The notes under the pieces are model-generated. The model saw only the letters and a list, made by a program, of their open reading frames with translations, had not been told where the DNA came from and searched no databases. DNA of 38,551 nt. It comes from an uncultured Gemmatimonadota bacterium. GTDB lineage: Bacteria; Gemmatimonadota; Gemmatimonadetes; Gemmatimonadales; Gemmatimonadaceae. How positions within the stretch are numbered: position 1 is the first letter of the stretch; the number at the start of each line of letters is the position of its first letter. This document shows, piece by piece, positions 1-38,551 of this stretch. The stretch covers positions 1 to 38,551 of the forward strand of contig CAIUOO010000025.1 in assembly GCA_903900795.1 (NCBI GenBank), in the 5' to 3' direction. A program made the position numbers and the translations under genes.

Positions 1-231
1 AATCAGTATGACCTCTGGCCCAACGCGTACGACACGATCCGTCCCGGCGACGGTCTCGTGGCCGCCTTCGATGCGAACGCCAAAGGGGATTCACTGGCGG
101 GCGTGGTGGGCTCGTGGTTCGCGGCCTCGCAACGGGGCGTGACGGTGCCCCTGCGCCGCGGCGATGGCGTCGTGACCGAGCGGCGTATCTGGTTGTATCG
201 GATCGCCCGCGACGTGCCGGGGCGGCCATGA
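1..231 (+). CDS. C-terminal fragment of a glycosyltransferase-like membrane protein
   Basis: The first 76 codons are open in frame 1 and end at a TGA; the gene begins outside the window. The fragment starts NQYDLWPNAYD and ends in a basic WLYR..R stretch. An NQYDLWP-type sequence near the C-terminus resembles the soluble tail of family 39 (PMT/ArnT-like) glycosyltransferases, which move sugars from a lipid carrier outside the membrane. This is recalled similarity only, because no membrane segment or catalytic region is visible here. The stop codon overlaps the ATG of the fluoride channel gene in an ATGA arrangement, so the two are translationally coupled. That the reading frame is coding is fairly sure; the function is tentative. 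Confidence 0.5.
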   Translation, partial: NQYDLWPNAYDTIRPGDGLVAAFDANAKGDSLAGVVGSWFAASQRGVTVPLRRGDGVVTERRIWLYRIARDVPGRP

Positions 232-617
232 TTGCAAAGCTCTCGATGCCGATGCTGTTCGCTGTGGCCGGTGGTGGTGCGATCGGTTCCGTGCTGCGAT
301 ACGTGATCGGCGTCGTTCTGCAACGGGTGGGCAACGGGTTCCCGGTGTCGACGCTGCTGATCAACGTGGTGGGCAGCTTCCTCATCGGCGTGTTCACGCG
401 CCTGTTCGACGCCCCCGACCACAATGCGGTGCTGCGCGCGGCGCTCACCGTGGGCCTCTGCGGTGGCTTCACCACCTTTTCGACGTTCAGCGGCGAAACG
501 GTCACGTTGTTGCAGCAGGGCAGAGCGGGGCGCGCCGCCCTGTACGTGACGGTGAGCCTCGTGGCGGGCGTGTTGGCCACGTTCGCCGGGTTCATCGTTG
601 GCCGATCGGCGCGCTAG
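228..617 (+). CDS. crcB: Fluoride channel CrcB/Fluc
   Basis: A 129-residue protein with four hydrophobic segments (about 8-30, 41-60, 70-88 and 103-125), the usual size for one Fluc subunit. These small proteins form dual-topology dimers in the inner membrane and let fluoride leave the cell. Family signatures are visible: GSVLRY (20-25), LLINVVGSFLIG (43-54) with the conserved Asn46, and GGFTTFSTFSGE (79-90), which carries the pore phenylalanines. The ATG at 228 is chosen because it overlaps the upstream TGA; an in-frame extension to 114 would lie inside the preceding gene. No fluoride riboswitch can precede it, since the upstream gene abuts directly. Only one crcB copy is present here. Confidence 0.95.
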   Translation: MIAKLSMPMLFAVAGGGAIGSVLRYVIGVVLQRVGNGFPVSTLLINVVGSFLIGVFTRLFDAPDHNAVLRAALTVGLCGGFTTFSTFSGETVTLLQQGRAGRAALYVTVSLVAGVLATFAGFIVGRSAR

Positions 618-882
618 CCGGTGCGTCGGGATAGCAAGCGAAACACACTGTTCCTGTGTGACAAAGATACGAACGGGTAGGAACGGGTCGCCACCGATCA
701 CGCATTAGCTTTTTTCTTTGCATGAACACAACCTCGGTACACGTCGCCGCTGTGAAGTCGCACGGAGCGAATCCAAGGTGTCCGTTCGTATCGGTTCGTA
801 TCCGTGTCACGCTGGAACTGCCTGTTTCCGTTTCTCTCCATCGAGCCAACACCGCACTTCACGTACACGCTGAGCCTCACGC
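618..882. other. Intergenic region with an inverted CCGTTCGTATC pair
   Basis: This 265-bp gap between crcB and the dipeptidase holds no convincing gene. It contains an 11-base word, GATACGAACGG (666-676), matched by its exact reverse complement CCGTTCGTATC (782-792). Each copy is followed by an imperfect second copy (GTAGGAACGGG and GGTTCGTATCC). A short T-run (attagcttttttcttt, about 704-719) lies between the arms. No clear -35/-10 pair could be assigned to the dipeptidase. Confidence 0.4.
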
Positions 883-2274
883 ATGACCCCACCTTCGATT
901 CCTGCTGATCTCGCCGCCTGGTGCAGCGCCAACGATGCGCGTGCACAGGACGAACTGTTCGCCTTCCTTCGCATCCCCAGCGTCAGTGCGCGTTCCGAGC
1001 ACAAGGCCGATTGTGCCGCGGCGGCGCAGTTCGTGGCCGACGCGCTCACGCGGATCGGGTTCGCCGCCACCATCGAGCCCACGCCGGGACATCCGATCGT
1101 GGTCGGTGAATGGCGCAACGCCGGCCCGCATGCGCCCACGTTGCTCGTGTACGGCCACTATGACGTGCAGCCCGCCGAACCCCTCGAGTTGTGGACCTCG
1201 CCGGCGTTCGAGCCCACCGTGCGCGACGGGCGCATCTACGCGCGCGGCTCGGTGGACGACAAGGGGCAGCTGTACCTGCACATCAAGGCGCTCGAGGCGC
1301 ATCTCGCCGTGCGCGGCACACTGCCGGTGAACGTGATCGTGCTGGCCGAAGGGGAAGAGGAAGTCGGCAGTGAGAACCTCGAGCAGTTTCTCGAGCGCGA
1401 GAAAGTGCGCCTCGCCTGTGACGCCGTCGTGATCTCCGACTCCACCATGTTCGCGCCGGGTATCCCCAGCATTCTGTCATCGCTGCGCGGGATGGCGTAT
1501 CTCGAAATCAACGTGCGCGGCGCCACCGGCGATCTGCACTCCGGGATGTACGGTGGTGCGGTGGTGAATCCGGCCATGGCGCTCGCGCGCATCCTCGCCA
1601 GCATGCACGACGCCACGGGGCGCATCGCCATTCCGGGTTTCTACGACGATGTGCGTCCGTTCCCCGACGCGGTGCGGGCACAGATGCGCGAGCTGCCGTT
1701 CAGCGACGACCATCTCATGCACGAAGTCGGCGTGACCGCGCTCGGCGGCGAACCCGGATACACCACGCTCGAACGGTTGTGGACGCGGCCGACCTGCGAA
1801 GTGAACGGCATGCTGAGCGGCTACACCGGCGAAGGCGCCAAGACCGTGCTGCCCGCGGTGTCGATGGCGAAAGTCAGCTTCCGGCTCGTGCCTGATCAGA
1901 GCCCCGATGCCATCGCCGCGCTTGTGCGAGCGCATGTGCAGCGCGTGGCGCCGGCGGGGGTGACCGTGACCGTCGAGAATCTGCACGGCGGACGCCCGTG
2001 GCGGGCCGACCTCAAGGGGCCGATCATCGAGGCCGGCAAGCGTGCACTCGAAGCGGCGTTCGGACGGGCGCCGGTCATCACCGGCGAGGGCGGAAGCATT
2101 CCTGTCGTTGGCGACTTCGAGCGCATCCTTGGTGCGCCCGTGCTCCTCATGGGCTTCGGATTGCCAGGGGAAAACGCCCACGCCCCCGACGAATGGATCA
2201 GTGTCGAGAACTACCTGGGCGGCATTCGCGCTGCCGCCACATTACTCGATGAGTACCGGGCGGCGGTGCGGTAG
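883..2274 (+). CDS. M20 family dipeptidase (CNDP-type metallopeptidase)
   Basis: A 463-residue zinc-dependent peptidase/deacylase of family M20, probably cytosolic because no signal peptide is seen. Metal-site motifs lie in order: YGHYDVQP (His92), ARGSVDDKG (Asp125, bridging), AEGEEEVGS (Glu158/159, catalytic and metal) and VISD (Asp after 180). The dimerisation insert contains DLHSGMYGG, and HAPDEW near the end supplies the last metal histidine. YGHYDVQP with LHSGMYGG is typical of the carnosinase/cytosolic dipeptidase branch rather than ArgE or DapE. The exact peptide substrate cannot be read from sequence. It stands alone, ends at a strong hairpin and faces rho. Confidence 0.92.
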   Translation: MTPPSIPADLAAWCSANDARAQDELFAFLRIPSVSARSEHKADCAAAAQFVADALTRIGFAATIEPTPGHPIVVGEWRNAGPHAPTLLVYGHYDVQPAEPLELWTSPAFEPTVRDGRIYARGSVDDKGQLYLHIKALEAHLAVRGTLPVNVIVLAEGEEEVGSENLEQFLEREKVRLACDAVVISDSTMFAPGIPSILSSLRGMAYLEINVRGATGDLHSGMYGGAVVNPAMALARILASMHDATGRIAIPGFYDDVRPFPDAVRAQMRELPFSDDHLMHEVGVTALGGEPGYTTLERLWTRPTCEVNGMLSGYTGEGAKTVLPAVSMAKVSFRLVPDQSPDAIAALVRAHVQRVAPAGVTVTVENLHGGRPWRADLKGPIIEAGKRALEAAFGRAPVITGEGGSIPVVGDFERILGAPVLLMGFGLPGENAHAPDEWISVENYLGGIRAAATLLDEYRAAVR

Positions 2275-2280
2275 GACAAC

Positions 2281-2320
2281 CCCATCGCCGGCGCGCGATT
2301 GAACACGCGCCGGCGACGGG
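2281..2320. terminator. Strong hairpin between convergent dipeptidase and rho genes
   Basis: Two 15-base arms (2281-2295 and 2306-2320) pair with one mismatch around a 10-base loop. The stem core is CGCCGGCGCG. It sits 6 bases after the dipeptidase stop and 2 bases after the rho stop, so it can serve both strands. Neither side has a clear U-tract, so it may act as an RNA 3'-end stabiliser or need Rho rather than being a classical intrinsic terminator. Confidence 0.65.
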
Positions 2321-2322
2321 AC

Positions 2323-4344
2323 TCAGAGTCCGTCGAGCAGGGAATCGTTGTTCGTGGTGGCCGCAATGCGCTTGATGAGCCACTCCATGCCCGCTTGCGG
2401 CGGGAGCTGGTGCAACCCACGACGCAGCAGGTGCACCTTCTCGAGCTGATCGGGGCGATAGAGCTTTTCCTCACGCCGCGTGCCGCTCGTGCCGATGTCG
2501 AACGCCGGGAAGATGCGACGGTCGGCGAGCGAGCGATCGAGCTTGATCTCGCAGTTGCCGGTGCCCTTGAACTCCTCGAAGATCACATCGTCCATGCGCG
2601 AGCCAGTCTCGACCAGCGCGGTGGAGATGATCGTGAGCGATCCCCCACCATGCTGCGGCGCAATCATACGCGCTGATCCGAAGAACGCCTTCGGCTTCTG
2701 CATGGCGTTGCTGTCGAGACCACCGGACATCGTGCGGCCGGTGCCACGCTCTACCGTATTGTAGGCACGGGCCAAACGCGTGATCGAGTCGAGCACGATC
2801 ACGACGTCCTTCCCCTGTTCCACCATGCGGCGGGCACGTTCGAGCGTCATCTCAGCCACTTCGACGTGCCGCTTGGGCGGCATGTCGAAGCTGGACGCCA
2901 CGACCTCGCCGTAGCCCCACGTGATCATCTCGCTCACTTCTTCTGGCCGTTCGTCGACGAGGAGCACGAGCAGCGCCGCTTCGGGATGATTGATCGCCAC
3001 CCCTTCCACGATGGCTTGCAGCAGCGTGGTCTTACCGGCGCGGGCCGGGGCCACGATCAGGGCGCGCTGACCGTACCCGATCGGCGCAATCAGGTCGATC
3101 GCGCGACGCGTGAGTTCGGGGCCGGTCTTGGCCGGACGTCCCGTTTCCAGCGTCAGCTTCCGGTCGGGATAGCTGGCCGTGAGCGTGTTGAAGTCGGAGC
3201 GCTTCTCGAGCACGACGGGCGAGCCATCGTTCAGCTGCTGCACTTCGATGATAACCTGACGACCGCGCGGGTCGCGCCCGAACGTGGCGTCGAGCTTGTC
3301 GCCGCGCCGGAGCTGGTGCAGCCGCACCAGCGCTGGTGGCACGAACGGATCGGTCGGGTCGGGCAGGTAGCTGTTGATGGCGCGACGCAGGAAGCCACCA
3401 TCACGTGAGGGGTCAAACCAGCCGGACATCGTGCCTTCCACCACCGTGGGCGTGGACGGGACGGACGGGGCGCGCTCGACTGGACCGTCGGCGCCCTGCG
3501 GTGCACGGCCCTCGCCACCGGCACCACCGCGCCGGAACCGATTGCGCCCGCGGCGTCCATTCCGACGGAACGCGGCATCGCCGCCGCGATCCGGGCCGTT
3601 CCGGTCGCCACGGTCACCACCGCGCTCCGGTCCCCGGTCGGGGCCCCGATCGGGGCCACGGTCTGGTCTGTCCTGCGCAGCGGACTGTCCGCTGGCCGGC
3701 GCACCAGCGCCGCCGTCGACACGCTCAGGACGTGGTCCGCGGTCGCCACGCTCGTGGCGATGACGTCCACGGTCGCGTTGACGACCACCGCGGTCAGGAC
3801 GTTCCGGCCTCGCAGGGCGATCGCCGTACGGACGATCGGGGCTCGGCTCGGGACGCTCCGCGCTGCCGGCGGGCGGATTGGCCGGCCGGTCGAAGGCGCG
3901 ATCGTATCGATCGGCGCTGTCCACCCGCGGACGCTCGGCGGCCGGATCGAAAAACGCGGGAGGTGTCATCGACTCCGGTCGAGGCGCGGATCGCGGCCCG
4001 GGACGGCGTTCGACACGCGGCTCGCTGGGCAGCTCGCTGGGCGGCTCGCTGCGTGCTTCGCTGCGCGGGGCGGGCGGCGTCGGAGGGGCTTTCCGTTCGA
4101 CACTGGCCGGAGCCTCCGCGGCGGCCACATCGGCGGCTACATCGGCGACAGGGCGGCGCGGAGGCCGACCACGGCGCGGGCGAGGCGCCTCGTCGGGCGC
4201 TCCAGCCGTCGGCGGCGGTGGCGCGGCCTCCCTCGGCGCTGGTGCCGAGGGTGCGTCGAGATACGGATTGTCGTCCCCGCCGGAATCAGGGGACGGCGCG
4301 GCACTGGTGCGGCTGCGGCGAATGGGGCGTTTGCGTTCGGTCAT
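2323..4344 (-). CDS. rho: Transcription termination factor Rho with long disordered N-terminus
   Basis: A 673-residue RNA-dependent ATPase that ends transcription. The last ~365 residues are canonical Rho. An RNA-binding cold-shock-like domain begins near residue 306 (GTMSGWFDP, then GGFLRRAINSYLPDPTDPFV). Walker A APARAGKT is at 432-439, followed by Walker B VVIVLDSITRLARAYN, the Q-loop region SGGLDSNAMQKPKAFFGSAR and the R-loop region GTGNCEIKLDR. The first ~305 residues are low-complexity, Pro/Arg/Asp/Gly-rich, with DRGP-type repeats and predicted to be disordered; E. coli Rho (419 residues) lacks this. The start ATG at 4344 (MTERKRP) is preferred over in-frame codons further upstream because the extension has no family character. 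The gene stands alone and is convergent with the dipeptidase. Confidence 0.95.
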   Translation of the reverse strand: MTERKRPIRRSRTSAAPSPDSGGDDNPYLDAPSAPAPREAAPPPPTAGAPDEAPRPRRGRPPRRPVADVAADVAAAEAPASVERKAPPTPPAPRSEARSEPPSELPSEPRVERRPGPRSAPRPESMTPPAFFDPAAERPRVDSADRYDRAFDRPANPPAGSAERPEPSPDRPYGDRPARPERPDRGGRQRDRGRHRHERGDRGPRPERVDGGAGAPASGQSAAQDRPDRGPDRGPDRGPERGGDRGDRNGPDRGGDAAFRRNGRRGRNRFRRGGAGGEGRAPQGADGPVERAPSVPSTPTVVEGTMSGWFDPSRDGGFLRRAINSYLPDPTDPFVPPALVRLHQLRRGDKLDATFGRDPRGRQVIIEVQQLNDGSPVVLEKRSDFNTLTASYPDRKLTLETGRPAKTGPELTRRAIDLIAPIGYGQRALIVAPARAGKTTLLQAIVEGVAINHPEAALLVLLVDERPEEVSEMITWGYGEVVASSFDMPPKRHVEVAEMTLERARRMVEQGKDVVIVLDSITRLARAYNTVERGTGRTMSGGLDSNAMQKPKAFFGSARMIAPQHGGGSLTIISTALVETGSRMDDVIFEEFKGTGNCEIKLDRSLADRRIFPAFDIGTSGTRREEKLYRPDQLEKVHLLRRGLHQLPPQAGMEWLIKRIAATTNNDSLLDGL

Positions 4345-4726
4345 TCGAAAACTGCGAGTGGTACAGTGGGCTCCGTTCCGATCTGGAAGGGAGCGCGACG
4401 CCACAGCGGACATGAAACCATGTAACGCCATGGGCCGGACATTCGATGCCCGTGTCGGGCTCGAGGTGCGCGAAGAGCGCGGATATTGCGGGTCGCTTTG
4501 GACGGGGAGAGGCGTACCGTCGCACTTGCCGGAAAAGCTGAATGTGCCTTCCGGTGCCGCGGGGGGTTGAGACCCGGGCGCAGCCAGCCGATGTCGGTGG
4601 GCTTGTTACGCGCACTTCGAAAAGCGTCGCGTGACACTAGGAGTATTACGATCCTGCTCCAATCGCGCAACCCATTAATCGTGTCCGTGACCTGACCAGA
4701 TCACCGGACCTGTCTATTTTTCGACC
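4345..4726. other. 382-bp divergent gap between rho and the TPR gene
   Basis: I see no gene here. On the minus strand a weak promoter candidate for rho is TTGCGC (4670-4665) and TAATAC (4648-4643) with a 16-base spacer, which would give a leader of roughly 290 nt. Long leaders that autoregulate rho are known in E. coli, but nothing in this sequence proves that here. On the plus strand a better promoter for the TPR gene sits at 4692-4720. Short open frames on both strands lack ribosome sites and family features. Confidence 0.4.
4692..4720 (+). promoter_or_regulatory. Candidate promoter giving a leaderless TPR-gene transcript
   Basis: CTGACC (4692-4697) and TATTTT (4715-4720) are separated by 17 bases, matching 4 of 6 and 5 of 6 positions of the housekeeping consensus. 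The ATG at 4727 lies 6 bases after the -10 box, where transcription would begin, and no Shine-Dalgarno sequence precedes it. The transcript would therefore be leaderless. Confidence 0.45.
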
Positions 4727-5320
4727 ATGATCGCTCCTCCTCTTGACCTCCCGGCTGCCCTCGCTGACGCCGTGGGTGCCTACGAAGCCTCCGGAAACGT
4801 CGGTGCGCTCATGGAGCGCCTGCACACACTCCGTGCCACGGTCACACCGGATGCCCTGGTCGCGGCCGCCGAGCCCTGGCTGCATATGCCCGAAGTCGCC
4901 GGCCCGCTGTATGAGCGCGTGGTGGACGAACAGCCCACCAACGCCCGCGCGCTCGTCATTCTGGCCAACGCCTACTGGCTCTCCGGCCGCGGTCCCGAAG
5001 TCGTCGGTGAACTGGCGAGTCGCGCGTTAGCGGCCGATCCGCAGAATCGCGGCGCCTGGCACATGTGGGCGCTGACCGAATCGAATCAGCGCGATCGCAC
5101 AATCCGCTGGCTTCAGGTGACCCAACGCTTCCCCGAAGACCAACTCGCCAAGGCCGCGCTCGCCGATAACGCGAGTTCGCTGGCGTCCGCCGAGCACGAT
5201 AAAGAAGCGCTCGCGCTCGCCATTTCCGCCTACGAAGAGCTGTGGGCCAATTCGCCCACGGACCAGCAGCGCGCCGCACTCGAAACCGCGCTCGCCACCC
5301 TCCGCAACTACTCGCTGTGA
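4727..5320 (+). CDS. TPR-like protein of unknown function
   Basis: A 197-residue, helix-rich, acidic soluble protein with no signal peptide or membrane segment. Alanine-rich helical pairs such as ERVVDEQPTNARALVILANAYW (about 64-85, overall pattern) and LAADPQNRGAWHMWALTES look like tetratricopeptide repeats, with the usual Asn/Ala and P-x-N-x-x-A/G-W turns. About three repeats are discernible. TPR proteins act as protein-binding scaffolds; no partner can be named. The stop overlaps the GTG start of the next gene (GTGA), so the pair is translationally coupled and the products may work together. A promoter immediately upstream suggests a leaderless mRNA. Confidence 0.75.
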   Translation: MIAPPLDLPAALADAVGAYEASGNVGALMERLHTLRATVTPDALVAAAEPWLHMPEVAGPLYERVVDEQPTNARALVILANAYWLSGRGPEVVGELASRALAADPQNRGAWHMWALTESNQRDRTIRWLQVTQRFPEDQLAKAALADNASSLASAEHDKEALALAISAYEELWANSPTDQQRAALETALATLRNYSL

Positions 5321-5730
5321 CCGACGCGCCGACGCCCCACACCCCGCCGCACGATCATGCCGGCGATCACGTCGAAAGCGACGCCCTCGCCGAATTCCGC
5401 CTGTTCCGCGAGCGCATGAACACGCGCATCCTTGGCGAAAACAACCTCGTCATCAATCGCTTCTTCAATCTCGACGGCCGCGCCTACGAAAGCGGCGCGC
5501 TGAGCGTGAAGACCAAGGAACTGCTCGGGCTCGTGGCGTCGCTCGTGCTGCGCTGCGACGATTGCATCACCTACCACATCGTGCGCTGCGCTGAAGAAGG
5601 CGTGTCACGCGACGAAGTGTTCGAGACGATGAGCATCGGCCTCATCGTTGGCGGCAGCATCGTGATTCCACACCTGCGACGTGCCGTCGATCGCTGGGAC
5701 GAAACCGAAAAACTGCGGAGCACGCCCTAG
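5317..5730 (+). CDS. AhpD/carboxymuconolactone decarboxylase-family protein
   Basis: A 137-residue all-helical protein of the CMD/AhpD fold. The redox signature is clear: Glu68, then CDDCITYH with Cys80, Cys83 and His87. This matches the E-CxxC-xxxH site that lets AhpD-like proteins reduce peroxidases or act as thiol oxidoreductases. The C-terminal half (EVFETMSIGLIVGGSIVIPHLRR, partial pattern) is the usual second helical hairpin. The GTG at 5317 is taken as start because it overlaps the upstream TGA and gives the normal family length; an in-frame extension to 5242 would lie inside the TPR gene. True decarboxylase activity is unlikely given the CxxC pair. The exact partner is unknown. Confidence 0.88.
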   Translation: MTDAPTPHTPPHDHAGDHVESDALAEFRLFRERMNTRILGENNLVINRFFNLDGRAYESGALSVKTKELLGLVASLVLRCDDCITYHIVRCAEEGVSRDEVFETMSIGLIVGGSIVIPHLRRAVDRWDETEKLRSTP

Positions 5731-5757
5731 CGGATACCGTAACGATCGGCGATCGCG

Positions 5758-6789
5758 CTACGGCTGTGCGACAGTTTTCGGGTTGCCGTCGGAGACGTAG
5801 CGCGCCCACGCGCCGGGCTTGTCCATCTGGTCGAGGGTCGTGGAGAGTGTGGTGCCCCCCTGCAGCGGCACCCGCGGCAACGATTTCGGATTGAACGCCG
5901 GATCGAACGGGCTGCGCGCCGGACCACCCGACACTTGGAACACCGCCTCGTGGTGGTAGCGCACGCTGCGCTTACTCTGCGTGTCGTACCACGAGCCGTT
6001 GAACGCGAGCGCACGGTTCTTCGGCCACAAGCCGTAGGGCAGGGCCAGCCCGCGTACTCGATAGCCGGGCACGGCGGAGTCGATCGCCATCGCGCCACGC
6101 GCCAGCTGTTCCTGCACTACGGCGTCCGAATACTTGTTGAGCTTCGCGTGCCACAACGTGTGGTTGCACAGCTCGAAGCCTTGGCTCGCCAGAAACTGCA
6201 CTTTCTTGAAGCGCCACTCCGTTTTCTGTCCGTCGATGCCCTTGTCGCCGAAGAACGCGTGACCGGCCTCGGCCGCCGGCAGCAGGCAGAACAGCCCCTT
6301 CGCCTTCCAGTCGGAGTGCCCCTTGATGAAGTCGAGCAGCATGCCGACGGCGCTCGTGGGATCGACCACCAGCGTGCCGTTGCGCTCGATGTAGCGGAAC
6401 TGGCTCGGTGACGCATCGTCGAAAGTGAACAGCACCGGCGTCTTGCCTGCCGGTACGTCCATCGTCTTGTCGAGCAGCTCTGACAGGTTCACCGGCACAT
6501 AGCCCCGCGCATGCAGCTCGCGCAGTTCGGCGCGGAATCGCTCACGCGACACCTTGTACGTGCCATCGGCCGCGACGACCTGATGCCACTCCACGATCGG
6601 AATCCGTCCCAACTCATTGGGGACACGCGGGCCCGTCGGCGTTGCCGGCTGCGTCGTGGCGGACGGCGCCGTCGCCGGAAGAAGGGCGCAAGCAACGAGG
6701 ACGGCTGCTCCCACTCGCTGAAGAAGGATCGACCGGCGCGGCGTGGTGCCGACGGTCCGATCGCGAATGAGAAGTTGCCGACGTGCCAT
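5758..6789 (-). CDS. Secreted polysaccharide deacetylase (CE4/NodB fold)
   Basis: A 343-residue protein with a basic N-terminus and a hydrophobic segment (about 24-44) ending near ATAPSA, consistent with a signal peptide or membrane anchor. The NodB-type metal site is recognisable: TFDDAS (Asp124/Asp125), NHTLWH (His210 and His214, the HxxxH pair), and LALPYG (249-253). Family members remove acetyl groups from peptidoglycan, chitin or exopolysaccharide. The ~85-residue gap between the DD and HxxxH motifs is longer than in small NodB enzymes, and the residue after DD is Ala rather than the usual Gly. The gene is convergent with the AhpD-like gene, leaving only 27 bases between stops. The substrate is not predictable. 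Confidence 0.85.
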   Translation of the reverse strand: MARRQLLIRDRTVGTTPRRSILLQRVGAAVLVACALLPATAPSATTQPATPTGPRVPNELGRIPIVEWHQVVAADGTYKVSRERFRAELRELHARGYVPVNLSELLDKTMDVPAGKTPVLFTFDDASPSQFRYIERNGTLVVDPTSAVGMLLDFIKGHSDWKAKGLFCLLPAAEAGHAFFGDKGIDGQKTEWRFKKVQFLASQGFELCNHTLWHAKLNKYSDAVVQEQLARGAMAIDSAVPGYRVRGLALPYGLWPKNRALAFNGSWYDTQSKRSVRYHHEAVFQVSGGPARSPFDPAFNPKSLPRVPLQGGTTLSTTLDQMDKPGAWARYVSDGNPKTVAQP

Positions 6790-6850
6790 GATCGCAGAGG
6801 AGTGTGGTGGAGTCGAAAGCTAACGACACGCCAGCCGCGCACCGCGGCGC

Positions 6851-8182
6851 TTACAGCACGCCCAGCCACTCCTTCTCGAAGCCACCGTAGCCCGGGAAGA
6901 TCTTCGGTAGCTCCTTCGCGCCGAGATGCTTCGACGCAATCTCACTGAAGACGGCTCGGAAATCGGTCGTGAGCGCGAGATCGCGTCCTTCGTACAGCTG
7001 GTCCGGCGCGAGCCCCGGCCACCGGCCGTGGACCTTCTGCGCCGACCGCAGCGATCCGCTCATCACGAACATCGCGCCCGCGTGGCCGTGATCGGTGCCG
7101 CCCGTGCCGTTCTGTCGCACCGTGCGACCGAACTCCGAGCAGGTGAGAATCACGACGTCCTCCATGCGGTCGCCGAGGTCGGCGACCAAGGCGGCGATGC
7201 CTTGCGAGAAGTCGCTAAGCCGCGTCGCCAATTGCCCCTGCGCGCCACCCTGATTCACGTGGGTGTCCCACCCGCCGACGTCGGCGAACGCCACCTCGAG
7301 CCCCACGCCCGACTTGATCAGCTGCGCAATCTGCAGCAGCCGCTGACCGAACTGCGAACGCGGATACTCCACCCCGGCGGCCGGCCGGTACTGCTGCGGG
7401 TTGGCGGCGCGCAGCACCTTCAGTGCCTCGAACATGTCGCTGCCGCTGCCGTGCACGAGATCCGACGATCCGGTGCGATACAGGGCCTCGATGCGACGCT
7501 GCGCTTCACCACCGTTGGTGCGAATTGTGAATTCGTCGATGGAGTTCATCGCCACGACCGGGTTCGCGCCGCCCAGAATGCGCGGCGTCTGCGCTGTCAT
7601 CGCGACGGCCCGGAACGGCGTCGCACTTGATGCTGCGTCACCCGGTGCTGCGGCACCCGGTGCACACGACGACGCTTCACAGGTGCCCTTCACCGCGAGA
7701 TACCGATTGAGCCAGCCGTCGGTGGTGCCTTTGCGGTCGGGCGTGCCGGTTTCCATGTAGTCCTGCGCATCAAAGTGCGAGCGCGTGGCACTCGGACTGC
7801 CCACCGCATGAATCGGCGCCAGGAGGCCGCGATCCCACAGCGGCTTGAACGACGCCAGCGACGGATGCAGACCGTAGAACCCGTCGAGGTCGATCGCGCC
7901 CACCGCATTCGCCGAGCCGCCCACCCGCGCCGGTGTGGCAATCGCGAGCTGTGGTCGCGCGTCGTAGTACTGCCTATCGCCGAACGGTACCAGCACATTC
8001 AGGGCATCAGCCGCCCCGCGCTGAAAGAGTACGATGAGCGTTTTGCCGCGCACTGCGCGTGGCAGCTCCATCGCCAGGGCGGTGCGCTGCAGGAAACTCG
8101 GCGACAGCCCGAGCGTGACCAGCGACAGCGCGCCGCCCTTGAGAAACACCCGGCGATTCACCGGATTGTTGAAGGCAGACAT
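6851..8182 (-). CDS. DUF1501 family protein with Tat-type signal
   Basis: A 443-residue protein of the DUF1501 family (alkaline-phosphatase-like fold). The N-terminus NRRVFLKGGALSLVTLGLS (twin Arg at 10-11) is a Tat export signal, so it folds before reaching the periplasm. Family blocks seen: GKTLIVLFQRGAADALN near residue 46, GLHPSLASFKPLWD, ADVGGWDTHVNQGG, and TCSEFGRTVRQNGTGGTDHG close to the C-terminus. The enzymatic role of the family is unknown. It lies 14 bases after the DUF1800 gene on the same strand, so the two form an operon. This pairing recurs in planctomycetes, proteobacteria and gemmatimonads, and points to a joint cell-envelope function. Confidence 0.9.
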   Translation of the reverse strand: MSAFNNPVNRRVFLKGGALSLVTLGLSPSFLQRTALAMELPRAVRGKTLIVLFQRGAADALNVLVPFGDRQYYDARPQLAIATPARVGGSANAVGAIDLDGFYGLHPSLASFKPLWDRGLLAPIHAVGSPSATRSHFDAQDYMETGTPDRKGTTDGWLNRYLAVKGTCEASSCAPGAAAPGDAASSATPFRAVAMTAQTPRILGGANPVVAMNSIDEFTIRTNGGEAQRRIEALYRTGSSDLVHGSGSDMFEALKVLRAANPQQYRPAAGVEYPRSQFGQRLLQIAQLIKSGVGLEVAFADVGGWDTHVNQGGAQGQLATRLSDFSQGIAALVADLGDRMEDVVILTCSEFGRTVRQNGTGGTDHGHAGAMFVMSGSLRSAQKVHGRWPGLAPDQLYEGRDLALTTDFRAVFSEIASKHLGAKELPKIFPGYGGFEKEWLGVL

Positions 8183-8196
8183 GACCGGATTCCCGC

Positions 8197-10086
8197 TCAG
8201 CGGCGTTGAAATTCAGGAGCCCCGAGCGCGAGGCCAACGATCTGTGCGAATCCTGTGAGTGACGGCAACGATCCGATCGACTGCGTGAGCGTCGTGCCGC
8301 GCTCCGGTCGTACGGCTTCACGGCCGGCCGCCCGCTGCTGTTGCGCCGCCGGTGCACGCGCCGCGCGCCGCGCGCGCGGCGACATGCCGCCCGCCACACC
8401 ACCCAACATCCCCGGCGCATCATCGTCGCCGGCGAGCAGCGAGTCGCTCGCGCCGCCATGCGATTGCAGAAACGGATTCGTGCCTGTGAGCAGGACCTGT
8501 CGCGTGTCGGCACTCACGGCCCCGCCGAAGAGGGCCGTGATCACCCCCTCGACCTGGGCGTCGCGCGACGTCGGTGCCAGCTCCGCGGTGAGTGGCCACG
8601 CCGCCAGCGTGATTCCAGGCACCCGGCTGGATGCCGCGGCCAATCCAAAGTTGATGCGATTGAGAATCGCGCCGGTGTTCATCCATGCGTCGCCGGTTTC
8701 CGGGTAGCCATTGGGCGCCTGATGGCCGAAAATCGGTTGACCAAGGCGGCTCACCAACTGCGACGTGCGCGGCGTGGCATCGGGCGGGGCATTCATGGCC
8801 CGCATCGTGCTCGCCACCAGTTCGAAGGGCGACTTCACCTTGGCGCGATAGCTTGCCGACGCGAAGAACTCGGGGCTCGTCACGATCGTGCGTACGACGG
8901 CGCGAAGATCGCCATGCGTGCGACGAAAGGTCGCGCTGGCGCGCGCGACCAACGCCGCCGGTGGGGTATCACTCACGAACCGACGGGCCAGTTTCGTGGC
9001 GATGAAAATTGCGGTGCTCGGATGCGACGCCAGCAGATCGAGCACGGCCTCACCGTCCTCGATGCCCTTGTTCGCGGCGAATGACTTGCCGAGGATGGTC
9101 TTGGCACTCGCGTCATGCACGTCGCCGCGGAACGCGAAGCCGCCCCCCTGTGCGCCGCGTGCGATCGTCCACCCTGTGAACGCGCGGGCCACGTCGATCA
9201 CATCCTGCTGTGTGTAGCCGCCGTCCACACCCAGCGTGTGTAGCTCCAAGAGTTCTCTCGCGAAGTTCTCGTTCAGGCCACGCCGCCGCTGCGCCGCCCG
9301 CCGTGCATTCAACGCACGCGGCGTCGTGCGCACCGTCGGACGGCCGCTGTCGGCCACGCTCTGCCAGTTGTCGAGGTAGTACAGCATGGCCGGGCTCTTG
9401 GCCACCGCGCCCAGCAGGGCGCGAAAGGTGCCGAGGGCATGCGGGCGGATCGTCTGCGCGTCGTACTCCGGGAGGAAGTAGCGCGTGCGATCCTTGCCGG
9501 CGAACACGTTGAAGTGATTCTCCCAGAAATCGACCATCACTTCGTTGAGTTGACGCTCGCTGATGACCGCGCGCGCCACCCGACTCGCGGCGAGTTCCCC
9601 CAGAAACGCGTACGACTGACGTCCCTGCGCTTGGAGGGCGGCGGAATCCGCGGCACTCATGGTGCCACCGCGACGCTGCAGCTGGGCGGCGACCACCGCC
9701 GCCGGCGGCGCATCGGCTAACAACTGCTCGCCCGTTTTGCCCAAGGACGTGAAGCGCGCCACGAACTGCTCGGTGGCGGCGTCGGGGATGCGTTCGGGGT
9801 ACAGCTGGCGGTCGATCCAGGCATCGACGCCCATGGCCCGCACGGCCTCGACGTCGCCCGGACGGGCGCCAAAGGCGAGACGGTTGAGGACGTGGTGCAC
9901 TTGCTGGTCGGCGGTCTGCTCACGGGAGGCCCGCGACTCGGCGGACGATACGCGAGCCGCGGGCCGCGACGGCGCCGTGGACGCGCACCCCAGCGTGAAC
10001 AGGCACAACCCGAACAGCGGATGGTACGACGGGCGGAAAATCGGCAAGCGTGAACCCTCGACTGAAGTCTTCTGTGATGACGGCAA
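8197..10086 (-). CDS. DUF1800 family lipoprotein
   Basis: About 629 residues. The hydrophobic stretch LFGLCLFTLGCAS ends in a lipobox (LGC, Cys near 34), so the mature protein is probably lipid-anchored. DUF1800 blocks are clear: HHVLNRLAFGARPGDVE, FWENHFNVFAGKDRTRYFL, LLGAVAKSPAMLYYLDN, and GLNENFARELLELHTLGVDG followed by YTQQDVIDVARAFTGW. The family function is unknown. The start is uncertain: the longest frame begins with TTG at 10086, with another TTG 13 codons later that would give a more usual signal-peptide n-region. A Gly/Ala/Arg-rich low-complexity stretch lies near residues 545-590. It is the first gene of the unit with DUF1501. Confidence 0.88.
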   Translation of the reverse strand: MPSSQKTSVEGSRLPIFRPSYHPLFGLCLFTLGCASTAPSRPAARVSSAESRASREQTADQQVHHVLNRLAFGARPGDVEAVRAMGVDAWIDRQLYPERIPDAATEQFVARFTSLGKTGEQLLADAPPAAVVAAQLQRRGGTMSAADSAALQAQGRQSYAFLGELAASRVARAVISERQLNEVMVDFWENHFNVFAGKDRTRYFLPEYDAQTIRPHALGTFRALLGAVAKSPAMLYYLDNWQSVADSGRPTVRTTPRALNARRAAQRRRGLNENFARELLELHTLGVDGGYTQQDVIDVARAFTGWTIARGAQGGGFAFRGDVHDASAKTILGKSFAANKGIEDGEAVLDLLASHPSTAIFIATKLARRFVSDTPPAALVARASATFRRTHGDLRAVVRTIVTSPEFFASASYRAKVKSPFELVASTMRAMNAPPDATPRTSQLVSRLGQPIFGHQAPNGYPETGDAWMNTGAILNRINFGLAAASSRVPGITLAAWPLTAELAPTSRDAQVEGVITALFGGAVSADTRQVLLTGTNPFLQSHGGASDSLLAGDDDAPGMLGGVAGGMSPRARRAARAPAAQQQRAAGREAVRPERGTTLTQSIGSLPSLTGFAQIVGLALGAPEFQRR

Positions 10087-10131
10087 GTTCGTGGCATCGT
10101 TAACCGCGCCGCTCTATATCTTTCTTGTTCT

Positions 10132-10611
10132 ATGGACCACGGCAACGCGCACCGCCGCTTCGCGCAACTCATCGATGCCGCGCTCGCGGCCGGCACGCTC
10201 ACCGCCATCGCGACCGGTGGCGCGCTCCTCGGTCTCGGGTGGCGCGAGGGCGAGGCGGGACGTGTGTTCCGGCTCGCCGGGCGCGGGCTGCTCGAGCGCG
10301 TCGGCGTGGCCTCGTCGGCTGCCCCACTCACGTCAGTCGCCCTTGGGTATCTGCATCACCTGATCATCGCCACGGGCTGGGGCATGCTCCTCGCCCTGCT
10401 GGTACTGCCGCTACGCGGTGTTCCACGCATCACCGCCGCCCTGCTCGCCGCGGCGGGGTATGCGTCGCTGGCCCTCTGGGTGCTCCCGTCCACGTTACGA
10501 ATTGGTTACGCGGTGACGGGGACGCCCTCCGGCGTGGTTGCCATTGGAGCGGCAGTTGCGGTCGCGCTGCTGGGCGCCGTCTGGGTGGCCATCGGCGACG
10601 CACACGACTGA
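10132..10611 (+). CDS. Small multi-spanning membrane protein, unknown
   Basis: A 159-residue hydrophobic protein with about four membrane segments (roughly 16-35, 65-95 in two parts, 97-117 and 130-155), rich in Ala, Leu, Gly and Val. No recognised family motif. It starts 45 bases from the divergent DUF1800 gene. A TATATC/TATCTT stretch just before the ATG could be a -10 element, so a very short leader is likely. It may share an operon with the next gene, but a T-rich stretch lies between them. The reading frame is well supported by length, codon bias and position; the function is unknown. Confidence 0.7.
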   Translation: MDHGNAHRRFAQLIDAALAAGTLTAIATGGALLGLGWREGEAGRVFRLAGRGLLERVGVASSAAPLTSVALGYLHHLIIATGWGMLLALLVLPLRGVPRITAALLAAAGYASLALWVLPSTLRIGYAVTGTPSGVVAIGAAVAVALLGAVWVAIGDAHD

Positions 10612-10728
10612 CGCTCGGCGGAGCTGGTGTTGCTCATTACACGGTGGCTGGTCATTCACGTGGACGGCGCACGTGCCGGGCCGATCGTCTTGTCAGCTCT
10701 GACGCTTTTTTGCACAGGAGGTAGCACC

Positions 10729-11286
10729 ATGGACGTCCTCGTACGGCTCGAGACGCGTCCGACCGATTCGCCGGTAGTTGCGCACGTGAATTCGATTCCC
10801 GTGCTTCCGTTCGGCACCCGATCGCGGCGTGAAGTGGTCACGCTGTACGGCGTCGCCGACGCGCAGTCTCTGGCGCTGGCCCTCGCGGCCACCGTCGAGA
10901 GCGAACGACTGGAAGCACACATCGGAGTCGTGCGCCATCTGGGCGTCTGGCCGGACCGCGGTGCGGTCGGTGATTCGGCGTGGCGGGATGGAACGACGGG
11001 TCGGTTGGTCACGCAGGATCTTGATATCCCGTTGCTGACACTCGAGGCGCGTGCCTCTGAGCTGCTCGGCTCGTGTGGGGCGACGCTCCGGCGCGTCGCG
11101 GCTGGATTGGCGATGCCGGACTGGCCCGAAGGCACCGAGCGGGCACTCAGCTTTTCGTTCGCGTCCACCAATGCAGTCACGTCAGGCGGAGCTGGACAAT
11201 CGCTGGAAGACGATGCCGGTGTCGAAAGCTGGCTCGATTCCATCCGTCAGGCTGACGCGTTCACGTTCGACGCTGAGGGAGACTGA
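10729..11286 (+). CDS. Hypothetical protein, unknown function
   Basis: A 185-residue soluble protein that I do not recognise. The ATG at 10729 is preceded by a near-perfect Shine-Dalgarno sequence, AGGAGGT, 6 bases upstream. This decides the start against an in-frame TTG at 10627. The middle contains a Leu/Ala-rich region (VADAQSLALALAATVESERL) and the C-terminus is acidic (SLEDDAGVESWLDSIRQ, ending FDAEGD). No signal peptide, membrane helix or metal motif is visible. The gene ends at a strong hairpin shared with thyX. The unusually strong ribosome site suggests high translation compared with its neighbours, most of which lack one. Confidence 0.75.
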   Translation: MDVLVRLETRPTDSPVVAHVNSIPVLPFGTRSRREVVTLYGVADAQSLALALAATVESERLEAHIGVVRHLGVWPDRGAVGDSAWRDGTTGRLVTQDLDIPLLTLEARASELLGSCGATLRRVAAGLAMPDWPEGTERALSFSFASTNAVTSGGAGQSLEDDAGVESWLDSIRQADAFTFDAEGD

Positions 11287-11315
11287 ATTCACACTGTCTT
11301 TGTCTGTGTAGCACC

Positions 11316-11350
11316 ACGGGCCGCGAACACGTCACGTGATCGCGGCCCGT
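11316..11350. terminator. Bidirectional hairpin between unknown gene and thyX
   Basis: Perfect 10-base arms ACGGGCCGCG (11316-11325) and CGCGGCCCGT (11341-11350) enclose a 15-base loop that itself contains the short stem CACG-TCA-CGTG. It sits 29 bases after the plus-strand stop and 23 bases beyond the minus-strand thyX stop. It is followed on the plus strand by a weak T-rich stretch (ctgtattt). It probably ends both transcripts. Confidence 0.75.
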
Positions 11351-11373
11351 CTGTATTTCGCGGCCTACCAGCG

Positions 11374-12174
11374 CTACACCTTGTGGTAGCTGATCCGTGC
11401 CGCCTCGCGACGATCCGCCCCGTCATAAATCTCGAAGTCGCTGAAGAAGGCCGGTGCTTCCTGCTGCAGCACGCGCAACGCCATCACGGCCAACCGACGG
11501 ATCTCCAACTCCGCCCCTTCGCTCGAGCGCAGCTCCAGCATCGTACGCCATGCACGCGCGTTTGCCGTGACCACGATCTTCGTTTCTGTGCTGTTGGGCA
11601 GCACGCCGCGCGCGGCTTCGCGCGCCATCTTCCGCCGGTGGACTTTGTCGTCCACCCAGGCGTATCGCGTCATCAGGGACTCGACCAGCGAGATGTAGCT
11701 CTCCACGGCACTCGTCACCTGCGCGCGCCATGCCTGTTCGAGTGGTTCGTCCCCGATCATGGCCGGCGGCATCACGAACTGTGCATCGCTTTCATCGACG
11801 TAGCGCTGCGACAGCTGGGAGTACGCGAAGCCCGCGCGATGACGAACCAGCTCGTGCGTGAGCGATCGACTCACGCCCTCGAATAGAATCGAGTAGTTCG
11901 CATGTTCGAGCACGCTGCCGTGCCCCTGCTTCTTGATGTTCTCGAGGTAGTCCCTCGTGGTCCGACCCGCCGGATTGCGCTGACTCATGTAGCAGAGGCG
12001 GCCGGCAAACTCGGCGAGCCGCTCCCCGTCCGTGGACTCACCGATCCATTGCACCGGCAGATGGCTGGCCTCGACAAACTGGGGACGGGCGAGCACGGTG
12101 ATCTTGGGCTCGCGGAGAATCGCGGCGTCAGAGAGCGGCATGGCGGAGAAATCGGGTGAATGGAGCGCTGGCAT
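11374..12174 (-). CDS. thyX: Flavin-dependent thymidylate synthase ThyX
   Basis: Makes dTMP from dUMP using FAD, NADPH and methylenetetrahydrofolate; it replaces ThyA. The signature region is ELVRHRAGFAYSQLSQRYV (about 108-126 counted from the ATG at 12174). GHGSVLEHANYSILFEGVSR just before it is the FAD/dUMP-binding helix, and NARAWRTMLELRSS the later one. The RHR motif is followed by the conserved Ser after eight residues, whereas the textbook motif is RHRx7S. Length (266 residues) is normal. Start choices are GTG 12189, ATG 12174 and ATG 12141; none has a clear ribosome site. It is transcribed away from the FAD-linked oxidase, with a repeat-bearing gap between them. Confidence 0.95.
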   Translation of the reverse strand: MPALHSPDFSAMPLSDAAILREPKITVLARPQFVEASHLPVQWIGESTDGERLAEFAGRLCYMSQRNPAGRTTRDYLENIKKQGHGSVLEHANYSILFEGVSRSLTHELVRHRAGFAYSQLSQRYVDESDAQFVMPPAMIGDEPLEQAWRAQVTSAVESYISLVESLMTRYAWVDDKVHRRKMAREAARGVLPNSTETKIVVTANARAWRTMLELRSSEGAELEIRRLAVMALRVLQQEAPAFFSDFEIYDGADRREAARISYHKV

Positions 12175-12312
12175 CAGTGCGGCAATCACGTAATATCGCC
12201 AATGTCATCGGCGGCGCACCCACCTCCAGTCGTCCGGCGCCTTCAGCTGGCCCCCCGTCCGAACGCACGTCTGGTCGTACGCGGCAAGACGCGATGAAAC
12301 CGTCGCGGCCAG

Positions 12313-12367
12313 ATCGCGCTAGTATCGCGCTAGTATCGCGCCAATACTGCGCCATTTAAGCGCCATT
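12313..12367. repeat. Five degenerate 11-bp tandem repeats upstream of thyX
   Basis: Units at 12313, 12324, 12335, 12346 and 12357 read ATCGCGCTAGT (twice), ATCGCGCCAAT, ACTGCGCCATT and TAAGCGCCATT. The period of 11 bases is close to one DNA helical turn, so the GCGC cores lie on one face of the helix. The array sits between the stop of the FAD-linked oxidase gene and the start of thyX, roughly 125-190 bases upstream of thyX. It could be an operator array or simple slippage; the gradual drift between units fits duplication. Confidence 0.75.
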
Positions 12368-12385
12368 TTGAACCATTCGCACCAG

Positions 12386-14101
12386 TCAGCGAAATAGCGA
12401 GACCCCGATCGCGTCCAACCGGAAGCGGTTCCAGCTTCGCGTCCGCTCGATCTCGTCGAGCGCCGCCCGCGCAGCGGCGGGCAGCGGCACCGCGTCGGGG
12501 TCATGCCGCAGCGCCGTGATCGCGCGGTCGCCATCTCGGGCAATCTTGCAGCCAGGGTTCAGCACCCCCGCCGGATCCGCCGCCGCCTTCACATGCGCGA
12601 ACGCTGCCCGCGCTTCGAGCCCCCACACGCGATCCATCAGCGGTGCCCGTAATCGACCATCGCCATGCTCGCCCGCCAAGGTGCCGCCCAGTGCGGCCGT
12701 GAGCCCGCAGACGTGATCAAGAATCCCGTGCACGCGATCCTGCCACCCACCGCGCGTGACATCAACCAATGGATTCACATGCGCGTGCGCGTCGCCGGCG
12801 TGTCCGAAGATCACGCCCGGCATGTCGAAGTGATCGAGCGCGCGGCGCACGCCCCGCACATAGTCGGGGAACCGGTCGGGAGGCACGCAGCTGTCTTCGA
12901 TGAACTGCATGGAACGCAGCCGTGGCGCGAGGCGCGACAGGATCGGACTCGCGGCGTGGCGCAGCGCCCATAACCGGTGCTCGTCGTCGGCCTCGACCGC
13001 CGTGTGGACATCGCGCGCGCCGTGACGGGTGGCCCGTGCCGCCAGCTGCGTCATGGCGTGCCGTGCCGTGCCCGTCGAGTCGCCTTCCACCTCCATCAGC
13101 AACACCGCCTCGGCGTGTGATGGAATGCCCGTTGGGCCATCAGTAGCCGCCACGTCCAGGAAGGTGCGATCCAACAACTCACAGGCCGTCGCGCCATCGA
13201 GTCGAGCCTCGACCGCACACGCACTGGCCGCCTCCAGCGAATCGAAGATCGCCAGGATGGTGGCGGTCGCCCCCGCGACCGGAATCAGTGCAAGCTCCAC
13301 TTCGGTAAAGAGGGCGAGCGTGCCCTCGCTGCCCACCAGCAGATCCACCAGATGTCCGTCGGCCCGCAGCGCCTCGGCGATCGCGTAGCCCGACGACTCC
13401 TTCCGCACACCGGCATGCGACAGGGCGTCGGCCGGGATCTCGCGGCCGACTTGGGCACGGATCTGCGCCATCGCGTCGGACAACCGTCGCACGGCGGGTA
13501 CGCCGATCGGCCACGGTGCATCACGCCGCACCCACACATCGGCCCCGTCGTCGAACACGCACCGTACGCCCAGGACCCATGGCCGCGTCGCGCCGAACTT
13601 GAGCGTACGGGCGCCCGCCGCGTTGGCGCCCACCATGCCGCCGATCGTGCAGAACCGGCCGCTCGAAGGGTCCACCGGAAAACGCAGCCCTTCGCGCCGC
13701 GCGGCGTCGTCGATCTCGCCGCGCGTCACGCCGGCACCGACCCGGATACGCCGCGCATTGACATCGACCGGGCCGAGTTCTCGTAAGCGGCTCAGGTCCA
13801 CGATCACGCCCGGGCCCACGGCGCCGGCGGCCATACCGCTCCCCGAGCCGCGCGGCATCAGCGCCACGCCCTCGCGCTTGCTCCAGCGCATGAGCGCCGG
13901 CAGGTCGTCGGCGTCGGCCGGTACAGCGACACCGGCGGGTACACACCGCGCGATTCCGGCACCCTCGGCGTACATCGCCCGGGCAAGCAGGTCGGTGCGG
14001 AACACACCACGGAAATCGGGAGGCGACTCGAGCACCCGTGCAACCTCGTGCCCGCACGGCGGCTGCGGCAAGGCCCTTTTCGGCCCCGACGGTTCATTCA
14101 T
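12386..14101 (-). CDS. FAD-linked 2-hydroxyacid oxidase/dehydrogenase (GlcD/DLD-like)
   Basis: A 571-residue flavoprotein. The N-terminal FAD-binding (PCMH) domain shows PADADDLPALMRWSKREG, PRGSGSGMAAGAVGPGVIVD, and GRFCTIGGMVGANAAGARTL followed by KFGATRPWVLG. The C-terminal substrate domain ends with GVIFGHAGDAHAHVNPLVD and GGTLAGEHGDGRLR, then DPAGVLNPGCKI. This is the layout of D-lactate dehydrogenase and glycolate oxidase GlcD, which pass electrons to quinone or a partner. The 4Fe-4S domain fused in longer relatives is absent and no GlcE/GlcF gene is adjacent, so the electron acceptor is unclear. The start ATG at 14101 (MNEPSG) is favoured because further upstream the frame runs into the divergent squalene synthase gene. 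Confidence 0.88.
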   Translation of the reverse strand: MNEPSGPKRALPQPPCGHEVARVLESPPDFRGVFRTDLLARAMYAEGAGIARCVPAGVAVPADADDLPALMRWSKREGVALMPRGSGSGMAAGAVGPGVIVDLSRLRELGPVDVNARRIRVGAGVTRGEIDDAARREGLRFPVDPSSGRFCTIGGMVGANAAGARTLKFGATRPWVLGVRCVFDDGADVWVRRDAPWPIGVPAVRRLSDAMAQIRAQVGREIPADALSHAGVRKESSGYAIAEALRADGHLVDLLVGSEGTLALFTEVELALIPVAGATATILAIFDSLEAASACAVEARLDGATACELLDRTFLDVAATDGPTGIPSHAEAVLLMEVEGDSTGTARHAMTQLAARATRHGARDVHTAVEADDEHRLWALRHAASPILSRLAPRLRSMQFIEDSCVPPDRFPDYVRGVRRALDHFDMPGVIFGHAGDAHAHVNPLVDVTRGGWQDRVHGILDHVCGLTAALGGTLAGEHGDGRLRAPLMDRVWGLEARAAFAHVKAAADPAGVLNPGCKIARDGDRAITALRHDPDAVPLPAAARAALDEIERTRSWNRFRLDAIGVSLFR

Positions 14102-14122
14102 CACACTCGCCGTCCTGACTTG

Positions 14123-14152
14123 GTGACGCACGACCACTGCCTGCCGTATCTT
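14123..14152 (+). promoter_or_regulatory. Candidate promoter giving a leaderless squalene synthase transcript
   Basis: GTGACG (14123-14128) and TATCTT (14147-14152) are separated by 18 bases. The ATG at 14160 lies 7 bases after the -10 box, at the expected transcription start, and there is no Shine-Dalgarno sequence. The same TATCTT-ATG spacing recurs before lpd. Confidence 0.4.
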
Positions 14153-14159
14153 GCACCAC

Positions 14160-15227
14160 ATGACACTGCCGACCGCCGTCTCTGCCGCACTTGCCCAGCG
14201 CGATGCTGCCCGCTTCTGCGAGGCCATCCTGCCGGCCGTGTCGCGCACGTTCGCCCTCGGCATCAAGGTGCTGCCCGGAGCGCTCGGTCAGGCGGTGCTC
14301 GACGCGTACCTGCTGTGCCGCATCGCCGACACGGTCGAGGACGCCCCGTCGGTGGATCCGCAGGTGAAGGCGGCGCTGTTCGACGACTTTCTGGCGGCCT
14401 TCGATGACGTCGAGGCCCTCGCGCGGTTTCTGCAGGGCGTCAAGCCGCTCGTCGGCGATGAGGCCCATTTAGCGCTCACGCTCAACGCCGATCTCGTGTT
14501 CGCGCACTTCTCGGTGCTGCCGCCGAAAACACGCGCCGTGGTGCAGAAATGGGTCGCGGAGATGGCGATCGGCATGCGCAAGTTCGTGCTGCTGTATCCC
14601 GACGGCATTCGCATTCAGACCGTCGAGGAGTACAAGGAGTACTGCTACTACGTGGCGGGGACGGTGGGTTACATGCTCACCGATCTGTGGCACGAGCATT
14701 CGAGTAGCATCGGCACCAAGCGCTACGCGATTCTGCGGGAGCGGTGTCGCGCGTTCGCGGAGGCGCTGCAGACGGTGAACATCCTGAAGGATGTCGCCGT
14801 CGATGCGGAGCAGGAGAACTCGGTGTACGTGCCCGAGGAATTGCTGCGCGCGCACGGTAGCTCGCAGAGCCGCATTCTCGCGCCGGAGCTCATCGCCAAA
14901 AATCGCGAGGCGCTGACGCAGCTCATCCAGCTCGCGTGGCACGATCTCGAAGAAGCGCGCACGTATCTGCTGCTCATTCCGCGTCGTGCCATTTCGATCC
15001 GCCTCTTCTGCATTCTGCCGTTGCTCCTGGCCTACGCCACACTGCGCGATCTGGTGCAGAGCAACGCCATGCTCAAGCCCGGCGGGTCGGTCAAGATTTC
15101 GCGCCGTGAAGTGAAGTCGCTGCTGATGACCGGCTCGATGCTCGTCATGAGCAACACGGGCGTGCGCTGGCTGGTCGAGCGCGTACGCCGGCGCGCGTTC
15201 GTGCTGGAGCTGGTTACCGCGCCGTAA
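14160..15227 (+). CDS. Squalene/phytoene synthase family protein (squalene synthase-like)
   Basis: A 355-residue head-to-head prenyl synthase that joins two prenyl diphosphates to make squalene or a C30/C40 carotenoid precursor. The two Asp-rich Mg-binding sites are DTVED (57-61) and DVAVD (211-215). EYCYYVAGTVGYMLTDLW (residues near 160-177) and QTVNILKDVAVD are typical. DTVED together with a C-terminal LFCILPLLLAYATL stretch resembles the farnesyl-diphosphate farnesyltransferase (squalene synthase) branch more than CrtB, which usually has DxxxD with different flanks. ATG 14160 is preferred over TTG 14151 from promoter spacing. The last 14 bases overlap the convergent membrane-protein gene. 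No other isoprenoid gene is nearby. Confidence 0.88.
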   Translation: MTLPTAVSAALAQRDAARFCEAILPAVSRTFALGIKVLPGALGQAVLDAYLLCRIADTVEDAPSVDPQVKAALFDDFLAAFDDVEALARFLQGVKPLVGDEAHLALTLNADLVFAHFSVLPPKTRAVVQKWVAEMAIGMRKFVLLYPDGIRIQTVEEYKEYCYYVAGTVGYMLTDLWHEHSSSIGTKRYAILRERCRAFAEALQTVNILKDVAVDAEQENSVYVPEELLRAHGSSQSRILAPELIAKNREALTQLIQLAWHDLEEARTYLLLIPRRAISIRLFCILPLLLAYATLRDLVQSNAMLKPGGSVKISRREVKSLLMTGSMLVMSNTGVRWLVERVRRRAFVLELVTAP

Positions 15228-16032
15228 TCTGCGTGACCACTTTCTGCAGGAGATTCGGCGGTTCCTTCAGGCGATCGTGCTCCAGGTCGTCAAGCAATTG
15301 CTCGAGTCGCAGATGGATCCGGTCGACCGCATTGCGATAGGCCCGGCGCATGGTCCGCCACGACAGGAACGCGGCGCCACCGACGAACGCCGTGATGCCG
15401 GCGAGGATTCCCATCGCGACGCCATCGCCGACCAGAAGCACGGTGGGTACGGCCGCCACGGCCCACAGCAGCCCCAGGAACGCCATGAGGACGACGGCCT
15501 GATTGCGCTGCGTCCGGCGCATGCCTCCCGTCTCGGCATCGAAGCGGATCACACTGCGCGTGGCATCGATGGCGGTGACGCTGGCCACCACCTGCTCCAC
15601 GCGTACGAGATCGAACCGACGCCCTCCGACACCGAATGACGCGCGCAGGAAATTGCCGACCGGGTCGTGGCGTGGCTCCCAGCTCTGGCGGTCCCCGGTG
15701 CGACGTCGCGTCGCCAGCGATTCCATGCGCGGCATCCACGCATCGAGCTGCCCCAGAATCTCGTCGGGGGTGCCGGGCACCGTGCGCTGCACCGTCGCTG
15801 ACGCCGGACCGAGCGCCTCCAGTAACAGCCCCGACTCCACGTCGGCCATCGGGAGGCGGGCGCGCTCTTCACCGATCGCCTGCCGCACGTGGGCAAGGTC
15901 GAGCCCCACCTCGCGGGCGATGTCGAGCAGACGCTCTTCCGAGATGCTTTCAGCCCCATCGGGCGTCGTGGTCTGCAGCTCGCTGGCGCGGGCCAGCACG
16001 CGCTCGAGCGCGGTGCGCGGAATGTCAGCCAT
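15214..16032 (-). CDS. Hypothetical membrane protein with N-terminal helical region
   Basis: A 272-residue protein. The first ~110 residues are soluble and helical (ISEERLLDIAREVGLDLAHV suggests a small helix-turn-helix-like fold). Two adjacent membrane segments follow near 180-200 and 205-225 (VLMAFLGLLWAVAAVPTVLL and GILAGITAFVGGAAFL). A charged cytosolic tail forms a coiled-coil-like helix (VDRIHLRLEQLLDDLEHDRL). No known family is recognised. Its 3' end overlaps the convergent squalene synthase by 14 bases. It lies 33 bases after the lipoprotein gene on the same strand, so co-transcription is likely. Confidence 0.75.
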   Translation of the reverse strand: MADIPRTALERVLARASELQTTTPDGAESISEERLLDIAREVGLDLAHVRQAIGEERARLPMADVESGLLLEALGPASATVQRTVPGTPDEILGQLDAWMPRMESLATRRRTGDRQSWEPRHDPVGNFLRASFGVGGRRFDLVRVEQVVASVTAIDATRSVIRFDAETGGMRRTQRNQAVVLMAFLGLLWAVAAVPTVLLVGDGVAMGILAGITAFVGGAAFLSWRTMRRAYRNAVDRIHLRLEQLLDDLEHDRLKEPPNLLQKVVTQITAR

Positions 16033-16065
16033 GAATCCGGGAAACCAGAGGGACGCGAATCGGCA

Positions 16066-17232
16066 CTAGATGCCGCTCAAAATGATATCGATTTGCCGCT
16101 GCAGGGCGTCGCGAATGGCCGGTGGCAGCGCGAAACCGTCGTCGAAGAGCGCCTGGTACGCCGTCATGCCCGGACGGCGGATGGTGGCCTGCTCCACGTA
16201 ATATCGCACGTAACCGTCGCGCAGTTCCGGCGCGATGACCGCCAACAGCATCGCGCCCGCCTGCACCTGCCCCAGCGAGACATAGCGGTCGGCCGTGCCC
16301 GCGCGTTGTTCGGCCGGTGTCGTATTGTCCGCCACCACCGTACCGACCAGCGAGCCGGTGATCTCGTGCGCCAACACGTACAACACCTGCGCCGCGTCTT
16401 GGCTGCTTGCGGGAAAGGGCACCGCCACCATCGTTTGCCGGTTCGGCCCGGTGGCGGTGCGCCCTTCGCCGCCGATCGGCAGCGACAGCAGCACATGCCC
16501 CTGCCGCTGCGACGTGTTGTTCAGGAAGCGTTCGAACTTCGGGCGATAGACCTGCTGCCACAAACTGTCCACCGACGTGATCACCGGCGCGCGGGTGCGG
16601 ATCAGGCGCGAATGCTCGGCGTTGAAGAATCGCTCCTGTTCATCGAGCACGCCGGCCAGAAACAGGCGGAGCCACTCGCGATCGGCCGCCGTCGGAAACA
16701 TCGACGCGATGAGCGCCACGCGCGCTTGCGTTTCACGATCGGGAGCCCGCCGCGGATCACCCTCGAACTGCAGGAACCGTTCGAGCGCGTACTTCATGGC
16801 GTCCCAGTTCGAGAATTCGAACGGCAGAAACTGCGCCGACAGGTAGCCGCCGGTGAGCGGCAACCTCTTCGCGAGCGTCGTGCGATTGGCATCGAGGCTC
16901 GTGAGCACATTGCGCTGGTTCTTCACCACCACCAGTGAATCGCGATAGCCGTTGCGATACAGTCGCACGCGCGCCGTGTCTTCACTGATGAGCGCGAACG
17001 CATGCAGCCACAGATCGATGTGCTCGGCGGTGCGCACGGGCCAGCGTAGTGGCGGCTGCGCCGACGGCGCCACGGGAGCTCCGCTGGTCGGCGCCGCGCC
17101 GTTCGGGCCCATTGGCGCTCCCATCGGTGCTCCGACGGGGATCGCCGATGCGCAGGCCCCGCACAGAGCGAGCGCCGACGCCGCGGCAAGCGTGTGATGT
17201 ACCAATGACCGGACAGGAAACGCGAGAGGCAT
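16066..17232 (-). CDS. Putative lipoprotein, unknown function
   Basis: A 388-residue protein with a signal sequence (ALALCGACAS) ending in a lipobox-like GAC, Cys at 27. A short Gly/Ala/Pro/Met low-complexity linker (APMGAPMGPNGAAP) follows, then a mixed helical domain of about 320 residues with no family I recognise. One stretch, VLYVLAHEITGSLVGTVV, resembles the metal-binding helix of some peptidases, but the second His of HExxH is missing, so peptidase activity is not supported. It precedes the two-helix membrane protein on the same strand with 33 bases between, consistent with an envelope-associated operon. Confidence 0.72.
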   Translation of the reverse strand: MPLAFPVRSLVHHTLAAASALALCGACASAIPVGAPMGAPMGPNGAAPTSGAPVAPSAQPPLRWPVRTAEHIDLWLHAFALISEDTARVRLYRNGYRDSLVVVKNQRNVLTSLDANRTTLAKRLPLTGGYLSAQFLPFEFSNWDAMKYALERFLQFEGDPRRAPDRETQARVALIASMFPTAADREWLRLFLAGVLDEQERFFNAEHSRLIRTRAPVITSVDSLWQQVYRPKFERFLNNTSQRQGHVLLSLPIGGEGRTATGPNRQTMVAVPFPASSQDAAQVLYVLAHEITGSLVGTVVADNTTPAEQRAGTADRYVSLGQVQAGAMLLAVIAPELRDGYVRYYVEQATIRRPGMTAYQALFDDGFALPPAIRDALQRQIDIILSGI

Positions 17233-17283
17233 ACACGAGTATACACCTCACGCCATCGACTGGATTCAGCGAACGCGACGGAG

Positions 17284-17910
17284 CTAGCTGGCTCGTCGGA
17301 TCGGTGTCGCGTTATCGGGGAGATCGGCGCTGCGACCGCAGGTCACACAGAAACGCCAGTTCACGTCGAGCTCAGTGCTGCACGCCGGACACTGCCGCTT
17401 GGTCATGTCCATGCCACAGTGCGGGCAGAAGGTCATGCGGCGGTGCTCCGGCAGGCGATTCCCGCAGTACCGACAGCCGCAGGGTTTGGTCTCAGCCTTG
17501 ACTCCACCCGTCTGGCTTCCGATCGCGGTCGCCGGCGGGGTCGCCATTCGCTCCGTGCCGACGGTGGTTGCCTGTTGGGCCAACGTCAGCGAGGTCGTGG
17601 CCCAGGCCCGTACCAACGACATCGACGGGGACGGTGACGCGAGGGCCTGCGTGCAGGCGGTCTGCAGCTCGGACTCGGTCTCGAGGTAGCCACGCTCGCC
17701 AGCGATGAGTCGGAGGACCGCTCGTTCAAAGGCGTCGGCACCGCCGTCCGCCATTTCCCGGCGCACGTCGCGAAAGGGCAGCAGCCGTTCCTCGAGATCG
17801 GTGAGCGTGAAGCCCTGCGTCAGGAGATGCGGGTACTGGGTGCGAACGGTGCGTGAGAGGCGGAAGGCGAGACGATCGAGATCGTCCAGCGAGCGTGACA
17901 CGACGCTCAC
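17284..17910 (-). CDS. Double zinc-ribbon protein, unknown function
   Basis: A 208-residue protein. The N-terminal ~110 residues are helical and soluble. The C-terminal part holds two zinc ribbons: CGCRYCGNRLP with FCPHCG (about 144-165), and CPACSTELD with FCVTCG (about 174-194). A Ser/Thr/Ala/Pro linker lies between. Such double ribbons usually mediate protein or nucleic-acid contacts. The start is GTG at 17910, which overlaps the stop of the small membrane protein gene (GTGA), so translation is coupled. No enzymatic motif is seen. Confidence 0.8.
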   Translation of the reverse strand: MSVVSRSLDDLDRLAFRLSRTVRTQYPHLLTQGFTLTDLEERLLPFRDVRREMADGGADAFERAVLRLIAGERGYLETESELQTACTQALASPSPSMSLVRAWATTSLTLAQQATTVGTERMATPPATAIGSQTGGVKAETKPCGCRYCGNRLPEHRRMTFCPHCGMDMTKRQCPACSTELDVNWRFCVTCGRSADLPDNATPIRRAS

Positions 17911-18089
17911 TTGCTGTCCGCCGCCTGAAAACGCCTGTCGACGTCGTTTCCCATGCGCTCACGCGTCTCGCCACCGATGCGATCAAGGACTCGCTCGGCC
18001 ACGTGCTTTGTGTTCGCTTGCGCGTCCTTCCAGCCATAGCCGTATCCCATGGCTACGCCGACCGCGAGGATGACTAGATACTTGAGCAT
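17907..18089 (-). CDS. Small single-pass membrane protein
   Basis: A 60-residue protein starting at ATG 18089: a hydrophobic N-terminal segment (MLKYLVILAVGVAMGYGYGW) followed by a charged helical tail rich in Arg, Asp and Glu. It looks like an N-terminally anchored membrane peptide with a short cytosolic or periplasmic helix. An in-frame codon 8 residues upstream is less likely. Its stop overlaps the GTG start of the zinc-ribbon gene, so the two are coupled and may act together at the membrane. Unknown family. Confidence 0.68.
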   Translation of the reverse strand: MLKYLVILAVGVAMGYGYGWKDAQANTKHVAERVLDRIGGETRERMGNDVDRRFQAADSK

Positions 18090-18129
18090 GAGCGTCCGGA
18101 GGTGGCCCGGCACTCGTGCGCCGGCGTCC

Positions 18130-18768
18130 TTACGTCATTCGACGCGCAGTCTTGGCCGCGGGTAACGCGGGAGCAGGGGCAAAGGCGTCCGGCGCGGGAA
18201 ATGGTGACAGTGGAGCCCGCTTGGTGTTGGCCCGAACCGGCTGTGCGGCCCACCACTCCTCGAACGACGACGCGACGAGGCCATCCGATCGGTCCTGCAC
18301 CGCGGCTGCCCGCGTGGCCAGATGATTGGCGTACTCGTTCTGCGGATGGCCGGCGTGCCCCTTCACCCACGCCCACTGGGTCTCGTGCATCGCCACGGCA
18401 TCGACCGCCGCCTGCCACAGCTCCACGTTCTCGACCGGCCCCTGAGCGCGCTTCCAGCCCCGCGCCATCCACCCGCGCACCCACGACGTCATCCCGTCCA
18501 CGATGTAGCGCGAATCCGTCGTGAAGAGCACCGAGAGCGGATTCCCCTTCCGCGACATCGCCTGATAGCTGTCGATCACCGACCGCAGCGCCATCCGGTT
18601 GTTCGTGGTATCCGGTTCCGACGCCCAGAGGTCGAAGCGCTGCACCGCCCCATCGGCCCGTCGGAACTCGATCAACGCGCCCAACCCACCGGGGGTATCG
18701 CCACTCTTGCCATTACCGAGACAGGATTCGTCGGCGAACACCGCGACCAGGGGATACTGTGCGCTCAC
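18130..18768 (-). CDS. RNase HI-like protein with altered active site
   Basis: A 212-residue protein with an RNase HI fold over the first ~155 residues and an Ala/Pro-rich tail. Aligned by eye to E. coli RNase HI: Asp10 is kept (Asp13, in FADESCLGN), Asp70 is kept (Asp85, TTDSRY) and His124 is kept (His138, KGHAGHP). But Glu48 becomes Ala60 (TTNNRMAL instead of TTNNRMEL) and Asp134 becomes Asn148 (NEYANHLA instead of NERCDELA). Gly11 is replaced by Glu14. RNase HI cuts the RNA of RNA/DNA hybrids; activity here may be reduced, use another metal, or be lost. The GTG start overlaps the stop of the small upstream gene. A PGGLGALIEF region has a short insertion before it. Confidence 0.88.
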   Translation of the reverse strand: MSAQYPLVAVFADESCLGNGKSGDTPGGLGALIEFRRADGAVQRFDLWASEPDTTNNRMALRSVIDSYQAMSRKGNPLSVLFTTDSRYIVDGMTSWVRGWMARGWKRAQGPVENVELWQAAVDAVAMHETQWAWVKGHAGHPQNEYANHLATRAAAVQDRSDGLVASSFEEWWAAQPVRANTKRAPLSPFPAPDAFAPAPALPAAKTARRMT

Positions 18769-18980
18769 TTCACGATCTCCATGCCGTCCAGTTCATCGAT
18801 GTAGATCTCGAGCAGGCTGCCGGTACTCGGATGACGTGCCACGATCAGCTCACGGCCGTCCTGTAGCCGGAGCCGCTCGGGGATCACGAGGAACTCGGTT
18901 CCGCGCCGATACAGCTGAAGGCGGGTGCCATTGGTAATGGCGCGCTCGAGTTTGTCGTACTGGAGGACAGAGAGATGCAT
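18765..18980 (-). CDS. Small conserved-looking protein, unknown
   Basis: A 71-residue soluble protein, mostly predicted strand, with a basic first half (TRLQLYRRGTEFLVIPERL) and an acidic end (IYIDELDGMEIVK). It starts at ATG 18980 and its TGA overlaps the GTG start of the RNase HI-like gene (GTGA), which implies coupled translation. No known family is recognised. Its coupling to an RNase HI-like protein with a changed active site makes it a candidate partner, but nothing in the sequence shows an interaction. Confidence 0.65.
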   Translation of the reverse strand: MHLSVLQYDKLERAITNGTRLQLYRRGTEFLVIPERLRLQDGRELIVARHPSTGSLLEIYIDELDGMEIVK

Positions 18981-19062
18981 AAGTCACTGCAAGGTACAAG
19001 GGCGGCGGTGCGCAGGCGGGTGAGGTGGTGGGGACGGGGGGCCGACCACCGGGCGTGATCCG

Positions 19063-20217
19063 CTACCGCCCCCACCCGGCGCACACCGCTTCCAGAATCG
19101 CCGTCGCGCGCTCGAGGTCCGCGATTTCCACCCACTCGGTGGCCGAATGCGCGCGCGAGATATCCCCGGGTCCGAAGCAGAGCGCCGGTATGCCCGCCTC
19201 GGCGAACAGGGCGGCATCGGTCCAGCACGACAAGCCCGCGATGGTGGGCGCAACGCCAGCCGCCGTACAGGCCGCGCGCATCGAGGTGATCAGTGGGGCT
19301 TCGCTCGCGAGATCGAGTGGAGGCTGCGCGCACACCAGCGAGACATCGGCCTGAAAGCCAGACCGCGAGGCGGTGAGGGCATCGCACAGCCCGCGGATAT
19401 CAGCCAGCGCCTGCTCGCCATTCTCGCCGGGCAGCGTGCGGCGTTCAATGCGCAGCGTGCAGCGTTCGGCGTAGGTGGACCAGCCGGTTCCGCCCACGAT
19501 CGAGGACGCGTGCAGCGAGGCGCGGCCCAGCAGTGGGTGCACGCGGGCGGCGAGCACGTCGAGTTCATACCGATCGAGGGCAGCCAGCAGCAGGCCGGCA
19601 TGACGGTTCGCATCGATGCCCACGTCGTAGCGACTGCCGTGGGCGGCGCGACCATGCAACACCACTTCGATCCAGGCGAAGCCTTTGTGCGCTGGCGCGA
19701 TCGCCATGCGGGTGGGTTCGGTGATGATCGCACCGGTCGCGCGAAGTCCTTGGGCGAGCAATGCGCGCGTGCCGATCGACTCATACTCTTCGTCGCACAC
19801 GGCCGTGATGATGATCTCACTGGCCAGCGCACCACGCGCCGCAGCGCGGGCGGCGGCCACGCACATGGCCGCCACGCCGCCCTTCATGTCGGTTGAGCCG
19901 CGCCCAAAGAGGTTGCCGTCTCGCACCTCGGGCGCGAACGGCGCGTGCGACATGCCGTCCACGCCCACGACATCGAGATGCCCATTCAAGATGAGCGGCG
20001 TACGGCCGCTGGGACCGATGCGCGCGATCACGTTGGCTCGGCCGGGGGCGATCTCCTGCAGCGACACCGCGAAGCCCCATGCCTTCAGCACGTCCGCCAG
20101 GTGCATGGCACAGGCGAGTTCACCCGGCCCATCGGGCACAAGGGACGGATTGCGCGAATCGATCGCGACCAGCGAAGCGGTCAGCGCCACGGGATCGAGC
20201 GGATGTCGGTACGTCAC
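19063..20217 (-). CDS. M20 family amidohydrolase (ArgE/DapE-like)
   Basis: A 384-residue zinc enzyme of the acetylornithine deacetylase/succinyl-diaminopimelate desuccinylase group. The metal site reads LNGHLDVVG (His80), GRGSTDMKGG (Asp110), CDEEYES (Glu143/Glu144) and ITEPT (Glu167), with AAHGSRY in the dimerisation domain and SRAHSATEW near the end (last His). These enzymes hydrolyse N-acyl amino acids. The true substrate is not clear, since no arginine or lysine biosynthesis gene is adjacent. The GTG start at 20217 lies 10 bases after the GHMP kinase stop, so the gene belongs to a three-gene unit with that kinase and the Lys-Ala-Pro repeat protein. Confidence 0.88.
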   Translation of the reverse strand: MTYRHPLDPVALTASLVAIDSRNPSLVPDGPGELACAMHLADVLKAWGFAVSLQEIAPGRANVIARIGPSGRTPLILNGHLDVVGVDGMSHAPFAPEVRDGNLFGRGSTDMKGGVAAMCVAAARAAARGALASEIIITAVCDEEYESIGTRALLAQGLRATGAIITEPTRMAIAPAHKGFAWIEVVLHGRAAHGSRYDVGIDANRHAGLLLAALDRYELDVLAARVHPLLGRASLHASSIVGGTGWSTYAERCTLRIERRTLPGENGEQALADIRGLCDALTASRSGFQADVSLVCAQPPLDLASEAPLITSMRAACTAAGVAPTIAGLSCWTDAALFAEAGIPALCFGPGDISRAHSATEWVEIADLERATAILEAVCAGWGR

Positions 20218-20227
20218 GAGGTACAGT

Positions 20228-21175
20228 CTAGGCGTCGAGCGAGAGCCGCGACACCTCTACCCCACGCGCGGCGATGCGCCACGGCAGGACGTCGCCGAAC
20301 GGCGCGACGGCCTCAGCCACGCGCGGGGCGTCGTCGGCGTCGCTCACGATCATCACGCACCCGCCGCCGCTGGCGCCGAGTGCCTTCAGGCCCTGCGCAC
20401 CGACGGCGCGGGCCGCCCGCTCGAGCGCGTCGATGCGCTCGGTGGTGATGCGTGGATGCAGGGCACGCTGATGGATCCAGTGCTCGTCCACGAGCGCGGC
20501 CAACGTGGTCACGTCGGCCGCATGCAAGGCGTTCCGCATGTCGCGGGCCAGCACGGCCATCCGGTCGAGCGCCTCCACGACGCGCGGTGAGCGATCGCGA
20601 TAGGCGTCGAGTACGGCCGTGATGGTGTCCCCTGACATGCGCGACTCACCCGTGTACACGAGGGTGATGCGCGCCTCGAGCGCGGCGTGTGCGGCGGCCG
20701 ACAGTGGAATCTGTTCGACCGATACGTGGTCGCCCGACACGCCATCGCCGAACGTCAGCCCCAACGCGCCACCGAAGGCGGCGGCGTAGTGATCCTGGCG
20801 GCCGCCGGCGATCCCCAGTTCGTCCACCTCGAGGGAGCGACTCCACTCGGCGAGCCCCGCCGGGTCCGTGTCCTGTTCCTGTGCGGCGGCGAGGGCAGCC
20901 GCCAGCGCGACACCGGCCGCGGATGATCCGCCAAGCCCCGCGCCGATCGGGAAATCGCTCGCGATGGTGATCCGGCCGTCGTAGCCGGCGCGACGTACGG
21001 CGGCGGCGACCAGCGGCAGTCGGTTCGCCTCCGCGGGGCCCGGTTGGAGGGTGACGCGGGCTCGCCGCTCGATGGCGAGATTACAAACAAAGCCGCCTCG
21101 CTCTCCGGGATAGGGTGGGACATCTGTCCACCCTCCTCCGAAGTCGAGGCGACTCGGTGCCGACGCGGCGAACAC
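20228..21175 (-). CDS. GHMP-family sugar kinase (heptose-7-phosphate kinase-like)
   Basis: A 315-residue ATP-dependent small-molecule kinase. Motif 1 is APSRLDFGGGWTDVPPY (6-22). The ATP-binding motif 2 is PIGAGLGGSSAAG (76-88). Motif 3 is GASGGGCVMIV near residue 265. The FGGGWTD N-terminus is typical of the D-glycero-D-manno-heptose 7-phosphate kinase (HddA)/fucokinase branch, which feeds nucleotide-sugar synthesis. No other heptose gene is in the window, so the sugar is uncertain. The GTG start at 21175 lies 9 bases after the stop of the repeat protein, and 10 bases separate it from the M20 gene, so all three are probably co-transcribed. Confidence 0.85.
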   Translation of the reverse strand: MFAASAPSRLDFGGGWTDVPPYPGERGGFVCNLAIERRARVTLQPGPAEANRLPLVAAAVRRAGYDGRITIASDFPIGAGLGGSSAAGVALAAALAAAQEQDTDPAGLAEWSRSLEVDELGIAGGRQDHYAAAFGGALGLTFGDGVSGDHVSVEQIPLSAAAHAALEARITLVYTGESRMSGDTITAVLDAYRDRSPRVVEALDRMAVLARDMRNALHAADVTTLAALVDEHWIHQRALHPRITTERIDALERAARAVGAQGLKALGASGGGCVMIVSDADDAPRVAEAVAPFGDVLPWRIAARGVEVSRLSLDA

Positions 21176-21184
21176 GTCGAAGTA

Positions 21185-22066
21185 CTACTTCTTCTTCTTG
21201 GCCGGCGCCTTTTTGGCAGGAGCTTTGGCCGCCGGCTTCGCGGGTGCCTTGGCTGGTGCCTTGGCTGGTGCCTTGGCCGGTGCCTTGACCGGTGCCTTGG
21301 CCGGTGCCTTGGCCGGTGCCTTGGCCGGTGCCTTGGCCGGTGCCTTGGCCGGTGCCTTGGCCGGTGCCTTGACCGGTGCCTTGACCGGGGCCTTGACCGG
21401 GGCCTTGACCGGGGCCTTGACCGGGGCCTTGGCTGGGGCCTTGGCCGCCGGCTTGGCTTCGACCTTGACCTCGGCCTTCGGCGCCGGCTTAGCCAGGACG
21501 GGTGCCTCGACCACCTCGACGTGCGGAGCGGGCGGCTTCGGCGGCGCCTTTGGAGCAATCGGCGCGTAGGTGACCTTGTCCGACGGCTTCTGCGGCTCAA
21601 TGCGCATGGCGGCCCGCGCTTCAAGTGCCGCTTCGGCGGCGGCGGCGGGCGCCGTCACGGCCTTGGGCAGCTGGCCGAGCGGTACCGGCTTGGGAGGCGG
21701 CGCTTTCGGTCCGGGAATCGGCAAGGAGCCGTGCTTCGCGATGTACGCGGCTTCAGCCTGCTGAATCAGCACGTCGGCTTCCTCCTGTCCCATCTGGCCG
21801 CGGCGAACCATGTAGTTGATCAGGTCGCGCGCGCTCTCAATCGCAAAGGCGCTGAATCCAGCCGCCGCTCCGATGACCTCACGCATGGCGCCGGCCATTT
21901 TGCTCCCGGCTTCCAAGCTGATCTCGTGCGCGCGCTGCGCCATTTCGGCCGCCGTGTCGCGTGCGTCTGCAGCCCGATGCCCAGGGCCACGGCGCGGAGC
22001 CGGACTGGCAGGAGGTGCGTCACCTTCGGTGATCGTGTCGTCGTCTGCCTGCGGCAAATCGGCCAT
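21185..22066 (-). CDS. Lys-Ala-Pro repeat protein with phasin-like helical domain
   Basis: A 293-residue protein in three parts. An acidic/Pro start (1-30) precedes a long amphipathic helical region (about 33-110) ending YMVRRGQMGQEEADVLIQQ, a pattern seen in phasin-like coiled coils. A Pro/Ala linker follows. The C-terminal ~90 residues consist of 17 KAPA/KAPV tetrapeptides and a lysine cluster. Such tails resemble histone H1 and the PhaF-type phasin tail and would bind DNA or another polyanion. The start ATG 22066 (MADLPQ) is preferred over a codon 28 residues upstream, which would add a Cys/Trp/His-rich segment of unlike composition. It heads the GHMP kinase-M20 unit. Function is inferred only. 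Confidence 0.75.
   Translation of the reverse strand: MADLPQADDDTITEGDAPPASPAPRRGPGHRAADARDTAAEMAQRAHEISLEAGSKMAGAMREVIGAAAGFSAFAIESARDLINYMVRRGQMGQEEADVLIQQAEAAYIAKHGSLPIPGPKAPPPKPVPLGQLPKAVTAPAAAAEAALEARAAMRIEPQKPSDKVTYAPIAPKAPPKPPAPHVEVVEAPVLAKPAPKAEVKVEAKPAAKAPAKAPVKAPVKAPVKAPVKAPVKAPAKAPAKAPAKAPAKAPAKAPAKAPVKAPAKAPAKAPAKAPAKPAAKAPAKKAPAKKKK
21239..21446. repeat. 12-bp tandem repeat encoding KAPA/KAPV units
   Basis: About 17 copies of a 12-base unit (plus strand GCCTTGGCCGGT and variants with TTGACC or GGGG) encode the Lys-Ala-Pro-Ala/Val array. From the N-terminal side the order is one A-type unit, five V-type, six A-type, one V-type and four A-type. Blocks of identical units point to recent slippage or unequal exchange. 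The opposite strand is also open across this tract, which is a by-product of the repeat. Confidence 0.9.
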
Positions 22067-22347
22067 GGGTCGAACGCACTCCTTCCGCCAGCAATGGAGG
22101 TAGAGGTGGTCGCCCGACTTTTCTACGGAGGGGTACTGCTCAGGCCTCAATAGTAGGGTCCACGCCCACCAGAACGGGGGTAACTATATGATTTTCAGTG
22201 ATCTATGCAAGGTATATGGACGTGATTTGCGAGGGGAACCGCATATTATTAACCGAACAAGTCGTCCTCGGCATCGTCGTCGCTATAGCCGCTCCGTCCA
22301 GAGGCCACCCTTATTTCGATACTTAATCAAGTCATCATAAGAACATC
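22067..22347. other. AT-rich gap with a possible gene remnant
   Basis: A 281-bp gap, markedly more AT-rich from about 22180 to 22347 than the rest of the window. On the minus strand 22326-22249 reads as a protein C-terminus, VASGRSGYSDDDAEDDLFG then TAA; a TGA at 22327-22329 cuts the frame off upstream. On the plus strand, 22188-22340 is a 50-codon open frame starting ATGATTTTC behind GGGGG and ending 7 bases before the CoA-transferase. Its basic RPRHRRRY stretch is simply the antisense of the acidic tail. No promoter could be fixed with confidence. Confidence 0.45.
22249..22326 (-). pseudogene. Possible C-terminal remnant ending in an acidic tail
   Basis: The minus-strand frame from 22326 encodes LSIEIRVASGRSG, then YSDDDAEDDLFG and a TAA stop. 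The acidic DDDAEDDLFG ending looks like a genuine protein C-terminus, and the upstream frame is closed by TGA after only 26 codons. It could be the left-over end of a deleted gene, a tiny GTG-started peptide (22308), or chance. The parent family is not recognised. Confidence 0.25.
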
Positions 22348-23490
22348 ATGAAGACACTACCGCTTGATGGCGTCAAAGTGGTCGATCTTTCCCGCGTGCT
22401 TGCCGGACCCCACTGTAGTATGGCGCTCGGCGATCTCGGTGCACAGATCATCAAGGTTGAACGGTCCGGTTCGGGCGACGACACCCGAGGTTGGGGGCCG
22501 CCATTCGCCGCCGATGGCGAGTCCGCGTACTTCCTGAGCACTAATCGAAACAAATTGTCGCTCGCGGCCGACTTTCGGTCAAACGCCGACGTGTTGCTGC
22601 TGCGGGAGCTGATCGCCGGCGCCGATATCGTGATCGAGAACTTCCTACCGGGCGCATTGTCTCGATACGGTATTGATGCTGATTTGTTGCTGGCTCAAAA
22701 CTCTCGGCTTATCTGGTGCACCATTTCCGGCTTCGGTCCAGACAGCCTGCGCCCGGGCTACGACTTCGTCGTGCAGGCCGAAAGTGGCTGGATGGCCATC
22801 ACCGGTGAGCCCGACGGAGCGCCGATGAAAACCGGAGTCGCGTGGGTGGATCTGATGACCGGTAAGGACGCGGCGATTGCGGTTCTGGGGGCGTTGGCGG
22901 GACGGCATCGCCTTACCACGGCCGAGGATCGCCGGATCCATGTCACGCTGAGGGCGTCGGCGCTGGCTGGGCTGGCGAACGTGGCGCAGAACGCGTTGGT
23001 GTCGGGGCGCGATGCCCGCCGGTGGGGCAACGCCCACGCCAATCTGGTGCCCTACCAGCTCTTCGCCGCCGCCGACCGGCCGTTCGTGCTGGCCGTCGGG
23101 GCCGATCCCCAGTGGCCGCCCGCCGCCCGCGCTCTGGGGCTCGATGAGCTCGCCGTCGATCCCGCGTTGGGCACGAATGCCGGTCGGGTGGCGCACCGCG
23201 ACCGCGTGGTGGCCGCGATCGCCGCGGCCGTGGCGCAGCGTCCGGCCGCCGAGTGGATCGCGGCCCTCGAGTCGGCCGGCGTCCCCTGTGGTCTGGTGCG
23301 CGGCGTGCAGGAGGCGCTGCAGCAGGCCATCGACCACGGCGATGCCTCGCCGCGCACCGGCATCGCGCCCCAAGGGCACGGTCGAGTTCGCTACGAACCG
23401 CCTCATCTTGATGCCCATGGTGCCCTCATCCGCCATCACCGCTGGAGTGCATTCCACCATGTGCCGACACTCCCGGTACGGCCCGCGTGA
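22348..23490 (+). CDS. Class III CoA-transferase (CaiB/BaiF family)
   Basis: A 380-residue enzyme that moves CoA between carboxylic acids through an aspartyl-CoA intermediate. Family features: VVDLSRVLAGPHCSMALGDL with GAQIIKVE (11-38), STNRNKLSL (64-72), IENFLPGALSRYG (96-108), ISGFG and the catalytic Asp168 in AWVDLMTG. WGNAHANLVPYQLF and GVPCGLVR are in the usual places. The acid substrate cannot be told, and no partner enoyl-CoA or dehydrogenase gene is adjacent. The start codon lies just after the AT-rich gap, and the first part of the gene is slightly less GC-rich than the rest. It ends 114 bases before the sigma factor and is probably separate from it. Confidence 0.9.
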   Translation: MKTLPLDGVKVVDLSRVLAGPHCSMALGDLGAQIIKVERSGSGDDTRGWGPPFAADGESAYFLSTNRNKLSLAADFRSNADVLLLRELIAGADIVIENFLPGALSRYGIDADLLLAQNSRLIWCTISGFGPDSLRPGYDFVVQAESGWMAITGEPDGAPMKTGVAWVDLMTGKDAAIAVLGALAGRHRLTTAEDRRIHVTLRASALAGLANVAQNALVSGRDARRWGNAHANLVPYQLFAAADRPFVLAVGADPQWPPAARALGLDELAVDPALGTNAGRVAHRDRVVAAIAAAVAQRPAAEWIAALESAGVPCGLVRGVQEALQQAIDHGDASPRTGIAPQGHGRVRYEPPHLDAHGALIRHHRWSAFHHVPTLPVRPA

Positions 23491-23604
23491 CCTCCGCCGC
23501 GGCCAATCGTCCCATCTGTGAGAAGATCAGCGGCCTGCTTTGCGCTTCGTTTGTCGGAAGGGGTGTCAATACCGTTCGCTCTGCGTTATCGTAGCGCGGT
23601 GACC

Positions 23605-24165
23605 ATGACGGAAGAAGAACCCACTCCCGCAGACGTCGATTCGGACCAGGACGTCATCTCCCGCATTCTGTCGGGAGAACGCGATGCCTTCGCGATGCTG
23701 ATCGGCCGATACAGTGATCCGCTGTATCGGCATGCTTTGGGTATGACGGGAAGTCCCGACGTAGCCGAAGACATTCTTCAGACATCCTTCATCAAGGCCT
23801 ATCACCATCTCGGTGAAGTCCGTGGTCGATTCGATGCCTGGCTTTTTCGGATTGTTGCGAACGGGTGCAAGGACTGGCTGAAGAACATTCGGCGCACGCA
23901 TCTCAGCTACGACGAAGACGACCAGCCCTCCACCTACGCGAGTCCCGATGAGGACCTCGACCGCACGGAACTGCGGCAGGACCTCGACGCCGCCCTCGCG
24001 CAGTTGGCCCCGTCACTTCGGGAGGCCTTCATCATGAAACATGTGGAAGGACGCTCCTACGAAGAGATGGCGGATCTTTTGGGTTCAACCGTGGGAGCAC
24101 TGAAGATGCGCGTGCATCGGGCGCGAGAAGCCCTTCAGACGCTGCTCGAGGAGAAATACGACTGA
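23605..24165 (+). CDS. ECF-type RNA polymerase sigma factor
   Basis: A 186-residue sigma-70 family factor with only regions 2 and 4, as in the extracytoplasmic-function group (RpoE-like). Region 2 includes ILSGERDAFAMLIGRYSDP, AEDILQTSFIKAYHHL and FDAWLFRIVANGCKDWLK. Region 4 is AQLAPSLREAFIMKHVEG then SYEEMADLLGSTVGALKMRV and HRAREALQ, the -35-binding helix-turn-helix. An acidic linker joins them. Start ATG 23605 (MTEEEP) is chosen; GTG 23599, two codons earlier, sits 6 bases after TATCGT and could be a leaderless start. The stop overlaps the next start by one base (TGATG), so its probable anti-sigma factor is translationally coupled. Confidence 0.92.
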   Translation: MTEEEPTPADVDSDQDVISRILSGERDAFAMLIGRYSDPLYRHALGMTGSPDVAEDILQTSFIKAYHHLGEVRGRFDAWLFRIVANGCKDWLKNIRRTHLSYDEDDQPSTYASPDEDLDRTELRQDLDAALAQLAPSLREAFIMKHVEGRSYEEMADLLGSTVGALKMRVHRAREALQTLLEEKYD

Positions 24166-24614
24166 TGCTCGACCGACACGAAGCGCACGACGACCGGAGT
24201 CTCGGTCAAGATTTGCCGAAACGCGACGCTGCGCCGGTTTCTGATCGTCCGGTGGCAGATCGCGAAGTGCCGCTTCCCGGTATGGCAGCGGCGGGTCAAC
24301 CAGCGATGGTGATCCACCAGTGGCTCGACGGCGAGACCAGCGAAGTCGACGCGCGCCGCGCCGATGCCAAGCAGGTTGATCTCTGGAAGATGATTTCGAC
24401 GGAAACGCAACAGCGTCGTCGCATGACCACGCCGGCGTACCTTGCCGCCAACATCATGGCCGCCATTCCTGAAGCGCGTACGGAAATCAGCACCGCGACC
24501 GCGACGTCGACCGCCACGATGGTCGAGTCCCGGTCCGCGCTGCCCATGACGATGGTCCTGATGCTCGGCGCGGGTGTGTTCGCAATCGGCATCGTTATTG
24601 GCAAGATGCTGTAA
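24165..24614 (+). CDS. Probable anti-sigma factor, single membrane helix, no zinc motif
   Basis: A 149-residue protein with a soluble N-terminal part and one C-terminal membrane segment (about 125-149, LPMTMVLMLGAGVFAIGIVIG) that ends almost at the last residue. The stretch IHQWLDGETSEVDARRAD (50-67) resembles the start of anti-sigma domains (xxxLDGELsxxE), but the HxxxCxxC zinc signature of ZAS anti-sigma factors is absent; there are no cysteines. Position and one-base overlap with the ECF sigma gene support the role; the sequence alone would not. The membrane anchor is so near the C-terminus that almost nothing would reach the periplasm, so it would sense an inner-membrane or cytosolic signal. 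Confidence 0.7.
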   Translation: MLDRHEAHDDRSLGQDLPKRDAAPVSDRPVADREVPLPGMAAAGQPAMVIHQWLDGETSEVDARRADAKQVDLWKMISTETQQRRRMTTPAYLAANIMAAIPEARTEISTATATSTATMVESRSALPMTMVLMLGAGVFAIGIVIGKML

Positions 24615-24635
24615 GCTCGGTGCGCTGCCTCTAAA

Positions 24636-24657
24636 CTGCTAACTCCCTAGTTAGCAG
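24636..24657. repeat. Perfect 9-bp hairpin CTGCTAACT-CCCT-AGTTAGCAG
   Basis: Arms 24636-24644 and 24649-24657 pair perfectly around a CCCT loop, 22 bases after the sigma-operon stop. It precedes the larger terminator. Its ACTCCCTAGT core matches the ACTAGGGAGT words further downstream, suggesting one family of palindromic elements. Confidence 0.7.
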
Positions 24658-24670
24658 GGTGGAGGGTATC

Positions 24671-24726
24671 AGGGGGCAGGACGCAGGCCGCTCGACGCGG
24701 TTCACTGCTTCCTGCCCCCTTTTGTT
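24671..24726 (+). terminator. Intrinsic terminator of the sigma/anti-sigma operon
   Basis: An 11-base stem (AGGGGGCAGGA 24671-24681 with TCCTGCCCCCT 24710-24720) encloses a 28-base loop that can fold further (GCAGGCCGC/GCGGTTCACTGC). It is followed by TTTGTT, so the T-run CTTTTGTT favours plus-strand termination. The convergent lpd gene ends at 24794. Confidence 0.75.
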
Positions 24727-24739
24727 CAGCTCCTCCCTG

Positions 24740-24789
24740 CTCACTAGGGAGTGTGCCGTTCGCGGCTCACTTGGGAGTGTGCCGTTCGC
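24740..24789. repeat. Two 24-bp direct repeats next to the lpd stop
   Basis: CTCACTAGGGAGTGTGCCGT plus TCGC (24740-24763) recurs at 24766-24789 with a single change (A to T at the sixth base). The two are separated by GG, giving a 26-base period. The first copy also forms a small hairpin with CTCCCT just before it (24733-24738/24746-24751). The second copy ends 4 bases before the lpd stop codon. Confidence 0.8.
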
Positions 24790-24793
24790 CATC

Positions 24794-26206
24794 CTACATG
24801 TGTATCGCCCGCCCCAACGCACTCAGCGCCGCTTCCTTTACCGTCTCACTCAGCGTCGGATGCGAGTGAACCGTAATGCCGATGTCTTCGGCGCTACCGC
24901 GGTATTCCATGGCCAGCACCACTTCGCTCAGTAGGTCGGCGACGTTCGGGCCGATCATGTGGCAGCCCAGAATCTCGTCGGTGTCTTGATCGACGACGAA
25001 CTTCACGAAGCCCTGCGTCTCGCCCATGGTGCGCGCCTTCCCATTCGCGCTGAACGGAAACTTGCCCACGCGATACGCGCGGCCGCTGGCCTTCACTTCC
25101 TGCTCGGTGAGTCCCACCGTGGCCAATTCCGGCCACGTGTACACGATGCCCGGGATCGTGCGGTGGTGCATGTGCACCGGCTTGCCGGCGATCACTTCGG
25201 CGGCGATCACGCCTTCTTCTTCGGCCTTGTGCGCGAGCAACTTGCCACCGCACACGTCGCCGATCGCGTACACGCCCGGCAGGTTGGTCTTTTGCTGATC
25301 GTCCACCAGAATCTCGCCACGCGTGCCCATCGCGAGACCGAGCGCCGCCGGGTCGATGCCGCCGATGGCCGACTTGCGGCCCACCGACACCAGCACGTAG
25401 TCGGCGTCGAGGTGTGACGCCACGCCGTCCTTCTCCACGTGCACCCGCACGCCGTCGCTGTGCACCTCGGCGCCGGTCACCTTGGTGCCCGTGTGGATCT
25501 CGAGCCCCTGCTTGCGGAAGATCTTGTCGGCTTCCTTGACCAGATCATCATCGTTGCCGGTGAGAATCGTAGGCAGGAACTCGACGACCGTGACTTTGGC
25601 ACCCAAGCGGCGCCACACCGAGCCGAGTTCGAGGCCGATTACGCCGCCGCCCACGACCACCAGATGCTTGGGCACTTCCGGAATCGACAGCGCGCCCACG
25701 TTCGACAGTACACGCTTTTCGTCGAACTTCAGGAACGGCAACTGCACCGGCACGGAGCCCGTGGCGATGATCACCGATTTGCCCTGCCAGTGCGAGATCG
25801 TGCCGTCGGCCGCTTTCACTTCGACCACGTTGCCGGGCTGCAGCGTGCCGTAGCCCTTGGCCCACGTGATCTTGTTCTTCTTGAAGAGGAACTCGACGCC
25901 CTTGGTGTTCTGGGTCACGACGTCGGTTTTGCGGGCCATCATCGTGGGCAGGTCGATCGACGCGCCGTCAACCCTGATGCCGTGCTCGGCCGCATGCAGG
26001 CGCAGCCATTCGTAGTGTTCGGAGCTCTGGAGCAGCGCCTTCGACGGGATGCACCCGACGTTGACGCACGTGCCACCCAGCGTCTTGTCGAATTCGACGC
26101 AGGTAACGGAGAGGCCGAGTTGTGCCGCACGAATCGAGGCGACATAGCCGCCTGGGCCGCCGCCGAGCACCACGACGTCGGCAGATTGGAGAGTCGGGGA
26201 GGTCAT
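24794..26206 (-). CDS. lpdA: Dihydrolipoyl dehydrogenase (E3)
   Basis: A 470-residue FAD disulfide oxidoreductase that reoxidises dihydrolipoamide of 2-oxoacid dehydrogenase complexes using NAD+. FAD motif VVLGGGPGGYVASIRAAQLG (12-31), redox pair in GGTCVNVGCIPSK (Cys47/Cys52), NAD-binding VVGGGVIGLELGSVWRRLG, second FAD site VYAIGDVCGGKLLAHKAEEE and the catalytic HPTLSE (His449-Glu454) are all intact. ATG 26206 is preferred to an extension reaching 26344, which would add an Arg-rich leader with no E3 similarity. A TATCTT word ends 5 bases before this ATG, suggesting its own leaderless promoter. It follows the E2 gene on the same strand, with a long palindrome between. Confidence 0.96.
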   Translation of the reverse strand: MTSPTLQSADVVVLGGGPGGYVASIRAAQLGLSVTCVEFDKTLGGTCVNVGCIPSKALLQSSEHYEWLRLHAAEHGIRVDGASIDLPTMMARKTDVVTQNTKGVEFLFKKNKITWAKGYGTLQPGNVVEVKAADGTISHWQGKSVIIATGSVPVQLPFLKFDEKRVLSNVGALSIPEVPKHLVVVGGGVIGLELGSVWRRLGAKVTVVEFLPTILTGNDDDLVKEADKIFRKQGLEIHTGTKVTGAEVHSDGVRVHVEKDGVASHLDADYVLVSVGRKSAIGGIDPAALGLAMGTRGEILVDDQQKTNLPGVYAIGDVCGGKLLAHKAEEEGVIAAEVIAGKPVHMHHRTIPGIVYTWPELATVGLTEQEVKASGRAYRVGKFPFSANGKARTMGETQGFVKFVVDQDTDEILGCHMIGPNVADLLSEVVLAMEYRGSAEDIGITVHSHPTLSETVKEAALSALGRAIHM

Positions 26207-26498
26207 ATCGCAAGATAACGCGGCGTTCGGTCGCGGTGTTACCTCCTCCTTGCCCGCGCGTCTTCCCAACAGAACGGCGCGCGGTTCGCGTCGCTGATCA
26301 CTGAATTGACGCACACTCGCTGGCCGCGACTCCAATCCTCGCATTGAAACGCGTGCTGGTGAACCCCGACGTCCCGGCGGAAACGCTCGGGGCGTCGTGG
26401 TGCTTCCATGACTGCGAAGTAGGGAGTACGGAGTAGGGGGTAGGGAGTCAGCTGACTCTCTACCCCCTACTCCATACTCCCTACCCCTTACTTCGCTT
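26207..26498. other. 292-bp gap between E2 and lpd genes
   Basis: No gene is seen. The half nearest E2 is filled by a long palindrome (26414-26496). The other half contains an isolated AAGGAGGAGGTAAC word on the minus strand (about 26254-26241) that looks like a ribosome site but has no start codon at usable distance. Nearest to lpd is TATCTT (26217-26212), a possible -10 box without a good -35 partner. Confidence 0.5.
26414..26496. repeat. Long imperfect palindrome directly after the E2 stop
   Basis: The left arm (26414-26451) and right arm (26452-26496) are near-perfect inverted copies meeting at AGTCAGCTGACT (26446-26457). The right arm has about 7 extra bases. The arms are built from GGGAGTA/GTAGGGG words and end in GCGAAGT/ACTTCGC. 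The right end lies 2 bases from the TAA of the E2 gene, so the transcript would fold into a very stable hairpin at that point. There is no U-tract, so it is more like a REP-type or mRNA-stabilising element than an intrinsic terminator. Confidence 0.85.
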
Positions 26499-27692
26499 TT
26501 AGAGCAGCATCGCGGCCGGGTCTTCCATGAGCTCCTTGAAGCGCACGAGGAAGAGTACCGCCTGCTGACCGTCGATCATCCGGTGATCGTACGAGAGCGC
26601 GACGTACATCATGGGGCGGATCTCGACCTTCCCGTTGATCGCGACCGGACGGTCCTGTGTCTTGTGCAGACCAAGGATGCCGACCTGCGGGTAGTTGATG
26701 ATCGGCGTCGAGAGCAACGAGCCGAACACGCCGCCGTTGGTGATCGTGAACGAGCCGCCGGTGAGGTCGTCCATCGACAGCTTGCCGTCGCGCGCGCGCT
26801 TGGCCAAGGCCCCGATATCCTTGCCGATTTGCACGATGCTCTTCGTGTCGGCGTCCTTCACGTTCGGCACCACCAGACCGGCGTCGCTGGCCACCGCGAT
26901 ACCCATGTTCACGTAGTGCTTGTACACGATCGTGTCGCCGTCGATCTGCGCATTCACCGCCGGATAGGCGTCCAGCGCGAGACAGGCCGCCTTTACGAAG
27001 AACGGCATGTACGACAGCTTGACGCCCTGCTCCTTCTCGACGCGATCCTTGAGACGCTCACGCAAGGCCGTGATGGCCGTCATGTCGATCTCGTTGAACG
27101 TCGTCAGGTGGGCCGTCTGATGCTGTGAGAGCAACAGGTTCTCGGCGATCCGCTTGCGACGCGTCGTCATCTTCTCGCGCGTTTCGCGCGTACTCGACGG
27201 CACCACGACGGTGGCAGGAATAGCCGGCGCGCCGCCCGGAGCAGCCTTCGCCGGCGCCGCGATGGCGGCCACCACGTCGGGCTTGGAGACCACGCCCCCG
27301 CGACCGGTGCCCGTCACGTCGGACGGGGTGATTCCGGCTTCCGTCGCGAGGCGTGCGGCCGCCGGAGACACCTTCACGTCGGCAGCCACGGCCGCGATCG
27401 GTGCTGCCACTGGCGCTGCCACTGGGGCTGACGCGGCCGGCGCGTCCGGCGCGGCTGCACCCGCCGAGAGTTCACCCAGTTCGTCGCCGACGTTCACGAC
27501 ATCGCCTTCGCCTTTATGCCGCTTCGTGAGCACACCGGCCTCGAGGGCCGGCACCTCGACGGTGATCTTATCGGTCTCGAGCTCAACGAGCGTATCGCCG
27601 GCGGCGACGCGGTCGCCTTCGTTCTTGAGCCAGCGGGAGATGGTCGCCTCGACGATGGATTCGCCGAGCGGTGGAACCTTGATGGACGACAT
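26499..27692 (-). CDS. sucB: Dihydrolipoamide succinyltransferase (E2 of 2-oxoglutarate dehydrogenase)
   Basis: A 397-residue acyltransferase that carries the succinyl group from E1 to CoA. Lipoyl domain 1-77 has [16 protein letters not shown] (6-21) and the lipoylated Lys42 in [11 protein letters not shown]. An Ala/Pro linker, then the E3-binding domain [20 protein letters not shown] plus [13 protein letters not shown]. The catalytic domain ends with [13 protein letters not shown] (His370, Asp374). [12 protein letters not shown] and ETDKITVEV are typical of the succinyl (SucB/OdhB) type rather than the pyruvate type. The ATG at 27692 begins the lipoyl domain; the frame extends upstream into unrelated sequence overlapping the divergent gene. 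E1 (sucA) is not adjacent; lpd follows. Confidence 0.93.
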
Positions 27693-27738
27693 GTGGTGTG
27701 ACGGTCGTGTAGTGAACAGTCGGGGGGCGTATGTCTTG

Positions 27739-27744
27739 AATATA
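27739..27744 (-). promoter_or_regulatory. Possible -10 box for the E2 gene
   Basis: TATATT on the minus strand lies 46 bases upstream of the E2 ATG, in the 153-bp gap shared with the divergent dehydrogenase. It matches the -10 consensus at 5 of 6 positions. No recognisable -35 hexamer is found 16-18 bases away, so the call rests on the -10 alone. Confidence 0.3.
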
Positions 27745-27845
27745 GACTTCGGATGGCTCTGGTAGGGGGTGTCGTCGCTGCACTCCCGTTTGCGGCCGGA
27801 GCAGGGGAGATTCCACATGTCCGTCCACCCTTTTCCCAACCCACC

Positions 27846-28892
27846 ATGACCATGCGTGCCCTGACGATCGATGCCCATGGGGGCCTGGATCAGCTTCGTG
27901 TCCGCGACGACATGCCGTTGCCGGCGCTCGCGGGCCCCGGGAGCGTGCGCGTGCGGATCAAGGCGGCGGCGATCAATCGTCTCGACCTCTGGGTCCTCGG
28001 CGGCATTCCCGGGGTCAAAATCCAGCCGGGCTGGGTGTTGGGCTCCGACGGCGCGGGCATCATCGACGCCGTCGGTGATGCGGTGCAGGGCCTCGCACCC
28101 GGGGATCACGTGATCCTCAATCCCGGCCTGGTGGACCGGACCTGCCGTTGCGAATACTGCCGCGATGATGATCAACCGCTCTGTCTCACGTATGGCATCA
28201 TGGGCGAGCACCGCCACGGCACCATCGCCGACTATGTCGTCGTGCCGGCCGACAACGTGCGCGTCATTCCCGCCAGCATCCCATTCGAGGTGGCGGCGGC
28301 GTTCCCGCTCGCCACGCTCACGGCGTGGCGGATGATCGTGACCCGCGCCAAGGTGCGGCCAAGTGATCACGTCTTGATCTGGGGCATCGGCGGCGGCGTG
28401 GCGCTGGCCGCGCTGCAGATCGTGAAGCGCCTCGGTGCGACGGCGTGGGTGACCTCGGGGAGTCCCGAGAAGCTGGCCCGGGCGCAGGCCCTCGGCGCCG
28501 ATCACCTCCTCGACCACCGACAGCCCGATGTCGGGCGTGACGTGCGCGCACGGACCTCCAAGCGCGGCGTGGACGTGGTGATCGACTCCGTCGGCGAAGC
28601 CACCTTTTCGCAGTCCTTGGTGGCGCTTGGCAAGCGGGGGCGCCTCGTGACCTGCGGCGGCACCAGCGGACCGTTCGTGCAGCTCGACGTGCGTCGGATG
28701 TTCTGGAATCAGTGGACGCTGATGGGATCGACCATGGGGAATGACGCCGAGTTCGATGCGATAACGGCGCTCTTCCGGGACGGAGACCTGATGCCGCCGG
28801 TGGACTCGGTGTGGTCGATCGAGGAGTCCGCCCGAGCCTTCGAGCGGCTCTCATCGGGCGAGCAATTCGGCAAAGTCGTCGTCCGCCTGTGA
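27846..28892 (+). CDS. Medium-chain dehydrogenase/reductase (quinone-oxidoreductase-like)
   Basis: A 348-residue NAD(P)H-dependent oxidoreductase of the alcohol-dehydrogenase superfamily. The N-terminal GroES-like domain contains [15 protein letters not shown] and [16 protein letters not shown] structural zinc lobe is present (Cys100, 102, 105 and 113 in [15 protein letters not shown]). The Rossmann domain has [20 protein letters not shown]. The usual catalytic-zinc residues (Cys near 43 and His in GHEGAG) are replaced by Asn/Arg and Ser, so it should not use a catalytic zinc, as in quinone oxidoreductases. ATG 27846 is preferred to an upstream in-frame codon. Its stop overlaps the GTG of the small zinc-ribbon gene. 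Substrate unknown. Confidence 0.87.
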
Positions 28893-29113
28893 CCGAGGCG
28901 GCGCGCTTCACCTCGGCCGAGGAACGGGCCATGCGCGAGACCGTGCGACGCGGGGAGATCCCGCTCTGCCCCCGCTGCTCCGTGCTCATGACCCAGCGGG
29001 CCATCGGCGGCGGGTCGTTCGGATTGGGCTACCACCGGCAGCGGGAATGGCTCTTGTGCCCACAGTGTCGCCGCAGCGTGATCTTTGATGTGAAGCGGGG
29101 AACGCGCCTCTGA
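28889..29113 (+). CDS. Small zinc-ribbon protein
   Basis: A 74-residue protein with one zinc ribbon: CPRCSVLM and, 28 residues later, CPQCRRSVIF. The first 25 residues are charged and helical. The GTG start at 28889 overlaps the TGA of the dehydrogenase gene (GTGA), so translation is coupled. A longer frame starting at 28811 would lie inside that gene. Single ribbons like this are found in many small nucleic-acid- or protein-binding factors; no specific role can be given. Confidence 0.72.
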   Translation: MTEAARFTSAEERAMRETVRRGEIPLCPRCSVLMTQRAIGGGSFGLGYHRQREWLLCPQCRRSVIFDVKRGTRL

Positions 29114-29208
29114 TTCGGGGCCGCGCCGCGGGCCGCGCTGTGGGCTTCCCTCCGTCGTGACGGGTGTTTCGCTAGTTTTCAGCAGGTCCGCAGGAACCCC
29201 CTCTCAAA

Positions 29209-30087
29209 ATGACTTTGTTTCAGCAACCGTTTCCCGACTCTCTGGCGCTCGCGGCCGCTGCGACGCAGACAGATTCAGGTCAGACCGCACTTATGTCGAC
29301 GTTCACGGAACGTCTCGAGCAGAGCTTCGCGCTGCTCGGGGAATTCGTCCCCGCGCTGTTCGGTGCGCTCGTGATCCTCTTTGCCGGCTATCTGGTGGCG
29401 AAGGTGATCGAGAAGGGCACCGCCCGATTGCTGCGCCGCATGCATTTCAATCAGCTGCTCGAGCGTGGCGGTGTGATGCACGCCGTGGAGCGTTCGGGTT
29501 CGCATTTGAATCCCGCGAAGGTCATCGCCAATCTCCTGTTCTGGTGCGTGATGTTCGCCGTGCTGCTCGTGGCGGCGAATGCGATCGGTCTGGAATCGCT
29601 CGCCAGTGTGTTTTCCGAACTGGTGAGCTACATCCCGAGCGTGATCGCGGCGATCGTGATCATCATTCTCGGCATCGTGCTCGGCGGATTCGTCGGCGGC
29701 CTGATCATGGCGTCGGCGGGCGGAATGCACGGCGGTCCGTGGCTGGCGCGGACGGGTCGCGCCGGCGTGATCGTGCTCGCGGTGTTCATGGCGTTGCAGG
29801 AGCTGGGGATTGCCACCGACATCGTGACGACGGCCTTCGCCATTTTGTTCGGTGCGGTGGCGCTGGCGTTGTCGCTGTCGTTTGGTCTCGGCAATCGCGA
29901 ACTCGCCGGCGAAATCACGCGTGAGTGGTATCAGCGGTACCAGGCCGAGCGTCGCGCCATCGACGCCGAGGCGGCGGCCGATGAAGCGGAAGAGCTGGCC
30001 GAAGAGACCTCGGCAGACGAAACCGCCGAGATGCCGGAGTCGCCCGTCCCGCGGACGGCGCGGCCGCTCGACGCGAGCGCGCCGTAG
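29209..30087 (+). CDS. MscS-type transmembrane-helix protein without channel beta domain
   Basis: A 292-residue membrane protein with four to five helices: about 45-65 (FVPALFGALVILFAGYLVAK), 105-128, 138-165 (VIAAIVIIILGIVLGGFVGG), 182-200 and 207-225. The repeated pattern with a charged loop (KVIEKGTARLLRRMHF) resembles the conserved TM-helix repeats found next to mechanosensitive MscS domains, but the MscS beta domain is missing. An acidic, Ala/Glu-rich tail (after 250) is likely disordered. ATG 29209 is used; ATG 29293 (MSTFTERLE) would remove a poorly conserved 28-residue start. Its TAG overlaps the next gene's GTG by one base, implying coupling. Confidence 0.8.
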   Translation: MTLFQQPFPDSLALAAAATQTDSGQTALMSTFTERLEQSFALLGEFVPALFGALVILFAGYLVAKVIEKGTARLLRRMHFNQLLERGGVMHAVERSGSHLNPAKVIANLLFWCVMFAVLLVAANAIGLESLASVFSELVSYIPSVIAAIVIIILGIVLGGFVGGLIMASAGGMHGGPWLARTGRAGVIVLAVFMALQELGIATDIVTTAFAILFGAVALALSLSFGLGNRELAGEITREWYQRYQAERRAIDAEAAADEAEELAEETSADETAEMPESPVPRTARPLDASAP

Positions 30088-30950
30088 TGACCGTGCGCGT
30101 GCGGCGTGCGCCGGTTCGGCTCTTGGTTGGAATGCTGTGGACACCGCTGGCAGGGGTGGGCGCGCAGGCGAAGGTGCCGCGGACCGCAGTGCCCGACCGC
30201 GATACCGTCGCCACGGCGCTGCTGGCCGCCGAAACACGCGAGTACGCACAGCGCCTGACCACCTTGCGTCGCGAGTACCTCGCCCGTGCTTCTTGGGCCG
30301 ATCTCGGCGACCGGTGCAATCCCGGCGCGCTGCGGGTGTTCACGAAGGACACGACTCCGGCTTTGCAGACGGCGTTACAGGCGCTGGTTGAGCGGATGGA
30401 GCAGACGATCCTGCTGCAGGGCGCCGGCCGGTCGTTGGCGACATCGGAGGCGCGGGCCCTGCTTCGTGTCGTGATTGGCTGGGAAGCCGGTATCGACCGG
30501 CCGCGGTGGGACGAGGACGGGGCGGGGGTGCATCGCGCGGTGGCCACCGGGCTCACGGGTGATGTACCGGACCCCACCAGCCCCGGCTGCCTGCCGTCGC
30601 CGATCATGGGCGACACCGTCACCGTCGTGGTGCCCGGCTTCACCGAGATGGAGTTCCCGAACGCGGCGCGGCCGCGGGTCAAGGCGTACTTTGGGCGAGA
30701 CGGACAGCAGCGTGCGCGTGATGAGTTTTTCGCCGCGGTCGGCGCCACGAATCCGAGCGCCGACCTGTCCTCCATCGTGGTCGCGCCGATGGTGATCTGG
30801 CAGGACTACGCGGTGGTCGGGGTGAACCGTCCCCGGGAGCGCGCCGGCGTTGCGGTCGGCTCGGGGAGCAATGGCGGGGCGGCGTATCTGCTGCGCCGTG
30901 TCGGCGGCGAGTGGCGGCTGCTCTCGATTGTGCGCAGCTGGGGCTTCTGA
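30087..30950 (+). CDS. Secreted or anchored protein, unknown function
   Basis: A 287-residue protein starting at GTG 30087, one base overlapping the previous stop. The N-terminus (RRAPVRLLVGMLWTPLAGVGAQA) is a signal-peptide-like segment with a possible cleavage after AQA. The remainder is a mixed alpha/beta domain with no family I recognise; the C-terminus (GGAAYLLRRVGGEWRLLSIV) looks like the last strands of an NTF2-like or similar small beta domain, which is only a guess. Coupling to the membrane protein suggests a shared envelope role. Confidence 0.7.
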   Translation: MTVRVRRAPVRLLVGMLWTPLAGVGAQAKVPRTAVPDRDTVATALLAAETREYAQRLTTLRREYLARASWADLGDRCNPGALRVFTKDTTPALQTALQALVERMEQTILLQGAGRSLATSEARALLRVVIGWEAGIDRPRWDEDGAGVHRAVATGLTGDVPDPTSPGCLPSPIMGDTVTVVVPGFTEMEFPNAARPRVKAYFGRDGQQRARDEFFAAVGATNPSADLSSIVVAPMVIWQDYAVVGVNRPRERAGVAVGSGSNGGAAYLLRRVGGEWRLLSIVRSWGF

Positions 30951-31006
30951 TGCGCAGTGTGTTTCTAAGTCGTTGAAATGCAGTAGGTTACGGCTGGCTC
31001 GCCGCG

Positions 31007-31035
31007 TTGTTTTTACACCTCGGGTCGTGTACATT
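31007..31035 (+). promoter_or_regulatory. Candidate housekeeping promoter of gyrA
   Basis: TTGTTT (31007-31012) and TACATT (31030-31035) are separated by 17 bases, each matching 4 or more of 6 consensus positions. Transcription would begin near 31042, giving a leader of about 45 nt before the gyrA ATG at 31087. The region is AT-rich relative to the flanking genes, as expected of a promoter. Confidence 0.55.
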
Positions 31036-31086
31036 TAACGGCTGTCGATCAAAGTCTAGGAAAACGTTTCTCCTGCCCGACGTCAC

Positions 31087-33630
31087 ATGACTGCACCGAA
31101 CGCCCGCGAACGCATTCTGCCGCGCCTCATCGATGAGGAAGTGAAAGAGTCGTTCATCAACTATTCCATGAGCGTCATCGTATCGCGTGCACTGCCAGAC
31201 GTGCGCGATGGCCTCAAGCCGGTCCATCGCCGCGTGTTGTACGCGATGAACGAGCTCGGACTGTTGCCGGGGCGTCCGTTCAAGAAGTCGGCGACCGTGG
31301 TCGGTGATGTGCTCGGCAAGTACCACCCGCACGGCGACAGCAGCGTCTACGACGCGCTCGTGCGTATGGTGCAGACGTTCTCGCTGCGGTATCCGCTCGT
31401 CGACGGCCAGGGGAATTTCGGCTCGATGGACGGCGACAACGCGGCCGCCTATCGCTACACCGAAGCGCGGCTGACCCGCATGTCGGTCGAAATGCTCGAG
31501 GACATCGACAAGAACACGGTCGACTTCGCGCCGAATTTCGACGACCGTCTCGAAGAGCCACGTGTGCTGCCGTCGGGCGTGCCGAACCTGCTGGTGAACG
31601 GGTCGTCGGGTATCGCCGTGGGCATGGCCACGAACATTCCGCCGCACAATCTGCGCGAAGTCGTGACGGCCGTGATCGCGATGATCGACAATCCCGAGCT
31701 CGAAGGCGCCGCCCTGCGGGCATTCGTGCGCGGCCCGGACTTCCCGACGGGCGGGTACATCTATGGCCGCGCCGGCATCGCCGATTATCAGGACACGGGC
31801 CGCGGCCGCATCGTCATGCGCGCGAAGGCGGTCATCGAAGAGAAGGAATCGACCGGCCGGTCGCAGATCGTCGTCACCGAAGTGCCGTACCAGGTGAACA
31901 AGGCGAAGCTGGTCATCGACATTGCCGAGCTGGTGCGCGACCAGAAGCTCACCGGCATCAGCGCACTGCGCGATGAGTCCGACCGCGATGGTATCCGCGT
32001 GGTCGTCGAGCTCAAGCGCGATGCGATCCCGCGTGTTGTGCTCAACCAGCTGTATAAGCACACGGCCATGCAGAGCACGTTCGGCGTGATCATGCTGGCG
32101 CTCGTGCCCGACGTGAACACGCGACAGCTCGTGCCCAAGGTGCTCACGCTGCGGCAGTGTCTCGGACACTACATCGAGCACCGCCACGAAGTGATCGTGC
32201 GTCGCACGCAGTTCGATCTCGATAAGGCGCTCGAGCGCGAGCACATTCTCGAAGGACTCAAGATCGCCGTCGACAACATCGACGAAGTGATCCGCATGAT
32301 TCGCGCGGCTGACGACACGCCGACGGCAAGTCTGCAGCTGCAGGCGCGCTTCGGGCTCTCCGAGCGGCAGGCGGAAGCGATTCTCAACATGCGTCTGGCG
32401 AAGCTCACCGGCCTCGAGCGCGACAAGCTCGAGGAGGAGCTCACCGAAGTGCGCGCGTTCATCCTCGAGATGCGCGGCATTCTCGAGTCACGGCCGCGCC
32501 GCATGGAGATCATGAAGGGCGAGCTGCTCAAGCTGATGGAGACCTACGGCGACGAACGCCGAACGGAGATCGTCAGCGACGAAGGCGAGTTCTCGATCGA
32601 GGATCTGATCGCCGAGGAAGAGATGGTCGTGACCATCTCACACAACGGCTACATCAAGCGCACCCCGCTGTCGCTGTACAACCGGCAGGGGCGTGGCGGC
32701 CGCGGCAAATCCAGCGCGGATCTCAAGGAAAACGACTTCATCGAGCGCTTCTACGTGGCAAGTACGCACACGTACATGCTCATCTTCACCGACGACGGGC
32801 GTTGCTTCTGGCTCAAGGTGCACGAGTTGCCGCAGGCCGGGCGCAACACGCGCGGCAAGCCGATCGTGAACCTCATCAACGTCACTCCTGACACGCGCAT
32901 CCGCGCGATCGTGCTCACGCGCGAGTTCAGCGACACGGAATTCCTGCTGTTCTGCACGCGCAATGGCACGGTGAAGAAGACGGCGCTGTCGCAGTACAGC
33001 AATCCGCGCTCGAATGGCATCAAGGCCATCAAGGTCGAGGAAGGCGATGAACTGATGGACGTGCAGGTGACGTCGGGCAGTAATGACGTCGTGCTCGCGA
33101 CGCGCCACGGTCTCTCGGTGCGCTTCCATGAAAGCGATGTGCGTGAGATGGGCCGTGACACGACGGGCGTGAAGGGCGTCGAACTCCGCCCGAGCGACCA
33201 GCTGGTGGGCATGGTCGTGATCAAGCGCGAGGCGACGCTGCTCGTCGTGACCGAAAAGGGGCTCGGCAAGTGCAGTGAAGTGAGCGAATACCGCGTGCAG
33301 AAGCGCGGCGGCAAGGGCATTCTTACGCTCAACCGCACCGCGAAGACCGGCGACGTGGTGGCGCTCATGGAAGTCGTGCCCGAAGACGAACTGATGCTGA
33401 TGACGCGTCAGGGTGTGGCGATCCGCTCGCGGGTGAGCGAAATCCGCGTCACGGGCCGTGCGGCCCAGGGTGTCAAGCTCGTTGCCCTCGACGAGCACGA
33501 TGTGGTGCAGGCCGTCGCCCGCGTGATTCCGGACGACAAGGATGACGTGGATGGCGTAGAGGGCGCCGAGGGCATAGAGGGGGAGGCACCGGCCGGGGAG
33601 CTGGGGCTCGACGATGGCGGCGTCGCGTAA
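31087..33630 (+). CDS. gyrA: DNA gyrase subunit A
   Basis: An 847-residue type II topoisomerase subunit that cuts and rejoins DNA during negative supercoiling. The breakage-reunion domain shows [20 protein letters not shown], the quinolone-determining stretch [18 protein letters not shown] with Ser85 and Asp89 (E. coli Ser83 and Asp87, the sensitive residues), and the catalytic Tyr124 in AYRYTEARL. The C-terminal beta-pinwheel carries the GyrA box as QKRGGKG near 737-743, one Arg-to-Lys change from QRRGGKG, which supports GyrA over ParC. The tail is acidic ([11 protein letters not shown]...). gyrB is not adjacent. A promoter lies upstream, and the diguanylate cyclase gene follows after 30 bases. 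Confidence 0.97.
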
Positions 33631-33660
33631 CGGCCTGACGACCGCCGATCGCGACGGCTG

Positions 33661-35136
33661 ATGCCCAACTCCCGAATTCTCGTCGTTGACGACGATGTGG
33701 CTGTCCTCGAGTCCGTCACCTGGCTGTTGCAGGAGAACGGGTACGAGGTGGTCCCCGCCAATGGCGGGACGGCCTGTCTGGAACAGCTCGAGAAGCGCGC
33801 GCCCGATCTGCTGCTCCTCGACATCCTCATGCCGGATGCCGATGGATGTCAGCTGCTCGAGCGGATCAAGAGTGAAGAGCGCTGGCGTGATTTGCCGGTG
33901 CTCATGCTTTCCGCGCAGCCGCCTGAGCACGCCTCGGTGCGGTCGTTGGGATTGGGGGCGGCGGATTTCATTCGGAAGCCGTATCGTCCGAAGGAGTTGC
34001 TGGCGCGCGTGCAGGCGCAGCTCCGCATGGGCGCCATCCTGCGCTCGACCCGCATGGCGCTCTCGCGCACGGAAGAAGCGCTCGTGCGCGCGCAGCAGGA
34101 TGCCGACAGCCGTCGCAAACTCGTGGACATCCTGCACGAAGTCACCGGCGATCTGTCCGTCACCGAACTCTTCCATCTGCTGGTCCGTCGTGCGGCGCGC
34201 GCGCTCGGCGTGTCGCACTGTTCGGTCGTGCTGGCGCGACCGGGTGATGCGCAGGCGGTGGTCGTGGCAGCGTTCGAAAATCCTGGCCTGCAGCACCTCA
34301 GCATCCAGCTCGACCGCTATCCAGAGCTGAAGGCGGCCCTCGAGTCGGGACAGCCGGTGCTGGTGGACGATCTCGACACGCATCCGCTCTACGAAGGCGT
34401 GCGGCACGTGTGGGGCATTGAAGGGATCGAAGTGCCGATCCGCTCCGTGATCGCTTTGCCGTTCACGGTCGACCGCGGACAGTATGGGGTCTTCCTTGTG
34501 CGTCGCACGCGCGATCAGGATCCCTTCGGGCCGCATGATCTCGAATTCGCGCAAGCCGTCATTACGGCGGCGGTGGCGGTGATTCAGCGCGCGCAGATGG
34601 TCGAGAGCACGATGGCCGACAACGCGCGACTCGAACAGCTCGCGCAAACCGATCCCCTTACCCAACTCCTCAACCGGCGGGCGCTCACCGAGCGCATCAC
34701 GGCGGAGATGGAGCGTGCGCTGCGTTATGACTCCACGCTCGCGCTCTTGATGATCGACCTCGATCATTTCAAGCGGGTCAACGACACGTACGGCCATCTC
34801 GTCGGCGACGACGTGTTGCGCGATGTCGGCCAGCTGCTGCTCGAGACGATTCGCGGCAGTGATATCGTGGCTCGATATGGCGGTGAGGAGTTTCTGGTAC
34901 TGCTGCCGGAGACCGAGGAGGTCGGTGCGGTATCGTATGCCGAGCGTATCCGGGCCGCCATCGATGAATACGAGTTCGCCCGCGGGGGCGAGCATCCGCC
35001 GCTCAAGCTCACGGCCAGCATTGGCGTGGCCGTGTTTCCGGCGGCCCGCATCGAGAACGTCGAGGACCTGTTCTCGCGGTCCGACGCCGCGCTCTATCGC
35101 GCCAAGGCGGACGGCCGCAATCGCGTGCGACAGTAG
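33661..35136 (+). CDS. Response-regulator diguanylate cyclase (REC-GAF-GGDEF)
   Basis: A 491-residue signalling protein that makes cyclic di-GMP from GTP. REC domain 1-125: acidic pocket Asp10/Asp11, phospho-acceptor Asp54 in LLLLDILMPD and Lys106 in IRKPY. A short coiled coil (~130-160) leads into a GAF domain (~165-310; LLVRRAARALGVSHCSVVL). The GGDEF domain has DPLTQLLNRRAL and IDLDHFKRVNDTYGH, and the active site GGEEF at 407-411. The product-inhibition I-site RGSD (398-401) is five residues upstream, so feedback inhibition is expected. Phosphorylation and GAF ligand binding would control activity. No cognate histidine kinase is in the window. It follows gyrA by 30 bases and may be partly co-transcribed. 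Confidence 0.94.
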   Translation: MPNSRILVVDDDVAVLESVTWLLQENGYEVVPANGGTACLEQLEKRAPDLLLLDILMPDADGCQLLERIKSEERWRDLPVLMLSAQPPEHASVRSLGLGAADFIRKPYRPKELLARVQAQLRMGAILRSTRMALSRTEEALVRAQQDADSRRKLVDILHEVTGDLSVTELFHLLVRRAARALGVSHCSVVLARPGDAQAVVVAAFENPGLQHLSIQLDRYPELKAALESGQPVLVDDLDTHPLYEGVRHVWGIEGIEVPIRSVIALPFTVDRGQYGVFLVRRTRDQDPFGPHDLEFAQAVITAAVAVIQRAQMVESTMADNARLEQLAQTDPLTQLLNRRALTERITAEMERALRYDSTLALLMIDLDHFKRVNDTYGHLVGDDVLRDVGQLLLETIRGSDIVARYGGEEFLVLLPETEEVGAVSYAERIRAAIDEYEFARGGEHPPLKLTASIGVAVFPAARIENVEDLFSRSDAALYRAKADGRNRVRQ

Positions 35137-35151
35137 GCGGCCACTCGACGC

Positions 35152-35643
35152 CTAGAGCTGGGCGTTGCGGTGCTCGATCATTGCGCACGCGTCCTGCACC
35201 ACGTCGATCCCGGCCCGGGCGAGCGACTCCGCCACCGCCGCCTCGTGAATACCCTGCTGCATCCACACCACGCGCGGCGCGGCGGCGAGCATGTCCTCGA
35301 GGTGCTGCGCGACGTCGCCGGATCGGCGAAAGAGCAGCACCAGGTCGGCCGGCGGGGTCACCGTGCGCAACGACCGATGAACCGGTGCGCCGAGCATCTC
35401 CGTCAGGTCGGGGTAGTACACGGGCACCGGAATGATCTCGAAGCCGGCTGCCTGCAGATACGCCGGCACATCGTACGCCGGCCCGCCGACGAGCGCCGGT
35501 TTCATGCCGATCACCGCGATCCGACGCGCCGACGAAAGCACCTTGGCGAGTTGTGAAGAGTGCCCGAGAAGACGCGAACGCCACTGGGCCGGTTCGCACC
35601 CCTCGTCTCGTTCGGTCGCCGAAGGCATTAGCTTCTCCTTCAT
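35152..35643 (-). CDS. CoA-binding protein (YccU-type)
   Basis: A 163-residue Rossmann-fold protein of the CoA_binding_2 family. Features: RRIAVIGMKPALVGGPAYDV (nucleotide-binding loop), AAGFEIIPVPVYYPDLTEML, DLVLLFRRSGDVAQHLEDML and VVWMQQGIHEAAVA near the end. The family resembles the CoA-binding half of succinyl-CoA synthetase, but its role is unknown. Two starts compete: ATG 35643 has GGGAGG only 4 bases upstream, and ATG 35628 has AAGGAG 6 bases upstream, encoded by the first codons of the longer form. It is convergent with the diguanylate cyclase and divergent from the saccharopine-dehydrogenase-family gene. Confidence 0.88.
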   Translation of the reverse strand: MKEKLMPSATERDEGCEPAQWRSRLLGHSSQLAKVLSSARRIAVIGMKPALVGGPAYDVPAYLQAAGFEIIPVPVYYPDLTEMLGAPVHRSLRTVTPPADLVLLFRRSGDVAQHLEDMLAAAPRVVWMQQGIHEAAVAESLARAGIDVVQDACAMIEHRNAQL

Positions 35644-35681
35644 AAATCCTCCCTATTCCCGAGATTGCTGGAGCCATCCAC

Positions 35682-36824
35682 ATGCGCATGCTTGTCCTCG
35701 GCGCGGGGCTGCAAGGCACCGCCTGCACGTATGATTTGCTGAGAAACCCGTCGGTCTCGCAGGTCGTGCTGGCCGACCTCCATGTTGGCGCCCTTCCCGC
35801 GTTCCTCACCCCGTTCATCGGCCCCCGGCTCGAGGCGATCGCCCTCGATGTGCGTGATGCCGATGCCGTGCGGGCCGTCTTCTCCCGCTGCGACGCGGTG
35901 ATGAGCGCTATTCCGTACTACTTCAACGCCGACCTGGCAGCTATCGCCGTCGACGTGGGTGTGCATTTTGCCGATCTGGGTGGCAACACGCACATCGTGC
36001 AGGAACAGAAGAAGCTCGACGCGGCGGCGAAAGCCAAGGGGATCAGTGTGATCCCGGACACCGGTCTCGCCCCCGGCATGGTCAATGTCATTGCGCAGCA
36101 CGGCATCGATCAGTTCGACACGGTCGAGAGCGTCAAGCTCTTCGTGGGCGGGCTGCCACAGCATCCGGAGCCACCGCTCGGGTACCAGATTGCGTACTCC
36201 ATCGAAGGCATGGTGGACTACTACACCACGGCGTCGCTGGTCGTCCGCAACGGACAGCCGGCCCATGTGACCGCGCTCTCCGAGCTCGAGTCGGTGCCGT
36301 TCGCCGAACCGGTGGGTGATCTCGAGGCATTCCATACCGCGGGCGGCCTTTCGACCATGGTGTATCGGTACGCCGGCGTCATTCCGACCATGGAGTACAA
36401 GACGCTGCGCTATCCGGGACACGCGCGGGTTATGGCCGCCATCCGCGATCTCGGCCTGCTCGGCAGCGATGCCGTGGATGTGAAAGGCCAGCAGGTCGTG
36501 CCGCGCGATGTGTTCGTGCGGGTGGCCGGTGAGCAGCTGCGTAAGGGCAAGCCCGACCTCGTGGCGTTGCGCGTGGTGGTGCGCGGCACGAAGGACGGCG
36601 CGATGGGTACGCGGGGCTGGGAAGTGCTCGACCGGTACGATACCGCCACCGGCATCTCCGCCATGATGCGCACCACCGGCTACACGCTCTCGATCACCGG
36701 GCAGCTGCAGGCCACCGGTGCGATCGCCGCCGGCGTGCACACGCCAGACGAGTGCATTCCGGCGGAACGCTACTTTGCGATGCTCGCCGAACGCGGCGTG
36801 ACGGTGGTCGAACTCAGGTCCTGA
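35682..36824 (+). CDS. Saccharopine dehydrogenase-family oxidoreductase (lysine 6-dehydrogenase-like)
   Basis: A 380-residue NAD(P)-dependent enzyme. The Rossmann motif MLVLGAGLQGTACTYDLL (3-20) opens the protein; AVMSAIPYYFNADLAAIA and GVHFADLGGN are typical of the saccharopine dehydrogenase fold, and IPDTGLAPGMVNVIAQHG marks the start of the second domain. Without the spermidine- or homocysteine-linked parts, the best comparison is L-lysine 6-dehydrogenase or a related amino-acid oxidoreductase; the substrate is not certain. The sequence ahead of ATG 35682 gives a modest ribosome site (GGAG, 9 bases upstream). It is divergent from the CoA-binding gene, with a 38-bp gap. Confidence 0.85.
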   Translation: MRMLVLGAGLQGTACTYDLLRNPSVSQVVLADLHVGALPAFLTPFIGPRLEAIALDVRDADAVRAVFSRCDAVMSAIPYYFNADLAAIAVDVGVHFADLGGNTHIVQEQKKLDAAAKAKGISVIPDTGLAPGMVNVIAQHGIDQFDTVESVKLFVGGLPQHPEPPLGYQIAYSIEGMVDYYTTASLVVRNGQPAHVTALSELESVPFAEPVGDLEAFHTAGGLSTMVYRYAGVIPTMEYKTLRYPGHARVMAAIRDLGLLGSDAVDVKGQQVVPRDVFVRVAGEQLRKGKPDLVALRVVVRGTKDGAMGTRGWEVLDRYDTATGISAMMRTTGYTLSITGQLQATGAIAAGVHTPDECIPAERYFAMLAERGVTVVELRS

Positions 36825-37189
36825 ATTCGCGGATCAAGCCGCGTGCGCGCCGTGACGCCGTTTCCAGCGGTTCTGCGGAGGCGGACACGTCGCGGCAGGC
36901 GGCTGGGAGCATCAGGAGGGGCAGCGCCCGCGCGGCGACTTCGTGGTGGGAGAGCGGCACCGTCTAACCCACCCAGTTCGGACTCGAATCGGACTCATAA
37001 ACCATCATTATTGCCGAAAGCCAGTTATGTCGATTCGGGAAAATCGGTGAAGTATTGCCACGATGTTCCGATTTGCTTGCGGCAGCCGGAAACCTCGGTT
37101 TAGCTTCGACGTGTTGTATCACGAACGGCCCTCGATGTCCGCGCGCGACCGCGCGTCACACGAGGCTCTCTACTCATTCAGGAACCGGC
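36825..37189. other. 365-bp gap upstream of coxB
   Basis: No convincing gene. The first ~120 bases are GC-rich with a small CGCGG-ATCAAG-CCGCG stem just after the previous stop. From about 36990 it is more AT-rich and probably holds the cox promoter, but no -35/-10 pair stands out. A direct repeat GGACTC (36980 and 36991) lies in it. On the minus strand 37008-36964 is a 14-codon frame MMVYESDSSPNWVG of unknown meaning. Confidence 0.4.
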
Positions 37190-38512
37190 ATGGTTGGCAC
37201 GTTCCGCCCGCGGCGGATGACATCCGTCGCGCTGCTGGGCGCTCTGGCCCTAGGGCTCGCAGCGTGCGGCGGCGAGTATCCGAATTCGACCTTCAATCCG
37301 AACTCGGACTACAACGCAGCGATCGATGCACTCTGGGACAAGCTGCTCTTTTGGGGCACGCTGGTCTTCATCGGTGTCGAAGCCGCTCTCGTCTACACCA
37401 TTTTCAAGTTCCGGCGTCGTCCTGACGGCGGCGTGCCGAAGCAGGTCCACGGCAACACGGCGCTCGAGATCACGTGGACGGCGATTCCGGCCGTCATCCT
37501 GATCTTCATCGCGATTCCGACGGTCCGCACGATCTTCCAGACGCAGGCCAAGGCGGCGCCCGATGCGCTGCAGGTCGAGGTGATCGGGCACCAGTGGTGG
37601 TGGGAGTTCCGCTACCCGCAGTACGGCATCACGACGGCGAACGAGCTGTACTTGCCGAACGGCCGCACGGTGAACTTCCAGCTCAAGACGGTCGACGTCT
37701 TGCATTCCTTCTGGATCCCCCAGATGGGGGGCAAGCGCGACCTGATCTCGAACCGGACGAATTACCTCTGGTTCACGCCGAACGCGGATCTTCCGTCATC
37801 GGCCTGGAACGGATTTTGTGCCGAGTTCTGCGGTCCCTCGCACGCGAACATGCGGTTCCGTGTGTTTACGGTCACGCCAAGCGAGTTCGCGCAGTGGACG
37901 GCGCACCAGAAGCAGCCGGCGATCTTCCCGGCGGTGGCGCTGGCACCGGCCACGGCTGCTCCCGATGTCGCGCCGGTCCCGTCAGGCACGGGCAGCACGC
38001 CCCTGTTGCAGGTCGCCGCCGCGACCGCTCCGACGACGACGGCGAAGGACTCGCTGGCACCGGTGGCGCTGGTTCCGGTGTGGACGTTCCCGAAGGAGAG
38101 GATCGAGAAGGACTTCGCCTTCACCATTCCGAAAACGCCGCTCACGAACCAGATCGGCTTCACCGAATCGCTGCTGGGCACGGGCGACGCGGAGCGTGGC
38201 CGCCAGATTTACAGCCGGTCAAGCTGCATTGGCTGTCACGCAATCGCCGGCACGCCGTATAACATGGCGGCGGTTGGCCCGAATCTCACCCATGTGGGAT
38301 CGCGCTACACGATCGCGGGCGGACTCTATCCGAACGACACGAAGCATCTGTCGTATTGGATCAAGAGTGCGCCGCACATGAAGCCCGGCTCCATCATGCC
38401 CTCGCTGGGTAAGGGTGTGACGGATCCGAAAACCAAGATGGTGGTCAACGTCGGCGGTTTGACCGACGCGGAGGTCGCGGACATCGTCGCGTACCTCCAG
38501 GCCCTGAAGTAA
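37190..38512 (+). CDS. coxB: Cytochrome c oxidase subunit II with fused cytochrome c (caa3 type)
   Basis: A 440-residue subunit that receives electrons from a soluble or fused cytochrome c and passes them via CuA to subunit I. A lipoprotein signal ends at LGLAACG (Cys26). Two membrane helices follow (about 50-73 and 92-114). The CuA domain has GHQWWWEFRYP (133-143) and DVLHSFWIPQMGGKRD, with copper ligands His172, Cys210, Glu212, Cys214, His218 and Met221 (CAEFCGPSHANM). A ~100-residue Ala/Pro/Thr linker leads to a cytochrome c domain: haem motif CIGCH (346-350), distal Met403 in SIMPSLG. ATG 37190 is chosen because it starts the signal sequence. Subunit I probably follows. Confidence 0.95.
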   Translation: MVGTFRPRRMTSVALLGALALGLAACGGEYPNSTFNPNSDYNAAIDALWDKLLFWGTLVFIGVEAALVYTIFKFRRRPDGGVPKQVHGNTALEITWTAIPAVILIFIAIPTVRTIFQTQAKAAPDALQVEVIGHQWWWEFRYPQYGITTANELYLPNGRTVNFQLKTVDVLHSFWIPQMGGKRDLISNRTNYLWFTPNADLPSSAWNGFCAEFCGPSHANMRFRVFTVTPSEFAQWTAHQKQPAIFPAVALAPATAAPDVAPVPSGTGSTPLLQVAAATAPTTTAKDSLAPVALVPVWTFPKERIEKDFAFTIPKTPLTNQIGFTESLLGTGDAERGRQIYSRSSCIGCHAIAGTPYNMAAVGPNLTHVGSRYTIAGGLYPNDTKHLSYWIKSAPHMKPGSIMPSLGKGVTDPKTKMVVNVGGLTDAEVADIVAYLQALK

Positions 38513-38541
38513 GTCACCGTCACCGCTGACCAACGACACCG

Positions 38542-38551
38542 ATGGCAACCA
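38542..38551 (+). CDS. Start of the next gene, probably coxA (partial)
   Basis: Only ATGGCAACCA is visible, 29 bases after the coxB stop. Subunit I usually follows subunit II in such operons, so this is probably its start codon, but ten bases cannot prove it. Confidence 0.3.

Follow-up and report, generated by a model that had tools for sequence, protein, structure and literature searches.

A type 1 RNase H of the LC9 type, with a probably relocated active-site glutamate, in an uncultured Gemmatimonadota bacterium

INTRODUCTION

The question raised by this locus is whether an RNase HI that lacks two of the four canonical carboxylates (D10-E48-D70-D134 in E. coli numbering) can still be an ordinary enzyme. 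The window, a stretch of 38,551 nucleotides from the genome of an uncultured Gemmatimonadota bacterium, contains one such gene. A first-pass annotation of this DNA read the protein as having lost two catalytic residues, and proposed either altered metal use or binding of RNA/DNA hybrids without cutting. Here we compare the protein with solved structures and with its relatives, and conclude that a single carboxylate has truly been lost (Asp134, replaced by Asn), while the other has very probably moved.

RESULTS

The gene encodes a type 1 RNase H

The features discussed are collected in Table 1. The rnhA reading frame starts with GTG and encodes 212 amino acids. The protein matches the Pfam RNase_H profile (PF00075) with E = 3e-28 and 99.2 bits, well above the curated cut-off of 25.8 bits, which places it in the RNase HI family, and this is its sole Pfam match at E values up to 0.1. 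The AlphaFold2 model, made with 125 aligned sequences as input, has a pLDDT of 91.8 and superimposes on E. coli RNase HI with Z of about 20 over 145 residues, as expected for an RNase H1 fold. The protein differs from the E. coli enzyme in having a few more residues after the CLGN motif, and a C-terminal extension at approximately residues 160–212.

Table 1. Features of the rnhA locus and codons of the active-site positions (window coordinates)
Feature	Position	Strand	Basis or remark
rnhA, type 1 RNase H (RNase HI), LC9 type	18130..18768	-	PF00075, phmmer 4ibn, AlphaFold2, VIA-align
s71, 71-residue protein, predicted Sm-like barrel	18765..18980	-	no Pfam match; AlphaFold2; conserved upstream of rnhA
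Asp13 (aligned with E. coli D10) and the probably relocated Glu14 (with G11)	18727..18732	-	Glu14 in 102/102 Ala60 relatives; model strand 7–16
Ala60, codon GCG, aligned with E. coli Glu48	18589..18591	-	start of model helix 56–74
Asp85 (E. coli D70)	18514..18516	-	invariant
His138 (E. coli H124)	18355..18357	-	invariant
Asn148, codon AAT, at the place of E. coli Asp134	18325..18327	-	Asn, Asp or His in relatives

The alignment to E. coli RNase HI given in the first-pass annotation is right in every residue and coordinate: Asp10, Asp70 and His124 are kept as Asp13, Asp85 and His138, while Gly11 is replaced by Glu14, Glu48 by Ala60 and Asp134 by Asn148. These letters are not a product of chance: they are found again in relatives with identities as low as about 45%. 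The protein is not a canonical DEDD RNase HI, since it carries Ala60 and Asn148 and scores 133.4 bits against the NCBIfam equivalog for RNase HI (NF001236), below its cut-off of 160.

No match was found between the rnhA product and the RNase H2 profile (PF01351). The genome's one match to that profile lies elsewhere (C1:3909-4451) and is a normal rnhB. The first-pass annotation had also asked whether the genome holds another rnhA or rnhB: in this assembly (G000, 93.9% complete) the only PF00075 match found is the present gene.

Downstream of rnhA, on the same strand (17284-18113), are genes for a 68-residue protein whose N-terminal stretch is hydrophobic and for a 208-residue double zinc-ribbon protein, and both also adjoin rnhA in close relatives. 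Further away (21185-22150, minus strand) is a gene for a 321-residue protein whose long tail of KAPAKAPVKAPAK repeats resembles that of histone H1; the other frames of this gene contain long spurious open reading frames.

The closest solved structure has the same active site

The best match among solved structures is LC9-RNase H1 (4ibn), found by phmmer with E = 3.4e-76 over residues 5–209 at 58% identity. VIA-align superimposes our model on 4ibn with Z = 30.0 over 203 residues and an rmsd of 2.3. The two proteins are identical in their six active-site letters (D-E-A-D-H-N), and they share the motifs ADESC, TTNNRMALR and NEYANHLA as well as the C-terminal extension. They differ in that LC9-RNase H1 comes from a metagenome with no named host, and otherwise by ordinary sequence divergence. 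We define the residues of the LC9 (DEDN) type as an adjacent Asp-Glu on strand 1, a non-acidic residue at the Glu48 position, the Asp70 position kept, and Asn at the Asp134 position. The present protein has all of these (D13, E14, A60, D85, N148), together with the fold and C-terminal extension of 4ibn.

The abstract of the LC9 study reportedly concludes, from mutational analysis, that the second glutamate has moved from helix A to strand 1, beside the first aspartate, much as in RNase H2. The enzymatic properties are said to be similar to those of an ordinary RNase H1. The PDB entry 4ibn is entitled ‘Crystal structure of LC9-RNase H1, a type 1 RNase H with the type 2 active-site motif’, and the title of the corresponding paper speaks of an ‘atypical DEDN active site motif’ (Nguyen et al., FEBS Lett. 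2013, 587:1418-1423; cited in PMC4423430). The variant is thus already explained by LC9-RNase H1, known from its 2013 crystal structure, and the gene is largely ordinary. That the present gene has its home in a Gemmatimonas-type genome suggests a source for LC9 itself. Our literature search found no paper tying Gemmatimonadetes to RNase HI.

The comparison with RNase H2 (RNase HII, rnhB) is limited to the active site. Both have an adjacent Asp-Glu on the first strand, and the rnhB of this genome reads VDEVGRG, but RNase H2 belongs to a different family (PF01351) with a different substrate range, and rnhB is a separate gene.

Glutamate and alanine exchange together, while the fourth position varies

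An alignment was made of 125 distinct RNases HI. Every one of them has Asp13, Asp85 and His138. At positions 14 and 60, 102 proteins carry Glu and Ala and the other 23 carry Gly and Glu, and no protein has a mixed pair. This perfect exchange, together with 4ibn, supports the suggestion made in the first-pass annotation that Glu14 might supply a carboxylate.

In a tree computed without the motif columns, the Glu/Ala proteins form one side of a branch with SH-aLRT 98, although the placement of three canonical sequences (L154, L155 and L156) is unsure because two long branches meet there. All the Glu/Ala proteins come from the phylum of the window or from records titled Gemmatimonadota, except for one (L090) titled ‘uncultured bacterium’. 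Similar variants had been suspected in other bacteria, and they do exist, within Gemmatimonadota.

The fourth carboxylate position (134) behaves differently. In the Glu/Ala background it is Asn in 72 proteins, Asp in 27 and His in 3. The best tree has some 12 to 14 changes at this position, of which the starred branches force at least four. A homologue tree had been proposed for proteins keeping both Ala60 and Asn148; Ala60 does mark a single clade, but Asn148 varies within it. From the single-branch split and the repeated changes at 134, it appears that the glutamate was relocated once and that position 134 has been free to vary since. Three viral RNases HI of the canonical kind (L198, L237 and L234) have Asn134 too, so this residue does not strictly depend on the glutamate having moved. 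Given these and the crystallised E. coli mutants D134N (1kvc) and D134H (1kvb), Asn or His at this position is a known state.

The LC9 type is almost phylum-wide

Of 395 genomes searched in the phylum, 376 have a PF00075 match and 333 have codons for TTNNRMA. A reversed control of the TTNNRMA pattern gave no hits; the strict pattern misses variants such as TTNNKMA and TTNQRMA. Another class of the phylum (f11), and two families of the same class (f8 and f10), have a different, canonical short RNase H, with the motifs TDGxxxGN and NNxAEY readable for most genomes. Family f5 includes three genomes whose RNase HI is of the canonical Gly-Glu kind (L154 1480-1890, L155 1504-1914, L156 1486-1899) and carries a Cys/His-rich segment at its N-terminus. 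These three genomes yielded no LC9-type copy, which suggests that there the LC9 type has been replaced by the canonical one.

The pattern was not found in RNases H of the other phyla searched. In the phylum of a Sphingomonas record, TTNNRMA codons occur in 2 of 299 genomes, both by chance and not in an RNase H, and in that of a Myxococcaceae record they occur in none of 193.

A small protein is coupled to rnhA

The gene immediately upstream of rnhA encodes an unannotated protein of 71 residues, here called s71. Its stop codon TGA (18767-18765) overlaps the GTG start of rnhA (18768-18766) as GTGA, so the translational coupling proposed earlier is real. Relatives of s71 are immediately upstream of rnhA across the Gemmatimonadaceae-like loci, and in some loci of the sister family they are upstream at a similar or larger distance.

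AlphaFold2 predicts a helix and five strands for s71 (pLDDT 94.5). The structures that this model resembles most are Hfq (Z of about 10, 60 residues aligned) and, with Z of 9.5–9.9 over 69–71 residues, the WYL domains of CapW, DriD and BrxR. Assignment of s71 as Hfq or WYL was rejected: the window's copy has no match in Pfam and no sequence match in the PDB, and WYL, the commonest weak Pfam match among relatives, is found in 6 of 39 with a best E of 0.006. Comparison of the s71 profile with those of the two WYL domains of its own genome gave a probability of 1%. The Hfq-family profile (PF17209) has no match in this 93.9% complete genome. Two WYL-domain regulators adjoin one another on contig C68 of the same genome.

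Judged from its model, s71 is predicted to be a small conserved stand-alone protein of Sm fold (Hfq/WYL-like), perhaps a stand-alone WYL-like domain. Any role with RNase HI is speculative. It is rather improbable that s71 is a functional partner of the enzyme, for example an Sm/WYL-like domain that binds nucleic acid and brings hybrids or RNA to the enzyme; as such, it would stand in for the hybrid-binding domain carried by some RNases H1.

DISCUSSION

We consider that the rnhA product is an LC9-type RNase HI with the active site D13-E14-D85-N148 plus His138, in which the glutamate has been relocated (probability approximately 0.93). The glutamate usually found on helix A (Glu48) would be shifted to strand 1, beside the first aspartate, in the arrangement seen in RNase H2, with Asn in place of the fourth carboxylate, a replacement tolerated in the Glu/Ala clade. 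Glu14 very probably substitutes for Glu48, as happens in RNase H2. By means of this one displaced residue the full catalytic role is very probably kept, and we infer that Glu14 binds metal and that the protein cuts hybrids with Mg. Since Asp13, Glu14, Asp85 and His138 are invariant within the clade, the best reading is that this RNase HI has an ordinary housekeeping role and that its metal site is rearranged, its activity and metal preference being predictions.

An enzyme that is active but prefers Mn to Mg, because of the Asn at Asp134 and the glutamate being elsewhere, is an unlikely alternative with some precedent in E. coli: the mutants E48A (1wse) and E48A/D134N (1wsg) have crystal structures with Mn, and the title of Tsunaka et al. 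(2005) describes Mn activation of E. coli RNase HI lacking Glu48 and/or Asp134. Those mutants, however, have no compensating Glu at position 11, whereas here Glu14 invariably accompanies Ala60. The reported similarity of the LC9 enzyme to ordinary RNase H1 also argues against a change of metal. The further step, to a protein without catalytic activity that holds RNA/DNA hybrids but leaves them uncut, is suggested by the non-acidic residues at two of the four canonical carboxylate positions, but is very improbable. The four residues Asp, Glu, Asp and His are invariant in all 102 relatives of the Glu/Ala clade, no other PF00075 gene was found in the genome, and the closest relative, 4ibn, has been presented as an RNase H1 whose motif is atypical rather than as an inactive protein. 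The structure of 4ibn and the invariant residues thus disfavour both an altered and a dead enzyme, and with them the idea of a crippled protein put forward in the first-pass annotation.

Phages often carry RNase HI genes (996 phage records match), which could point to a viral or recent horizontal origin of the variant. This is scarcely credible: the 82 RNase H loci read from viruses or phages never have Glu at position 11, and where readable they have the Gly and Glu pair. Moreover, the Glu/Ala type is one clade (SH-aLRT 98) found almost throughout the class, and the neighbouring genes are conserved in relatives of the window.

The LC9-type reading corrects a tempting misreading, namely that two catalytic residues have been lost, when one has very probably moved. 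What is modestly new is that the type is a single clade, almost phylum-wide, with repeated change between Asp, Asn and His at the fourth position; this pattern and the predicted fold of s71 are small additions to what is known. In almost an entire bacterial class, the LC9 type is the form of RNase HI usually present. The carboxylates that RNase H needs are still argued over, between one-metal and two-metal models. The clade offers a natural series, with Asp, Asn or His at the fourth position and the relocated glutamate fixed, on which the need for these carboxylates could be tested.
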